Source of the DNA: Ramlibacter albus
GTDB taxonomy: Bacteria > Pseudomonadota > Gammaproteobacteria > Burkholderiales > Burkholderiaceae_C
Length of the DNA stretch: 64,000 nucleotides
Direction of reading: 5' to 3'
NCBI RefSeq assembly: GCF_014297445.1
Contig: NZ_JACORU010000001.1
Coordinates: 992,001 to 1,056,000 of the forward strand
Under the pieces are notes generated by a model that did no database searches, had not been told where the DNA came from, and worked only from the letters and a program-made list of their open reading frames with translations. A program made the position numbers and the translations under genes. Below are positions 1 to 64,000 of this stretch, in pieces. Each line of letters starts with the position of its first letter. Position 1 is the first letter of the stretch.

Positions 1-972
<972 letters not shown>

Positions 973-976
<4 letters not shown>

Positions 977-2340
977 ACGGCGCCCGATTGCGCTCAGTGA
1001 TGCCGACGCGAATGCTTGCGTTCGCGCTCACCGCACTGGCGTTGTGCGGTGTGGCGGCGTTGCTCGGGGGTGCTGCGTTGCAGGCCGTCGCATGGGCCAC
1101 CGGCATCGCCTTGGCCGCGCTCGTTGCCTGGGCGCTGGCCGATGCGGCGGCGAGCGTGCGCGCGTGGCGTACATCCGCACTGCAGGTCTCGCGACGTCTC
1201 CCGGGCGCACTCGCACTCGGCGTGCCGCACGACGTCGTGATTCAAGTCGACAACCGCGGCACGCGCACATGGACGCTGGGCGTGTTCGACGAGCCCGACG
1301 CGCGTTTCGTGTTCGAAGGCCTGCCGCAAGAGGCTCGCGTCGCGCCGGGTTCGCGCGCGACCCTGCGCTACCGCGTCACGCCGCTGCGGCGCGGTGGCCT
1401 GCGCTTCGGCGCCGTGCAACTGCGCTGGCGCGGCGTCTTCGGCGCTCTGGAATTCGTGGCTGGCGCAGGCGAGCCGGAGGAGCTGCGCGTGTACCCCAAC
1501 TTCGCCGCGGTGGGCCGCTACGCGTGGCTGGCCGGCGACCGGCGGCTGCAGCAGATCGGCATCAAGACGTATGCGCAGCGCGGGCTGGGCACCGACTTCC
1601 GCCAGCTCGCCGAATACACGCGCGGCGACCCGCTGCGCCATATCGACTGGAAGGCAACGCTGCGCCAGGGCAAGCCCATCGTGCGCCGCTACCAGGACGA
1701 GCGCGACCAGCGCGTGTTCTTCCTGCTCGACTGCGGCCGCCGCATGCGTGCGGATGAAGAGGGCGTGCCCGGCGGCAGCCACTTCGACCAGGCCCTGAAC
1801 GCGTTGATGCTGCTCGGCTACGTCGCGCTGAAGGAAGGCGACGAGGTGGGGGCGCTCACGTTCGGCAATGCGCCGGGCCGCCAGCGGGACTTCGCGCCGC
1901 GCAAGGGCGTGGCCACGCTCAATGCGCTGATGAACCGGCTCTACGACCTCGAGCCCGAGGCGGTGCATTCGGACTACCTGCAGGCCGCGCAGCAGTTGCT
2001 GCACTGGTTCCCGCGCCGCGCGCTCGTGATCGTGCTCACGAATTTCCGCGACGAGGACGTGGGCGAGCTCAAGCCCGCGCTCGAACTGCTGCGCAAACGC
2101 CACCTCGTGCTGGTGGCCAGCCTGCGCGAGCGCGTGCTGCGCGAGATCGCGTCGCAGCCGCTCGCCCAGCCGCGCGACGCGGTGGAGGCCGCGGGCGCGC
2201 ACCTCTTCGAGCAGAACCGGCGCGATGCGTTCGCTCGCGTCGCCGGCAACGACGCGCTGTCGATCGACGTCGAGCCGGCCCAATTGCCCGCTGCGCTGGT
2301 GAACCGCTACCACGCGGTCAAGCGGGCCGGGCTGCTGTGA
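973..2340 (+). CDS. DUF58 domain protein (MoxR partner)
   Basis: DUF58 protein of about 455 residues. Two hydrophobic segments occupy roughly residues 15-55, followed by a beta-rich extracytoplasmic-like part. The DUF58 signature is visible around residues 214-240 (RGDPLRHIDWKAT followed by a QGKPIVRRY-like stretch), and a degenerate vWA-like fold begins near FFLLDCGRRM. The GTG at 973 is chosen because it overlaps the moxR stop by 4 nt; ATG at 1000 is an alternative that removes nine residues. MoxR/DUF58 pairs are usually co-transcribed and act together at the membrane. The DUF805 gene starts 28 nt downstream and may be in the same transcript. Confidence 0.9.
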
Positions 2341-2368
2341 ACCGCATGTTCTTCATGGAGGAGAGACG

Positions 2369-2908
2369 ATGGAAACGCTGAACCCCTATGCGCCGCCCGG
2401 CGCGAAAGTCGAGGACGTGGCCGCCGTGCAGCACGAGGTGCAGCCCGTGCGCGTGTTTTCCTCGAAGGGCCGCATCGGGCGCGTGCGGTACCTCGCGTAC
2501 CTCACCGCCGCGTACTTCCTGGTGACCATCGGCGCCTTCGTCCTCGCGTTCGTCGCGACGACGGCCAGGTTGCAGACGGCGGCCGGGCTCGCACCGGTGG
2601 TCGTGCTGCTCGTCTATGGCGTCTTCACCGTCCTCAAGACGATCCAGCGCAGCCACGACATGGATTGGTCGGGCTGGTCCGCGCTGCTGGCGCTCATCCC
2701 GTTCGTGGGGCTGATCTGGCTCGTCAAGGCCGGCACCGAAGGCAGCAACCGCTTCGGCGCGCCGCCGCCGCCGAACACGCTGGGCGTGAAGATCCTCGCG
2801 TGGTGCTTCCCGGCGATCTTCCTCATCGGCATGCTGGCCGCGATCGCGATTCCGGCGTACCAGCACTACACGGTGCGGGCGAAGGCGGCGGCGCAGCGCT
2901 CGAAGTGA
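2369..2908 (+). CDS. DUF805 membrane protein with pilin-like C-terminus
   Basis: Small inner-membrane protein of 179 residues. The DUF805 core shows GRIGRVRYLAYL (about residues 34-45), several membrane segments, RSHDMDWSGW and the KAGTEGSNRFG motif typical of the YhaH/YhaI family. The start is supported by GGAGGAGAG just upstream. The last 29 residues (about 151-179) contain IGMLAAIAIPAYQHYTVRAK, which closely resembles the N-terminal helix of mature type IV pilins after Glu5, but sits at the C-terminus and has no prepilin peptidase site. The function of DUF805 proteins is unknown. The base composition matches the host, unlike the gene that follows. Confidence 0.85.
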   Translation: METLNPYAPPGAKVEDVAAVQHEVQPVRVFSSKGRIGRVRYLAYLTAAYFLVTIGAFVLAFVATTARLQTAAGLAPVVVLLVYGVFTVLKTIQRSHDMDWSGWSALLALIPFVGLIWLVKAGTEGSNRFGAPPPPNTLGVKILAWCFPAIFLIGMLAAIAIPAYQHYTVRAKAAAQRSK

Positions 2909-3087
2909 GAAGCTCGTGTGAGCCGTCGCCCAGAGTATGAGGAGGGCTTTTATACGAAGCGTACTTTTATGACGAGAGAGAAAGGGGAGGACGGCGGGTT
3001 AGAGTAGTGACAGTAGGGACAGTAAGCCACCGGATTGGATTCGGGCGACCTTTCCGATAAGCTTAAAAAGATCAGAGGAGGAGCGAT
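2909..3087 (+). promoter_or_regulatory. Leader of the dCTP deaminase gene; possible AvcI-like RNA
   Basis: This 179-nt AT-richer gap precedes the deaminase gene. It holds a TACG-AAG-CGTA palindrome (2953-2963), two GACAGTA copies nine bases apart (3009-3015 and 3018-3024), a 12-codon ORF starting at 2970, and a strong ribosome binding site GAGGAGGAG just before ATG 3088. In Vibrio cholerae an inhibitory small RNA, AvcI, is encoded directly upstream of avcD. A counterpart here is only positional inference; no sequence match can be claimed. Confidence 0.35.
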
Positions 3088-4716
3088 ATGTCCGCAGTAT
3101 TGCACGCAGTACCGGGTGGTTCGTCGAGCAAGAAGAGCAACGATGCCCTGCTCGAAAAGTTCGACAGTCGTCAATCAGGTGAACTGATCATCGGTTTGGC
3201 GGGCCCAATGGGTTGCGGGATCGGAACCATAGTAGACGGTCTTCGAGATCGCCTTCGTGAGCGAGGGTATACGGACGTCGTTCACATCAAGTTGAGCAAA
3301 TTCCTGGAAGACTCGTTGGCGAACAAGCTCGTGAGTGAGTGGGGCGACGCAGATGCTTCGCGAAGATTCGTTCGATATCGACGGCTGCAAGAAGCAGGCA
3401 AAGAGCTTCGTAGGAAATCAAAGAACCCGGCAATTCTGGCGGAATATGCAGCACAAGAAATTGCCGTAGATCGCCGGAGACGTCAACGTCAGAGCTCCCA
3501 GACCGGGCAAGCAATCCCAGCCCCGAATTCCCCTCTCGTACCTGGTCGAATCGCATACCTCATTGACCAAGTAAAGCGCCCCGAAGAAGTTCGCCTTCTG
3601 CGGGCTATCTATCGGAATCTTTTTTACCTGCTGGGTGTCACAAGGATCAACGATCACAGGAAGGATCAACTGGAGACGGAGCAAGTCAGGTCCGACGAAA
3701 CCCAGCGGTTGATCGACATCGACCGACTGGAAGCCGGGGACGGCGGGCAACAACTCGATAAGACGCTGCATCTGGCCGACTACTTCATTCGGAACGATGC
3801 GACGACCGTTGATGAAAAGCGGTTGAAACTTAATCGTTTCTTGGACTTGGTCCACGGCGACAAGAGCACGACACCGACAGATGCCGAGCACGGCATGTAT
3901 GCAGCTTATGCAGCGAGCCTCCGGTCTGCGTGCCTTTCGCGTCAAGTCGGTGCGAGCATCTCGTCAGCTACCGGGGAAGTATTGGCGACGGGATGCAACG
4001 ACGTACCTAAGGCAACCGGAGGGCTCTATTCGGCTTCGTTCAAGGGTCACGACAAGCGATGCGTTCACATGGATGGTCAGCAGTGCTTCAACGACCTTTA
4101 CAAGCGAAAGCTGCAAACCGAAATTGGTGAGTTGGTCGATAAGGCCCTTGAGAAGGCTGGCAAAGGAACGTGGTCCTTACCACAAGACGACCGCGCCGAA
4201 CTCCTCACGAGGATCTATGACAACACTCGATTGAAGGACCTCATAGAGTTCTCGCGATCCGTGCATGCCGAGATGGATGCGATCGTATCGCTCGCTCGCT
4301 TAGGCGGTGCTGGTCTGCACGGCGCAACCTTGTACACGACAACTTATCCGTGTCACAACTGCGCGCGACACATTGTGGCTGCGGGAATCATGAAAGTCTT
4401 CTATATCGAGCCATACGAAAAGAGCCTCGCCAAGGACCTGCACAAGGATGCCATAGCGTTTGAAGTCGAAGAGACCAAGGAGGGCGAACCTAGCCGCGTC
4501 GAGTTCCTGCACTACGAAGGCGTAGCTCCGCGTCAGTTCCATAGCGTCTTTCGAGCAGCGTCGCGCAAGGACTCCGATGGAAAGTACATCCCCATCCGGC
4601 CCATGGAGGCAGACAAAGTCTTGCCCGAGTATCTCGACAACTACCAAGACTTCGAAACAAAAGCGGTCGAGCATCTGAATGAAGAGATTGAGCGGCTCAG
4701 ACCGGCCGCGAATTGA
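3088..4716 (+). CDS. avcD: Anti-phage dCTP deaminase (AvcD/DCD family)
   Basis: Two-domain anti-phage deoxycytidylate deaminase of 542 residues, the usual length for AvcD-type defence proteins (about 530). The N-terminal half is a P-loop kinase-like domain whose loop reads GLAGPMGCGIGT (residues 36-47) and lacks the usual Walker Lys. The C-terminal half is a zinc deaminase with HAEMDAI (His393 as ligand, Glu395 as proton shuttle) and PCHNC (Cys422 and Cys425 as ligands). Known members deaminate dCTP/dCMP after phage shut-off of transcription, starving phage DNA synthesis. The gene sits in lower-GC DNA: hand counts of two 60-base lines give 57-58% GC against 70% in a line of the adjacent gap gene, suggesting transfer. 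A strong RBS supports the start. A small ORF follows after 53 nt. Confidence 0.9.
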   Translation: MSAVLHAVPGGSSSKKSNDALLEKFDSRQSGELIIGLAGPMGCGIGTIVDGLRDRLRERGYTDVVHIKLSKFLEDSLANKLVSEWGDADASRRFVRYRRLQEAGKELRRKSKNPAILAEYAAQEIAVDRRRRQRQSSQTGQAIPAPNSPLVPGRIAYLIDQVKRPEEVRLLRAIYRNLFYLLGVTRINDHRKDQLETEQVRSDETQRLIDIDRLEAGDGGQQLDKTLHLADYFIRNDATTVDEKRLKLNRFLDLVHGDKSTTPTDAEHGMYAAYAASLRSACLSRQVGASISSATGEVLATGCNDVPKATGGLYSASFKGHDKRCVHMDGQQCFNDLYKRKLQTEIGELVDKALEKAGKGTWSLPQDDRAELLTRIYDNTRLKDLIEFSRSVHAEMDAIVSLARLGGAGLHGATLYTTTYPCHNCARHIVAAGIMKVFYIEPYEKSLAKDLHKDAIAFEVEETKEGEPSRVEFLHYEGVAPRQFHSVFRAASRKDSDGKYIPIRPMEADKVLPEYLDNYQDFETKAVEHLNEEIERLRPAAN

Positions 4717-4769
4717 CAGATAATCGCTACGAACTCAGAATGAGCCATGGCTAACTGGAAGGAGCATCC

Positions 4770-4985
4770 ATGCCGCGACGTCCTCCAGCCCCTCCCCCTC
4801 AGCTGCCTTTAAATTTCGACGCTGCCTCATCGGAGGCGAACTCGGAGCGTGACCTGCTGCAGGCCGGCAGGGTCTTTCAGCTTCCGGTCAAAGGCATACG
4901 AGAAAAGCGGGAGCGTAGCTCCGATCGAGGGCTGGACTCGGTCCTCGATGAGGTTCTTTCAAACGCTAAGCGTTTGAACTGGTAA
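4770..4985 (+). CDS. Small unknown protein linked to the dCTP deaminase
   Basis: I do not recognise this 71-residue protein. It begins with a proline-rich stretch (PRRPPAPPPQLPLNF), has a very charged middle (GIREKRERSSDRG) and ends in a predicted short helix (LDSVLDEVLSNAKRLNW). No membrane segment, signal peptide or cysteine is present. The start has a good RBS (AAGGAG, about 4759-4764). It lies 53 nt after the deaminase on the same strand, shares its lower GC, and ends at the shared terminator, so the two probably form one mobile unit. A regulator, antitoxin or accessory defence factor is possible, but this rests on context alone. Confidence 0.6.
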   Translation: MPRRPPAPPPQLPLNFDAASSEANSERDLLQAGRVFQLPVKGIREKRERSSDRGLDSVLDEVLSNAKRLNW

Positions 4986-5013
4986 AAAAAAGCGCCTGAC
5001 GGCGCTTTTTTTT
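4984..5013. terminator. Bidirectional intrinsic terminator
   Basis: A perfect hairpin with a GGCGC/GCGCC core, TGAC loop, eight A before it and eight T after it. It can terminate the deaminase operon on the plus strand and gap on the minus strand, whose stop is 5 bases away. It also marks the right border of the lower-GC segment. Confidence 0.9.
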
Positions 5014-5017
5014 GCGC

Positions 5018-8072
<3,055 letters not shown>

Positions 8073-8160
8073 CGGGGGCAGCTCCGGGGAGGTAAAGCTC
8101 AGGGGAAACCCGGAATTCTACCGGCTGGGCCCATGCCCTCCTGAACTACAGTCAAGGACC

Positions 8161-8538
8161 ATGAAAGGCCTGCACCTGACCGCCGACCTGTACCAGTGCC
8201 GCTGCGACGCGGTGTGGCTCACGGACGCGCGCAAGCTCGGCTCGTGGTGCCGCGAGGCGGTGCAGGCCGTGGGGCTGCAGGCGGTGGACGAGTTGTTCCA
8301 CACCTTTCCGGCCACGGCCACCGGCGCGGGCGGCGTGACGGCGACGGTGCTGCTGGCCGAGTCGCACATCTGCGTGCACACCTGGCCGGAGCAGAAGGCC
8401 GTGACCTGCGACGTCTACGTCTGCAATTTCAGCGGCGACCATTCCGCGAAGGCGCGCGGCCTGATGTATGCGCTGGTCAACCGCTTCCAGCCGGAGTGGA
8501 CCGAACAGAGATCGCTGGACCGGGGAGACGAGAGCTGA
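8161..8538 (+). CDS. S-adenosylmethionine decarboxylase proenzyme (SpeD-like)
   Basis: Prokaryotic short AdoMet decarboxylase of 125 residues. The self-processing motif ESHICVHTWPE gives Ser68 as the predicted pyruvoyl-forming residue, with His73 and Cys88 (YVCN). This spacing of 5 and 15 residues equals Ser63/His68/Cys83 of the Thermotoga maritima enzyme. The product, decarboxylated AdoMet, is the aminopropyl donor for spermidine synthases, and a spermidine synthase-like gene lies about 4.4 kb away. A TACAGT hexamer ends 8 nt before the ATG, so the leader may be very short. The stop overlaps the probable start of the MurU-like gene. Confidence 0.88.
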   Translation: MKGLHLTADLYQCRCDAVWLTDARKLGSWCREAVQAVGLQAVDELFHTFPATATGAGGVTATVLLAESHICVHTWPEQKAVTCDVYVCNFSGDHSAKARGLMYALVNRFQPEWTEQRSLDRGDES

Positions 8539-9233
8539 AAGCACAAGCGATGGTCCTCGCCGCGGGGCGGGGCGAACGGATGCGCCCGCTCACGGACGCA
8601 TGCCCCAAGCCGCTGCTGGAAGTGAGCGGCAAGCCGCTGATGCAGTACCACCTGGAGGCGCTGAAGGCGGGCGGGTTCGACCCGGTCGTCGTCAACACGG
8701 CGTGGCTGGGCGAGCAGATCGAGGCGCGCTACTCGCAGCCTTCGCCCGCCCTGCCCGCGCTGCTGTGGTCGCGCGAAGGCCGCGACTTCGGCGGCCCGCT
8801 GGAGACCGCCGGCGGCGTCGCGCGTGCGCTGCCGCTGCTGGACGACGTGTTCTGGGTGACGGCCAGCGACAACTTCGTGCCGGGCTTTCGGTACACGCGC
8901 GAGGTGTTCGAGCGGTTCGCGCGGTCGCAGCGCAAGGCGCACCTGTGGCTCGTGGAAAACCCGGATCACCATCCCACGGGCGATTTCGGGATCACCGATG
9001 AGGGGCTCGCCGTGCGCGAGGCGCCGAAGCGCTACACGTACGCGAGCATCGGCCTGTTCAGGCAATCGTTCTTCGCGGGCGCGCCGCACGGCAACCCGCA
9101 GGGCCGGAAGATCGCGTTGCTGACCCTGCTGCTGGAGCACATGGCCCGGGGCGAGGTCAGTGCCGAGCTGTACCCGGGTGCCTGGACCGACGTCGGCACG
9201 CCCGAGCGGCTGGCGGGCCTGCAAGCGAACTAG
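8535..9233 (+). CDS. murU: MurU-like sugar-1-phosphate nucleotidyltransferase
   Basis: Nucleotidyltransferase of about 232 residues resembling MurU, which makes UDP-MurNAc from MurNAc 1-phosphate in the cell-wall recycling bypass. The nucleotide-binding N-terminus is LKAQAMVLAAGRGERMRPLT and the signature CPKPLLEVSGKPLMQYHLE follows. The start is set at CTG 8535: it gives the complete first strand (family members begin MKAMILAAG), has GGGGAG seven bases upstream, and overlaps the speD-like stop as CTGA. ATG 8550 is the canonical alternative but cuts into that strand. The AmgK kinase that feeds this step is encoded at 30.5 kb, not adjacent. Assignment to MurU rather than a related uridylyl/guanylyltransferase is by similarity and the presence of AmgK. 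Confidence 0.82.
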   Translation: MKAQAMVLAAGRGERMRPLTDACPKPLLEVSGKPLMQYHLEALKAGGFDPVVVNTAWLGEQIEARYSQPSPALPALLWSREGRDFGGPLETAGGVARALPLLDDVFWVTASDNFVPGFRYTREVFERFARSQRKAHLWLVENPDHHPTGDFGITDEGLAVREAPKRYTYASIGLFRQSFFAGAPHGNPQGRKIALLTLLLEHMARGEVSAELYPGAWTDVGTPERLAGLQAN

Positions 9234-9257
9234 CCCGCTTGGCGCCACAATGATGGG

Positions 9258-10655
9258 ATGAACACCACCGTCCCCACCTCGCTCTATGCCCAGCGGCGCG
9301 CAAAAGTCGCCGCTGCGCTCGGCCCCAACGGTATCGCCGTGGTGCCGACGGCGCCGGAGCGCCAGCGCAACCGCGACAGCGACTTCCAGTTCCGGCACGA
9401 CAGCTACTTCTATTACCTCACCGGGTTCACCGAGCCGAACGCGTGCCTGGTGCTCACCGGCGACGGCAAGAGCACGCTGTTCTGCCAGCCCAAGGACCTC
9501 GAACGCGAGATCTGGGACGGCTACCGCCTCGGGCCGGATGCGGCTGTCGGCGCGCTCGCGGTGGACGCGGCCCATGCCGTCGGCGAGCTGGACACGCAGA
9601 TGCCCAAGCTGCTGGAGAACAGGGACGCGGTCTGGTACCCGTTCGCGATCCATCCGGGCCTGGAGCAGCGCGTGGCCGGCTGGCTGAACCAGGTGCGCGC
9701 GCGCGTGCGCTACGGCGCGCTGTGCCCCGAGCAGCAGCGTGACCTGTGCGCGGTGCTCGACGAGATGCGCCTCTTCAAGGACGCCCACGAGCAGGACATC
9801 ATGCGCCGCGCGGCCGCGATCAGCGCCCGCGCTCACGTCCGTGCCATGCAGTACTGCGCAAAGGCGCTGCGCGAAGGCCGCGACGTGCGCGAGTACCACC
9901 TCGACGCGGAGCTGATGCACGAGTTCCGCGCGGGCGGCTCGCAGTACCCGGCGTACAGCTCCATCGTCGCCGCGGGCGCGAACGCCTGCGTGCTGCACTA
10001 TCGCGCCGACGTGGCGCCGGTGAAGTCCGGTGACCTCGTGCTGATCGACGCCGGTTGCGAGCTGGACGGCTACGCGAGCGACATCACGCGCACCTTCCCG
10101 GCCAACGGCAAGTTCACCGGGCCGCAGCGCGAGCTCTACGACATCGTGCTCGCCTCGCAGGAAGCCGCCGTGGCCGCGACGAAGCCGGGCGCGCGCTTCA
10201 CCGACCCGCACGACGCCGCGGTGAAGGTGCTCGCGCAGGGCATGCTCGACACCGGGCTGCTGGACAAGAACAAGGTGGGCACGCTGCAGGACGTGATCGA
10301 CAACCGCAGCTACTTCCAGTTCTACATGCACCGCACCGGCCACTGGCTGGGCATGGACGTGCACGACTGCGGCAGCTACGTCGAGCCCGCGGAAGTGGGC
10401 GAAGTGAGCGAGCGCAAGGACCCGCTGTCGGGCGAGGTGATCAAGAACCGCCCGAGCCGCATCCTGCAGCCCGGCATGGTGCTGACGATCGAGCCCGGCA
10501 TCTACGTGCGCCCGGGCGACGGCGTGCCGGAGCGCTTCCACCATATCGGCATCCGTATCGAGGACGATGCGATCGTCACGGCCGGTGGTTGCGAGCTGAT
10601 CACGCGTGGCGTGCCGGTGAAAGCGGACGAGATCGAAGCCCTCATGAAGGGCTGA
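9258..10655 (+). CDS. pepP: Xaa-Pro aminopeptidase
   Basis: Aminopeptidase P of 465 residues with the AMP N-terminal domain (about 1-135) and a pita-bread metallopeptidase domain. The metal ligands are visible in DAGCELDGYASDITRTFP (two Asp), the His of the HRTGHWLGMDVHD region, TIEPGIY (Glu) and a final Glu in GIRIEDD. It releases N-terminal residues preceding proline in the cytosol. There is no clear Shine-Dalgarno; instead CACAAT ends six bases before the ATG, compatible with a leaderless transcript. The next gene starts 2 nt after the stop. Confidence 0.95.
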   Translation: MNTTVPTSLYAQRRAKVAAALGPNGIAVVPTAPERQRNRDSDFQFRHDSYFYYLTGFTEPNACLVLTGDGKSTLFCQPKDLEREIWDGYRLGPDAAVGALAVDAAHAVGELDTQMPKLLENRDAVWYPFAIHPGLEQRVAGWLNQVRARVRYGALCPEQQRDLCAVLDEMRLFKDAHEQDIMRRAAAISARAHVRAMQYCAKALREGRDVREYHLDAELMHEFRAGGSQYPAYSSIVAAGANACVLHYRADVAPVKSGDLVLIDAGCELDGYASDITRTFPANGKFTGPQRELYDIVLASQEAAVAATKPGARFTDPHDAAVKVLAQGMLDTGLLDKNKVGTLQDVIDNRSYFQFYMHRTGHWLGMDVHDCGSYVEPAEVGEVSERKDPLSGEVIKNRPSRILQPGMVLTIEPGIYVRPGDGVPERFHHIGIRIEDDAIVTAGGCELITRGVPVKADEIEALMKG

Positions 10656-10657
10656 CC

Positions 10658-11350
10658 GTGCTCTCGCGCCGCTCGCCCGCCGACGGGGTGCTGCAACTGC
10701 ACCTCGAGCGGCCGGGGCGGCTCAATGCGCTCACGCTCGAGCTCGTGCGCGAGCTGCTGCAGGCGGTGCACCACGCGCACGAGGAGCCCGGCGTGCGCGT
10801 GATCCTGCTCTCCGGCGAGGGCCGCGCCTTCTGCGCGGGCAAGGACAAGGACGACCCGCCGACGCCCGAGTTCGTCGACGCGCTGCAGCACCTCGCGCGT
10901 GTGCTGATGGACAGCCGCAAGCCGGTCGTTGCCGCAGTGCAGGGCTGGGCCGTGGGCGCGGGTTTCGAGATGCTGATGAACTGCGACATCGTCGTCGCCG
11001 CCGACGATGCGCGCTTCATGCTGCCGGAGACGAACATCGGGTTGTTCGGCACGGGCGGTGTGGTGGCGCTGCTGCCGCGCGTTGTGGGGTTGGCGCGAGC
11101 GAAGGGGCTGCTGATGCTCGGGCGCGAGATCAGTGCGCAGCAGGCAGGTGACTGGGGCCTCGTGTGGCAGGTCGTGCCCCGCGCGGAACTCGAAGGCGCG
11201 GCGCTCGATGTGGCGAAGCAGCTCGCGGGCGCGGACCCGCGACTGCTGTCGCAGCTGAAGTCGCTGCTGCACGAAGAAGCCGTGGGCGACCTCGCGTCGA
11301 TCCTGAAGCGCGAGGCCCAGGCGCACGTGGCGTTGAATTCGAAGCGCTGA
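10658..11350 (+). CDS. Enoyl-CoA hydratase/isomerase family protein
   Basis: Crotonase-fold protein of 230 residues. The oxyanion-hole regions are visible in GEGRAFCAGKDKDD and VQGWAVGAGFEMLMNCDIVVA, followed by ARFMLPETNIGLFGTGG. The exact substrate cannot be read from the sequence; the general family hydrates or isomerises acyl-CoA thioesters. GTG 10658 is chosen because it starts 2 nt after the pepP stop and brings the protein to normal family start. It converges with the amine oxidase gene, with 3 nt between stops. Confidence 0.85.
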   Translation: MLSRRSPADGVLQLHLERPGRLNALTLELVRELLQAVHHAHEEPGVRVILLSGEGRAFCAGKDKDDPPTPEFVDALQHLARVLMDSRKPVVAAVQGWAVGAGFEMLMNCDIVVAADDARFMLPETNIGLFGTGGVVALLPRVVGLARAKGLLMLGREISAQQAGDWGLVWQVVPRAELEGAALDVAKQLAGADPRLLSQLKSLLHEEAVGDLASILKREAQAHVALNSKR

Positions 11351-11353
11351 GCC

Positions 11354-12916
11354 TCAGGCGGCCGTGCCCGCCAGATGCCCGAGCGTGAACGCTTCCTCGA
11401 ACACGGAGTAGCCGCTGTAGTCAGCATGCGCGAACGAAAGCCGCGCGGTGCGCGGTGGCGCGCCGGCGCGCGCGAAGCTTCCAGGCGTGGGAATCGCCAT
11501 CGCGTGACCATAGCGCGCCACCTCCACGTGCGTGAGCTTGCGTGGCAGGTCGGGATGGATCGGCGTGAGCTCCGCCAGCGCCGCGTCGCGCCACGCTGTC
11601 CACGGTTGCCGCAGCACGTCGGCGCGAGCCGCTTCGCCGGGCGCGTGGTACCAGCTCAGGACGGTCGCGCCACGCACCGGGTTCAGCGCCTGGTGAGTGG
11701 CATCGACATAACCCAGGCTCGTGCCGCCATGCACGACGTTGTCCCACGCCGGCGGTGCGCCCCCGCGATCCGCGAGCGGCGCATCGAGGTGTAGGTTGGC
11801 CACGACCCAAGGCGCGTAGCCCGTGGCGGCCGCATGGGCGCGCAGGAACGCAGGTGCGTTCTCGACGACGCGCGCGGCGACGAACACAGGCAGCGCGACC
11901 ACGCAGTGCGCGGCCTGCCAGCGCTCGACCGATTGCGTGCGCGCGTCATACACGTCGACTTCCACGCCGTGCGTTTGCGCCGCAACGCGCGCGACCAGTT
12001 GCCCACCGCGAAAGCGGTCACCCAGCGGCCGCGCCAGCGCACGCGTGAGCCAGCCGTTGCCCTCGCCCCAGGTGAGCGGCGCATCCGGCTCGCCCTCCGC
12101 GGTGCCGGGCGCATGGAAGCCGTGTCGCGCCGCGAAGTAGTGGATGCCGGCCCATGCTGAAACGGTCGCGATGCCCGCGCCGTAGTCGTCGCGGCAGCAG
12201 TAGTCGAGGTACCAGCGCAGCAGCGGGTCGTTAAAACCCTGCGCGTCCAGCCACGCGGCGAAGGTGACTGCGTCGAGCGATGCGTGCACGGCGGATGGCC
12301 TGCCGCGCACCAGCGGGATCGTGAAGCGCGCCTCCTGCGAGAGCCGCTCCACGAGCTGCGCGAACTTGCGGTACTGCATCAGCGCGCCGGGCCCGGCGCC
12401 GTGCACGGGCAGCAGGCCGTCGCGCCACTCGCCATCGTGGTACAGGCGCTCCTGCGGCGAGTGGCACAGGTGGCGCTCGTCATAAGTCCACCGGCCCGCT
12501 ACGCGCCTGCGCAGGCCCAGCTCCTCCAGCAGGGCCTGCACCTCGCGCGCCTCGTCGCCCGGCACCGGCAGGTAGTGCGCACCGAGCGGGCAGGCGATGC
12601 CCTTCACCTCGCCCGCACGGCTGTTGCCGCCGGCCTGCGATTCGGCGTCGAGCACCACGAAGTCCTCGATGCCGCGCATTCGCAATGCGCGCGCGGCAGC
12701 GAGACCCGCGACGCCGGCGCCAGCCACCACGACTTGCGTGCGGCGGCTCGTGCGCGGGGCGGCCCACTCGCGCTTGTCGCGCAGCATGTGGCCGAGGTCC
12801 GCATTCGCGCCGGCGAAGCCCCCCGTGACGCGCGAAGCGTCCTCGCAACCGGCGAGGGCTGCGGCAGTGGCGGCCAGCAGGGTGCGTCGCCGGATCAGGG
12901 ATGGACCTTGCCCCAT
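11354..12916 (-). CDS. FAD-dependent amine oxidase-like protein, probable Tat lipoprotein
   Basis: Flavin amine oxidoreductase-like protein of 520 residues. The dinucleotide-binding motif VVVAGAGVAGLAAARAL follows a short N-terminal region, with VVLDAESQAGGNSR after it, and there is an amine-oxidase-type C-terminus (SFAHADYSGYSVFEEAF). The N-terminus LIRRRTLLAATAAALAGC looks like a twin-arginine signal with a lipobox (LAGC), so a periplasmic or membrane-anchored enzyme is predicted. ATG 12916 is the start; it overlaps the spermidine synthase-like gene by 22 nt. As last gene of the SPFH-DUF4178-DUF350-synthase operon, a polyamine or polyamine conjugate is a reasonable substrate, but this is inference. 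Confidence 0.8.
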   Translation of the reverse strand: MGQGPSLIRRRTLLAATAAALAGCEDASRVTGGFAGANADLGHMLRDKREWAAPRTSRRTQVVVAGAGVAGLAAARALRMRGIEDFVVLDAESQAGGNSRAGEVKGIACPLGAHYLPVPGDEAREVQALLEELGLRRRVAGRWTYDERHLCHSPQERLYHDGEWRDGLLPVHGAGPGALMQYRKFAQLVERLSQEARFTIPLVRGRPSAVHASLDAVTFAAWLDAQGFNDPLLRWYLDYCCRDDYGAGIATVSAWAGIHYFAARHGFHAPGTAEGEPDAPLTWGEGNGWLTRALARPLGDRFRGGQLVARVAAQTHGVEVDVYDARTQSVERWQAAHCVVALPVFVAARVVENAPAFLRAHAAATGYAPWVVANLHLDAPLADRGGAPPAWDNVVHGGTSLGYVDATHQALNPVRGATVLSWYHAPGEAARADVLRQPWTAWRDAALAELTPIHPDLPRKLTHVEVARYGHAMAIPTPGSFARAGAPPRTARLSFAHADYSGYSVFEEAFTLGHLAGTAA

Positions 12917-14436
12917 TCGCGCTCGTAGGTCGTCACCAGCACCTGGTTGGACAACCGGTTGACCTCGGCCGGCACGCGCGCCATGTCGCGCGGGAACTCG
13001 AACATGTTGCCGAGCGTGGTGTCGTCGAGGAAACGCAGCCCCTGCGGCAAGCTGCTCGCCACGCGGAAGGGCCGGCGGCTCGCGACGACGAAGCCCCATT
13101 CGCCGAAGCTCGGCACGTGCGCGTGGTACGGCGTCGCGGTGAGCCCGACCGATTCGATGGTGGACACCACCGTCCAGAAACTCTGCCGCGCGATCAGCGG
13201 CGACGTCGTCTGGATCACCGCATAACCGCTCGCTGCGAGGCGCTGGTCGAGCAGCGCATAGAACGAGTTGGTGTACAGCTTGCCGATCGAGAAGTTCGTC
13301 GGGTCGGGGAAGTCGACCACGATGGCATCGAACACGTCCTTCGTCTCCTCGAGCCACTTGAACGCGTCGGCGTTCACGATCTTCAGTTTGGGCGACGACA
13401 GCGCGCCGCCATTGAGCTGCGCGAGCGCCGGATGCGACGAGAACAACCGCGTCATGTGCGGGTCGAGCTCCACAAGTGTGACGCTCTCGACGCCGGGATA
13501 TCGCAACACCTCACGCACCGCCATGCCGTCGCCGCCGCCCAGCACGGCGACCTTGCGCGGCGCACCGTGCGCGGCGAGCACCGGGTGCACCAGCGCCTCG
13601 TGGTAGCGATACTCGTCGGACTGCGCGAACTGCAGGTTGCCGTTGAGGAAGAGCCGGATGCCGCCGCGGCCCTGCGTCACCACGATCCGCTGCCACGACG
13701 ACGACTCGGCCAGCAGGACCTGGTCCTGGTAGAAGCGGTCTTCCGCAAAGGTGGTGATGTGCTGCGCCCCCGCGAAAGCCGCACCCAGCACGGCGAGCGT
13801 CGCGAGGCACGCCACGAGGTGCGCGCGCACGCGGCGCAGCTCGTGGCGGAACAGCCAAAGCGCCCACAGCGCCACGCACGCATTCATCCACCCGAACAGC
13901 AGGCCCGTGCGGATCAACCCGAGCTGCGGCACGAGCACCAGCGGGAATGCGATCGAGACCGCGAGTGCGCCGAGGTAGTCGAACGTGAGCACCTGCGCCA
14001 CCAGCTCGCGCAATTGCACGTTGCGCTTGAGGATGCGCATCACCAGCGGGATCTCCAGCCCCACGAGCATGCCGACCAGCAGCACCAGTCCATAAAGCAA
14101 CGGCCGGAAAGCGACAGGCTGCCACGCATTCGCCACGAACAGCATCGTGGGCAGCAGCCCCCCGACCAGTGCCACCATCAGCTCGATGCGCAGGAAGTGC
14201 GCGGGCAACTGCCGCTCGAAGAACTTCGACAGCCACGAACCCACGCCCATTGCGAACAGGTAGGTGCCGATGACGGTGGAGAACTGCAGCACCGAGTCGC
14301 CCAGCAGATACGAGGCGAGCGCACCCGCCGCGAGCTCGTAGACGAGCCCGCACGCCGCGACGACGAAGACCGACGCGAGCAGCGCGACTTCGAGCGGGCG
14401 GGGCTTCGCCGCCGCCCCGGCCACGTCGGTGTTCAC
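12895..14436 (-). CDS. Membrane-anchored spermidine synthase-like aminopropyltransferase
   Basis: Protein of 513 residues with an N-terminal block of about six to seven membrane helices (residues roughly 15-220) and a C-terminal spermidine synthase fold. The AdoMet-type site is VAVLGGGDGMAVREVLRYP, with the acidic VELDP and the catalytic-region VVDFPDPTN. Soluble SpeE is about 290 residues; this longer membrane form is a known subfamily of uncertain product. GTG 14436 overlaps the DUF350 stop as GTGA. Aminopropyl donor could come from the AdoMet decarboxylase encoded at 8161. Whether it makes spermidine or modifies another amine is not visible. Confidence 0.85.
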   Translation of the reverse strand: MNTDVAGAAAKPRPLEVALLASVFVVAACGLVYELAAGALASYLLGDSVLQFSTVIGTYLFAMGVGSWLSKFFERQLPAHFLRIELMVALVGGLLPTMLFVANAWQPVAFRPLLYGLVLLVGMLVGLEIPLVMRILKRNVQLRELVAQVLTFDYLGALAVSIAFPLVLVPQLGLIRTGLLFGWMNACVALWALWLFRHELRRVRAHLVACLATLAVLGAAFAGAQHITTFAEDRFYQDQVLLAESSSWQRIVVTQGRGGIRLFLNGNLQFAQSDEYRYHEALVHPVLAAHGAPRKVAVLGGGDGMAVREVLRYPGVESVTLVELDPHMTRLFSSHPALAQLNGGALSSPKLKIVNADAFKWLEETKDVFDAIVVDFPDPTNFSIGKLYTNSFYALLDQRLAASGYAVIQTTSPLIARQSFWTVVSTIESVGLTATPYHAHVPSFGEWGFVVASRRPFRVASSLPQGLRFLDDTTLGNMFEFPRDMARVPAEVNRLSNQVLVTTYEREWGKVHP

Positions 14437-14654
14437 CCGTGCACGGCGGCCGCCACGATCACCGAAACGCCGAGCGCCATCGCGCCAACGACGATGGCGA
14501 GCGCGACGTTCTGCTTCTCGACGATCTCGCCCCACAGGTCGTAGGGCGTGATCTTGTCGATGATGACGAAGCTCACCCAGAACACGATCACGCCGATCAG
14601 CGCGAACAGGATGGAGCCGAAGAAGGCTGCCGGTTTCAACCACTCAAGTCCCAT
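14433..14654 (-). CDS. DUF350 family small membrane protein (YjfL-like)
   Basis: Seventy-three-residue hydrophobic protein with two membrane helices (about 11-32 and 48-70) separated by DKITPYDLWGEIVEKQN. This matches one DUF350 repeat; E. coli YjfL has the same family in a glutathionylspermidine-related operon. Function unknown. It starts 9 nt after the DUF4178 gene and overlaps the next gene by 4 nt, so its expression is tied to both. Confidence 0.78.
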   Translation of the reverse strand: MGLEWLKPAAFFGSILFALIGVIVFWVSFVIIDKITPYDLWGEIVEKQNVALAIVVGAMALGVSVIVAAAVHG

Positions 14655-14663
14655 GTCGCTCTC

Positions 14664-16154
14664 CTATTTGTGGCCGCCGCCACTTGAGTAACCACCGAAA
14701 GAACCACCAGAACTGCGGGAGCTGCCGCTGCCCGAACTCGTCGTCCCGTCCTCGCACGCCTTCAACAGCGCCAGCAGGATGATGATGATGAAGATGATCA
14801 GGAAGATGGTGAGGCACCCGCACCCCATCCCCGCGCCTTTCGCCGCCGTCGGCCCGGCGTCGCCACGCTTGAACTGGTCCTTCTTGCCTTCCAGCCCGAA
14901 CGCCTTCGCCACCGACTCCGCCTGGATCTGGCTGCCGAGCGACCACGTGCGTTCGCGCTGCGTCTCCTCCATCGAGAGCACGGAAGTGCCCTTCTCGAAG
15001 TCGCGGTTGAAGGTGCGCTGGCCGCGCTCGACGGGCCAGTAGAACTCGCCGGCGACGTAGTTGGTCATCGCCTTGTAGCTGTACTTGAGCTTGTAGCCCG
15101 CGCCCAGGTACACGGCCGACTGGCCGTTGGGCGAGAGCGATGGCGCGCCCGTGGTCGGCTTGACGACGCTCCAGCCCTCGGTGGAATCCACGAGAAAGAT
15201 GAACCCGCGCTTGGGCTCGTAAAGCAGGTATTCGTCCCAGCCGAACTGCTCGTCGTCGTCGTCCGGCTCCCAGCCCATGCGGTGCTGGTAGCCGACCACC
15301 TTCCACTTCGCGCCCTGCAGCGTGCCGGTGCTGCCCAGCGGGATGAGCGGCTCCACCGGCTCGTCCTGCAGCGCATGGCGCAGCTCGCCGCCGATGCCGG
15401 TGTCGACGTTGATCAGCGCGTTGCAGGCGCGGCAGGTGAGGCTCTTCGTGGTCGCCAGCTGCTGCTCGACCGGCGCGCCGCAGTTCGGGCAGGAGAACTG
15501 GCGCGCCTTGTACTCGCTCGCCACCTCGTCGCGCAGGCCCTTGAGCTCCAGCTCGTCGAGCAGGATGGAGCGCCCGCTCGCCGCGACGACGGGCCGCGCG
15601 CCGTAGTCGAGCGACAGCACCTCGCCGTCGCTGCTGCGCAGCTCCACCATCGCGAAGGGCTGGTTGAGCGGCGGCAGCTTGGGCAGCTCGCCCTGCGCCG
15701 AGACCAGCGCGACCTGTTCGTTGGACGAGACGTCGAAGCTCTTGCCGTCGATGGCGGTCGTCGCACCGACGCGCAAGGTTTCGGGCGGCGGCAGCTCGCG
15801 CTCGATCTCGGCCGGCAGCGCGAGCACGTAGGCGCCGTTGTCCTCCGACAGGAAGGCGGTGGCGCCGTCGTCGAACAGCAGGTACCACTCGGTCCAGGGC
15901 CCGTCGGGGCTGCGGTACTGCAGGCGGCCGACGACCGTGAACGCGCGGGCGCGCCAGCGCCCCGTAGCCATGAGCTGCAGCGGGCTGTGGTCGTCGAAGA
16001 CCTCCGCCATCTTGCCGATGCGCGACAGCGTCTCGCCGTCGCGCACGACGGTGCTCTGGCAATAGCTGCAGACCGCGTAGGCGGACTGGGCGCTTCGAAA
16101 CTCCACCGGCGCCCCGCAGCCCGGGCAGGCTGCGCGGTAGGCGCGCTCGCTCAA
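14664..16154 (-). CDS. DUF4178 domain protein with zinc ribbons and a C-terminal membrane helix
   Basis: Protein of 496 residues. The N-terminus has a zinc-ribbon pattern CPGCGAP...CSYCQS (about residues 10-35), and a second ribbon CPNCGAP...CRACN lies near residues 220-245. Between and after are two DUF4178-like beta-rich modules (WTEWYLLFDDG and FGWDEYLLYEPKRGFIFL). The C-terminus has a membrane helix (CGCLTIFLIIFIIIILLALL) followed by a Ser/Gly-rich tail. Biochemical function unknown; the architecture suggests a membrane-attached scaffold. Its ATG overlaps the SPFH stop as ATGA. Confidence 0.8.
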   Translation of the reverse strand: MSERAYRAACPGCGAPVEFRSAQSAYAVCSYCQSTVVRDGETLSRIGKMAEVFDDHSPLQLMATGRWRARAFTVVGRLQYRSPDGPWTEWYLLFDDGATAFLSEDNGAYVLALPAEIERELPPPETLRVGATTAIDGKSFDVSSNEQVALVSAQGELPKLPPLNQPFAMVELRSSDGEVLSLDYGARPVVAASGRSILLDELELKGLRDEVASEYKARQFSCPNCGAPVEQQLATTKSLTCRACNALINVDTGIGGELRHALQDEPVEPLIPLGSTGTLQGAKWKVVGYQHRMGWEPDDDDEQFGWDEYLLYEPKRGFIFLVDSTEGWSVVKPTTGAPSLSPNGQSAVYLGAGYKLKYSYKAMTNYVAGEFYWPVERGQRTFNRDFEKGTSVLSMEETQRERTWSLGSQIQAESVAKAFGLEGKKDQFKRGDAGPTAAKGAGMGCGCLTIFLIIFIIIILLALLKACEDGTTSSGSGSSRSSGGSFGGYSSGGGHK

Positions 16155-17200
16155 GTGAGTTTCTTGAGGAGTTCAGCCTTCTTGGCGTCGAACTCTTCCT
16201 GCGTGAGGATTCCCTTGGCCTTGAGGTCGCCCAGTTTTTCGAGCGTGGCCATCACGTCGTCCGGCTTCACCGTGGCGGCGGCCGCGGCCGCTGCCGCCGC
16301 GGCGTTCTGCGCCGCACCGGATTGCAGGCCCTGCTGCAGGTTCTGCGCGAGCACCTGGCCGAGCGCGACGCCCGCGCCCAGCCCCATCGCATCGCCCGCG
16401 ATGCTGCCGCCGCCGGAGCCGGCGGCCTTCGCCATCTCGGGGATCGCCTGCGCCGTCTGGTACTGCATGAACTTGCCCATGTCGTTGCCGACCATGCCCA
16501 TGCCGATGCGCTGGTCCAGCAGCTTCTGCAGCTCCTCGGGCAGCGACAGGTTCTGCACCGTGATGCCGTCCAGCTTGAGGCCGCTCGTGGCGAACACCGG
16601 GTCGAGCTCGGTGAAGAGCGCCTTGGCGAACTCCATCTGGTTGGCCGCGAGGTCCAGGAAGGGGATGCCGCTTTGCGCGATGGCGTCCGAGATGTGCTGC
16701 AGGATGGTCCCGCGCAGCTGGCCGTCGAGCTGGCTCACGGAGTAAGCCGGCGTCGTGCCCGAGATGTTCTGGTAGAACAGCTTCGGGTCGGCGATGTGGA
16801 AGTTGTAGTTGCCGAACGCGCGCAGCCGCACCGCGCCGAAGTCCTTGTCGCGGATCGTTATCGGCTGCGGCGTGCCCCACCGCTGGTCCAGCTGCTGGCG
16901 CGTGCTGAAGAAATAGACATCGCTCTTGAAGGGCGACTCGAACAGCTTGTCCCAGTTCTTCAGGTAGGTGAGGACGGGTATCGTCTGCGTGGTGAGCTTG
17001 TACATGCCCGGCCCGAAGACGTCGGCGATCTTGCCCTCGTTGACGAACACCGCCATCTGCGAGTCGCGCACGGTGAGCGACGCGCCGTACTGGATCTCCA
17101 TGTCCGCCATCGGGAAGCGCCAGGCGAGCGTGCCGTCGCCGGACTCCGTCCACTGGATGATGTCGATGAACTGTTTCTTGATGAAGTCCATCAGGGCCAT
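16151..17200 (-). CDS. SPFH domain protein with C-terminal SHOCT module
   Basis: Protein of 349 residues similar to the so-called virion core/YdjI-type SPFH proteins. The SPFH-like core spans about residues 20-240 (DSQMAVFVNEGKIADVFGPG is typical), then an Ala/Gly-rich linker (about 265-315) and a SHOCT-like end (LEKLGDLKAKGILTQEEFD). SHOCT modules mediate oligomerisation. ATG 17200 is preferred over TTG 17218 because AGGAG precedes it. It is the first gene of the five-gene coupled operon and probably organises membrane-associated assemblies. Confidence 0.83.
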   Translation of the reverse strand: MALMDFIKKQFIDIIQWTESGDGTLAWRFPMADMEIQYGASLTVRDSQMAVFVNEGKIADVFGPGMYKLTTQTIPVLTYLKNWDKLFESPFKSDVYFFSTRQQLDQRWGTPQPITIRDKDFGAVRLRAFGNYNFHIADPKLFYQNISGTTPAYSVSQLDGQLRGTILQHISDAIAQSGIPFLDLAANQMEFAKALFTELDPVFATSGLKLDGITVQNLSLPEELQKLLDQRIGMGMVGNDMGKFMQYQTAQAIPEMAKAAGSGGGSIAGDAMGLGAGVALGQVLAQNLQQGLQSGAAQNAAAAAAAAAATVKPDDVMATLEKLGDLKAKGILTQEEFDAKKAELLKKLT

Positions 17201-17257
17201 GTCCGCTCCTCTCGCCAAGGTTCACGCGCCACGGCGGCGCGCGAACCATCATATCCA

Positions 17258-20200
17258 CTAGACGAGGTTGCGCAATTCGCGCAGTGCAACGGAAAGCATC
17301 GCGAGGTCGCCGCCGGTCTCCGACGTCTCGGCGAGCAGCCGCTGCGCGCGCTCCAGCGCCTGGCGGTTGTCGTGCTCCCAGCCGTCGAGGATGGTGGCCG
17401 AGTCGCCCTCGTGGTGGCTCACCGCCTCCAGCGCGATGGAGCGCTGCAGGTCGGCGAGGTCGTCGCCCAGCGCCAGCTTGGCCAGGCCCTGCCAGTAGCT
17501 TTCGGCGGGGAGCACCTCGATCTGGCCGCGCAGGCGGTTCAGGCCCAGGCGCTGGCCGACGCCGGCATGCACCGCCGCCACTTCCTGCAAGGGGCGCTTG
17601 GTCGTGTCGGAGATCTCGGCGATGTCGAGCGCATCGAACACGCCGGCCGCCGCGTCCACATGCAACGCAAGTGCCTGCGGCACGCCGGCCTGGATCCACG
17701 CCGCGGCGCGCGGGGAGATACCCGACTGCGTCTCCAGCCGCTCGCGCAGCGCCTGCACGGCGGGCGTGAAGCGCTTGACCTGCTGCTCGGTCGGTTCGTA
17801 GAGGCGGCGCGAGCGCAGGAACCACGTCGTGGCGCGCGCGATCAGGCCGCGCAGCTCGATCACCATCTCCGCCTGCACAGCGTCGGGCACGACGTTGTCC
17901 AGCGCCTCGATCTCCTGCCAGGTCTTCACGAAGCCGAACACCTCGCGCGTCGCGAGGTAAGCCCGGACGATCTGCGGCGCGGTGGTGCCCGTGATCTCGG
18001 AGAGCCGGTGCACGAAGGTCGGCCCCACGCGGTTGATCATGCTGTTGAGCACGTGCGTCGCGATGATCTCGCGCTTGAGCGGGTGGCGCGGGATGTACGC
18101 CGCGAACTTTTCCTTCAGCACCCGCGGGAAGTAGCGCTCCAGCGCGGTCGCGACCCACGGGTCCTCGACGAGGTCGGACGCGATCAGCTCGTCGTTCAGC
18201 CACATCTTGCTGTACGCGAGCAGCACCGCCTGCTCCGGCGCGGTGAGGCCCTGGCCGCGCGCCTTGCGCTCGGCGATCTCGTCCTCGGTCGGCAGGTACT
18301 CGATGGCGCGGTGCAGCTCGCCCTTCTTCTCCAGGAACCGCATGAAGCGCGCCTGCTCGTCCAGCTGCTTCACCGCGAGCCGTTTGCCGATCGACAGCGC
18401 CTGCGTCTGGAAGTAGTTGTCGCGCAGCACCAGCGCCGCCACCTCGTCGGTCATCTGCGGCAGCAGCGCGTTGCGCTGCTTCTCGGTCATCTCGCCGTCG
18501 CCCACCGCGATGCCCAGCAGGATCTTGATGTTGACCTCGTGGTCGGAGGTGTCCACGCCCGCGGAGTTGTCGATGGCGTCGGTGTTCAGGCGCACGCCGG
18601 CCTGCGCGGCCTCGATGCGCCCGCGTTGGGTGAGGCCCAGGTTGCCGCCTTCGGCCACCACCTTCACCCGCAGGTCCTTGCCGTCGATGCGCACGCCGTC
18701 GTTCGCGCGGTCGCCCACTTCGGCGTGCGATTCGGTCGAAGCCTTCACATAAGTGCCGATGCCGCCGTTGTAGAGCAGGTCCACCGGCGCCTTCAGGATC
18801 GCGGTGACGAGCTCCGACGGCGTGAGGCTCTCCGCCGTGATCCCGAGCGCGCTGCGCGCCTGCGGCGACAGCGGCACGGATTTCTCCGAGCGCGCCCACA
18901 CGCCGCCGCCGGCAGAGATGAGCTGCGTGTCGTAGTCGGCCCAGGACGAGCGCGGCAGCTTGAACAGGCGCTCGCGTTCGGCGAACGAGCTCGCCGCTTC
19001 CGGCGTGGGGTCGATGAAGATGTGGCGATGGTCGAACGCCGCCACGAGCCGGATGTGCTTCGACAGCAGCATGCCGTTGCCGAAGACGTCGCCCGACATG
19101 TCGCCGACACCGACGACAGTGAAGTCGGTCGTCTGCGTGTCGACACCCATCTCGCGGAAGTGGCGCTTGACGCTTTCCCACGCGCCGCGCGCCGTGATGC
19201 CCATCGCCTTGTGGTCGTAGCCGACGCTGCCGCCGGAGGCGAAGGCGTCGCCCAGCCAGTGGCCGTATTCCGCGCTCACCTGGTTGGCGAAGTCGGAGAA
19301 GGTGGCCGTGCCCTTGTCGGCGGCGACGACGAGGTACGGGTCGTCGCCATCCGCACGCACCACGTGCGGCGGCGGCACGGCCTTGCCGCCGATGAGGTTG
19401 TCGGTCAGGTCCAGCAGGCCGCGCAGGTAGTCCTGGTAGCAGGCGATGCCTTCCTTCATCCACGCATCGCGGTCCGAAGGCGGCGGCGCCTTCTTCAGCA
19501 CGAAGCCGCCCTTGGAGCCGACGGGCACGATGACGGTGTTCTTCACCATCTGCGCCTTCACCAGGCCCAGCACCTCGGTGCGGAAGTCGTCCGGCCGATC
19601 CGACCATCGCAGCCCCCCGCGAGCGACCTTGCCGCCGCGCAAATGGATGCCTTCGAAGCGCGGCGAGTAGACGAAGATTTCGTAGAGCGGCCTGGGCTGC
19701 GGCAGCCCCGGCACGCTGGCCGAGTCGAACTTCATCGACAGGAAGCTGCGGCGCGGGCCCGCGGCGCCGGAATGGCCCGTGCCCGTGCGCCAGTAGTTCG
19801 TGCGCAGCGTCGCCTGCACCAGCGCCAGCATCTGGCGCAGCACGCGGTCCTCGGAGAGGTTGCTCACCTTCTCCAGCGCCTTCTCGATGGCGTTGACCTG
19901 CGCCTGTGCGCCGGCTTCGTCGTGCGCCTTCGGGTCGAAGCGCAGCTTGAACAGCAGCACCAGCATGCGCGCGATGCGCGGATGCGCCGCCAGCGTCGCC
20001 GCGATGGTGGCCTGCGACTGCGCGAAGCCGATCTGCTTGAGGTACTTGGTGTACGCGCGCAGCACCACGATCTCTTCGGCCGCAAGCCCCGCCAGCAGCA
20101 CGAGGCGGTTGAAGCTGTCGCTTTCCACTTCGCCGCGGAAGACGCGCGCAAAAGCGTCCTCGAACAAACGCGCCAGCGTCTCCGGCTCGATTTCGGCCGC

Positions 20201-22063
20201 GGGCTGCGCCTGCAGCTCGAAGTCGTGCATCGACACGCTGTTGCCGAAGGCCTCGATGCGGTAGTTGGCCTCGGCCATCACGCGCACGCCCATGTGTTCC
20301 AGCATCGGCAGGCTGTCGGACAGGACGATGGGGTCACCGAGGCGGTACACCTTCAGGCCCAGCGTGCCGGTGGGCGCGCCGAGCGGCCAGTACAGCGCGA
20401 CGGCAAGCGGTTTTTCCGGCGTCAGCCCGGCGATTCGGCGAACGTCCGGCACCGCGGCGCGAGCACCGACGCGGTCGCGATACGCCGCGGGGAAAGCGCT
20501 GCCCCAGCGCTTGAACAGCGCCAGCCCGCCGGCCTCGCCCTCGGCATCGACCAGCGCCTTGCGCAGGTCGTCGTCCCAGCGGCGCGCGGCTTCCTCCAGC
20601 CGGTGCTCCAGCTCCTTGCGGTCCACCGCCGGTATCTGGCCGGGCGTGGTGCGGATGGTGAAGTGGATGCGCGCGAGCGTGGTGCCCGAGAGAAGCACGT
20701 CGAAGTCCGCCTGCGTGCCGTGGAAGGCCTGCATGAGGATGTTGCGGAACTTCACGCGCAGGTCCGTGGAGAACGCTTCGCGCGGCACGAACACCAGGCA
20801 GGAGACGAAGCGCTCGAAGGGGTCGTGCCACATGAACACGCGCAGGCGGTGGCGCTCGCCCAGCGCGAGGATGCCCAGCGCCGTTTCGTACAGCGCGTTG
20901 TCGGGGATCTGGAACAGGTCGTCGCGCGGGTAGGTTTCCAGGATGTGCTGCAGCGCCTTGGCCGCATGGCCGCCCGGTGCGAGCCCCGCCCGCTTGGCGA
21001 TCGCTTCGACCTTGCCGCGCAGCAAGGGCGTTTCCGACACGCGCGCCTGGTAGGCCGTGGACGTGAACAGGCCGATGAAGCGGTGCTCGCCGACCACCGC
21101 GCCGCTTGCGTCGTAGCGCTTGATGCCGATGTAGTCGGTGTAGCCGTCGCGATGCACGGTGGAGCGCGTGTTGGCCTTGGTAACCACGACGATGGGCAGC
21201 GGTGCACGGGCGAGCGCACGCACCTGCGGCTGCAGCGCGGCGAAGCTGGCGGACAGCGCCTCATCCGGTTGCATGCGCAGCAGGCCGAGGCCCGACCCCG
21301 GCACGACGCGCAGTGCGGTCTGGCCGCCCTGGTCGATGAGGTCGTGGCAGCGGTAGCCGAGCATGGTGAGGTGGTCGTCGGCAAGCCATTGCAGGAAAGC
21401 GCGCGTTTCGGCGACCGTCTCGACGGGCAGGCCTGACGGCGCGTTGTCGAGCTCGGTGATGACGGCCTGCAGCCGCTCGCGCATCGCCTTCCAGTCCGTC
21501 ACTGCCGCGCGCACGTCGGCGAGCACGCGCTCGATGCCGGCCGCGAGCGCCGCGCGCTGCTGCGCGTCGACGAGGCGGTCCACCTCGAGGTACATCCACG
21601 ATTCGCGCGGCGCGTCCGGCGCGTCGTCGCGCAGGGCGACCGTCTGCAGCCGGCCCTCGCCGTCGCGCTGCACCGCGTAGATCGGGTGCAGCATCAGGTG
21701 CAGCGTGTGGCCCTGCCGGTTGGCTTCCATCGTCACGGAGTCCACGAGGAAAGGCATGTCGTCGTTGACCACCTGCACGACCGTGTGGCGCGAGCCCCAG
21801 CCGTCCTCGCCCACCGACGGGCTGAAGACGCGCACCTTGGGCGCGCCGGGCGTGCGCACGGCCGCGAACTGCCATTGCGACAGCACCGCGCCCAGCAGGT
21901 CCTCGGCCTTGCGCTCGGCCAGGTCGTCGGGGTCGGCCCGGCGGAAGAATTCGCGCGCGTAGGGTTCGACGCGCTTGTATTCGGCAGCACTCAGGCGGGT
22001 AGCCGCGAGCGCCAGCACTTCGGCGACGCGTTCGCCGCGTTCGGCTTCGGTGGAAGCGTCCAT
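17258..22063 (-). CDS. gdhB: NAD-specific glutamate dehydrogenase, large type
   Basis: Giant NAD-glutamate dehydrogenase of 1601 residues, the 180-kDa class that oxidatively deaminates glutamate to 2-oxoglutarate. An N-terminal regulatory region of ACT-like domains (to about residue 700) precedes the catalytic domain, where [20 protein letters not shown] and [13 protein letters not shown] are recognisable (about 790-850), followed by the Rossmann part with [16 protein letters not shown]. The length matches the family. AAAGGAAAG precedes the ATG. It is divergent from maeB; both act around the TCA cycle/pyruvate node. It overlaps no neighbour. Confidence 0.96.
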   Translation of the reverse strand: [1601 protein letters not shown]

Positions 22064-22315
22064 GTGGTGTTCTTTCCTTTGGCCGCGGGACTGTATTAGC
22101 GCGCGTGATCAAACGCCAATGCCATTTGCTCGGCAGGTTATGCGCATAGCGCATCATTGAGCCACGGCAAGGTTTGCGCGCTACCCTTCGTTCCACGCTG
22201 CGCCGTTACGCAAATCCGCGTACTAGGGTTTTCCCGAAACCGTGGCTACAATCCCGGACCTTTTTTCAAAACAAGGGCCGGCGCCGCGTACGCTGGGCCC
22301 AGGAGACCGCTTCCC
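22064..22315. promoter_or_regulatory. Divergent gdhB-maeB control region
   Basis: This 252-nt region separates two divergent metabolic genes. It contains a perfect palindrome ATGCGC-ATA-GCGCAT (22140-22154), a candidate regulator site, and TACAAT at 22247-22252 preceded by GC, a good minus-10 for maeB with a leader of about 55-60 nt. No convincing minus-35 was found. No ORF or RNA gene is supported here. Confidence 0.45.
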
Positions 22316-24622
22316 ATGCCCAATGAGGTGAATACCGAAGACAAGCGCGCCGAACTTCGCCGTGCCGCGCTGGAGTACCACGAGCAGCCGATCCCCGGCA
22401 AGGTGGCCATCGCCGCCACCAAGCAGCTGGTCAACCAGCACGACCTGTCGCTGGCCTATTCGCCCGGCGTGGCCGCGCCCTGCGAGGAGATCGTCAAGGA
22501 CCCCGCCAACGCTTTCCGCTACACGGCGCGCGGCAACCTCGTGGCGGTCATCACCAACGGCACCGCGGTGCTGGGCCTGGGCGACATCGGCCCGCTGGCC
22601 GCCAAGCCGGTGATGGAAGGCAAGGGCGTCCTCTTCAAGAAGTTCGCCGGCATCGACGTGTTCGACATCGAGATCGCCGAGAAGGACAACCTCGACAAGC
22701 TGGTCGACATCATCGCGGCGCTGGAGCCCACGTTCGGCGGCATCAACCTCGAGGACATCAAGGCGCCGGACTGCTTCTACGTCGAGCGCAAGCTGCGCGA
22801 GCGCATGAAGATCCCGGTTTTCCACGACGACCAGCACGGCACGGCCATCTGCGTGGCCGCGGCCATCATCAATGGGCTGAAGGTGGTCGGCAAGGACATC
22901 TCCAAGGTCAAGCTCGTCACTTCGGGCGCGGGCGCCGCGGCGCTGGCCTGCGTGGGCCTGCTGCTCAAGCTGGGCATGCCGCGCGAGAACATCTGGCTCA
23001 CGGACCTCGCGGGCGTGGTCTACGAGGGCCGCAAGGAGCTGATGGACGAGGACAAGATCCAGTTCGCCAAGAACACGCCGCTGCGCAAGCTCGGCGACGT
23101 GATGGAGGACGCGGACGTGTTCCTGGGCCTGTCGGCGGGCGGCGTACTCAAGCCGGACATGGTCAAGAAGATGGCGGCCAACCCGATCATCCTCGCGCTG
23201 GCCAACCCGAACCCCGAGATCAACCCCGAGGACGCGAAGGCGGCGCGCGCCGACTGCATCATCGCGACCGGCCGCACGGACTACCCGAACCAGGTCAACA
23301 ACGTCCTGTGCTTCCCGTACATCTTCCGCGGCGCGCTCGATTCGGGCGCGACGACGATCACGGTGGAGATGGAGATCGCGGCGGTGCATGCGATCGCCGA
23401 GCTCGCGCAGGCGGAGCAGAGCGAAGTGGTGGCCGCGGCCTATGCGGGCCAGCAGCTCGCCTTCGGCCCCGACTACCTGATCCCCAAGCCGTTCGACCCG
23501 CGCCTGATGATGAAGATCGCGCCGGCCGTGGCCAAGGCAGCGGCGGACAGCGGCGTGGCGCTGCGCCCGATCCCGGACATGGACGCCTACCGCGACAAGC
23601 TGCAGACGTTCGTGTACGCGTCCGGCACGACGATGAAGCCGATCTTCACCGCGGCCAAGACGGCGGCGAAGAAGCGCGTGGCCTACTGCGAGGGCGAGGA
23701 AGAGCGCGTGCTGCGCGCCGCGCAGGTGGTGGTGGACGAAGCCATCGCGCGCCCGACGCTGATCGGCCGGCCGACCATCATTGCCGAGCGCGTGGAGAAG
23801 TTCGGCCTGCGCCTGCGCGAGGGGGTGGACTACGACGTGGTCAACACCGAGTACGACGAGCGCTACCGCGATTTCTGGCAGACCTACCACCGCATGACGG
23901 ACCGCAAGGGCGTCACCGCGCAGATGGCCAAGATCGAGATGCGCCGGCGCCTCACGCTGATCGGCGCGATGCTGCTGCACAAGGGCCAGGTCGACGGGAT
24001 GATCTGCGGCACCTGGGGCACGACCGACATCCACCTGCGCTACCTCGACCAGGTGATCGGCAAGCGGCCCGGCGTCAAGACCTATGCGTGCATGAACGGG
24101 CTGATGCTGCCCGGCCGCCAGATCTTCCTGGTCGACACGCACGTCAACTACGACCCGACCGCAGCCCAGCTGGCCGAGATCACCGTGATGGCCGCCGAGG
24201 AAATGCTGCGCTTCGGCGTGAAGCCGAAGGTGGCGCTGCTGAGCCATTCCAACTTCGGCTCGGGCAACACGCCCACGGCGATCAAGATGCGCGAGACGCT
24301 GGCCCTGCTGCAGGCCGAAGCCCCGTGGCTCGAGGTCGACGGCGAGATGCACGGCGACGTGGCGCTCGACGGGCATGCGCGCAACCTGCTGATGCCGCGC
24401 AGCACGCTGGCGGGCGACGCGAACCTGCTCGTCCTCCCCAACATCGATGCAGCGAATATTTCTTACAACCTGCTCAAGACGGCCGCCGGCGGCAACATTG
24501 CCATCGGCCCGGTGCTGCTGGGTGCCGCCAAGCCGGTGCATATCCTGACTGCCAGCACCACGGTGCGCCGCATCGTCAACATGACGGCGCTGACGGTTGC
24601 CGACGCCAACGCGGCGCGCTAA
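22316..24622 (+). CDS. maeB: NADP-dependent malic enzyme with phosphotransacetylase-like domain
   Basis: MaeB-type malic enzyme of 768 residues converting malate to pyruvate, CO2 and NADPH. The malic domain (about 1-430) shows [34 protein letters not shown] and the NADP-site region [12 protein letters not shown]. The C-terminal 330 residues form a phosphate acetyltransferase-like domain, which is regulatory rather than catalytic in characterised members. ATG 22316 gives the conserved family start and follows AGGAGA. A strong hairpin lies downstream. Confidence 0.96.
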
Positions 24623-24683
24623 GGTTTTGCTAGAGAGCTGGCACTAACTCGCCTGTGTAACTTTCGGCCTCCAAAGGCCCTTG

Positions 24684-24719
24684 GCGGCTGCCCAAAAAGT
24701 GGGCAGCCGCTTGCCTTTT
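24684..24719 (+). terminator. Intrinsic terminator after maeB
   Basis: Perfect 10-bp stem GCGGCTGCCC/GGGCAGCCGC (24684-24693 and 24701-24710) with loop AAAAAGT, followed by TTGCCTTTT. The tail is interrupted but T-rich. It is placed 62 nt after the maeB stop. A smaller hairpin GGCCT/AGGCC precedes it at about 24667-24680. The rest of the 219-nt gap to the RNase gene shows nothing further. Confidence 0.75.
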
Positions 24720-24841
24720 GGGAGGGATTGCGTCACACTAGCGCGCTTGAAAGTTACGGGTTTACCCGAAGGTCTGTTGCAGGCCAGAAGGTGGATCCCA
24801 GTGGCGTCCCCCCGAAAGAAGGTCACCCAGAAGGTCCGTTC

Positions 24842-25240
24842 ATGGCCCGCGTTGCGGCTGTCAAGTTTGCACTTACTAGCTGCTTGGTATTCGCGATCGC
24901 AGGCGCCGCCCTGGTGCAAGCCAAGGCTCCGACGGACCTCCCCGCAGGCGCATCGGCCACGATCCGTGTTGCCGAGCTGCCCCGGCAGGGCCGGGAGACC
25001 TATGAACGCATCCGCGCTGGCGGCCCGTTCCCCTTCGAAAAGGACGGCACGGTGTTCGGCAACCGGGAGCGGCTGCTCCCGCGCGAGAAGCGGGGTTACT
25101 ACCTCGAATACACCGTGGCCACGCCTGGATCGCGCGACCGGGGCGCCCGGCGCATCGTGTGCGGTGGGCCCGCAAGGCAACCGCACACTTGTTGGTACAC
25201 ATCAGACCATTACGCCAGTTTTCGAAAGATAGTGGAGTGA
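24842..25240 (+). CDS. Secreted guanyl-specific ribonuclease, barnase type
   Basis: Ribonuclease N1/barnase family protein of 132 residues. A signal peptide covers about residues 1-27 (hydrophobic core ALTSCLVFAIAGAALV, cleavage near AKA). The mature domain aligns with barnase at FGNRERLLP, catalytic base Glu89, Arg103/104 and general acid His123 in TSDHYASF. Cys107 and Cys117 could form a disulfide. It should cleave RNA after G. It is followed after 4 nt by its predicted inhibitor. An in-frame upstream GTG/ATG would add a non-signal-like leader, so ATG 24842 is chosen. A role in nucleic-acid scavenging or in competition is possible. Confidence 0.9.
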   Translation: MARVAAVKFALTSCLVFAIAGAALVQAKAPTDLPAGASATIRVAELPRQGRETYERIRAGGPFPFEKDGTVFGNRERLLPREKRGYYLEYTVATPGSRDRGARRIVCGGPARQPHTCWYTSDHYASFRKIVE

Positions 25241-25244
25241 CCCG

Positions 25245-25715
25245 ATGAAGCGGGACCTGTTTTTGACTACCGAGAAAGATGCGGAGATGGATACGCCACT
25301 TCGTAAAGAAATCAACGAGACCCCATTGAAAGGGGTGCGGACGAACATCGTCCAGTCCATCCGCGCGTTCCGCGTGCAGGACCTGCAGGAAACGGCCACC
25401 GACCTGGGCCACCACTTCCTGTACGCCAACCTGGCCACCGCGCAGAGCAAGCAGGACGTGCTGGACCTGATCGCCCAGCAGTTCATGCTGCCGGCGCACT
25501 TCGGCAAGAACTTCGACGCGCTGTACGACTGCATGACGGACCCGCTGCACAAGTCGGGCCCGCAGCCGGGCTTCATCGTGGTGCTGGAGCACATCCCGGC
25601 CAACGGCAAGTTCGACAAGGAAGCGCGCGAGCAGCTGCTGGACATCTTCCGCGATACCGCCGACTACTGGGCGGACCGGAAAGTCCCATTCCGATGCTTC
25701 TATTCTTTTCGGTAG
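25245..25715 (+). CDS. Barstar-family ribonuclease inhibitor
   Basis: Barstar-like protein of 156 residues. The inhibitor core carries HFGKNFDALYDCMTD, where Asp91 and Asp95 correspond to the key acidic pair Asp35/Asp39 of barstar. An N-terminal extension of about 45 residues (rich in charged residues) is longer than in the Bacillus protein. No signal peptide, so it acts in the cytosol to neutralise any retained RNase. It follows the RNase stop after 4 nt, which fits co-expression. High confidence in family. Confidence 0.92.
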   Translation: MKRDLFLTTEKDAEMDTPLRKEINETPLKGVRTNIVQSIRAFRVQDLQETATDLGHHFLYANLATAQSKQDVLDLIAQQFMLPAHFGKNFDALYDCMTDPLHKSGPQPGFIVVLEHIPANGKFDKEAREQLLDIFRDTADYWADRKVPFRCFYSFR

Positions 25716-25945
25716 CCCGTTCCGCACAACAAGGCCAAGCGGAACGGGCGAACGAGGCCCCGGGCGAGACGCCCAACGGCATTGCCCTCCCGGCAGAAAC
25801 CGAGAAGATGCCAACCGACAAGCTGCTCGACGTGTCGCCGCTCGCGCTGCGCATGTCCAGCCCGTTCAACGCGGGTTACTGGCTCACCGCCGCGTAACCG
25901 TCATTCCCGCGCAGGCGGGAATCCAAGGCGTTGAGGAAAGCCCCG
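25716..25945. other. Intergenic region with dRS3-like palindrome
   Basis: About 230 nt without a supported gene. A 67-codon frame starting inside barstar (25694) crosses it but shows no family features. The region ends with a 20-bp palindrome (25903-25922) and the terminator shared with ksgA. Confidence 0.5.
25903..25922. repeat. dRS3-like 20-bp inverted repeat
   Basis: The sequence ATTCCC-GCGCAGGC-GGGAAT fits the neisserial dRS3 pattern ATTCCC-N8-GGGAAT exactly, with the flanks GTC and CCA often seen in such dispersed repeats. In Neisseria these are insertion targets of filamentous phages and of other repeats. Only one copy was noticed in this window, so its dispersal here is not shown. Confidence 0.6.
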
Positions 25946-25959
25946 CTATGCGGGGCTTT
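25937..25959. terminator. Hairpin terminator spanning the ksgA stop
   Basis: Perfect 9-bp stem AAAGCCCCG/CGGGGCTTT with a 5-base loop. The ksgA stop codon (25946-25948, minus strand) lies in the loop. On the plus strand it can end the RNase-barstar transcript, on the minus strand the lptD-surA-ksgA transcript. Confidence 0.75.
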
Positions 25960-26707
25960 GCATTTGCGCGGCGAGCTGGAGGTACTCCGCAACGGGCACC
26001 TCCTCCGCGCGCCGCTGCACGTCGAACGTGCCGGCAAAGCCGCGCTGGTCCAGCCACTTGCCCAGCGTGTGCCGCAGCAGCTTGCGGCGCTGGCTGAACG
26101 CCACCTGCACGAGTTCCGAGAGCAGCGCCTCATCGACGGCCGCCGCATCGCGCCGCGGCACCATGCGCACCACCGCGCTGTCCACCTTCGGCGGCGGCTC
26201 GAAAGCGGAGGGCGGCACGAACAGCACGTCCTCCATCTCGTAGCGCCACTGCAGCATCACCGACAGGCGCCCGTAGTCGCCGGTCGAGGGCGAGGCGACC
26301 ATGCGGTCCACCACTTCCTTCTGCAACATGAAGTGCTGGTCCTGCACGTGGTTCACGTACTGCAGCAGGTGGAAGAGGATGGGCGAAGAAATGTTGTACG
26401 GCAGGTTGCCCACGACGCGCAGCTTCGCGGTGCCGGCGAGCTGCGCGAAGTCCACCTTCAGCACGTCGGACTCCACCACGGTGAGGTGCGGGTGCTGGCG
26501 CAAACGCGCCGCGAGGTCGCGATCGAGCTCGATGACGGTCAGGTGGCCGAGCCGCTCGACCAGCGGCTGCGTGAGTGCCGCGAGGCCGGGCCCGATCTCC
26601 ACCATCGGGTCGCCCGACCTGGGCGCGATCTCGCGCACGATCGAGTCGATGATCGCGGGGTCGGACAGGAAGTGCTGCCCGAATCTTTTTCGAGCGACGT
26701 GTTTTAT
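25946..26707 (-). CDS. rsmA: 16S rRNA dimethyladenosine transferase, apparent AUA start
   Basis: KsgA/RsmA, which dimethylates two adjacent adenines near the 3' end of 16S rRNA and checks small-subunit assembly. Motifs: [28 protein letters not shown] for AdoMet, and NLPYNIS for the target adenine. Reading back from RKRFGQHF gives KHVA preceded by ATA (26707-26705), exactly where homologues have the start Met ([12 protein letters not shown]). There is no ATG, GTG or TTG in frame from that codon down to GTG 26638, which would delete the conserved N-terminal motif. ATA overlaps the surA stop TAA by two bases, suggesting coupling. With this start the protein is 253 residues. A sequencing error at the start codon is the alternative. 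Confidence 0.88.
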
Positions 26708-28065
26708 TGCGGTGGCTCGCGGTATTCGACGTAGGCGCGGCCGCGCACTTCCTGCGCCCAGGTGGCATAGGCCTCGTCCAGCTTGCGCTCGCGCACCAGG
26801 CCGCGCGCGATGTCGCGCTGCTCGCGCTGCGACAGCTGCGACTGGCGGCGCTCCAGCAGCTGGATCAGGTGCACGCCGAAGCGCGTGACCACCGGCTCGG
26901 AGACCTGCCCCGGCGTGAGCTGGTTCAGCACGTCCTCGAACTCGGGCACGAACAGGCCCGGGTTGGCCCAGCCCAGGTCGCCGCCGTTGCGCGCGCTCGC
27001 GTCCTGCGAGATCTGCTTCGCGACTTCCGCGAAATCGGCCTGCTTCGCTTCGACCCGCTTGCGCACGTCCTCGAGCCGCGCCTTGGCCTGCGCCTCGGTC
27101 AGCTCGGCGGAGGGCCGCAGCAGGATGTGGCGCGCATGGGTTTGCGTGACGTTCACGCCCGGCACGCCGCCCTGGCGCTTTTCCAGCACCTTGACGATGT
27201 GGAAGCCGGCCTCGGAGCGCACCACCTCGCTCACGCCGCCCGGACGCAGGTCGCGCGTGGCCTGCACGAACAGGGGCGGGTAGCGATCCGCCGTGCGCAG
27301 GCCGATCACCCCGCCGTTGTTGGACGCGCCTTGAGCGTCGGAGCTCTCGCGCGCGAGCTTGACGAAATCCTCGCCGGCCTTGGCGCGCTCCTGCAGGCGC
27401 ATCGCGCGCTGCTGCAGCGCCGCCACCTGCGGGCCGGTCGCCTTCTCCGGCACGGCCACCAGGATGTGCGCCAGGTTGATCTCCATGTTGGCCTCGCCGG
27501 CCTGTCCCTGCTGCTCGCGCAGGAACTGGTCGATCTCGAACTCGCTCACGCGCACGCGCGACTCGAGCTCGCGGTCGCGCAGGCGCGACAGCAGGATCTG
27601 GTTGCGCAGGTCCTCGCGGAACAGCGCCACGTCGATGCCGTCGGCCTTCAGCCGCTTGCGCAGCTCGTCAACCGACATCTGGTTCTGCCGCGCGACGTTC
27701 TGCTCCGCGTTGTCCACCATGCCTTCTTCGGCGCGGATGCCGTTCTCGCGCGCGAGCTGGATCTGCGCCTTCTCGGCGATCAGGCGCTCGAGCACCTGGC
27801 GCGCCAGCTCCGCGCGCGGCGGCATCGGCGAGCCCTGCTGCGCGAGCTGCTGCTCGAAGCGGATCATGCGCGAGCGCACCTCGTTGTTGGTGATGGGCTC
27901 GGAGTTGACCACCGCCACGATGTAGTCCGCCGCGCGCGGCCGGCTGTCCGGCGGCGGCAGGAAGGGGTTCAGCTGGGGCGCGGCGCGCAGCTGCGCGTAC
28001 GCGGGCAAGCACAGCTCGGCCAGCGCGGCGCAGGCCAGCCAGAGGGCGAGGGAGCGTGCTTTCAT
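26704..28065 (-). CDS. surA: Periplasmic chaperone/peptidyl-prolyl isomerase SurA
   Basis: SurA of 453 residues, the periplasmic chaperone for outer-membrane beta-barrel proteins including LptD. A signal peptide is present ([20 protein letters not shown]), then the SurA N-domain, and two parvulin PPIC domains (about 190-290 and 305-405; the second begins [15 protein letters not shown] and contains [16 protein letters not shown]). It lies 12 nt downstream of lptD and overlaps the presumed ksgA start. Order lptD-surA-ksgA is conserved in proteobacteria (pdxA absent here). Confidence 0.95.
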
Positions 28066-28077
28066 GGTCTGTCGGTT

Positions 28078-30438
28078 TCAGTCGTAGTTGGAGAAGCGGC
28101 TGGGAACGGTGATCTGCTCGCGCAGGAACTGGTAGCGGGGGATATTCTGCTTGAGCGTCTGCAGGGCGTTCGAGCCGATCTTGGTGAGCCCCACGAACTC
28201 CAGCTGGAACAGGATGCGCTTGTTCGAGCTGGAGGTGCTGCTTTGCAGGCGCTCCACCACCACGCGGCCCAGCCAGCAGCCGCCATCGTATTCCAGGCCG
28301 AGCACGGCGTCGACGATGCGACGGTCCTTCAGGCTGTAGTTCAGGCGGCCGACGCTGTACCAGCGGCCTTCGCCCAAGCCGAGGCCCGCGCCGAGCTTTT
28401 CGTCCGCCTGGCCCCACAGGTCGTTGAGCGGCCATTGCCAGCCCACGTCCACCTGCTCGGACAGGCCGCGCTGCAGGCGGTACGCCGCGCTCACGACGCG
28501 GTAGTTGCCCGGGTTGTAGCGCACGCCCAGCGTCGTGCGCTCCGAATGGTTGTTCTTCGGGTTGTACTGCACCGTGCCGTCGGCGACCCACTTCGGGAAC
28601 AGGGCCACGGACGCGCCGAACAGGATGTCCGACAGGCGCTCCGAAACCGGCGTCTCGCCGGGCAGCACGACGCGCTGGTCCTTGAAGCGCAGGCGCTGCG
28701 CGACGCCGAAGCGCGCGGCCTCCGCGCCGGTCTCGGGGTCGAGCAACCGGCTCGTGGCGCCGAGTGTCAGCAGGTTGTTGTCGGAGATGCGGTCATGCCC
28801 GCCGAACGCGTTCTCGGTGTAGATGGTCGCGAAGTTGAAGTCCACGCGCGCCGAGTCGTAATTGGGCAGGTAGCTCTGGTCGCGGTACGGCGTGTAGACG
28901 TAGAACGCGCGCGGCTCGAGCGTCTGTCGGAACGAGCGGCCGAAGTACTTCGCGTCGCGCTCGAAGACCAGGCCGCTGTCGAGGCTGAGGGTGGGCAGCG
29001 TGCGGTCGGCGGTGCGCCGGCCGCTCGCGAGCGGCGAATCGAACTCGTAGTGCGTGCTGTGCAACTGCAGCTTGGGCACGAAGAAGCCCCACGACGATTG
29101 CCAGGGGCGCGAGAGCTGCATCAGCGCGAAGCTGCGCTTGCCGTTGGGCTGCGCCGTCAGCGTGGGGTCGGACTCGAAGTGCGTGTAGTCCGCCTCCGTG
29201 TAGAACTCCAGCCCGCGCGGCAGGTCCTGCCGCAGGTAGCGCGCCACCAGCTGCGGCGCGCGGTCGTACGGCGGCACGATCGGCGCTGTAGGGTCCTGGA
29301 GCGTCTGCCACTTCAAGACGCGAGTCGTGAACGACAGCGGCCCGCGCGACCACGACATGATGCCGTCGCCCGCGAGCAGCCGCTGCGTGAGCGAGGCGCT
29401 CGTGCGCGAGAAGTCGCGCCAGTAGTTGTCGTCGCTGACGCGGTTGACGTTGATCGCCACGCCCGCGGGGCCGAGCGTGCCGAGCGGCACGAGGCCGTCG
29501 TGCTTGAGTGCCAGGCCCCAGCGGTCGTGCCCGCGCAGGCGGTCGTCGGGCAGGTAGTTGGCGCGCACGGAGCCGACGTAGTCCCGCTCGAGGTAACGGA
29601 ACTCGCCCGCGAGGTCCACGCCGCGCTTGGTCATCAGCGTGGGGTAGAGCGTGGCGTCGCGGTTGGGCGCGATGTTCCAGTAGTAGGGCAGCGTCACTTC
29701 GACGCCGCTCACGTTGTCGATGCCGATGGTGGGCGGCAGCAGGCCGGACTTGCGCTTCTCGCTCAGCGGGAAGCTCATCGACGGCACCGGCAGGATGGGC
29801 AGGCCCTTGAAGCTGAGCACGGCGCCGGTGGCCTGGCCCACTTCCTCTTCCTGGTCGATGCGGATGCTGGTGGCGCGCAGGATCCAGTCGGGCATCCAGC
29901 TCGGCCCCGGTTCGCGCTTGCAGGTGGTGTAGCTCGCGTTGCGGATGATCGCGCGCTTGTCGTCGATGAAGTCCACGCGGTCGGCTTCGCCATACGCGTC
30001 GTTGCGCAGGAAGCGGTAGCGCGGCTCGTTGAAGAAGCCCTCGAACGCGTCGACCTTCAGCTCGAGCAGCGGGCCTTCGAAGATGTTGCCCGCCTTGTTG
30101 ATGTGCACGTTGCCGCGCGCCTTGGCCAGGTCGTCGGGCTGGTAGTACTCCAGCCGGTCGGCCCGGATCACCGTGTCGCCACGCCTGAGCTCGGCGCCGC
30201 CTTCGATCACGGTTTCGAGGTCCGGCCGGCCCTGGATGCTCTGGCCTTCGACAAAAGTGGGCAGCTGCCGGCGCACGGCGGGCGGGATGTCCTCGCGCAG
30301 CATGGGCGAGGGCTTGAGCGTGGGCGCGGGCTCGGCCTGCGCCCAGGCATTGCCCTGCTGCAGCAGCGCTGCGGCAACGACGGCGACAGGGGTCAGGGCA
30401 AAGCGGGCGCGGGCGGCCCTCGGGCGGTAGCGGTGCAT
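28078..30438 (-). CDS. lptD: LPS-assembly outer-membrane protein LptD
   Basis: LptD of 786 residues: signal peptide (ALTPVAVVAAALLQQGNAWAQA), OstA-like periplasmic domain (about 60-200, GAELRRGDTVIRADRLEYY), and a C-terminal beta-barrel ending in tyrosine/phenylalanine-rich strands (RFSNYD). With LptE it inserts LPS into the outer leaflet. Only two cysteines are present, in YTTCKREPG and DGGCWLGR, matching one long-range disulfide of the E. coli protein. ATG 30438 is preferred; ATG 30462 would add eight residues and overlap the divergent amgK start. First gene of the lptD-surA-ksgA unit. Confidence 0.95.
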   Translation of the reverse strand: MHRYRPRAARARFALTPVAVVAAALLQQGNAWAQAEPAPTLKPSPMLREDIPPAVRRQLPTFVEGQSIQGRPDLETVIEGGAELRRGDTVIRADRLEYYQPDDLAKARGNVHINKAGNIFEGPLLELKVDAFEGFFNEPRYRFLRNDAYGEADRVDFIDDKRAIIRNASYTTCKREPGPSWMPDWILRATSIRIDQEEEVGQATGAVLSFKGLPILPVPSMSFPLSEKRKSGLLPPTIGIDNVSGVEVTLPYYWNIAPNRDATLYPTLMTKRGVDLAGEFRYLERDYVGSVRANYLPDDRLRGHDRWGLALKHDGLVPLGTLGPAGVAINVNRVSDDNYWRDFSRTSASLTQRLLAGDGIMSWSRGPLSFTTRVLKWQTLQDPTAPIVPPYDRAPQLVARYLRQDLPRGLEFYTEADYTHFESDPTLTAQPNGKRSFALMQLSRPWQSSWGFFVPKLQLHSTHYEFDSPLASGRRTADRTLPTLSLDSGLVFERDAKYFGRSFRQTLEPRAFYVYTPYRDQSYLPNYDSARVDFNFATIYTENAFGGHDRISDNNLLTLGATSRLLDPETGAEAARFGVAQRLRFKDQRVVLPGETPVSERLSDILFGASVALFPKWVADGTVQYNPKNNHSERTTLGVRYNPGNYRVVSAAYRLQRGLSEQVDVGWQWPLNDLWGQADEKLGAGLGLGEGRWYSVGRLNYSLKDRRIVDAVLGLEYDGGCWLGRVVVERLQSSTSSSNKRILFQLEFVGLTKIGSNALQTLKQNIPRYQFLREQITVPSRFSNYD

Positions 30439-30445
30439 CGATTTG

Positions 30446-30451
30446 TAGAAT
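30446..30451 (+). promoter_or_regulatory. Probable minus-10 element of amgK
   Basis: TAGAAT ends nine bases before the amgK ATG, and no Shine-Dalgarno sequence lies between. A very short or absent leader is likely. No clear minus-35 was found; the region also holds the lptD start on the other strand. Confidence 0.4.
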
Positions 30452-30460
30452 CGATTATCC

Positions 30461-31519
30461 ATGAGCGACCCCGCGCACAACCCCGCAGTCCCCTGGGCCG
30501 ACCCCGCGCGGCAACTCGCCTTCCAGCACTGGCTGGAAGCGGTCGCCCCGGCCCACGGCCTGGACACCTCGACCGTCCGCCTCGCCTCGGCCGACGCCAG
30601 CTTCCGCCGTTACCTCCGGGTCGATGGCTCGCAGGGCAGCCGCATCGTGATGGATGCCCCGCCCGAGAAGGAAGACTGCCGGCCCTTCGTGAAGGTCGCG
30701 CAGCTGATGAAGGACGCCAGCGTCCACGTGCCGCGCGTGCTGGCCTGGGAGGAGCCCCTCGGCTTCATGCTGCTGGACGACCTGGGCACGCGCACCATGA
30801 TCGAAGCGGTGGACCGCGAGCGGCCGCCGGCGAACCAGGACCTGTACCTGCGCGCGATCGACGAACTCATCGCGTGGCAGCTCGCGTCGAAGCCGGGCGT
30901 TCTGCCGCCGTACGACGAGGCACTGCTCGCCCGCGAGCTGGCGCTCTTCCCCGACTGGTACCTCGCCAAGCACAAGGGCATCGCCGTCGAAGGCAAATTG
31001 CGCGAGACGCTCGATTCGCAGTTCAAACTGATCATCGCGCACAACCTGCGCTCGCCCGCGGTGTTCGTCCACCGCGACTTCATGCCGCGCAACCTCATGA
31101 TGGGCGAGCGCCTCGGTGTGCTCGACTTCCAGGACGCGGTCTACGGCCCCATCACCTACGACATCGCCAGCCTCATGCGCGACGCGTTCCTCTCGTGGGA
31201 CGAGGAGTTCGTGCTCGACATCACCGTGCGCTACTGGAAGCAGGCGCAGAAGGCCGGCCTGCCGGTGGACGAGGACTTCGGCGAGTTCTACCGCGCGGTC
31301 GAGTGGATGGGCCTGCAGCGGCACCTGAAGGTGGCGGGCATCTTCACGCGCCTGACGCTGCGCGACGGCAAGCCGAAGTACCTGGCGGATACGCCGCGCT
31401 TCATCGCTTACATCCGCGCAACCACTTCGCGCTACCGCGAGCTCGCGCCGCTGGCCGCGCTCATCGACCAGGTCGAAGGCACCGAGGCCGCGAGCGGCTA
31501 CGCCTTCGGCCGCATCTAG
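30461..31519 (+). CDS. amgK: N-acetylmuramate/N-acetylglucosamine anomeric kinase AmgK
   Basis: Aminoglycoside-phosphotransferase-fold kinase of 352 residues matching AmgK, which phosphorylates MurNAc and GlcNAc at C1 in the peptidoglycan recycling route that bypasses de novo UDP-MurNAc synthesis. The catalytic loop is FVHRDFMPRNLMM and the metal site GVLDFQDAVYGP, typical of the family. Divergent from lptD, as in pseudomonads. The following partner, MurU, is encoded at 8535 instead of next door. The stop TAG overlaps the rsmE GTG by one base. Confidence 0.9.
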   Translation: MSDPAHNPAVPWADPARQLAFQHWLEAVAPAHGLDTSTVRLASADASFRRYLRVDGSQGSRIVMDAPPEKEDCRPFVKVAQLMKDASVHVPRVLAWEEPLGFMLLDDLGTRTMIEAVDRERPPANQDLYLRAIDELIAWQLASKPGVLPPYDEALLARELALFPDWYLAKHKGIAVEGKLRETLDSQFKLIIAHNLRSPAVFVHRDFMPRNLMMGERLGVLDFQDAVYGPITYDIASLMRDAFLSWDEEFVLDITVRYWKQAQKAGLPVDEDFGEFYRAVEWMGLQRHLKVAGIFTRLTLRDGKPKYLADTPRFIAYIRATTSRYRELAPLAALIDQVEGTEAASGYAFGRI

Positions 31520-32229
31520 TGCCGCGTATCTTTTGCGAGACGGCCCTGCAAAGCGGGGCGTCCCTCGGTTTGCCGCCCGCCGCCGCACGGCACGTGCAGG
31601 TTCTGCGCATGCAGCCCGGCGATGCGCTCACGCTCTTCGATGGACGCGGCGGCGAGTACACCGCGACAGTGGAGCGCATGGGCCGCAGCGACGTGCAGGT
31701 GCTCGTGGGCGACCACGACGCGGTGGAGCGTGAGGCCGCGCGCGAAGTGCACCTGGCCCTGGGCATGCCGGCGAATGAACGCATGGACTGGCTGGTGGAA
31801 AAAGCCACCGAGCTGGGTGCCGCGAGCATCCAGCCGCTGCTCATGCAACACAGCGTGCTGCGGCTGGCGGGCGAGCGCGCGCTGAAGAAGCAGGCGCACT
31901 GGCAATCGATCGCGATCGCGGCCTGCGAGCAATGCGGCCGCAATCGCGTGCCGCAGATCCATGCCGTGGCGACGCTCGATGCGTGGCTCTCGTCGCCGAA
32001 CGCCGCCGAATCCAAATTCGTGCTGTCCCCTGCAGCCGCTTCGACGCTCGACGCGCGCACCGGCGCGGGCAGCGTGTGCGTGCTCAGTGGCCCCGAAGGC
32101 GGCCTCGCGCCCGCGGAGGAAGAAGCCGCCGTCGCGAAAAGCTTTTTGCGCGCCGGGCTGGGCCCGCGTATCCTGCGCGCAGAGACCGCGCCCCTTGCGG
32201 CCCTCGCCCTCACCACCCTCGCACGATGA
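31519..32229 (+). CDS. rsmE: 16S rRNA (uracil1498-N3)-methyltransferase
   Basis: RsmE of 236 residues, a SPOUT methyltransferase. An N-terminal PUA-like part (PRIFCETAL..HVQVLRMQPGDALTLFDG) precedes the knot domain with ATELGAASIQPLL, CEQCGRNRVPQI, SGPEGGLAPAEE and the terminal LRAETAPLAAL. GTG 31519 is chosen since it overlaps the amgK stop (TAGTG) and begins the conserved PRIF motif. It ends overlapping the transporter start as ATGA. The three genes amgK-rsmE-MFS are coupled. Confidence 0.93.
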   Translation: MPRIFCETALQSGASLGLPPAAARHVQVLRMQPGDALTLFDGRGGEYTATVERMGRSDVQVLVGDHDAVEREAAREVHLALGMPANERMDWLVEKATELGAASIQPLLMQHSVLRLAGERALKKQAHWQSIAIAACEQCGRNRVPQIHAVATLDAWLSSPNAAESKFVLSPAAASTLDARTGAGSVCVLSGPEGGLAPAEEEAAVAKSFLRAGLGPRILRAETAPLAALALTTLAR

Positions 32230-33398
32230 ACCGCAACCTCTGGCTCCTGGCCGTGCTGCAAGGCCTGTTCCTCGCCAACAACGTCGTGTTCATCGCGATC
32301 AACGGGCTCGTGGGCCTGGCGCTCGCACCCTTCGGCTGGATGGCGACGCTGCCGGTCATGGGCTACGTGGTCGGCGGTGCGATCTCCACCGGCATGGTCG
32401 CGCGCACGCAATCGGTCTACGGCCGCAAGCGCAGCTTCCAGTGGGGGCTGGCCGTGGCGTTCGCGTCCGCGCTGTTCTGCGCCTATGCAGCCGTCAGCCG
32501 CAACTTCTGGCTGCTTTGCCTGACCACGGTGGTGGCCGGCTATTACGCAGCGAACGCCAACCTCTATCGCTTCGCCGCCGCCGAACTCGCGAAAGCCGAC
32601 GCGCGCGAGAAGGCCGTGTCGCTGGTGATGGCCGGCGGCCTGATCGGCGCGGTGATCGGCCCCAACATCGCGGCGCGCACGCGCGACATGTTCGCGGTGC
32701 CGTTCGCGGGGGCCTACCTGTCGCTGAGCGTCGTGGCCGCCATCGCCTTCGCCATCCTCGCCTTCATCGAATTCCCGCCGGTGCCGAAGAAGGCCGCCGA
32801 TGCGCCCACCGGCCGGCCGCTCGCGGAGATCGTGCGCCAGCCGGTGTTCATCGTTGCCGCGGCCTCGGGCGCGCTCGGCTTCGGCGTGATGAACCTGCTG
32901 ATGGCGTCGACGCCCATCGCCATGCAGCAGTGCGGGCTGCCGTTCTCGGACGCGGCGCTCGTGCTGCAGTGGCACGTGATCGGCATGTTCGCGCCCGGCT
33001 TCTTCACCGGGCACCTGATCAAGCGCTACGGCGCCTTGCCGATCATGGGTACGGGCGTGCTGCTGAACCTGTGCTGCATCGCGTTCGCGCTGACCGGGGT
33101 GGAGCTCGAGAAATTCGTGATCGCCCTGTTCGTGCTCGGCATGGGCTGGAACTTCCTCTTCACCGGCGCGACCACGCTGTCGCTGGAGACCTACCGCCCC
33201 GAGGAAAAGGACCGCGCGCAGGCCGCGCTCAACTTCTTCGTGATGGCGACGCTCGCCGTCACCTCGTTCGCGTCGGGCCTGGTGATGACTACGCAAGGCT
33301 GGAGCTGGCTGAACCTCGCATCGCTGATCCCGGTGGCCATCACCGGCGTGGCCATCGGCTGGCTGCAGCTCAGAAACGTGCGTCCAGCCACTGCCTGA
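32226..33398 (+). CDS. Major facilitator superfamily transporter
   Basis: MFS permease of 390 residues with about twelve predicted membrane helices and no N-terminal signal. The family-typical loop between helices 2 and 3 is represented by TQSVYGRKRSFQWG. Substrate unknown. Starts within the rsmE stop (ATGA). Its 3' end overlaps the convergent hydrolase gene by 29 bp (33370-33398). Confidence 0.85.
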   Translation: MNRNLWLLAVLQGLFLANNVVFIAINGLVGLALAPFGWMATLPVMGYVVGGAISTGMVARTQSVYGRKRSFQWGLAVAFASALFCAYAAVSRNFWLLCLTTVVAGYYAANANLYRFAAAELAKADAREKAVSLVMAGGLIGAVIGPNIAARTRDMFAVPFAGAYLSLSVVAAIAFAILAFIEFPPVPKKAADAPTGRPLAEIVRQPVFIVAAASGALGFGVMNLLMASTPIAMQQCGLPFSDAALVLQWHVIGMFAPGFFTGHLIKRYGALPIMGTGVLLNLCCIAFALTGVELEKFVIALFVLGMGWNFLFTGATTLSLETYRPEEKDRAQAALNFFVMATLAVTSFASGLVMTTQGWSWLNLASLIPVAITGVAIGWLQLRNVRPATA

Positions 33399-34218
33399 GC
33401 TGCTCGAACACGCGCGCGTCCGGCTCGTTCAGGACCTCGTGGTAGAGGTCGTCGAAGCAGCGCACCGTCACCACCTCCTTCGGCGCCTTCGCGGCGAAGT
33501 CGCGGCTGCCCTGCGGGTTCACGAGGTGGTCTTCGCCGGCATACATCAGCAGCGTAGGCACGGTCCAGCGCTGCGCCTGCGAGACGACCCACGGGCCCGC
33601 ATCGGCGATGAAGCGCGCAAGGCGCCCCGAGATGCGGTCGTGCACGCGTGCGTCGTTGCGGTACGCGCTGACCACGTTGGCATCGTGCGAGAGCAGGTCC
33701 ACGTCGAGCCCGTTTCCGACGGTGAAGTTCGGCGCGACGCGCGGCATGATCGCCAGCAGCATGCGCTGGAACGAGTTGAGCCCCGGGTCCAGCGCGGGCG
33801 ACGTGAGCACCAGTGCGTCGACCTCGCGCCGGGCCTGCGCGACGAAGCAGCTCGCCACGAGCCCGCCCATGCTGTGGCCCAGCAGAATGAGCGGCGTTTC
33901 GGGTTCCATGCGCGCGCGCGTGCTGTCCACGATGTCCGCCAGGTCGTCGAGGAGCCGCGAGGACGCCGGTAACGCGCCGCGCACACCGCCCGACTCGCCG
34001 TGGCCGTACTGGTCGTAGCCGCGGACCGCGAAGCCCCAGCCGTTGAGCCGGCGCGCTACGTGGTCGTACCTGCCGGCGTGTTCCCCGAGGCCATGGACGA
34101 GCACGATCACCCCGCGCAGGGCCAGCCCTTCGGGCAGGGGCCAGTCCTGCACCGCGAGGTTGTCGCCATCGCTGGCGGTGAAAGTTGACAGCGTGGAATC
34201 GCTGGGTACGGCGCTCAT
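33370..34218 (-). CDS. Alpha/beta hydrolase, monoacylglycerol lipase-like
   Basis: Serine hydrolase of 282 residues. Motifs: oxyanion loop VHGLGEHAGRYDHVA, nucleophile elbow LLGHSMGGLVAS, Asp in LLMYAGEDHLVNP, and His in FDDLYHEVLNEP. This is the Hydrolase_4/lysophospholipase pattern; the natural ester is not known. ATG 34218 starts with the expected short N-terminus. Monocistronic; the 85 nt to the M20 gene hold no clear signal. Confidence 0.88.
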   Translation of the reverse strand: MSAVPSDSTLSTFTASDGDNLAVQDWPLPEGLALRGVIVLVHGLGEHAGRYDHVARRLNGWGFAVRGYDQYGHGESGGVRGALPASSRLLDDLADIVDSTRARMEPETPLILLGHSMGGLVASCFVAQARREVDALVLTSPALDPGLNSFQRMLLAIMPRVAPNFTVGNGLDVDLLSHDANVVSAYRNDARVHDRISGRLARFIADAGPWVVSQAQRWTVPTLLMYAGEDHLVNPQGSRDFAAKAPKEVVTVRCFDDLYHEVLNEPDARVFEQLRQWLDARF

Positions 34219-34303
34219 GCAGCCGCGATGATGGCGCGCGCCGTGATCTTTTCGCAATCAGGGAACCCCGTCCCGGTGACGGAGTTCACAGAATCTCCCC
34301 CAT

Positions 34304-35752
34304 TCAGGGGAGTTGTGCGATGACCTCCGCCACGGACGCCGTCAGCTTCTTGGCGTACGGCACGTGCAGGAACTCGTTGGGGCCATGGGCGTTGCTCTTG
34401 GGGCCGAGCACGCCGCAGACCATCATCTGCGACTTGGGGAAGCCCTTGCTGAGCATGTTCATCAGCGGGATCGTCCCGCCCTGGCCGATGTAGCCGACCG
34501 GCGCACCGAAATGGGCCTGCGAGGCGGTGTTCAGCGCCTTCTCGAACCACGGTGCGGTGTCCGGCGCGTTCCAGCCGGACGACGCGCTGCCGGACTCGAA
34601 AGTCACCTTGGCCTGGTACGGCGCGTTGTCTTCCAGCAGGGCCTTGAGCTCCTGCACGGCGGCAGCCGCATCGATGAGCGGCGGCAGGCGCAGCGACAGC
34701 TTGAACGCGGTGTAGGGGCGCAGCACGTTGCCGGCGTCCTGAAGGGCCGGGAAGCCCTCCGCGCCGGTCACCGACAGCGTGGGCGTCCACGTGCGGTTGA
34801 TGAGCGCCTGCGTCGGGTCGGTCGTGGTCGGCAGCGCGAAGACGGTGGAGCCTTCGCAGTCGTAGTGCGCCCAGGGGAAGCGCTTGTAGACCTCATCGCC
34901 CAGGATCGCGGCCGTGGCCTTGGCCTGCGCCAGCCGCTCGGCCGGCACTTCGCAGTGGAAGCTGGCCGGCAGCAGGCGGCCGCTCTTGCTGTCCTCCAGC
35001 CGGTCCAGCACCTGCCGCATGATGCGGAAGCTGGAAGGCACGAGGCCGGACGCATCGCCCGAGTGCACGCCCTCGGTGAGGATCTGCACCTTCAGCACAC
35101 CGGCGGCCATGCCGCGCAGCGACGTGGTGAGCCAGAGCTGGTCGTAGTTGCCGGCGCCCGAGTCGAGGCAGATGACCAGCGCCACGTCGCCCAGGCGCGG
35201 TCGCAGGGCGTCGACGTAGGGCAGCAGGTCGTAGGACCCGGATTCCTCGCACGTCTCGATCAGGCCCACGATGCGCGCATGCGGCTTGTTCTGGGCCTTC
35301 AGCGCCTGGATGGCAGCGATCGACGCATACACCGCATAGCCGTCGTCCGCGCCACCGCGGCCGTAGAGCTTGCCGTCCTCGTACTTGGGCGTCCACGGGC
35401 CGAGGTCGTTGCGCCAGCCGGTGAACTCGGGCTGCTTGTCGAGGTGGCCGTACATCAGCACGGTCTGCTTGCTGTCGGGCCGCGTGGCCGCCACTTCGAA
35501 GAACAGCACCGGCGTGCGGCCGGGCAGGCGCACCACCTCGAGCTTCAGCCCCTCGACCTTCTGCGACTCCACCCACGCAGCGGCGTTGCGCAGCACCGCC
35601 TCGATGTATCCGTGGCTCTGCCAGTCCTTGTCGAAGCCGGGCGACTTGGCGGGGATGGCGATGTAGTCGGTGAGGCGGCGGACGATGTCGCTGTCCCACT
35701 TCTGGGTGACGTTGTCGAGGGCGGCTGCGCTGTCGAGCACGGGGGTATTCAT
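34304..35752 (-). CDS. M20 family metallopeptidase (dipeptidase-like)
   Basis: Zinc peptidase of 482 residues. Metal-ligand motifs: VLMYGHLDKQPE (His and Asp), GRGGADDGYA (bridging Asp), ETCEESGS (catalytic and ligand Glu), LDSG, and a late His in SNAHGPNEFL. The dimerisation insert begins near LRGMAAGVLKVQI. Relatives cleave dipeptides or N-acyl amino acids; the substrate is unassigned. Start ATG 35752 has GGAG upstream. Divergent from the DUF72 gene. Confidence 0.92.
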   Translation of the reverse strand: MNTPVLDSAAALDNVTQKWDSDIVRRLTDYIAIPAKSPGFDKDWQSHGYIEAVLRNAAAWVESQKVEGLKLEVVRLPGRTPVLFFEVAATRPDSKQTVLMYGHLDKQPEFTGWRNDLGPWTPKYEDGKLYGRGGADDGYAVYASIAAIQALKAQNKPHARIVGLIETCEESGSYDLLPYVDALRPRLGDVALVICLDSGAGNYDQLWLTTSLRGMAAGVLKVQILTEGVHSGDASGLVPSSFRIMRQVLDRLEDSKSGRLLPASFHCEVPAERLAQAKATAAILGDEVYKRFPWAHYDCEGSTVFALPTTTDPTQALINRTWTPTLSVTGAEGFPALQDAGNVLRPYTAFKLSLRLPPLIDAAAAVQELKALLEDNAPYQAKVTFESGSASSGWNAPDTAPWFEKALNTASQAHFGAPVGYIGQGGTIPLMNMLSKGFPKSQMMVCGVLGPKSNAHGPNEFLHVPYAKKLTASVAEVIAQLP

Positions 35753-35821
35753 GTCAGGAGTCTCCGGGGTGGGCTTCGTGGGCCGAGCCCATGACTGTAC
35801 GCTCGCGGATAGGATGGGCAT

Positions 35822-36613
35822 ATGTCGAACGAAAGAATCCATGTCGAGCACCCCGAAACCCGACGTATTCACGTCGGGGTGGGAGGCTGGACCTTCGAGC
35901 CCTGGCGCAACAATTTCTACCCGCACGGCCTGCCGCACAAGCAGGAGCTGAATTACGCGAGCCGGCAGCTCACGGCCATCGAGATCAACGGCAGCTTCTA
36001 CAGCACGTTCAAGCCGGAGCAGTACGCCAGGTGGCGCGACGAGACGCCGGAGGGCTTCAAGTTCTCGGTCAAGGCGAACCGGTTCACGACGCACCGGCGC
36101 GACCTGTCGACGTCGCGCGAATCGATCGAGCGGTTCACCGGCAGCGGCATCGCCGAACTGGGCGACAAGCTCGGGCCGATCCTGTGGCAGCTGATGCCGA
36201 GCACGCAGTTCGTTCGCGAGAACATCGAGGCGTTCTTTCGCCTGCTGCCGAAGGAGGTGAAAGGCAAACGCCTGCAGCACGTGCTGGAGCCTCGGCACGA
36301 GAGCTTCGTGTCGGCCGAGTACCTCGAGCTCGCGCACAAATACGGCGTCGCGACCGTGCACACGGATTCGGGCAAGTACCCGTCGATCGCGGACCCCGGC
36401 ACGCCGCTGGCTTATTTGCGGTTGATGCGCAGTGAAGCGGCGGTGCCCACGGGCTATGCGCCCTCGCTCATTGCGCAGTGGGCACAAGGGTCCAAGGCAT
36501 GGGTGGCAAAGGGCGCCGACCGCGAGGTCTATGCGTTCTTCATCAGCAGCGCGAAGGAGCGCAACCCCGCAGCCGCGATGGAGATGCTGCGACAACTGTC
36601 ATTGCAGGCTTGA
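35822..36613 (+). CDS. DUF72 domain protein (YecE-like)
   Basis: DUF72 TIM-barrel-like protein of 263 residues. Family features: VGVGGWTFEPWRNNFYP, AIEINGSFYS, PEGFKFSVKANRFTTH, and VHTDSGKYPS. Biochemical role unknown. TAGGAT ends six bases before the ATG; this could be a minus-10 of a leaderless mRNA or the AGGA could act as ribosome binding site. Confidence 0.88.
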   Translation: MSNERIHVEHPETRRIHVGVGGWTFEPWRNNFYPHGLPHKQELNYASRQLTAIEINGSFYSTFKPEQYARWRDETPEGFKFSVKANRFTTHRRDLSTSRESIERFTGSGIAELGDKLGPILWQLMPSTQFVRENIEAFFRLLPKEVKGKRLQHVLEPRHESFVSAEYLELAHKYGVATVHTDSGKYPSIADPGTPLAYLRLMRSEAAVPTGYAPSLIAQWAQGSKAWVAKGADREVYAFFISSAKERNPAAAMEMLRQLSLQA

Positions 36614-36617
36614 CCCG

Positions 36618-37190
36618 TCACTCCACCTGGATACCGCGGTCCGACAGGCGCTGCCGCAGCGCGCTCGCCGCATCTTCGGGCAACGAAAAGCCGACCCGCA
36701 CATCGCTGCCATGTGCAACCTCGAGAAGCGTCGCGCCCACCAGCTCCAGCTCCCTGCGCAACCAGCCCTCCGTCGCGTAGCTGACCGAGCAAGCCATCGT
36801 CACCAGGCGCTGCACCGGCACCTTCTCGGCTTGCAGCAGCGCCTGCGCAACCGCATCCGTGTACGCGCGCACGAGCCCACCCGCGCCCAGCTTCACGCCG
36901 CCGAAGTAACGCACGACGGTCGCCAGCACGCCTTCGAGGTCCTGGTGCCGTAACACCTCCAGCATAGGCCGGCCAGCGGTGCCACCGGGCTCGCCGTCAT
37001 CGTTGGCTGCCGACTGCCCACCCGCCAGCAGCGCCCAGCACACATGCGCTGCGCCCGGGTGTTCCGCGCGCAACCGGGCCACGACCTCGTTCGCTTCGGC
37101 GCGCCCCTGCACCGGCTGCACGCAACCGATGAAGCGGCTCTTGCGGATCAAGAGCTCGCTGTGGACGGCGCTGCGCAATGTGCGGGCCAT
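36618..37190 (-). CDS. yigZ: YigZ/IMPACT family protein
   Basis: Protein of 190 residues with the IMPACT N-terminal domain: RKSRFIGCVQPV, AAHVCWALLAG, NDDGEPGGTAGRPMLEVL and VVRYFGGVKLGAGGLVRAY are diagnostic. A ferredoxin-like YigZ C-terminal part follows (about 130-190). Function in bacteria is uncertain. Four bases separate its stop from the end of the convergent DUF72 gene. The hyi-like gene starts its own unit upstream. Confidence 0.92.
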   Translation of the reverse strand: MARTLRSAVHSELLIRKSRFIGCVQPVQGRAEANEVVARLRAEHPGAAHVCWALLAGGQSAANDDGEPGGTAGRPMLEVLRHQDLEGVLATVVRYFGGVKLGAGGLVRAYTDAVAQALLQAEKVPVQRLVTMACSVSYATEGWLRRELELVGATLLEVAHGSDVRVGFSLPEDAASALRQRLSDRGIQVE

Positions 37191-37194
37191 CCGG

Positions 37195-37983
37195 CTAGCG
37201 CTTCATCCAGCGCAAGCCCTCGCTCGTGGCGCCCGCCGGGCGATATTCGCAGCCGACCCAGCCTTCCCAGCCACACTGCGCCGACACCTCGTCGATCACG
37301 TCGAACAGGTACGGGTAGTTCACCTCGCCCACATCCGGCTCGTGCCGCTGCGGCACACCCGCGATCTGGAAATGGCCGACGTGGCCGGTGGGCAGGTACT
37401 GGCGGATCTTCATCGCCACGTCGCCCTCGACGACCTGGCAGTGGTACAGGTCCATCTGCACCTGCGCATTGAGCGCCGCGATCTCGCCGAGCAGCTCGTG
37501 CGCGTGGTCCTGCCGGTTAAGGAAGAAGCGCGGGATGTCGCGCGTGTTGATCGGCTCGATGAGCACGTTCACGCCCAGCGACGCGGCAACCTTCGCTGCC
37601 CAGCGCAGGTTCGCGACGTAAGTGGGGCGCAGGTCCGCGCGGTCGCGGCCTTCGGGCACGAGGCCCGCCATCACGTGGATGCGCGGGCAGCGCAGTACGT
37701 CCGCGTAGCGCAGCGCCTGCTCGATGCCGGCGCGGAACTCGTCCTCGCGCCCGGGCAGGCACGCGATGCCGCGCTCGCCGCCGGCCCAGTCACCCGGCGG
37801 GCCGTTGAACAGCACCTGCTCCAGCCCGTTGTCGCGCAGGCGCGCGGCCAATTCCTTCGCGTCGTGTTCGTAAGGGAACAGGTACTCCACCGCCTTGAAG
37901 CCGTCTCGCGCGGCGGCGGCGAAGCGGTCGAGGAAGGCATGCTCCGGGTAAAGCATCGACAGGTTGGCGGCGAAACGCGGCAT
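37195..37983 (-). CDS. otnI: 2-oxo-tetronate isomerase / hydroxypyruvate isomerase family
   Basis: TIM-barrel isomerase of 262 residues. Motifs include [64 protein letters not shown] (Glu) and a C-terminal VGCEYRP (Glu). OtnI interconverts 2-oxo-tetronates in erythronate/threonate catabolism; Hyi acts on hydroxypyruvate. The coupled DenD-like dehydrogenase (TGATG overlap) favours the OtnI reading. Kinase and decarboxylase genes of that pathway are not in the neighbourhood. Confidence 0.85.
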
Positions 37984-38993
37984 CAGCGCACCTTCAGCTT
38001 CACGGCCTGCGGGTTCTCGCGGATGTATTCGCGGATCACTTCGTCGAAGTCGGCGTTCGCCGTGAGCCCCAGCGCGTTCGCGCGAGCGGACTTCACGTTG
38101 CCCGGCCACGTGTTCACGAGCTTGAGGATGTTGGGGTCCGGCACCCAGTCGAGCAGGGCTGTCGCCTCGGGGCCCGCGACGCGCTCCAGCGCCTTCGCCA
38201 TCTCGCCGACGCTGCAGCGCAGGGCCGGCAGGTTCAGGCCGGTGAGCGGCCCCCATTCGGCGTCGGTGGCTTCCGCGCAGCGGATGATCGCGGCGATGGT
38301 GCGCGACGGCGACAGGATCGGGTGGTCCACTTCGGGCCCCACGGGCACCTGCGCGCGCACGCCGGCGAGCGGCTCGCGGATCATGCCGGAGAAGAAGCTC
38401 GACGCCGCGCCGTTGGGGCGGCCGGGCCGCACGCTCACCGTCATCAGGCGCACGCTGCGCGCGCGGATGAAGCCCTTGCGGCCGTAGTCGGCCATCATCA
38501 GCTCGCCGATCGCCTTCTGCGTGCCGTAGCTGCTCTGCGGCGTGGGCAGCGTGTCGTCCTGGATCGGGTCCGGCATCTCGAATCCGGGTCGCTTGCCGAA
38601 CACGGCGACGGAGCTCGAGAACACCACGGTGGGTTTGTTGCCGAGCGCGCGGCAGGCTTCCAGCAGCGCATGCGTCGCCGCGAAATTGCTGCGCATGCCC
38701 AAGTCGAAGTCGGCTTCGCATTCGCCGCTCACCGCGGCTGCCAGGTGGAAAACGCAATCCGTTCCCGCGGCGGGCACCTGCTTGCTCGCGAGCACGTCGT
38801 TGAGGTCGCCGACGACGACGCGCACGCGCGGGTCGTTCTTCAGGTCGTCGGGCGGCGCGGCCCTGTCGGTGAGCGTGATCGTCTCGATGCGCTTGCGCGG
38901 CTGGCCCGCAAGCGAGAGTTCACCTTGGGCAAGCAGCGTGCGGGCGAGGCGGGCACCCAGGAAACCGCCGCCGCCGGTGATGAGGATTTGCAT
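37983..38993 (-). CDS. denD: D-erythronate dehydrogenase-like NAD-dependent epimerase/dehydratase
   Basis: Extended SDR of 336 residues with the nucleotide motif [34 protein letters not shown] and the active-site [11 protein letters not shown] (Tyr and Lys). It best matches DenD, which oxidises D-erythronate to 2-oxo-tetronate, the substrate of OtnI. One-base overlap with the isomerase start. Activity on erythronate is inferred from the pairing. Confidence 0.85.
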
Positions 38994-39011
38994 GCCAACG
39001 AGGATACCGGT

Positions 39012-40337
39012 TCATGCGAGTCCTGCAATCCGCAGAACCATGCCTGCGACCGCGCATGTCGCGATGACGGGGATCACGCCCCACTTCAAACGAAAGAGTG
39101 CGATTGCCGCCGCGGCCGCGATGAGCAGCGCGACCGTATCGACGCCGCCGGACGGCGTGCGGCCGATGTGCCAGAGAAAGAACACAGCCAGGCTCGCGAT
39201 CACGCCGACCACCGCCGCCGTAATGGCGGTCAGCGGCGCTGTGAACTTCAGGTTGCCATGCGTGGATTCCACCAGCGGCCCGCCCGCGAGGATGAACAGG
39301 AACGACGGCAGGAAAGTGAACCAGGTGACGACCGTCGCGGCGAGCGCGGCACCGAGGAACAGCGCGTCGGGACCCAGGACCTGCTTCGTCCAGCCGCCGA
39401 CGAAGCCAACGAAGGCCACGACCATGATCAGCGGCCCCGGCGTCGTCTCGCCCAGCGCCAGGCCGTCGATCATCTGCGGCCCCGTGAGCCACTGGTAGTG
39501 CTCCACCGCGCCCTGGTACACGTACGGCAGCACCGCGTACGCACCGCCGAACGTGAGCAGCGCGGCCTTGGTGAAGAACCAGCCCATCTGGGCCAGCGTG
39601 GCGTTCCAGCCTTGCGTCGCGACGATCGCGCCCATGGGAAGCAGCCATAGAAGCGCGCCCGCGATCACCACCTTCGCGAGGCGCGACTTCGCGAAGGTCG
39701 CATGCGGCGGCGTCGGTGTGTGGTCGTCGATCAACGCAGGCCCGTAGTCCTTGTCCGCGGCGGCGTGGCCGCTGCCGGTGCTGAACTGCGCGGGCGACAC
39801 GCGGCCGCCGATCGCACCTGCGATCCCTGCCGTGAGCACCACCAACGGGAACGGCACATCCAGGACCGCCAGCGCCACGAAACTGAGCAACGCGATCACC
39901 CACAAGGCCGGTGTCCGGCGCGGGTTCTTCAGCGTACGGCTGCCGATGCGCCACACCGCATGGATGACGATCGCCGCCACCGCGGGCTTGATGCCGTAGA
40001 ACAAACCCGCCACCCACTCGACGTGCCCGAACGCCACGTACACCCACGACAGCGCGATGAGGATGAAGAGCGACGGCAGCACGAACAGCCCGCCCGCGAC
40101 GATGCCGCCCCAGGTGCGGTGCATCAGCCAGCCGATGTAGGTGGCCAGCTGCTGCGCCTCGGGCCCGGGCAGCACCATGCAGTAGTTCAGCGCATGCAGG
40201 AAGCGCCGCTCGGAGATCCAGCGCTTCTGCTCCACCAGCTCGCGGTGCATGATCGCGATCTGCCCGGCCGGCCCGCCGAAGCTGATGAAGCCGAGCTTCA
40301 GCCAGAACTTGAACGCCTCGCCGAAACTCACCGTCAT
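39012..40337 (-). CDS. chrA: Chromate efflux transporter ChrA
   Basis: Long-type ChrA of 441 residues with two CHR domains. The first holds FGEAFKFWLKLGFISFGGPAGQIAIMH and LPGPEAQQLATYIGW; the second repeats the pattern as FFTKAALLTFGGAYAVLPYV and LGETTPGPLIMVV. Exports chromate across the inner membrane. ATG 40337 has GAAGGAGAC upstream and overlaps the rhodanese stop as ATGA. No ChrB regulator is adjacent. Confidence 0.93.
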   Translation of the reverse strand: MTVSFGEAFKFWLKLGFISFGGPAGQIAIMHRELVEQKRWISERRFLHALNYCMVLPGPEAQQLATYIGWLMHRTWGGIVAGGLFVLPSLFILIALSWVYVAFGHVEWVAGLFYGIKPAVAAIVIHAVWRIGSRTLKNPRRTPALWVIALLSFVALAVLDVPFPLVVLTAGIAGAIGGRVSPAQFSTGSGHAAADKDYGPALIDDHTPTPPHATFAKSRLAKVVIAGALLWLLPMGAIVATQGWNATLAQMGWFFTKAALLTFGGAYAVLPYVYQGAVEHYQWLTGPQMIDGLALGETTPGPLIMVVAFVGFVGGWTKQVLGPDALFLGAALAATVVTWFTFLPSFLFILAGGPLVESTHGNLKFTAPLTAITAAVVGVIASLAVFFLWHIGRTPSGGVDTVALLIAAAAAIALFRLKWGVIPVIATCAVAGMVLRIAGLA

Positions 40338-40714
40338 GCCGTCTCCTTCGGCACGGTCGGCAACGGTTGCGAACGCCATGCGGCGATGTCCTGCGGCGAG
40401 TCGACGCCCGGTTCACCGCCTTCGATGCCACCGGCGAGGAAGCGCGCGTTCCAGCCCGCCTCGCGCAGCGTGCGTGCGGCGTCGCAGCCGACTTCGTGCC
40501 CGTAGACGCAGTAGACGATGACGTCTCGCTTCTCGTTCGAGAGCGCGAACGCCGCGACGTCCTCGGGCGCACAGTAGTGCGCGCCGGCCAGCATCGTGGG
40601 GCTTGCGTCGAAGCGCGCACGCCTGCGCACATCGAGCAGCAACGGCGCGTCGGCACGCGCCATGAGCGCGTTCAATTCGGCAGGGGAAATGGATTCGGGT
40701 TGTACGGTGTCCAT
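40334..40714 (-). CDS. Rhodanese-domain sulfurtransferase
   Basis: Single rhodanese domain of 126 residues. The active-site loop VYCVYGHEVGCDA carries Cys69. ATG 40714 is preferred because GGAG lies six bases before it; ATG 40726 would add four residues. It is coupled to chrA by ATGA, so a role in chromate/sulfur-oxyanion stress is likely though not shown. There are 94 nt to metW downstream of nothing else. Confidence 0.85.
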   Translation of the reverse strand: MDTVQPESISPAELNALMARADAPLLLDVRRRARFDASPTMLAGAHYCAPEDVAAFALSNEKRDVIVYCVYGHEVGCDAARTLREAGWNARFLAGGIEGGEPGVDSPQDIAAWRSQPLPTVPKETA

Positions 40715-40808
40715 GGGGAACTCCATTGCGAAGTTACCAGCACTTGGACGGGACACCGTCTTGCCTTGCGGCCCGGGAGGCTGCTTTCCCGGCAGCCGCG
40801 ATGTTATC

Positions 40809-41393
40809 TCACCCGCGCTCGAACTTGAAAACCGCGGTGCTTGCGAGGAGATTCGGCAACATGCGCCGCACCTGCCCGTCCTGCAACCCGAAGGCGTCGA
40901 GGATGGTCAGGCGGTTCTTGGTGGCGAGCACCTCGAAGTCCTTGAACGTGCCCACGCGGATGTTGGGCGTGTCGTACCACTGGTACGGCAGGCGCTTGGT
41001 CACCGGCATGCGGCCGCGCAGGATCGAGAGCCGGTTGGGGAAATGCGCGAAGTTGGGGAAGGCCACGACGCCGCACTTGCCCACGCGCGCCGTCTCGCGC
41101 AGCATCACTTCGGCATTGCGCAGGTGCTGCAGCGTGTCCACCTGCAGCACGACGTCGAACGTGGCGTCTCCGAACATCGACAGGCCTTCTTCCAGGTTCA
41201 ACTGGATCACGTTCACGCCGCGCTTCGTGCAGGCGAGCACGTTGGCGTCGTCGATCTCGATGCCGTAGCCCGAGCAGCCACGTTCCTGCTGGAGGAAGTC
41301 GAGCATCGCGCCGTCGCCGCAGCCGAGGTCGAGCACGCGCGAGCCCTGCGGCACGAGCGATGCAATGATCTCCATCGTCTTGCGATCGCTCAT
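40809..41393 (-). CDS. metW: Methionine biosynthesis protein MetW
   Basis: Methyltransferase-fold protein of 194 residues. The AdoMet site [15 protein letters not shown] and the family stretch [19 protein letters not shown] are diagnostic of MetW. It works with MetX; in several proteobacteria MetX needs MetW for full activity. The start overlaps the metX stop as ATGA, so both are controlled by the upstream riboswitch. Confidence 0.95.
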
Positions 41394-42520
41394 GCCGGGA
41401 ACTCCTTCGCGATGCGCTCGAAGTAGGCCCGTACGACGCCGAGGTACTGCGGGTCCTCCAGCAGGAACGCATCGTGACCATGCGGCGCATCGACTTCGGC
41501 GTAGCTCACGTCTCGGTTGTTCTCCAGCAGCGCCTTCACCATCTCGCGGCTGCGCGCCGGCGAGAAGCGCCAGTCGGTGGTGAAGCTCACGAGCAGGAAT
41601 TTCGCGGTCGCGGCGGCGAGCGCCTTCGACAGGTTGCCGTCGAACTTCTTGGCGGGGTCGAAGTAGTCGAGCGCGCGCGTGATCAGCAGGTAGGTGTTGG
41701 CGTCGAAGTACTCGCTGAACTTGTCGCCCTGGTAGCGCAGGTAGCTCTCGATCTGGAACTCGATGTCCTGCGTGGTGTACTGCAGGTCCAGGCCGTTGCG
41801 CAGCTGCCGGCCGAACTTCTCGTTCATCACGTCGTCGCTCAGATACGTGATGTGGCCGATCATCCGCGCGATGCGCAGGCCGCGTTGCGGAACGACGCCG
41901 TGCTCGTAGAAGTGGCCGCCGTGGAAGTCGGGGTCGGTGACGATCGCGCGGCGCGCGACCTCGTTGAACGCGATGTTCTCCGCCGTAAGGTTCGGCGCGC
42001 TCGCCACGACCACCGCATGGCGCACGCGCTCGGGATACTGCAGCGTCCACGACAGCGCCTGCATGCCGCCGAGGCTGCCGCCCATCACGGCCGCGAGCTG
42101 CCGGATGCCCAGGCCGTCGAGCAGGCGCGCCTGCGCGTTGACCCAGTCCTCTACGGTCACCACCGGGAAGTCCGCGCCGTAGACACGCCCCGTGTCCGGG
42201 TTCTTGTGCATCGGCCCGGTCGAGCCGAAGCAGGAGCCGAGGTTGTTGACGCCGATGACGAAGAAGCGGTCCGTGTCCACCGGCTTGCCCGGGCCGATCA
42301 TCGTGTCCCACCAGCCCTCGGACTTGGGCTGGCCTTCGTACACGCCCGCCACATGGTGCGACGCATTGAGGGCGTGGCAGATCAGCACCGCGTTGCTGCG
42401 GTCGGCATTGAGCGTGCCGTAGGTTTCGTAGGCGAGGGAGTAGTCGCGCACCGACGCGCCGCTGCTCAGCGCGAGCGGCGCGTCGAAATGCATGGACTGC
42501 GGTGTGGCGATGAAGCTCAT
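41390..42520 (-). CDS. metX: Homoserine O-acyltransferase MetX
   Basis: Alpha/beta-hydrolase-fold acyltransferase of 376 residues for the first committed step of methionine synthesis (acetyl or succinyl transfer to homoserine; the acyl donor cannot be decided by eye). Motifs: [14 protein letters not shown], nucleophile Ser149 in [12 protein letters not shown], and the Asp/His pair in the C-terminal part (HGHDAFL). ATG 42520 is chosen over TTG 42526. No Shine-Dalgarno is visible between the terminator T-run and the ATG. It is led by a SAM-II riboswitch and terminator. Confidence 0.95.
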
Positions 42521-42526
42521 GGACAA

Positions 42527-42558
42527 GAAAAAACCCGGCCGCTACACGAGGCCGGGTT
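42527..42558 (-). terminator. Regulatory terminator in the metX leader
   Basis: On the minus strand AACCCGGCC/GGCCGGGTT forms a perfect 9-bp stem (42550-42558 with 42532-42540) around a 9-base loop, followed by a T-run that ends only about seven bases before the metX ATG. Placed directly after the SAM-II aptamer, it is the likely expression platform; it may also mask the start region. Confidence 0.85.
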
Positions 42559-42564
42559 CGTCCA

Positions 42565-42616
42565 GCTTCTTTAGCGGCATTTGTTAAAGCGCCCGCAAGC
42601 GAGGCAAATCGGCGCT
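42565..42616 (-). promoter_or_regulatory. SAM-II riboswitch (SAM_alpha) upstream of metX
   Basis: Read on the minus strand: P1 arms AGCGCC (42616-42611) and GGCGCT (42593-42588) pair perfectly; the loop between starts GATTTG and ends CTTGCG; the 3' part reads TTAACAAATGCCGCTAAAGA. These match the SAM-II conserved elements (GAUUU, CUUGC, UUAA/ACAA, CGCUAAAGA) in spacing and order. It binds S-adenosylmethionine as an H-type pseudoknot and lowers metX-metW expression. A TATACT minus-10 at 42630-42625 would start transcription just before P1. Confidence 0.85.
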
Positions 42617-42631
42617 GTGGGCGAAGTATAC

Positions 42632-43192
42632 CTAGAGCAGCGCGTACACACCGAGCGCGAGGAAGATCACCGCGCTGGTCATGTGCACGGCCTTGATCGG
42701 CACGCGCCGCGTGAGCCGGTCGCCGAACCACACCACGGGCACGTTGGCCAGCATCATGCCGAACGTGGTGCCCAGCACGACCGGCAGCCACGCGTCGAAG
42801 CGCGCGGCAAGCATCACGGTGGCGACCTGCGTCTTGTCGCCCATCTCGGCCAGGAAGAAGGCCACGAGGGTCGCCAGGAACACGCCCGAGCGCGAGACGC
42901 CGGCGGACTTCGTGTCGTCTTCGTCCAGCTTGTCGGGGATGAGCATCCACACCGCCATCGCGATGAAGGAGCCGCCGAGGATCCAGCGCAGCACCTGCGG
43001 GCTCAGCGCCTGGGTGATCCACGCACCGAGCGCGCCGGCCAGGCCGTGGTTGACAAGCGTTGCCACGAGGATGCCCAGCGCGATCGGCCAGGGCTTGCGG
43101 AAGCGCGCGGCCAGCACCAAGGAAAGGAGCTGGGTCTTGTCGCCCATTTCGGCGAGGGCCACGAGGCCCGTGGAGATCAGGAAGGGTTGCAA
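42632..43192 (-). CDS. UPF0016/GDT1 (TMEM165) family metal transporter
   Basis: Membrane protein of 186 residues with two copies of the family signature EMGDKTQ (ALAEMGDKTQLLS near residue 14 and FLAEMGDKTQVAT near residue 108) and six predicted helices. Family members move Mn2+ or Ca2+. TTG 43192 is the probable start: it begins just before the first conserved helix as in relatives; longer frames lead into unrelated residues. No yybP-ykoY manganese riboswitch was recognised upstream. Confidence 0.87.
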   Translation of the reverse strand: MQPFLISTGLVALAEMGDKTQLLSLVLAARFRKPWPIALGILVATLVNHGLAGALGAWITQALSPQVLRWILGGSFIAMAVWMLIPDKLDEDDTKSAGVSRSGVFLATLVAFFLAEMGDKTQVATVMLAARFDAWLPVVLGTTFGMMLANVPVVWFGDRLTRRVPIKAVHMTSAVIFLALGVYALL

Positions 43193-43230
43193 GCCTGCGA
43201 TTTTATTGCACCGCCGCAACTGCACGCTTC

Positions 43231-43246
43231 TGGCGCGGTTTTTGCT
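43231..43246 (+). promoter_or_regulatory. Sigma-54 promoter of amtB
   Basis: TGGCGCG-GTTT-TTGCT matches the minus-24/minus-12 consensus TGGCACG-N4-TTGCW with one change. It is 73 nt upstream of the amtB start. Nitrogen-regulated ammonium transporters commonly use sigma-54 and NtrC. A GTTGGTGC/GCACCAAC inverted repeat (43251-43258, 43283-43290) lies in the leader; upstream GCACC half-sites near 43208-43225 are imperfect NtrC candidates. Confidence 0.75.
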
Positions 43247-43319
43247 TCGAGTTGGTGCACAAAGCGCGGAACGCACGGTTTCGCACCAACACAACGCAGT
43301 TCACATCCACGAGGGACTT

Positions 43320-44522
43320 ATGGACGCACACAAACAGGGCGCGGACGCCCTGTTCATCCTGCTCGGCGCAATCATGGTGCTGGCGATGCATTCCGGCTTT
43401 GCTTTCCTCGAGCTGGGCACCGTCCGCAAGAAGAACCAGGTCAACGCGCTCGTGAAGATCCTGGTCGATTTCTCCGTTTCCACCGTCGCCTACTTCGCCG
43501 TCGGATATGGCGTGGCCTATGGCGCCAGCTTCATGGTTGGCGCCGAACAACTGGCCGCGAAGAACGGCTACGAGCTGGTGAAGTTCTTCTTCCTGCTGAC
43601 CTTCGCCGCCGCCATCCCCGCGATCATTTCGGGCGGCATCGCGGAGCGCGCACGCTTCGGGCCGCAGCTGATTGCGACGGCGGTGATCGTCGGGCTGGTG
43701 TACCCGTTGTTCGAGGGCGTGGCGTGGAACCAGCGCTTCGGCATCCAGGGCTGGATCAAGGCGCTCACCGGCGAGGAGTTCCACGACTTCGCCGGCTCCA
43801 TCGTCGTGCACGCGGTCGGCGGCTGGCTGGCGCTGCCCGCGGTCATCCTGCTCGGCGCGCGCAGCAACCGCTACCGCAAGGACGGCGCGATCTCCGCGCA
43901 CCCACCCTCCAACATCCCTTTCCTCGCGCTGGGCGCGTGGATCCTCACCGTCGGCTGGTTCGGCTTCAACGTGATGAGCGCGCAGACGCTGGACAAGATC
44001 TCCGGCCTCGTCGCGGTGAACTCGCTGATGGCCATGGTGGGCGGCACGCTCGCGGCCGTCGTCCTGGGCCGCAACGACCCCGGCTTCGTGCACAACGGGC
44101 CGCTCGCGGGCCTCGTGGCCGTGTGCGCGGGTTCGGATTTGATGCATCCCGTGGGCGCCTTCGTCGTGGGCGGCGGCGCGGGCGCGATCTTCGTGTTCAT
44201 GTTCACGCTCACGCAGAACCGCTGGAAGATCGACGACGTGCTGGGCGTGTGGCCGCTGCACGGCCTGTGCGGCCTGTGGGGCGGGCTCGCGGCGGGCATC
44301 TTCGGCAGCAAGGCGCTGGGCGGGCTGGGCGGCGTGAGCTTCGGCGCGCAATTGGTCGGCAGCGCCATCGGGGTCGCGTGGGCCGTGGCGGCCGGGTTCG
44401 TCGTCTACGGCGTGCTCAAGACGGCGACGGGGCTGCGCCTGACGGCCGAAGAGGAACACGAAGGTGCCGACATCGCCATCCACCGGATCGGCTCCACGCC
44501 GGAGCGCGAAGTGAATTGGTAG
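43320..44522 (+). CDS. amtB: Ammonium transporter AmtB
   Basis: Amt channel of 400 residues with eleven predicted helices. The twin pore histidines lie in GSIVVHAVGG and GVWPLHGLCG; the periplasmic gate region is AFLELGTVRKKN. ATG 43320 has GAGGGA upstream. No signal sequence is apparent and no glnK lies beside it. It is preceded by a sigma-54 promoter, consistent with induction under nitrogen limitation. Confidence 0.94.
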   Translation: MDAHKQGADALFILLGAIMVLAMHSGFAFLELGTVRKKNQVNALVKILVDFSVSTVAYFAVGYGVAYGASFMVGAEQLAAKNGYELVKFFFLLTFAAAIPAIISGGIAERARFGPQLIATAVIVGLVYPLFEGVAWNQRFGIQGWIKALTGEEFHDFAGSIVVHAVGGWLALPAVILLGARSNRYRKDGAISAHPPSNIPFLALGAWILTVGWFGFNVMSAQTLDKISGLVAVNSLMAMVGGTLAAVVLGRNDPGFVHNGPLAGLVAVCAGSDLMHPVGAFVVGGGAGAIFVFMFTLTQNRWKIDDVLGVWPLHGLCGLWGGLAAGIFGSKALGGLGGVSFGAQLVGSAIGVAWAVAAGFVVYGVLKTATGLRLTAEEEHEGADIAIHRIGSTPEREVNW

Positions 44523-44761
44523 CACCCGTTGCGCGCAAGTCACACGAACGCTTTAAGCGCTCCCCCGAATGAGGGTTTTCTGGGGGAACATGTGCTTTAC
44601 ATTCGCCTGCGTATCTGCTTCATAATGACCGCGCGTGGTTCGAGCAGTTCTCCGCGCAGGTTGCGGTGTCAAGGTTCTTTTTCGCGTCGCTTTAATACGG
44701 GTTGAATGCGTTTTCGGGACTCCATCGCGCGGTTTTTGTGTTTTCTCAGGAGTCCCTGTCA
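44523..44761 (+). promoter_or_regulatory. Promoter and long leader of the RRM protein gene
   Basis: A TTTACA/CATAAT pair (44596-44601 and 44621-44626, spacer 19) forms a plausible sigma-70 promoter, leaving a leader of about 125 nt before ATG 44762. Long structured leaders are common for cold-inducible RNA-binding proteins. A TCCCCC/GGGGGA inverted repeat near 44560-44587 could end the amtB transcript. No further gene is supported. Confidence 0.45.
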
Positions 44762-45226
44762 ATGGGCAACAAACTTTACGTAGGCAACCTGCCTTACCAG
44801 ATGCGCGACAGTGACCTGGAGCAGGCGTTCAGCCAGTTCGGCCAGGTCACCTCTGCCAAGGTCATGATGGAGCGCGAGACCGGCCGCTCCAAGGGCTTTG
44901 GCTTCGTCGAGATGGGCAGCGATGCCGAAGCCCAGGCAGCCATCAACGGCATGAACGGCCAGCCGCTGGGTGGCCGCAGCGTCGTCGTTAACGAAGCGCG
45001 CCCGATGGAGCGCCGCCCCGGTGGCGGTGGCGGCGGCGGCTATGGTGGTGGCGGCGGCGGTGGCTACGGTGGTGGTGGCGGCGGCGGCGGTGGCCGCGGC
45101 GGCTACGGTGGTGGTGGCGGCGGCGGCGGTGGCCGCGGCGGCCAGGACGGCGGTTTCCGCAGCCCGTACGGCACCGGCCCGCGTGGCGGTGGCGGCGGCG
45201 GCGGTGGTGGCCGCGGCGGCTACTGA
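44762..45226 (+). CDS. RRM RNA-binding protein with glycine-rich tail
   Basis: Protein of 154 residues. The RNA recognition motif covers about residues 3-80 with RNP2 LYVGNLPY and RNP1 KGFGFVEM. Residues 86-154 are almost entirely Gly with scattered Tyr/Arg (GGRGGY, RGG-like), resembling cyanobacterial and betaproteobacterial cold-inducible Rbp proteins. It likely binds RNA as a chaperone. AGGAG precedes the start. The tandem GGC/GGT runs are prone to length variation. Confidence 0.92.
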   Translation: MGNKLYVGNLPYQMRDSDLEQAFSQFGQVTSAKVMMERETGRSKGFGFVEMGSDAEAQAAINGMNGQPLGGRSVVVNEARPMERRPGGGGGGGYGGGGGGGYGGGGGGGGGRGGYGGGGGGGGGRGGQDGGFRSPYGTGPRGGGGGGGGGRGGY

Positions 45227-45267
45227 ACCGGCGCGATGACGAGGCCCGTGGCCTCGTGCGTGCAATG

Positions 45268-45290
45268 AGGCTCCCGACGGGAGCCTTTTT
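45268..45290 (+). terminator. Intrinsic terminator after the RRM gene
   Basis: AGGCTCCC-GAC-GGGAGCCT forms an 8-bp stem followed by TTTTT. It lies 42 nt after the RRM stop and close to the 3' end of the convergent MBL gene. Confidence 0.85.
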
Positions 45291-45302
45291 CGTTGGTGGC
45301 GC

Positions 45303-46025
45303 TCAGGCGGCGAGGGCCGCGCCGAGCTGGCGCAACATGCCGGCGCCGTCGCCCTTCCACGCACTGCCGTGCATGCACGCGAGGACGCGCGGCTTCAGGC
45401 TGGCGAGCTTCTCCATCAGGGCACCGGCATCGCGCGAGTAGGAGAAGTAGTCCTCCTGCTTGCGGAAGGCTTCGCTCGGGCCGAGGATGTCGCCGTCGGT
45501 CAGCGGCACTTCGCCCGTGCCTGGCTGCGTGAAGAGGTCGCCGCAGAAGAGCGTCTGCGTGGTGCGGTCGAAGAAGTAGCCGCACTCCCAGCCGTGGGGC
45601 AGGTGGGGCGTGGCCTGCCACACGAGCTCGTGCTTGCCCAGGCTGAGCACCTGGCCGTCTTCCATCGCGATCGGCGGCACGTCGACATAGTCGCTGACGG
45701 AGACCATCGCGGCCACGCGCCCGCAGACGGGCTGCGCACCGGGCGCCGCGGCCAGGAACTCGGCAAGCGCGCCGCATTCGTCGGCCTCGAAGTGCGAGAA
45801 GGCGACGTAGCGCAGCTTCTCGAGCGGCATCACCTTGGCGATCTGCGCGCTCACCAGCGGGAACAGCTTCTTCGGCCCGGTGTGGAACAGCAGCGGCTTG
45901 TCGTCGACCACGAGGTACTGGTTGAACGAGAACCCGCCGGGGAATTCCTCGGGCGGCAGCGGGATGCTGATGCGGTAGGTGTCTTCGGCAACGGCGTGGA
46001 TGGAGGGCTGGACGGCAGTCATCAT
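45303..46025 (-). CDS. MBL-fold hydrolase, flavodiiron (ODP)-like
   Basis: Metallo-beta-lactamase-fold protein of 240 residues. The metal motif is SHFEADECGALAEF (H-x-E-x-D), with further ligands in TPHLPHGWECG, FCGDLFTQPG and CMHGSAW, as in the oxygen-binding diiron module of flavodiiron proteins; no flavodoxin domain follows. ATG 46025 overlaps the TetR stop (ATGA). Possibly a stress or O2/NO-responsive enzyme under the adjacent repressor; substrate unknown. Confidence 0.82.
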   Translation of the reverse strand: MMTAVQPSIHAVAEDTYRISIPLPPEEFPGGFSFNQYLVVDDKPLLFHTGPKKLFPLVSAQIAKVMPLEKLRYVAFSHFEADECGALAEFLAAAPGAQPVCGRVAAMVSVSDYVDVPPIAMEDGQVLSLGKHELVWQATPHLPHGWECGYFFDRTTQTLFCGDLFTQPGTGEVPLTDGDILGPSEAFRKQEDYFSYSRDAGALMEKLASLKPRVLACMHGSAWKGDGAGMLRQLGAALAA

Positions 46026-46651
46026 GTCTTCCTGGGTTTCGGACGCGCGGGGGTGGGGGCTGCGGGCCGGGGTCCGGCGGCGGCCAGCAGCAGGTGGACG
46101 ATGCGCTCGCGCGCGGCGGCGCGAGCCATGCCGTGCGCGTGGACAAGGCGGTGCCACAGCTCGAAGTGCAGCAGTGCTTCCCAGACGGCGGCAACGCTGC
46201 GCGCGTCATCGACGCCGTGGCGCGCGAGTACCTGTTGGCACAGCCCGGTGAGCTGCACGCGCTGCTGCTCGTACATGCGCGCCAGCGCCGGCAGCTGGCC
46301 GTGTTCGCGCCATGCGCGCCAGGGCGCGAAGTGGTGGTGCTGCATCTCGACGGCTTCGACGAGCGCACGGGCTGCGGCCTCCAGATCCGGCGCGGCGACG
46401 ATCGCCTCGGCCGCGAACTGCGGCGCCTGCGCCGCGACGTGCCCCGTGCACGCCTGCAGCAGGTCGTCCATCGTCGGGAAGTGCTTGTACACGGTGGGCA
46501 GCGAGACGCCGGCCTCGCGCGCGATGTCCGCCCAGGAGGTGGCGAGCGCGCCCTGCGTGCGGTGCAGCTCGGCGGCGGCGGCGGCGATGCGGGCCTTCAG
46601 CTCGGCCTGCTGCAGCTCGCGGGTGGTGGTGTCGTAGGCGCGTGGGGCCAT
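46022..46651 (-). CDS. TetR-family transcriptional regulator
   Basis: Regulator of 209 residues. The HTH lies about residues 38-62 (SWADIAREAGVSLPTVYKHFPTMDDLL), followed by a helical ligand-binding domain and a proline-rich C-terminal tail. It is translated coupled to the MBL hydrolase. A perfect palindrome sits 18 bp upstream of its start, so autoregulation of the two-gene operon is likely. Confidence 0.93.
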   Translation of the reverse strand: MAPRAYDTTTRELQQAELKARIAAAAAELHRTQGALATSWADIAREAGVSLPTVYKHFPTMDDLLQACTGHVAAQAPQFAAEAIVAAPDLEAAARALVEAVEMQHHHFAPWRAWREHGQLPALARMYEQQRVQLTGLCQQVLARHGVDDARSVAAVWEALLHFELWHRLVHAHGMARAAARERIVHLLLAAAGPRPAAPTPARPKPRKT

Positions 46652-46669
46652 GGGTGTCCTCGAATTGAA

Positions 46670-46690
46670 TTTACTTTAATTCAAAGTAAA
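46670..46690. promoter_or_regulatory. Candidate TetR operator
   Basis: TTTACTTT-AATTC-AAAGTAAA is a perfect 8-bp inverted repeat with a 5-base spacer, in otherwise GC-rich DNA, just upstream of the tetR-family gene. AT-rich sequence here can also supply promoter elements. It is the obvious binding site for the adjacent regulator. Confidence 0.7.
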
Positions 46691-46711
46691 TCCAATTGCA
46701 AGTCCCCGGGC

Positions 46712-47494
46712 TCAGTCCTCGCGCTGGCGGTGTTTTCGCGGCCGGCCGGCCAGCACCCTGTCGTAGAGCCAGTTGGGCAGCAGGCGCAGCAGCTTGGCCA
46801 CCACGCCCATCTGCCACGGGATGACGCGGTAGCTGCGCCCCGCCTCGATGGTGCGGAACGCGCGGTCGGCGAAGTCCGGCGGCTGCATCAGGAAGGGCAT
46901 CGAGTAGCGGTTCTTGCGAGTGAGCGGCGTGTCGATGTAGCCTGGCGAGATCGTGACGACGTGCACGCCGGTGCCGCGCAGCTCGCCGCGCACGCTCTCG
47001 CAATAGGCAATGACCGCGGCCTTGCTCGCACAGTAGGCGCCGTGCCCCGGCAGCCCGCGAATGCCCGCCACGCTGCCGATCCCCACCAGCGCGCCGCTGC
47101 CGCGCTTGACCATCGGCAGGATGAACGGGTGGAAGGTGGCCGCGAGCCCGATGTTGTTGGTGGCGAAGGTGCGCGCGATCACGTCGATGTCTTCACGCTC
47201 GGCCGTGTCCACGCCGATGCTGATGCCGGCATTGGCGATCACCACGTCGGGCACGCCCTGTGCCGCGATGCACGCATGGCCCACGCCCACGATGCTGTCG
47301 GTGATGGCGACGTCGGCGCCGTACACGCGGTAGCTGTCTTCGGGCAGCCCCTGCGACTTCGCCCACGCCTCGATCTCGCCCGTGCGGCGCGCGACGAGCG
47401 CGAGCCGCCAGCCCGCCTGGTGGTAGCGCAAGGCCAGCGCCTGCCCGATGCCGCTCGACGCGCCGGTGATGAACGCCAGTTTGCCGTTGCTCAT
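46712..47494 (-). CDS. SDR-family oxidoreductase
   Basis: Classical short-chain dehydrogenase of 260 residues: cofactor motif FITGASSGIGQALA, NAG in VIANAGIS, catalytic Ser in GIGSVAG and YCASK (Tyr/Lys). The C-terminus is basic (GRPRKHRQRED). Start overlaps the lptC stop (ATG within TCAT complement, 4 nt). Its presence at the end of an LPS/Kdo operon suggests an envelope-related substrate, but none can be named. Confidence 0.88.
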   Translation of the reverse strand: MSNGKLAFITGASSGIGQALALRYHQAGWRLALVARRTGEIEAWAKSQGLPEDSYRVYGADVAITDSIVGVGHACIAAQGVPDVVIANAGISIGVDTAEREDIDVIARTFATNNIGLAATFHPFILPMVKRGSGALVGIGSVAGIRGLPGHGAYCASKAAVIAYCESVRGELRGTGVHVVTISPGYIDTPLTRKNRYSMPFLMQPPDFADRAFRTIEAGRSYRVIPWQMGVVAKLLRLLPNWLYDRVLAGRPRKHRQRED

Positions 47495-48111
47495 TGCTGC
47501 GGCGCGATGGTGCCGCGCACGCGCCCGCGCAGCTCCAGCACGCGGTCGAGGTTGTCGTAGGCGAGCGAGTCGGCGGTGAACTGGTCGTCGCCGCGCTTGA
47601 GCACCACCGGCTGGTCGGACTTCACGCGCTCCGTGTCGAGGAAGGCGTGCAGGAACTCGCCGCGGATCTCCAGCTTCGGCGCCGCGGTGCCGTTGGCCTG
47701 CTTCGCGTCCTCGCGCGTGACCACCGCATCGCCGATCAGCTGCACCTGGCTGCCGTCGGCATTGGTCACGGCCTTCTTCGCCGTGGCCACCGTGAGCGCG
47801 CCGCGCTCGTTGTACGAGCGGATGCGCACGTTGTCGATCTCCAGCGTGTCCGTATCCGGGAAATGGCGCGCCTCGCTGCCGTGCAGCTCGCTCCTCAGGC
47901 GCCCGTTCGGGCCGAACGACTTCACCGAGAAGCCGCGCATGAAGTAGTCGGGCTGGTGCGTCGGGGGGCGCTTGGCCTCCGGCGCGGAAAACGTGGGCGT
48001 GTTGCGCGCGAGCCAGTAGGTGCCGAGCGCCAGCACGCCCATCAGGATCACCGGCAGGTAGATCGTGGCGGCATCCATCGCGCGCCCCACATACTGGCGC
48101 GCGATGGTCAC
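47491..48111 (-). CDS. lptC: LPS export protein LptC
   Basis: LptC of 206 residues: one N-terminal membrane helix (LPVILMGVLALGTYWLA) and a periplasmic OstA-like beta-jellyroll (PDYFMRGFSVKSFGPNG, RIRSYNERGALTVAT). It bridges LptBFG to LptA. GTG 48111 is chosen because it overlaps the kdsC stop (GTGA) and has GGAGG upstream; ATG 48078 is the alternative. lptA and lptB are not in the window. Confidence 0.9.
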   Translation of the reverse strand: MTIARQYVGRAMDAATIYLPVILMGVLALGTYWLARNTPTFSAPEAKRPPTHQPDYFMRGFSVKSFGPNGRLRSELHGSEARHFPDTDTLEIDNVRIRSYNERGALTVATAKKAVTNADGSQVQLIGDAVVTREDAKQANGTAAPKLEIRGEFLHAFLDTERVKSDQPVVLKRGDDQFTADSLAYDNLDRVLELRGRVRGTIAPQQ

Positions 48112-48653
48112 CGGTAGGCCTCCAGCAGCTGCGCGTAGCGGCCGCTGGCCACGAGCAGCAGGTCGCAGAACTCGCGCGCTGCGCCCATCCCGGCGGGAGC
48201 GTGAGTGACGTAGCGTGCCGCGGCCTTCACCTCCGCGTGCGCGTGCGGCGGCGCGGCCGCGAACGCGCAGCGCGCAAGCACCGGCAGGTCGGGCCAGTCG
48301 TCGCCGATGGCGGCGGCCTGGGACCAGTCGAGGCCCAGCGACTTGAGCGTGGCTTCGGCGGCGGGTTGCTTGGTCTCGGTGCCGTAGTGCACGTCGACCA
48401 CGCCGAGGCCTTCGAGCCGCTTGCGCAGCGGCGCCGAGTCGCGGCCGGTGATGACGGCCGGCGTGATGCCGCCCTTCTGCAGCATCTTCAGGCCGTGCCC
48501 GTCGAGCGTGTGGAAGCGCTTGAGCGTCTCGCCCTGGTCGGAGTAGTAGATGCCGCCGTCGGTGAGCACGCCGTCGACGTCGAAGAACGCCACCTTGATG
48601 CCTTGCGCGGCGAGCAGCAGCTCGGGCGCGAAGTTCAGCGCGGGCCCCTTCAT
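48108..48653 (-). CDS. kdsC: 3-deoxy-manno-octulosonate-8-phosphatase KdsC
   Basis: HAD-superfamily phosphatase of 181 residues without a cap. Asp25 and Asp27 are in FFDVDGVLTDG, motif II is VITGRDS, and motif III/IV IGDDWPDLPVL. It releases phosphate from Kdo-8-phosphate in the LPS-core pathway. One-base overlap with kdsD, four with lptC: a tight operon. Confidence 0.94.
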   Translation of the reverse strand: MKGPALNFAPELLLAAQGIKVAFFDVDGVLTDGGIYYSDQGETLKRFHTLDGHGLKMLQKGGITPAVITGRDSAPLRKRLEGLGVVDVHYGTETKQPAAEATLKSLGLDWSQAAAIGDDWPDLPVLARCAFAAAPPHAHAEVKAAARYVTHAPAGMGAAREFCDLLLVASGRYAQLLEAYR

Positions 48654-49633
48654 CAGATGACTTTGGCCCGCATGAGGTCGTTGCTGTTGACCGCGCCGAC
48701 GAGCTTGCCCTCCGCATCGACGACCAGCACGCTCGTGATGCGGTACTGCTCCATCAGCGCCGCCGCTTCGGCAGCGAGCTCGTCGTCGCGGATCGTGCGC
48801 GGGCCGGGATGCATGACGTCGCGCGCGACCACGGCGCGCAGGTCCACGCCCTTTTCGATCAGCCGGCGCAGGTCGCCGTCGGTGAAGATGCCGATCGGCT
48901 TGCCCTGGTCGTCCACGACGGCCGAGGCGCCCAGCCCCTTCGCGCTCATCTCGCGCATCAGCTGCGGGAAAGCGGTGTCGGCCGTCACGCGCGGCACGGC
49001 GTCGCCGCTGCGCATGACATCGGACAGGTGCGTGAGCAGCTTGCGCCCGAGCGCGCCGCCGGGGTGCGAGCGCGCGAAGTCCTCGCTGCGGAAGCCGCGC
49101 GCATCGAGCAGCGCGACCGCGAGCGCATCGCCCAGCGCCAGCTGCGCCGTGGTGCTGGCCGTGGGCGCCAGCTGCAGGGGGCAGGCTTCCATCTCCACCC
49201 CGCTGTCGAGCACGACGTCGGCGTGCCGCGCGAGCGTGGAAGACGCGTTGCCCGTCATCGCGACGATGAACACGCCCAGGCGCTTGAGCACGGGCAGGAT
49301 CACGGTGATCTCGTCGCTCTCGCCGCCGTTGGAGATCGCCAGCACGAGGTCGATGGCCTTGATCATGCCGAGGTCGCCGTGGCTGGCCTCGGCCGGGTGC
49401 ACGAACATCGCCGGCGTGCCGGTGGAGGCGAGGGTGGCCGCCACCTTGCGGCCGATGTGGCCGCTCTTGCCCATGCCCATCACGACCACGCGGCCGCGCA
49501 CGTCGAGGATCTTCTCCACCGCGCGCGCGAAGCTCTCGCCCGTGCGGGCCTTCAGGCCGGCCACGGCCCGCGCCTCGATGTCGAATGTCTCCTGGGCCAG
49601 GCGCAGGGCCCGGTCGCGGTCGAACGCGGTCAT
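48653..49633 (-). CDS. kdsD: Arabinose-5-phosphate isomerase KdsD
   Basis: KpsF/GutQ-type isomerase of 326 residues: SIS domain (about 35-170; VVVMGMGKSGHIGRKVAAT, SHGDLGMIKAID) and two C-terminal CBS domains (GIFTDGDLRRL). It makes arabinose 5-phosphate for Kdo. ATG 49633 is the start. It heads kdsD-kdsC-lptC-SDR and is divergent from the Kef-type antiporter with 22 bp between starts. Confidence 0.94.
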   Translation of the reverse strand: MTAFDRDRALRLAQETFDIEARAVAGLKARTGESFARAVEKILDVRGRVVVMGMGKSGHIGRKVAATLASTGTPAMFVHPAEASHGDLGMIKAIDLVLAISNGGESDEITVILPVLKRLGVFIVAMTGNASSTLARHADVVLDSGVEMEACPLQLAPTASTTAQLALGDALAVALLDARGFRSEDFARSHPGGALGRKLLTHLSDVMRSGDAVPRVTADTAFPQLMREMSAKGLGASAVVDDQGKPIGIFTDGDLRRLIEKGVDLRAVVARDVMHPGPRTIRDDELAAEAAALMEQYRITSVLVVDAEGKLVGAVNSNDLMRAKVI

Positions 49634-49655
49634 GGCCGGATTGTAGGATGGGGGC

Positions 49656-51644
49656 ATGTCCGCCCTCGAGCTCACCCTCCTTTACCTGCTGGCGGCAGTG
49701 CTCGGGGTGGTGGCCTTTCGTTCGCTCAAGCTTCCCCCCATCCTCGGCTACCTCACGGTGGGCGTGCTGATCGGCCCCAACGCACTGGGGCTGGGCCAGA
49801 AGAGCGGCGGCGCCGTGCAGCACCTCGCCGAGTTCGGCGTGGTGTTCCTGATGTTCGTGATCGGGCTGGAGTTCAACCTGCACAAGCTTCGCGCCATGCG
49901 CAAACACGTGTTCGGGCTGGGGCTGATGCAGGTGGTGCTCACGGTCGTGATCACCACGTTCGGTTCGATGTTCCTCTCCGCGCTGGCGCCGGGGCTGTGG
50001 AAGATGTCGTGGCAAAGCGCGGTGGCGCTTTCGGGCGCCCTCGCCATGAGCAGCACGGCCATCGTCGTGAAGATGATGGCCGACCGGCTGGAGCTGGAGT
50101 CGGAGCACGGCCAGCGCGTCATGGGCGTGCTGCTCTTCCAGGACCTGGCCGTCGTGCCTTTGCTGGTGCTGATCCCTGCCTTGGGCAGCCCGCCGGAGCA
50201 GCTGTTCGGCGCGCTTGCGATCGCCGGCCTGAAGGCGACGGTGGTCATCACGGTGCTGCTCGTCGGCGGCCAGGCCGTCATGCGCTGGTGGCTGACTCTG
50301 GTGGCCCGCCGCAAGAGCGAGGAGCTCTTCATCCTCAACCTGCTGTTGATCACGCTCGGGCTCGCGTGGCTCACCGAGCAGGCCGGGCTGTCGCTCGCGC
50401 TCGGCGCCTTCATCGCGGGCATGCTGATCTCCGAGACGGAATACAAGCACCAGGTGGAAACCGACATCCGGCCCTTCCACGACGTGCTGCTCGGCCTGTT
50501 CTTCATCACCGTGGGCATGCTGCTCGACTGGCGGCCGGTGTTCGACCGCTGGAAGCTGGTGCTGGTGCTGCTGACGCTGCCGGTGCTGTTCAAGCTGGCG
50601 CTGGTGAGCGTGCTCGCGCGGCTGTTCGGCTCGACCGAAGGCGTGGCACTGCGCACCGGCCTGTACCTCGCGCAGGCCGGCGAATTCGGCTTCGTGCTCC
50701 TGACGCTGGCGCAGCAGAACCGGCTGGTGCCGCCGGAGCTGATCAACCCGGTGCTCGCGAGCATGGTGCTCTCGATGCTGGCCACGCCGCTGATCATCCA
50801 GTGGAGCAACCGCATCGTGATGAAGCTGGTGGCCAGCGAATGGATGATGCAGTCGCTGCAGATGACGACCATCGCGCGCAAGTCGATCAACGTCAACAAG
50901 CACGTCATCATCTGCGGCTACGGCCGCGTGGGCCAGAACCTCGCGCGCATGCTGGAACGCGAGAACATCCCCTACATGGCGCTCGACCTCGACCCCGACC
51001 GCGTGCGGCAGGCCGCGGCGGCGGGGGACTCGGTGGTGTTCGGCGACGCGGCGCGCCTGCAAGCGGTGATGGCTGCGGGCCTTGCACGTGCGACCGCCGT
51101 CGTCGTGACTTACATCGACGTGCCGAGCGCGCTGAAGGTGCTGGCGAACGTGCGCGCGCATGCGGCCAACGTGCCGGTGATCGTGCGCACGCAGGACGAC
51201 CGCGACCTCGAAAAACTGCAGGCCGCCGGCGCCACGGAGGTGGTGCCCGAGACGCTGGAAGGTTCGCTCATGCTCGCGAGCCACGCGCTCGCGCTCGTCG
51301 GCGTGCCGATGCGCCGCGTGATCCGCATCGTGCAGGACCAGCGCGACGAGCGCTACAGCCTGCTGCGCGGCTACTTCCACGGCGCGGACGACGACACCAC
51401 GGACGACATCGAGCAGGAGCGCCTGTCGACCATCACGCTGCCCTACGGCGCGCGCGCGCTCGGCCGTGCGCTGAGCCACTTCGCGCTGCACGCGGTCGGC
51501 GTGCGCGTGGTCAGCCTGCGCCGCGGCAATGGCAAGGTCGTCGACCCGGACACCGACCCGCCGCTGGAGGATGGCGATACGCTCGTGCTCTCCGGCCGGC
51601 CGGACACGCTGGCGCTGGCCGAGGAGAAACTGCTGAAGGGCTAG
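49656..51644 (+). CDS. Kef-type monovalent cation:proton antiporter
   Basis: CPA2 antiporter of 662 residues. About twelve membrane helices (1-380) include [15 protein letters not shown]; a TrkA-N/Rossmann domain starts near residue 417 ([17 protein letters not shown]), and a TrkA-C part ends the protein ([13 protein letters not shown]). This is the KefB/KefC/YbaL architecture; glutathione gating cannot be judged. TAGGAT ends six bases before the ATG. Confidence 0.92.
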
Positions 51645-51648
51645 CGCG

Positions 51649-52194
51649 ATGAACGACTCGATCTCCAACTACCTGCGCAGCCACATCCGCACCGTGCCGG
51701 ACTGGCCGGCGCCCGGCGTGCAGTTCCGCGACATCACGCCGCTGTTGCAAGACCCGACGGTGTTCCGCGTGCTGATCGACGCGTTCGTCGCGCGTGCGCG
51801 CACGCACAAGCCGGACGTGGTGGCGGGGCTCGATGCGCGCGGCTTCATCCTCGGCTCGGTGGTCGCCTACCAGCTCGGCGTGGGGTTCGTGCCGATCCGC
51901 AAGAAAGGCAAGCTGCCTTTCACCACCGTCGAAGAAACCTACGAGCTGGAGTACGGCAGCGCCACGGTCGAACTGCACACCGACGCCGTGAAGCCCGGCC
52001 AGCGCGTGGTGCTCGTCGACGACCTCATCGCGACCGGCGGCACGATGATGGCGGGCAAGAAGCTGCTGGAGAAACTCGGCGGCGTGGTGGTGGAAGGCTG
52101 CGCGATCGTCGACCTGCCGGAGCTCGGGGGCTCGAAGAAGCTGCGCGAAGGCGGGCTGGACGTGTTTAACTTCGTCGACTTCGCCGGGCACTGA
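51649..52194 (+). CDS. apt: Adenine phosphoribosyltransferase
   Basis: Apt of 181 residues. The PRPP motif is [14 protein letters not shown] and the N-terminal [14 protein letters not shown] is typical. It salvages adenine to AMP. It begins 4 nt after the antiporter stop, so it is co-transcribed with it. One base separates its stop from the convergent gene. Confidence 0.95.
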
Positions 52195-52195
52195 C

Positions 52196-52645
52196 CTAGG
52201 CGAAGTGCCCCACCAGCACGGCCTCGCGCATGCGGATGGCCAGCACGGCGGCCAGCCCTTTCATCAGGTCACAGGCCAAGCGCGGATGCTTGTGCGCCAT
52301 CAGCTCGAAGCGGTCCCACTGCAGGCCCCAGGCCACGCCGGGCTTGGAAGGCACGACCGTGGCGCTGCGCGGCATGCCGGAGAAGAACGAGCCTTCGCCC
52401 ACCACGGAGCCGGGCAGCACATGCGCGATGGCATGGCCCTGCGCCATCACCTCGAGCTCGCCGTCGGCCAGGATGAACAGCTCGCGGTCGGCCTCGCCTT
52501 CGGTCATGAGCGGCTCGCCCACGCGCAGGAAGCGAACGGCGAGGTAGGGCGCGAGCTGCTTCCACTCGGCCACGGTGAGCTTGCACTGGAGTGCGTCCTT
52601 CGCATCCAGCGCGCCGATCGCATCGACCAGCTGCTGAACGTTCAA
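52196..52645 (-). CDS. Cyclic nucleotide-binding-domain protein (no HTH)
   Basis: Protein of 149 residues consisting of one Crp-like cNMP fold (about 40-135: FLRVGEPLMTEGEADRELFILADGELEV, GEGSFFSGMPRSATV). No DNA-binding helix follows, so it is a stand-alone sensor or adaptor. TTG 52645 overlaps the preceding stop as TTGA. It is coupled to the unknown 274-residue protein. Confidence 0.78.
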   Translation of the reverse strand: MNVQQLVDAIGALDAKDALQCKLTVAEWKQLAPYLAVRFLRVGEPLMTEGEADRELFILADGELEVMAQGHAIAHVLPGSVVGEGSFFSGMPRSATVVPSKPGVAWGLQWDRFELMAHKHPRLACDLMKGLAAVLAIRMREAVLVGHFA

Positions 52646-53466
52646 CGCAGGTCGCCGTACTGCGTGGCGCTGAGCGCTTGGGGCACGCGCATGTCGGAGT
52701 CGGGCAGCTCGGTGTCCTCGAAGCCGGTGAGCAGCGTGTAGCTTTGCGGGCCGTGCTTGGCCTGGCCGTCGAACGACTTGGCCACGGGCGTCGACTCCTG
52801 CGCTTGCGTAAGCGCCTCGCTGCCCGACACGCCGCGCGCGAGCGCGGCCTTGAAAGCCGCCACTTCGTCCGAGTTCAACGGCTCGAAGCGCGCGGGCGCG
52901 ACCTTGCGCGGGGACGCAGCTTCGTCCGGCAGCGCCGCATCGACTGCGAGCGGGGCAGGCTGCGACACGAGCGGCATCGGCTTGGAATTGCTGGTGAGCG
53001 GTGCGGGCCGGCTGCTCGCCGCCATGCCGGTGGCGACGTGCTCGATCGTGCGCCAGTAGACGGCCGTGACCATGATGTCGAAGCGCGCCTTGGCGCTCTG
53101 CGCCACCATCGCCTCCACTTCCGCGAGGCGCACCGCGTCGCCCGCGAATTCGCGCGACAGGTCCACCATCACGAGGAACTGGCGGCCCCGCGCGTCGAGC
53201 GAGAGGACCTTGAACTTGTAGCCCGCGGACACGACGCCCGCGTTGGCCATGCACTCGCGCACCACGCCGTACAGCAGCTCGCGGCGCGCCATGCGCTCGT
53301 GCTTGCGGTTGGCGGGCTTGCCGGGCTGGCCCTCGGGCTGCTGCGGCACCTTGGCGGACTTCATGACCGGGCGCGTGGAATCCATGCGCGACAGGCCCGA
53401 GCTCACGGGGGCGAGGTCGGATTTGGAAGACTTCTTCTTGGGGGACAGCCAGTCGAACAAGGCCAT
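52642..53466 (-). CDS. Conserved unknown protein between two cNMP-binding proteins
   Basis: I do not recognise this 274-residue protein. A basic, Pro/Lys-rich N-terminus (LFDWLSPKKKSSKSD) precedes a compact domain (about 58-150; ELLYGVVRECMANAGVVSAGYKFKVLSLD), then a low-complexity Pro/Ala linker and a C-terminal segment ending near LPDSDMRVPQALSATQYGDLR. No signal or membrane helix. Coupled (TTGA) to the CNBD gene and close to a second CNBD gene on the same strand, it may be their effector; no function is proposed. Confidence 0.75.
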   Translation of the reverse strand: MALFDWLSPKKKSSKSDLAPVSSGLSRMDSTRPVMKSAKVPQQPEGQPGKPANRKHERMARRELLYGVVRECMANAGVVSAGYKFKVLSLDARGRQFLVMVDLSREFAGDAVRLAEVEAMVAQSAKARFDIMVTAVYWRTIEHVATGMAASSRPAPLTSNSKPMPLVSQPAPLAVDAALPDEAASPRKVAPARFEPLNSDEVAAFKAALARGVSGSEALTQAQESTPVAKSFDGQAKHGPQSYTLLTGFEDTELPDSDMRVPQALSATQYGDLR

Positions 53467-53583
53467 GGTGCGCTCCTGATGCGAAGGAAACTTTTGTTTC
53501 CAGATCGCAGGGGCCAGTGTAAGGGCAGCGGCGCGGGCCAGTCACTGACTTTTGTCACACTGGCGCGGCTTACGTGCCTTTGC

Positions 53584-54075
53584 TTAAGTGACCGCGGCGC
53601 GCTTCGGTCGATTGGCCAGGCGACGCGAAACCAGCGAGCCGAGCGCCATCGCCACTTCGAGCGCGAGCTGCGGCTGGCGGTTCGTCAGTTCCGTGAAACG
53701 GATCGGCGTCATCGACCAGATCTTGCAGGGGCTGGCTGCCTGCACAGTGGCGTTGCGCGGCAGGCGCGTGAAGAAGGCGCCTTCACCGACCGCCGAGCCC
53801 GGCCCCACGACCGCCAGCCGCACGCGGCCCTTCTCGTCCTGGTAATGCACCGTGAGCGTGCCCGACTCGACGAAGTACACCGTGCGGTCCTGCGAGTTCT
53901 GCTCGATCAGCACCTGGCCCTGCATCAGGGCGAAGGGCTGCATGTAGGTGCCCAGCAGCTCCCACTGCTCCGGCTTGAGCTGGGGGCGGAAGGCATCGGG
54001 GGAGTGGTCCTGCGTGACGGCGCGGACCAGGCCCTGGATGTCGAAGCGAAGGGGCATGCGCAGCGGAGCGTTCAT
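53584..54075 (-). CDS. Second cyclic nucleotide-binding-domain protein (no HTH)
   Basis: Protein of 163 residues with one cNMP fold (about 45-150: MQGQVLIEQNSQDRTVYFVESGTLTV, VGEGAFFTRLPRNATVQAAS) and a short basic C-terminus (RRLANRPKRAAVT). The PRNATV/PRSATV stretches resemble those of the CNBD protein at 52196, so the two are likely paralogues. Separated from the unknown gene by 117 nt, in which no gene was seen. Confidence 0.8.
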   Translation of the reverse strand: MNAPLRMPLRFDIQGLVRAVTQDHSPDAFRPQLKPEQWELLGTYMQPFALMQGQVLIEQNSQDRTVYFVESGTLTVHYQDEKGRVRLAVVGPGSAVGEGAFFTRLPRNATVQAASPCKIWSMTPIRFTELTNRQPQLALEVAMALGSLVSRRLANRPKRAAVT

Positions 54076-54215
54076 AGGCGCGAAAGGTACGTGCGCGCGT
54101 GCGGCCGGGCAAGGCGTTCTAACGGACCTTTACAGCTGAAACGGCAACTTCAAGCGGCGAAACGTCGCGTACGGATATTCGGTTCGGGTACGGGGATGAA
54201 CGGGGCGAAGCGTGA

Positions 54216-55580
54216 TCACTTGCCGATGCAGAAGCGCGAGAAGATCACGCCCAGCAGGTCGTCGGCGCTGAATTCGCCGGTGATTTCCGAGAGGGCGTTC
54301 TGCGCGAGGCGCAGCTCCTCGGCGAGCAGGTCCAGCGCCTGCGCTTGGCGGGCGAGTTGCGCGGCGGCTTCCATGAGGTGGTTCTCCACGCGGCGCAGGG
54401 CCTGCACGTGGCGCTCGCGCGCGATGAAGACGCCTTCGGGGGCGGCTTGCCAGCCGGCGGTTTCGAGGAGCTTCTTGCGCAGCGTGTCGAGGCCTTCGCC
54501 GGTTTTCGCGGACACGCGCAACATTCCGGCAGCCAGCTCGCCGGGGGCCGCGTCCATCTTGTTGCCGACGTGGATGATCTCGACGTCCGCGGGCAGCTTC
54601 GCGCGGATCGTCACGTCGGCAGCCTTGTAGTCGGCGTCATTGACCCGCGTGAGGTCATGCAGGAACAGCACCGCATCCGCCTTCTCGATGCGCCCCCATG
54701 CCCGCTCGATGCCGATGCGCTCCACCTCGTCGCCGCTCTCACGCAGCCCGGCTGTGTCCACCACGTGCAGCGGGACGCCTTCGACCTGGATCTGCTCGCT
54801 GACCACGTCGCGCGTCGTGCCCGCGATCGGCGTGACGATCGCCAGCTCCGCGCCGGCGAGCGCGTTGAGCAGCGAACTCTTGCCCGCGTTCGGCTGGCCC
54901 GCGATCACCACCTGGATGCCCTCGCGCAGCAGCGCGCCTTGTTGGGCGCGTTGCAGCACGCGTTGCACGTTGGCCTGCAGGCGCTCGAGCTGCCCCTCGG
55001 CGTCGGCCTTCTTGAGGAAGTCGATCTCTTCCTCGGGGAAGTCGAGCGTGGCCTCGACCAGCATGCGCAGGTTCACCAGCGCATCGCGCAGCGTGTGGAT
55101 CTCGTTGGAGAACTCGCCTGCGAGCGAGCGGCTCGCGCTGCGCGCCGCGGCTTCGGTGGACGCGTCGATCAGGTCCGCGACCGCTTCGGCCTGCGCGAGG
55201 TCGAGCTTGTCGTTGAGGAAGGCGCGGCGCGTGAACTCACCCGGCTCCGCAACACGCAGGCCCATGGCAGCGCCGGCTTGCAGGCAACGCGCCAGAAGCA
55301 ACTGCAGCACCACGGGACCGCCGTGCGCCTGCAGTTCCAGCACGTCCTCGCCGGTGTACGAATGCGGCGCGGGGAAGTGAATGGCGAGGCCCTGGTCGAT
55401 GACCGAGGCATCGGCGGACTTGAACGAGAGGAACGTCGCTTCGCGGGGCTTCAGCGCGCGGCCGCAGACCGCATCAATAACCGCCGCAACCGCCTTGCCC
55501 GAAACCCGCACGATCCCCACCGCCCCGCGCCCCGGTGCGGTCGCAATGGCGGCAATGGGCTGGTCGAGGCGCGAGAGCAT
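54216..55580 (-). CDS. mnmE: tRNA modification GTPase MnmE
   Basis: MnmE of 454 residues, with MnmG forming the enzyme that builds 5-(carboxymethyl)aminomethyl-uridine at tRNA wobble position 34. N-terminal TrmE domain ([20 protein letters not shown]), helical domain, G domain ([23 protein letters not shown]), and the C-terminal CIGK with Cys451. mnmE near yidC and the origin is the usual proteobacterial order, here separated by two inserted genes. Confidence 0.96.
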
Positions 55581-55590
55581 CCATGGATTG

Positions 55591-56067
55591 TCATCGCATC
55601 CGGTATGTCCCCACGAACCGCCGGCAACCGCGCATCTCGGTCGCGGTGGGGCCGAGGTCGCCGGAGCGCTCGACGCGCCCCTGCCCGCTGATGCCTGCGA
55701 ACTTGCCGGTGCCGCCGGCATACGTCCACACGTAGCCCTCGGGGCCGATGGAATCGCTGCCGTAGATCGCGTGGCCGTCCGTGTCGCGCAGCACGCAGTA
55801 GCCGAGGCTTTGCGTGGCCCCGCCGCGCGTCTCGAAGGTGCCGGTGCACTCGACCGCCATCGAGTCGAAGGCGGGGTGCGTCGCGCTCGTGCCGCCGCGC
55901 ACGACGTAGGAGGCGAAGCGGGCGTCGGGCGCGGCCGCCACGACGTGCATCGGGCCACCGAAGCACAGGCGCGAGTCGATCTCGCCTTCGCGCGGCAGCT
56001 CCGCCGCCATCGCGGCCGCGGCGAGCAGGGACAGGGCCAGGACGCCGGGAGTGTGTCGAATCGCCAT
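55591..56067 (-). CDS. Secreted protein of unknown function
   Basis: I do not recognise this 158-residue protein. A signal peptide is clear ([20 protein letters not shown], cleavage about AMA-A). The mature part is rich in Gly and beta-prone, with five cysteines or fewer and a [11 protein letters not shown] pattern seen in secreted allene-oxide-cyclase-like or lipocalin-like repeats. ATG 56067 has GGAG upstream. It lies 10 nt upstream of mnmE on the same strand and is divergent from the BTAD regulator, its possible controller. Confidence 0.7.
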
Positions 56068-56192
56068 GAGCATCTCCTTGGTGGAAGAGTGCCCACTCTC
56101 GGTGGAGGGCGTTGCGCAGGCCGTCACCGCGGCGTGAGAAAAGCGTTATTCGGGGCTTGCAGCGCCGCCGGGCCGGCGGCATGCTTTCCGCC

Positions 56193-57755
56193 ATGCCGTA
56201 CCCGAGGCTGCAATTGCTCGGCGCGTTCGTGCTCGAAACGCCGCAAGGCGCCGTGCGCCTGGGCCGCAAGGCGCAGGCGATGCTCGCGTGTTGCGCGATG
56301 CACGCCACGGGCGTTTCGCGCGCCCGGCTCGTTGCGCTGCTCTGGGCCGACCTCGGTGAAGAAGAAGCGCGCAATGCCTTGCGCCAGTGCCTGCACCTGC
56401 TGCGGCGCGGGCTCGGCAGCGGCGCCGACCTGCTGGACAGCGAGGGAGACCGCATCGTGCTTCGCGCCGGCGCATGGGACGTGGACGTGCACCGCTTCGA
56501 GTTTCTTGCGCAGCAGCGCGAGACTGCTGCGCTGGTCGAGGCCGCCGAGCTGGTGCGCGGCGACTTCCTGGAGGCGCTCGACGCCGGTGAGGACTTCAAC
56601 CGGTGGGCAGCCGCCGAACGCGAGCGGCTGCGCGATGCCGCGCATGCGCTGCTCACTCGCATGTGCGAGGTCGCGGGCGATGCACCCACACGCGAAGCGG
56701 CCGTGCGCCTCGGCCGCCGGTTGCTCGCGAACGACCCGCTGCACGAAGGCTGCTACCGCGCGCTGATGCAGGTGCATGCCCGCGCGGGCCTTCGCGCGAA
56801 GGCGCTGCAGTTATGGAACGAGTGCCGCGACGTGCTGCGCAAGGAGCTCGGCGTGGAGCCGAGCCCCGAGACCGCTGCCGTCGTCGCGCACCTCTCCGAG
56901 GAAGCGCCTGCCATCGGGGCCGCAACGCGCCGCAAGGACGACCCCAGGGTGCAGGACCTCATCCTGCGCGGGCTGCAGCTCTTCAAGCTCACCACGGCGG
57001 AAGACAACCTGCGGGCGCGCGCCGCCTTCGAAACGGCCGCCAACCTGGCGCCGGACCACGCGGAGGCCATCGCCCGGTTGGCGTGGACGTATTGGCTCGA
57101 GGCGGTCTCCGGCTGGAGCGAGGACGCGGAGCTCAGCTACGAGTACGCGGCGAATGCCGCTGCGCGCGCGGTCACCTGCGACTGGAGGGTGGCGGCTGCG
57201 CACACCGCGCACGGCAAGGTGCTGCTGTGGCGCGGCCAGCACGAAGCGGCGCTGGAGCAGATGCGGCTCGCAGTCGCGCTGGCACCGTCGGATGGCTTCA
57301 CGATCTTCAACGCCGCCGACACGGCCTCGTGGTCAGGCCGCTACGACGAGGCGCTGCAGACCGTCGACCGCGCGCTCGCCGTGGAGCCGAACGACGCCGG
57401 CATCTTCCTCACCATCCGGGGCTTCATCCAGTGGATCACGCGCGACTACCGCGGCGCGCAGGCTTCGCTGGAAAGCGCGGCGACGCGCAACCCGACCTAT
57501 GTGTGGCCGCACGGGCTGCTCGCGATGCTGCACGCGGAGTGCGGCGAGCTGGAGCTGGCCCGCAGCTATGGCGCCACGGCGCAGCGCCTGAACCGCCGCA
57601 TCAGCATCGACTTCGCCGAACGCGTGCTGCCGTTCAAGGACCCCGCGGTGCGGCGCCGCTGCGTGGAGGCGTACCGCGCCGCCGGCGTGCCCGAGCACGA
57701 GCGCCCGGGCGGCCTGGCAATGGGGCCGCCGCACTGGGCGGCCCTGCCTATTTGA
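56193..57755 (+). CDS. BTAD/TPR transcriptional regulator (SARP-like)
   Basis: Protein of 520 residues. The N-terminal OmpR-like winged helix (PRLQLLGAFVLETPQGAV...SRARLVALLWADLGEEEARNALRQCL) precedes a bacterial transcriptional activator domain (about 95-245; DVDVHRFEFLAQQRE, AGLRAKALQLWNECRDVLRKELGVEPSPET) and a C-terminal region with TPR-like repeats (to about 480). Such proteins in proteobacteria lack the AAA module of large regulators, as here. ATG 56193 is chosen; ATG 56181 is possible. It converges with yidC, overlapping by 8 bp. Confidence 0.82.
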   Translation: MPYPRLQLLGAFVLETPQGAVRLGRKAQAMLACCAMHATGVSRARLVALLWADLGEEEARNALRQCLHLLRRGLGSGADLLDSEGDRIVLRAGAWDVDVHRFEFLAQQRETAALVEAAELVRGDFLEALDAGEDFNRWAAAERERLRDAAHALLTRMCEVAGDAPTREAAVRLGRRLLANDPLHEGCYRALMQVHARAGLRAKALQLWNECRDVLRKELGVEPSPETAAVVAHLSEEAPAIGAATRRKDDPRVQDLILRGLQLFKLTTAEDNLRARAAFETAANLAPDHAEAIARLAWTYWLEAVSGWSEDAELSYEYAANAAARAVTCDWRVAAAHTAHGKVLLWRGQHEAALEQMRLAVALAPSDGFTIFNAADTASWSGRYDEALQTVDRALAVEPNDAGIFLTIRGFIQWITRDYRGAQASLESAATRNPTYVWPHGLLAMLHAECGELELARSYGATAQRLNRRISIDFAERVLPFKDPAVRRRCVEAYRAAGVPEHERPGGLAMGPPHWAALPI

Positions 57756-59448
57756 ACTTCGGCAGGTTGAACTCGACCTTCACGCCCATGCGGCGGTTGA
57801 TCAGCCACTGCTGCGCGATGGACAGGATGTTGTTGGTCACCCAGTACAGCACCAGGCCCGCGGGGAAGAAGAAGAACATCACCGCGAACACCATCGGCAT
57901 GATCCACATCATCTTGGCCTGCATCGGGTCCGGCGGGGCGGGGTTCAGCGCCGTCTGCAGCAGCGTGGTGAGCGTCATGATCACCGGCAGGATGAACAGC
58001 GGGTCGGGGTGCGACAGGTCGTGGATCCAGCCGATCCAGGGCGCGTTGCGCATCTCCACCGACGACAGCAGCACCCAGTAGAGCGCGATGAACACCGGGA
58101 TCTGGATCATGATGGGCAGGCAGCCGCCCAGCGGGTTGACCTTCTCCTCGCGGTAGATGCGCATCATCTCCTGCTGCATCATCTGCGGGTTGTCCTTGTA
58201 GCGCTCGCGCAGCTGCATCACCTTGGGGTTGATGGCCTTCATCTTGGCCATGCTCTCGTAGGCCTTGGCCTGCAGCCAGAAGAACGCAACCTTGATCAGC
58301 AGCACCAGGCCGACGATGGCCCAGCCCCAGTTGCCCAGGAAGCCATGCAGCTTGGACAGCAGCCAGTACAGCGGCTTGGAGATGATGGTGAAGACACCGT
58401 AGTCCTTCACCAGCTCCAGGCCCGGCGCCACGCGCTCGAGCATCGTCTCTTCCTGCGGGCCGGCGAAGAACTTGGCGTCGTACGCCTTCGCGGCGCCGGG
58501 CGGGACGGGCTGCGGCGGCGTGATCATGCCGACCGCGTAGTTGTTCTCCACCTTGCGGATGAAGTTCTCGTGCGGCACGCCATCGGGCAGGATCCACGCG
58601 CTCGCGAAGTAGTGCTGCACCATCGCCACGTAGCCCTTGCTCGACGTCTTCTGGAACTCGATCTTGTTCTTGTCGATGTCGCCGAACTCCACCTTCTGGA
58701 ACTTGTGCTCCTCGGTGTAGACGGCCGGGCCGGTGAAGGTGGACGTGGGGTCCGTGAACATGTTGCCGCTGCCCTGGCGGCGGCCGTCGCGCACGATCTG
58801 CACGTACAGCTGCGGCGACACCGGCGCGGTGGCGGTGTTGAACACCTCGTGCTTCACGGCCGCGTCGTAGGCGCCGCGGTGGAAGGTGAAGGTCTTCACC
58901 AGCTTCACGCCGTTCTTCTCGCCCTCGAACTTCACCACCAGCTCGTTGGCGCCTTCCTTCAGCGCGCGGTCGCCGCTGGCCTTCATCACCGTGGTGTGGT
59001 TCGGGAAGTCGCCGCCGACGAGGCCGCTTTGCGCCACGTAGGTGTGGTCGGGCGTCTGGTCGAGCAGCACGAAGGTGTCGCTGTGGCCCAGGGCCTTGTC
59101 GCCGGGGTGCTTCGAGAACTCGGTGCGCACGATCGTGCCGCCTTGCGTGTCGAAGGTGACCTTCATCACGTCGGTGGTGATCGTGAACCGCTCGGCCGCA
59201 ACCGCGGGTGCGGCGGTCGGCGTGCCAGGCAATGCGCCTGCGGCTGGCGTGGCCACCGGCGGCTGGCCACCCGCAACGGGCGTCGACGCCGGCGCGGACG
59301 AACGCGCGGCAGGCGCGCTGGCAGCGGGCTTGTGCGTGCCGATGAGGAACGTGCCAGGGCGGCCGTTGTAGACCTGCCATTGGTCCCACAGCATCACCAT
59401 CGAGAAGCCGAAGATGACCCACAGGATCGTGCGGCGGATGTCGTTCAT
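57748..59448 (-). CDS. yidC: Membrane protein insertase YidC
   Basis: YidC of 566 residues: N-terminal helix (ILWVIFGFSMVMLWDQW), Ala/Pro-rich linker, large periplasmic beta domain (about 80-350), and the insertase core (YWLLSKLHGFLGNWGWAIVGLV, NPLGGCLPIMIQIPVFIALYW). It inserts inner-membrane proteins with or without Sec. Starts 4 nt within the yidD stop (ATGA). Part of rpmH-rnpA-yidD-yidC. Confidence 0.97.
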   Translation of the reverse strand: MNDIRRTILWVIFGFSMVMLWDQWQVYNGRPGTFLIGTHKPAASAPAARSSAPASTPVAGGQPPVATPAAGALPGTPTAAPAVAAERFTITTDVMKVTFDTQGGTIVRTEFSKHPGDKALGHSDTFVLLDQTPDHTYVAQSGLVGGDFPNHTTVMKASGDRALKEGANELVVKFEGEKNGVKLVKTFTFHRGAYDAAVKHEVFNTATAPVSPQLYVQIVRDGRRQGSGNMFTDPTSTFTGPAVYTEEHKFQKVEFGDIDKNKIEFQKTSSKGYVAMVQHYFASAWILPDGVPHENFIRKVENNYAVGMITPPQPVPPGAAKAYDAKFFAGPQEETMLERVAPGLELVKDYGVFTIISKPLYWLLSKLHGFLGNWGWAIVGLVLLIKVAFFWLQAKAYESMAKMKAINPKVMQLRERYKDNPQMMQQEMMRIYREEKVNPLGGCLPIMIQIPVFIALYWVLLSSVEMRNAPWIGWIHDLSHPDPLFILPVIMTLTTLLQTALNPAPPDPMQAKMMWIMPMVFAVMFFFFPAGLVLYWVTNNILSIAQQWLINRRMGVKVEFNLPKFK

Positions 59449-59684
59449 GAGTTCTTCTTTTGAGGAAAGAGGGCGGGCGGGACCGGATCATGCCCGCCGG
59501 CGCAGAAGGGGTGGCAGCGCGCGATGCGCTTGAGCGTGAGGTAGCTGCCGTAGGCGGCGCCGTGGGTTTCGAGCGCCTCGAGAGAGTACACGGAGCAGGT
59601 GGGTGTGAAGCGGCACGCGCCACCCAGCCACGGCGACAGGAGAAGCCTGTAGCCCTTGACGATGGCGATGAGGATGCGCTTCAT
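59445..59684 (-). CDS. yidD: Membrane protein insertion efficiency factor YidD
   Basis: YidD of 79 residues with the DUF37 core (KGYRLLLSPWLGGACRFTPTCS, EALETHGAAYGSYLTLKRIARCHPFC). Assists YidC-dependent insertion. ATG 59684 overlaps the rnpA stop and gives the normal length. C-terminal GGHDPVPPALFPQ is typical. Confidence 0.95.
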   Translation of the reverse strand: MKRILIAIVKGYRLLLSPWLGGACRFTPTCSVYSLEALETHGAAYGSYLTLKRIARCHPFCAGGHDPVPPALFPQKKNS

Positions 59685-60052
59685 GCTCTGGCAAACAGCT
59701 GCTGCAGCTCCGTGCGGACCTGGGCCTTGAGGCCTTCGGACCACGCGCTGGTGAACCCCGCGAAGCCCGACCGCAGCCGCACCACATGTGCGGCCGGCGG
59801 CAACGGGCACAAGGCGGCCACGTTGTAAATCTGCCGGCGGATGCCATTGCGGGTGACGGCCCGCTTGGCCCAGCGCTTGGGGACTACCGCGCCTATGTAG
59901 GGCTCTTGAACGCCAAACAGCGCCGGGGCTTCATCAGCCTGCGGCGCTGTCGAGTTGAGCGCGGCCCGGTGCAGCACGAAGTGGGCCGTCCGGGAGAGGG
60001 GGGCGCCTGCCATGGCTGCCTCGAACTGCGCTCGGGTCTTGATCCGTTGCAC
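59681..60052 (-). CDS. rnpA: Ribonuclease P protein component
   Basis: RnpA of 123 residues, protein subunit of RNase P for tRNA 5' maturation. The conserved basic stretch is KRWAKRAVTRNGIRRQIYN (RNxxRR helix), and the N-terminus QRIKTRAQFEAAM matches relatives. GTG 60052 is the start; no ATG lies in suitable position. 32 nt downstream of rpmH. Confidence 0.92.
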   Translation of the reverse strand: MQRIKTRAQFEAAMAGAPLSRTAHFVLHRAALNSTAPQADEAPALFGVQEPYIGAVVPKRWAKRAVTRNGIRRQIYNVAALCPLPPAAHVVRLRSGFAGFTSAWSEGLKAQVRTELQQLFARA

Positions 60053-60084
60053 GCCCGAGGCACGCGCGGGTGGCGCGCGAAGCC

Positions 60085-60219
60085 TTAGACGGCCAGGCGC
60101 TTGCGGCCCTTGGCGCGGCGCGCATTGATGACGGCGCGGCCACCGCGGGTCTTCATGCGGACCAGGAAGCCGTGGGTGCGTGCACGGCGCACTTTGGAGG
60201 GTTGGTAGGTGCGTTTCAT
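60085..60219 (-). CDS. rpmH: 50S ribosomal protein L34
   Basis: L34 of 44 residues, translated by hand from the minus strand: [18 protein letters not shown] at the start and [10 protein letters not shown] at the end. Very basic, normal length. GGAG lies upstream of the ATG. First gene of the leftward origin-side operon. Confidence 0.97.
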
Positions 60220-60406
60220 GATGTTGATACTCCGGGGAACCGGCGATTATCGCGGAAAACGGATGCCCCGGCAAACGGTACGCTGCCATATCGCAGAGCC
60301 CGCGCCCCGTGTCAAGCGGCACCGCCGCATTTGTGGATAACCTGCCCGTAAACTAGAATTCGCCGTTTCGCGCGACATAACTAATCCACAGGCGGGAACA
60401 GCACAC
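60220..60406. other. rpmH-dnaA intergenic region, probable oriC part and dnaA promoter
   Basis: Contains a perfect DnaA box TGTGGATAA (60332-60340) and a one-mismatch box TAATCCACA (60382-60390). A TTGTGG/TAGAAT pair (60331-60336, 60354-60359, spacer 17) makes a dnaA promoter whose minus-35 overlaps the box, consistent with DnaA autoregulation. Only two boxes and no marked AT-rich unwinding element are visible, so the full origin may extend elsewhere. Confidence 0.6.
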
Positions 60407-61822
60407 ATGAGCGAGGGGCAACTGAACAGCCTGGCAGCCACAGCCAGCTTGGGCGCAGGCGACAGCCTGTGGCAGGCGTGCGTGGACCAGCTGGCCCAGG
60501 AACTGCCGGAACAGCAGTTCAACACGTGGATCAAGCCGCTGGCAGCCACGGTCTCCGACGATTTCTCCAAGGTCACGCTGCACGTGGCCAACCGGTTCAA
60601 GCTCGATTGGGTGCGGGCCCAGTACGCCGGCCGCATCGCCGGCCTGCTGGAAAAGCTGTACGGTCAGCCCGTGCAGCTTGAGTTAGCCATCACTCCCCGA
60701 GAAAACCTCGTCAAGACTTACGCCACGCCGGCCGCCGTCACGCCCATTGCGGCCGCGGCAGAGCCCGTGGAGCCCGACGAAGACCCCGCCGCGGGCGGCT
60801 TCAAGACCCGGCTGAACACCGCTTTGACCTTCGACACCCTCGTCGAAGGCACTGCCAACCGCATGGCGCGGGCGGCCGCGATGCACGTGGCCGGAACGCC
60901 CGGCCAGCTGTACAACCCGTTGTTCATCTACGGCGGCGTGGGCCTGGGCAAGACCCATTTGATGCACGCGGTGGGCAACAAGCTGCTGGCCGACAAGCCC
61001 GGCAGCAAGGTGCTTTACATCCACGCCGAGCAGTTCGTGAGCGACGTGGTGAAGGCCTACCAGCGCAAGACCTTCGATGAATTCAAGGACAAGTACCACA
61101 GCCTGGACCTCCTGTTGATAGATGACGTGCAGTTCTTCGCCAACAAGGACCGCACCCAGGAAGAATTCTTCAACGCGTTCGAGGCGCTGTTAACGAAAAA
61201 GTCTCACATCGTGATGACCTCCGACACCTACCCCAAGGGCCTGACGGACATCCACGAGCGGCTGGTTTCGCGCTTCGACAGCGGCCTGACGGTGGCCATC
61301 GAGCCGCCCGAGCTGGAGATGCGCGTGGCCATCCTCATCAACAAGGCGCGCAGCGAAAACGCCGAGATGCCGGAGGAAGTGGCCTTCTTCGTCGCCAAAA
61401 ACGTGCGAAGCAACGTGCGTGAGCTCGAGGGCGCGCTGAGGAAGATCCTGGCGTACAGCCGCTTCAACCAGAAGGAAATCTCCATCGCGCTCGCGCGCGA
61501 GGCGCTGCGCGACCTGCTGTCGATCCAGAACCGGCAGATCAGCGTGGAGAACATCCAGAAGACCGTGGCCGACTACTACAAGATCAAGGTGGCGGACATG
61601 TACAGCAAGAAGCGGCCGGCCAGCATCGCGCGGCCGCGGCAGATTGCCATGTACCTGGCCAAGGAGCTGACGCAGAAAAGCCTGCCCGAAATCGGCGAGC
61701 TCTTCGGCGGCCGCGACCACACCACCGTGCTGCACGCGGTGCGCAAGATCGCGCAGGAGCGGCAGAACGTGACCGAACTGAACCAGCAACTTCACGTGCT
61801 GGAGCAGACCTTGAAGGGCTAG
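60407..61822 (+). CDS. dnaA: Chromosomal replication initiator DnaA
   Basis: DnaA of 471 residues with all four domains: N-terminal helicase-loading domain ([22 protein letters not shown]), variable linker, AAA+ domain (Walker [12 protein letters not shown], Walker [11 protein letters not shown]) and DNA-binding domain IV ([16 protein letters not shown]). Initiates replication at oriC. It leads dnaA-dnaN-gyrB. Confidence 0.98.
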
Positions 61823-61832
61823 CGCCCGGCTA

Positions 61833-61854
61833 GGCCAAAATGCTGGTTTTGGCC
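61833..61854. repeat. Inverted repeat in the dnaA-dnaN spacer
   Basis: GGCCAAAA-TGCTGG-TTTTGGCC, a perfect 8-bp inverted repeat 10 nt after the dnaA stop. It may form a transcript hairpin that tunes read-through to dnaN; there is no T-run, so it is not a classic terminator. Confidence 0.6.
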
Positions 61855-61893
61855 CCAGAAGGGCCGCAAAACGAACAATAGGAAGAGGAAGAC

Positions 61894-63003
61894 ATGATCG
61901 TCTTGAAGGCAACGCAGGAAAAGCTGCTGTCGGTGCTGCAGTCCGTGGCCGGCATCGTGGAAAAGCGGCACACCCTGCCCATCCTGGCGAACGTGCTGGT
62001 GCGCAAGACCGGTGGCGCGGTGCAGTTCACCACGAGCGACCTGGAAATCCAGATCCGCACGAACGTGGAGATGGACGGCGACAGCGGCAACTACACCACC
62101 ACCGTGGGCGCGCGCAAACTCATCGACATCCTGCGCACCATGCCCAGCGACCAGACGGTGAGCATCGAGAGCAGCCAGAACAAGTTGATCCTCAAGGGCG
62201 GCAAGAGCAAGTTCACGCTGCAGACGCTGCCGGCCGAGGACTTCCCGCTCGTGCAGGAGGCCCCGAGCTTCGGCCCCGCCTTCAAGGTGCCGCAGAAGGC
62301 GCTGAAGGACCTGCTGAACCAGGTGAGCTTCGCGATGGCGGTGCACGACATCCGCTATTACTTGAACGGCATCCTCTTCGTGGCCGAAGGCAAGCAGCTT
62401 TCGCTCGTGGCCACCGACGGCCACCGCTTGGCTTTTGCTTCGGCGACCCTAGATGTAGAGGTGCCGCGGCAAGAGGTGATCCTGCCGCGCAAGACCGTGC
62501 TGGAGCTGCAGCGCCTGCTCAGCGACAAGGCCGAAGGCCAGATCGAGATGCAGTTCGCGAACAACCAGGCCAAGTTCGCCTTCGACGGCATGGAGTTCGT
62601 GACCAAGCTGGTGGAAGGCAAGTTCCCCGACTACAACCGCGTCATCCCCAAGAACCACAAGAACGCCGTCACCCTGGGCCGCGCGCCGCTGCTGGCCAGC
62701 CTGCAGCGCACCGCCATCCTGACGAGCGAGAAGTTCAAGGGCGTGCGCCTGAACCTGGAGAACGGCACCCTGCGCGTGGCGAGCAACAACGCCGAGCAGG
62801 AAGAAGCCGTCGACGAGCTGGACATCGACTATGCCGGCGACGACATCGAGATCGGCTTCAACGTCACGTACTTGATCGATGCCCTGGCCAACATGGACCA
62901 GGAAATGGTGAAGATGGAGCTGGCGGACGCCAACAGCTCGGCACTGATCACGATTCCCGAAAACACGACCTTCAAGTACGTCGTGATGCCGATGCGGATT
63001 TGA
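61894..63003 (+). CDS. dnaN: DNA polymerase III beta clamp
   Basis: Sliding clamp of 369 residues, three clamp domains ([18 protein letters not shown] start; [16 protein letters not shown]-terminal [10 protein letters not shown]). Tethers polymerase III to DNA. AGGAAG precedes the ATG. Downstream of dnaA by 71 nt, likely one transcript. Confidence 0.98.
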
Positions 63004-63013
63004 GAAAGTTTCA

Positions 63014-64000
<987 letters not shown>

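What the first reader, a model, noticed from the sequence alone, without database searches (positions are those of the whole stretch)
2909..5013. Low-GC island with an anti-phage dCTP deaminase
The only clearly foreign-looking stretch in the window carries a full-length AvcD/DCD-type nucleotide-depletion defence gene between housekeeping genes, ending exactly at a strong bidirectional terminator. Zinc and catalytic residues are intact, while the N-terminal P-loop lacks the usual Lys. The domain assignment is seen; the defence role follows from characterised AvcD/DCD proteins.
Basis: partly seen in the sequence, partly recalled or inferred. Interest (0 to 1): 0.8.

Follow-up and report, generated by a model that had tools for sequence, protein, structure and literature searches.

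The report
Phage-defence deaminase with hidden partner gene
A small acquired DNA segment in this bacterium carries a known type of anti-phage enzyme that destroys a DNA building block, and next to it an overlooked tiny gene whose relatives accompany many such enzymes and may control them or tie them to the DNA-copying machinery.

Summary
Window 2909-5013 is the lowest-GC stretch (0.55). It encodes a 542-aa protein above NCBIfam's curated 'anti-phage dCTP deaminase' cut-off. The missing P-loop Lys is normal for the family. No empty site was found: in 52 fetched gap loci of relatives no DUF805 lies nearby, and the module sits at an apparent rearrangement junction. In one congener a different deaminase occupies the same side of gap, flanked by a duplicated gap 3' end.

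I assigned adjacent partner ORFs to 50 of 55 relatives by eye; partner type follows the deaminase tree. In the window's clade the partner ends in [A/S]xx[L/I]xW; gammaproteobacterial relatives carry it upstream, where the published AvcI 'antitoxin RNA' lies. In 3' partners of three clades an N-terminal segment fits the published beta-clamp-binding consensus (here QLPLNF). A hold-out set repeated this for clade B (6/11 loci against 13/2185 background ORFs), but two partner classes lack it.

Best reading: a two-gene deaminase module with a protein regulator. Regulation is inferred; clamp binding is a testable hypothesis. No experiment was done.

The parts
2909..3087 (+). leader between DUF805 and the deaminase, start of the low-GC stretch; no Trp-tailed ORF; Shine-Dalgarno GAGGAGGAG at 3075-3083
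   Evidence: RNA fold z = +0.38, no unusual structure; no Rfam match there at E <= 1
3088..4716 (+). anti-phage dCTP/dCMP deaminase (DCD/AvcD family), 542 aa
   Evidence: NF041025 461.6 bits, cut-off 400; PADLOC dCTPase 5.9e-166; AF2 pLDDT 84.9, pTM 0.85; Foldseek: dCMP deaminases and nucleotide kinases
3193..3228 (+). degenerate P-loop GLAGPMGCGIGT (residues 36-47) of the kinase-like N-terminal domain
   Evidence: G42 invariant in 40 relatives; no GxxxxGK[ST] in the 44 recognised loops
4264..4362 (+). zinc and catalytic residues: H393-A394-E395 (4264-4272) and P421-C422-H-N-C425 (4348-4362)
   Evidence: invariant columns
4757..4764 (+). Shine-Dalgarno GGAAGGAG of the microprotein gene
   Evidence: sequence; SD-like sites at 30 of 41 microORF starts against 430 of 4628 background ATGs
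4770..4985 (+). 71-aa partner microprotein, unknown to the searched family libraries
   Evidence: no Pfam, PADLOC or PHROG match at E <= 1, one sub-cut-off NCBIfam hit; similar ORF beside the 77%-identical deaminase of L009; in the genus only G000 of 60 has a strong match, best other E = 0.011
4800..4817 (+). QLPLNF (residues 11-16), fits the published beta-clamp-binding consensus
   Evidence: consensus from PMC13254535 passages; statistics
4956..4982 (+). C-terminal tail LSNAKRLNW with terminal Trp, at the end of a predicted helix (residues 52-69)
   Evidence: tail motif 11/116 adjacent ORFs against 1/1355 background; AF2 model
4984..5013 (.). bidirectional intrinsic terminator shared with the convergent gap gene
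   Evidence: sequence; hairpin
2369..2908 (+). left flank: DUF805 gene, last gene of a MoxR-DUF58-DUF805 block
   Evidence: Pfam DUF805 7.5e-17; DNA similarity with five relatives ends near its 3' end
5018..6016 (-). right flank: gap (glyceraldehyde-3-phosphate dehydrogenase, named from the translation), core gene
   Evidence: 57 of 60 genus genomes

Best explanation
The low-GC segment is a horizontally acquired two-gene phage-defence module. Gene 1 is a DCD/AvcD enzyme: a kinase-like N-terminal domain with a degenerate P-loop plus a zinc deaminase that removes dCTP/dCMP on infection. Gene 2 is a small, largely disordered partner protein, probably made from the same transcript; its C-terminal helix with terminal Trp most likely docks on the deaminase and holds it inactive, a protein counterpart of AvcI. 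Its N-terminal QLPLNF segment may bind the replication sliding clamp (DnaN), so that the deaminase is held at, or released from, replication forks when a phage disturbs them. Shown by computation: the gene pair, coding conservation among relatives, clade-specific motifs, the 5'/3' difference in position. Inferred: enzymatic activity, co-transcription, physical contact, inhibition (about 0.5) and clamp binding (about 0.35).
For: Deaminase identity. Partner ORF assigned by eye at 50 of 55 discovery loci; dN/dS 0.11-0.29 in 6 of 11 pairs of relatives; SD-like sites 30 of 41. Partner type follows a tree built from the deaminases alone: 7 groups, 6 changes (least possible), shuffled mean 32.2. Tail [AS]xx[LI]xW: 11/116 against 1/1355, Fisher 5e-12. 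Published clamp consensus: discovery 7/19 (shuffles mean 0.2, maximum 3 in 2000). Hold-out: class B 6/11 loci against 13/2185 background ORFs, Fisher 8e-11; upstream Trp tail in 6 of 8 A_up loci and 0 of 48 others. Long partners: strict consensus 3 of 8, P 0.004. The microprotein model has an extended N-terminus and one confident C-terminal helix.
Against: The clamp motif is absent from class C partners (0/15 tested; 0/24 hold-out loci) and from the 5' partners (0/11), so it cannot be needed by all DCDs. No partner was seen at 5 of 55 discovery loci, nor at hold-out loci L183 (the window's own class), L214 and many of class C (Trp motif in 9 of 26, one probably by chance). By motif I recognise a partner at about half of the hold-out loci with enough flank. 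For the window's own microprotein the only pair (with L009) is saturated (pN/pS 0.54), so its selection rests on relatives. Groups were sorted by eye before the tree; some counted sequences are near-copies. In Vibrio the inhibitor is published as an RNA (PMC10511110). No experiment shows activity, inhibition or binding.
Confidence: 0.6

Rival explanations
1. Type III toxin-antitoxin: the functional partner is an RNA, as published for AvcI, and the adjacent ORFs are passengers in that RNA.
For: AvcI of V. parahaemolyticus is published as a non-coding RNA (about 280 nt in a figure legend) that binds and inhibits AvcD and is lost on transcription shut-off (PMC10511110, abstract, first part and passages).
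Against: The leader 2909-3087 folds no better than its shuffles (z +0.38) and matches no RNA family. dN/dS of related ORFs is well below 1 where measurable. The same peptide tail occurs 5' in gammaproteobacteria and 3' here, which fits a relocated protein better than a relocated RNA. An unstructured RNA is not excluded.
Confidence: 0.2
2. The partner is not an inhibitor but a targeting or sensing subunit: it brings the deaminase to replication forks through the clamp, or is needed to switch it on.
For: The clamp-like motif occurs in three partner classes of different size, including partners of 172-216 aa; an extended N-terminus with a C-terminal helix suits a tether.
Against: Absent from class C and from the 5' partners. 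Published AvcI inhibits AvcD.
Confidence: 0.3
3. Single-gene deaminase: the small ORFs are chance or unrelated neighbours.
For: DefenseFinder and PADLOC treat dCTP deaminase as one gene (recalled); a minority of discovery loci and many class C hold-out loci show no partner that I recognise.
Against: Motif statistics with hold-out repeat, dN/dS, ribosome-binding sites and close tracking of the deaminase tree.
Confidence: 0.05

Closest known systems
AvcID (V. cholerae, V. parahaemolyticus, E. coli ETEC)
   Same: Same deaminase family; two-part locus; in most gammaproteobacterial relatives examined a W-tailed ORF occupies the AvcI position
   Different: Here the partner is downstream and carries a QLxLxF motif, and the upstream leader shows no RNA structure. 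The ETEC p58 locus (L165) has an upstream ORF without the Trp tail. The two Vibrio loci themselves were not fetched.
DCD / dCTP deaminase systems (Tal et al. 2022, not read; PADLOC PDLC02373; NCBIfam NF041025)
   Same: Profile match above the curated cut-off
   Different: Filed as a single-gene system (recalled); the window and many relatives have a second gene.
SocAB clamp-binding toxin system (recalled, Caulobacter)
   Same: A toxin-antitoxin system that involves the sliding clamp
   Different: There the toxin binds the clamp; here the small partner carries the motif. No sequence relation was tested.

Membership tests
Anti-phage dCTP deaminase (NF041025 / DCD / AvcD) | Profile match above curated cut-off | tested here: met
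   461.6 against 400 bits; PADLOC 5.9e-166, residues 19-536
Anti-phage dCTP deaminase (NF041025 / DCD / AvcD) | HAE and PCxxC zinc/catalytic residues | tested here: met
   H393-A394-E395, P421-C422-x-x-C425, invariant among 40 proteins
Anti-phage dCTP deaminase (NF041025 / DCD / AvcD) | Kinase-like N-terminal domain joined to a dCMP-deaminase-like domain | tested here: met
   AF2 model and Foldseek: kinase folds 3lw7, 4i1u, 3n2i; deaminases 1vq2, 2hvw
Anti-phage dCTP deaminase (NF041025 / DCD / AvcD) | Depletes dCTP/dCMP and protects against phage | not testable with these tools
   needs experiment
AvcID type III toxin-antitoxin | Partner ORF at the AvcI position, immediately upstream, as in gammaproteobacterial relatives | tested here: not met
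   no W-tailed ORF upstream; the partner ORF is downstream
AvcID type III toxin-antitoxin | Antitoxin is an RNA | tested here: inconclusive
   leader RNA z +0.38, no Rfam match; an unstructured RNA is not excluded
Beta-clamp-binding proteins | Q-phi-x-[LM]-x-[FL] motif in a flexible region | tested here: met
   QLPLNF, residues 11-16, no helix or strand there in the AF2 model
Beta-clamp-binding proteins | Physical binding to DnaN | not testable with these tools

The most novel reading that the evidence does not exclude
Anti-phage dCTP deaminases are ancestrally two-protein systems. A small 3'-encoded partner couples the nucleotide-depleting enzyme to the replication sliding clamp and keeps it off, and the 5' AvcI locus of gammaproteobacteria is a relocated, clamp-motif-free form of the same partner gene and not, or not only, an RNA antitoxin.
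Probability: 0.3. Interest if true: 0.88.

Novelty: new variant of a known kind. Interest (0 to 1): 0.68.

Why it matters
How these deaminases are held off in healthy cells and switched on by phages is, as far as I found, described only for the RNA-controlled AvcID. A conserved protein partner beside many relatives would change the count of parts in this defence system, put the RNA-only view of AvcI to a direct test, and, if the clamp motif is real, link a nucleotide-depleting defence to the replication machinery that phages must take over or bypass; I know of no such link in print.

Tried and rejected
Empty-site test: 52 gap loci of other genus members (of 56 with a gap match; four lie at contig ends and were not fetched) and five loci holding the whole DUF805 block; no DUF805-gap adjacency was seen, so a clean insertion cannot be shown. 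Copy of the gap 3' end elsewhere in G000 as an att site: none beyond matches of 17-35 bases; the gap 3' 165 nt of G000 is not unusual against 24 relatives of equal gap length. AvcI-like RNA upstream: no support. Plasmid or phage origin of the window's own copy: the plasmid and phage records hold only relatives below 60% identity; the microprotein alone finds nothing significant in plasmids, nothing in the PDB better than E 0.8, and nothing convincing elsewhere in the genus. A viral-contig scan with the class B deaminase of L114 gave one weak fragment, unused. Pfam on three long partners: no family at a meaningful score; PADLOC on two of them: none. Claims I dropped: that every DCD has a partner, and that the clamp motif is general (class C and 5' partners lack it). 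The loose motif Q[LMI]x[LFI]x[FLVIM] (16/19) and the wide form used for the long partners (7/8) were written after seeing the data; I rely on the published consensus and the hold-out set. Rows dropped before counts: 4 of 14 phylum-search loci (own genome, a genome already used, two partial matches); L239 and L240 (no or weak match); L009 and L080 (broken deaminases) from the tree; L156-L158 (partial matches) not examined; L170 and L181 not in the clamp-motif count. Near-copies inside counts: L118/L119, L141/L142, L164/L168, L179/L180/L181; hold-out L185 = L245 and L186 = L187 (same upstream ORF), L188-L190 and L195 nearly the same deaminase as discovery rows, L216 as L170.
Full report
What was checked. 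The window lies at 992001-1056000 of contig C1 of a 6.15-Mb genome. The stretch 2909-5013 is its lowest-GC part: 0.55 for the deaminase gene, 0.71 upstream and 0.67 downstream. ORF 3088-4716 passes the curated cut-off of NF041025 'anti-phage dCTP deaminase' (461.6 against 400 bits) and matches PADLOC dCTPase over residues 19-536. By sequence the PDB gives only relatives of the deaminase half; an AlphaFold2 model (pLDDT 84.9, pTM 0.85) matches dCMP deaminases for the C-terminal domain and adenylate, thymidylate and dephospho-CoA kinases for the N-terminal domain (Foldseek). The catalytic residues are intact and invariant among 40 relatives. The P-loop lacks the usual Lys, but none of the 44 recognised loops among 51 listed members reads GxxxxGK[ST] (six gammaproteobacterial ones have Lys one place later), and a published double mutant used as inactive control has S49K and E376A (PMC10511110; abstract, first part of the text and passages read).

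Is it foreign? In the genus, 6 of 60 genomes have any hit at E <= 0.001 and 3 of 60 a (nearly) full-length family member: this genome, G029 (43%, on a contig without gap) and G003 (40%). In larger draws, own genome included: family 19 of 399 (E <= 1e-20), order 12 of 399 and class 4 of 369 (E <= 1e-30). A gap gene is found in 57 of 60 genus genomes. I fetched 52 gap loci of other members: in none do MoxR, DUF58 or DUF805 homologues appear in the fetched stretch (several stretches are short because contigs end). The DUF58 gene of the left flank is found in 7 of 60 genomes; DNA similarity with five relatives ends near the 3' end of DUF805. In three of them one conserved 2.4-kb block follows DUF805 (after about 550 bp in G001), 80-86% identical among them; in the window's genome this block lies on contig C34. 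So the defence module sits at what looks like a rearrangement junction, and I found no simple empty site.

A recurrent insertion place. A 600-bp block below 0.60 GC within 2.4 kb downstream of gap occurs in 3 of 53 loci: the window's genome, G003 and G027. In G003 a different deaminase (34-40% identical, broken by one in-frame TGA) sits on the same side of gap in the same orientation, with its own small ORF and a terminator-like palindrome, and on its far side lies a 163-bp, 92%-identical copy of the gap 3' end. G027 holds a low-GC island with a recombinase-like ORF (by eye) and a protein that matches the C-terminal part of TmtA/HmaA defence models (best E 2e-9). No such gap copy exists in the window's genome. 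Integration at the gap 3' end is therefore indicated for G003 and only suggested here.

The missed gene. Between the deaminase stop and the terminator lies ORF 4770-4985: 71 aa, with GGAAGGAG 5 nt before its ATG, ending in the terminator's A-run. It has no Pfam, PADLOC or PHROG match at E <= 1 and one sub-cut-off NCBIfam hit (13.6 bits, cut-off 175). A promoter-like TTGACA-17-CAGAAT lies just before it (4713-4741), but 0.7 such sites are expected by chance. The nearest deaminase found, in an uncultured betaproteobacterium (L009, 77% identical over the C-terminal part, interrupted by a transposase-like ORF), carries a 65-70-aa ORF at the same place with the same beginning and end: QLTFDF ... 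VLINARKLKW against QLPLNF ... VLSNAKRLNW.

Partner ORFs in the family. At 55 discovery loci I listed ORFs next to the deaminase and sorted them by eye into seven groups before building a tree: A_down (5, the window among them), A_up (8, gammaproteobacterial records and one faecal record, ORF upstream), A' (4, E. coli, upstream, tails such as IVFD and IILD), B (14, downstream), C (16, downstream, often a start overlapping the deaminase stop, often W[PS]xW-like; L170 is a weak member), long (3, 172-201 aa, downstream), none seen (5). A tree from the deaminases alone (53 rows; quick IQ-TREE, some long branches; L009 and L080 left out) needs 6 changes for the 7 groups, the least possible (shuffled mean 32.2), although C alone is not one side of a branch. 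A_down and A_up/A' form one clade (SH-aLRT 98). Since clades B, C and long carry the partner downstream, the downstream place is probably ancestral and the 5' place of AvcID-type loci derived (inference; the tree is midpoint-rooted for drawing only).

Are they coding? In 11 pairs dN/dS was 0.11-0.29 in 6 (one of them with only three changes), saturated in 4 (pN/pS 0.47-0.54; among them the window's own pair with L009), and uninformative in 1 (a single change). SD-like sites precede 30 of 41 microORF starts against 430 of 4628 background ATGs (some starts were picked with context in view).

The tail. ORFs adjacent to deaminases end in Trp in 13 of 116 cases, all at class A loci, against 38 of 1355 background ORFs; the fuller tail [AS]xx[LI]xW is found in 11 of 116 against 1 of 1355 (Fisher 5e-12; some of the 13 are near-copies). 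It occurs upstream in gammaproteobacteria and downstream here: the same peptide end at two places. The four A' loci lack it.

The N-terminal motif. 16 of 19 A_down and B microproteins carry Q[LMI]x[LFI]x[FLVIM] (shuffles: mean 0.48, maximum 4 in 2000); this pattern was written after seeing the data. It resembles the clamp-binding consensus Q-phi-x-[LM]-[FL] or Q-phi-x-[LM]-x-[FL] stated in PMC13254535 (passages read) and QLxLF in PMC4549789 (passages read). With the published form 7 of 19 match (shuffles mean 0.2, maximum 3), the window's QLPLNF among them, two near-copy pairs included. Of nine long-class loci eight have a 172-216-aa partner (L214 shows none); of these eight, three fit the strict form (QLSLF, QLNLPF, QALLF; P 0.004) and seven a wider form chosen afterwards (QGMLF, QGLLF, QPLLF, QYALSL added). 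Class C (0 of 15 tested) and 5' partners (0 of 11 tested) have none.

Hold-out test. 58 viral-contig loci and 10 phylum-level loci were assigned to classes by their best-matching reference deaminase (67 of 68 had a match). Counting loci with at least 300 nt downstream and ORFs of 40-110 aa starting at -62 to +90: class B 11 of 11 have such an ORF, and 6 of 11 fit the published clamp consensus in the first 30 residues, against 13 of 2185 background ORFs (Fisher 8e-11); their deaminases are 39-69% identical to the nearest discovery member. All other classes: 0 of 53 (long partners exceed the size limit here). Class A_up: 6 of 8 loci with at least 300 nt upstream have an upstream ORF with the full tail (4 distinct ORFs), L194 and L244 do not; 0 of 48 in other classes. 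A': 3 of 5 have the full-length upstream ORF, L188 a shortened one. Class A_down: L182 has, 156 nt after the stop and thus outside the preset limit, an ORF with both QLDLDF and ARKLSW; L183 shows none. Class C: 9 of 26 show the Trp motif, L216 probably by chance. Long: 5 of 6. So by motif I recognise a partner at about half of the hold-out loci with enough flank.

How it probably works. The deaminase chemistry and the defence are taken from characterised homologues: AvcD deaminates dCTP and dCMP, and its inhibitor is lost when the phage stops host transcription (PMC10511110; AvcI lies upstream of avcD, PMC9455884 passage). In the window the leader shows no RNA structure (z +0.38) and no Rfam family, while a partner ORF is present downstream. 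The model of the microprotein is not globular (pTM 0.26) but has a helix at residues 52-69 (mean pLDDT 91 over residues 61-70's neighbourhood block) close to the Trp tail, with the motif in an extended N-terminus. I read this as two hands: the tail on the deaminase, the motif possibly on the clamp. Inhibition is my first choice by analogy with AvcI; a targeting or sensing role is the main rival. The host's dnaN lies in the same window (61894-63003, named from the translation), so the binding test can be made with the native pair.

Novelty. Full-text searches for AvcD/AvcI, dCTP deaminase with phage, defence, antitoxin, small ORF or sliding clamp (listings and starts of abstracts seen) and passages of PMC10511110, PMC12409362 and PMC9455884 showed no mention of a protein partner. 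The two founding papers (Hsueh 2022, Tal 2022) are not held and were not read; I recall, without a call, that a coding function of AvcI was considered and rejected for Vibrio. The claim of novelty is limited accordingly.

Noticed in passing
L080 (G003:C29:266000-277500), 7827-7989 and 10035-10194: A 163-bp, 92%-identical duplicate of the gap 3' end flanks a different, TGA-interrupted deaminase module of about 2.2 kb in which I saw no integrase; the gap 3' end looks like an integration site.
   Followed up: partly
L088 (G027:C15:248800-260300), the 5 kb next to gap: Low-GC island beside gap with a recombinase-like ORF (by eye) and a protein matching the C-terminal part of TmtA/HmaA defence models (best E 2e-9).
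   Followed up: partly
L138, L169, L173, L219, L221, L228, L246, L248 downstream of the deaminase: A partner class of 172-216 aa; three members scanned have no convincing Pfam family; most have a QxxLF-like N-terminal segment, QLSLF in L173.
   Followed up: partly
L009 324-1389: Transposase-like ORFs (IS630-like by eye) split the closest deaminase relative while the downstream microprotein ORF stays open.
   Followed up: no
window 4713-4741: Promoter-like TTGACA-17-CAGAAT just before the microprotein gene, as might give extra partner; 0.7 expected by chance in the scanned region.
   Followed up: no
window 60407-64000: dnaA-dnaN-gyrB (named from the translations), about 57 kb from the module; explains the second GC dip and supplies the host clamp for a binding test.
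   Followed up: no
L179-L181 (E. coli chromosomes, between prophage-like genes or a tyrosine recombinase and yjjG): Deaminase with a 61-aa upstream ORF that is annotated in only one of the three records (L180), though it is open in all three.
   Followed up: no
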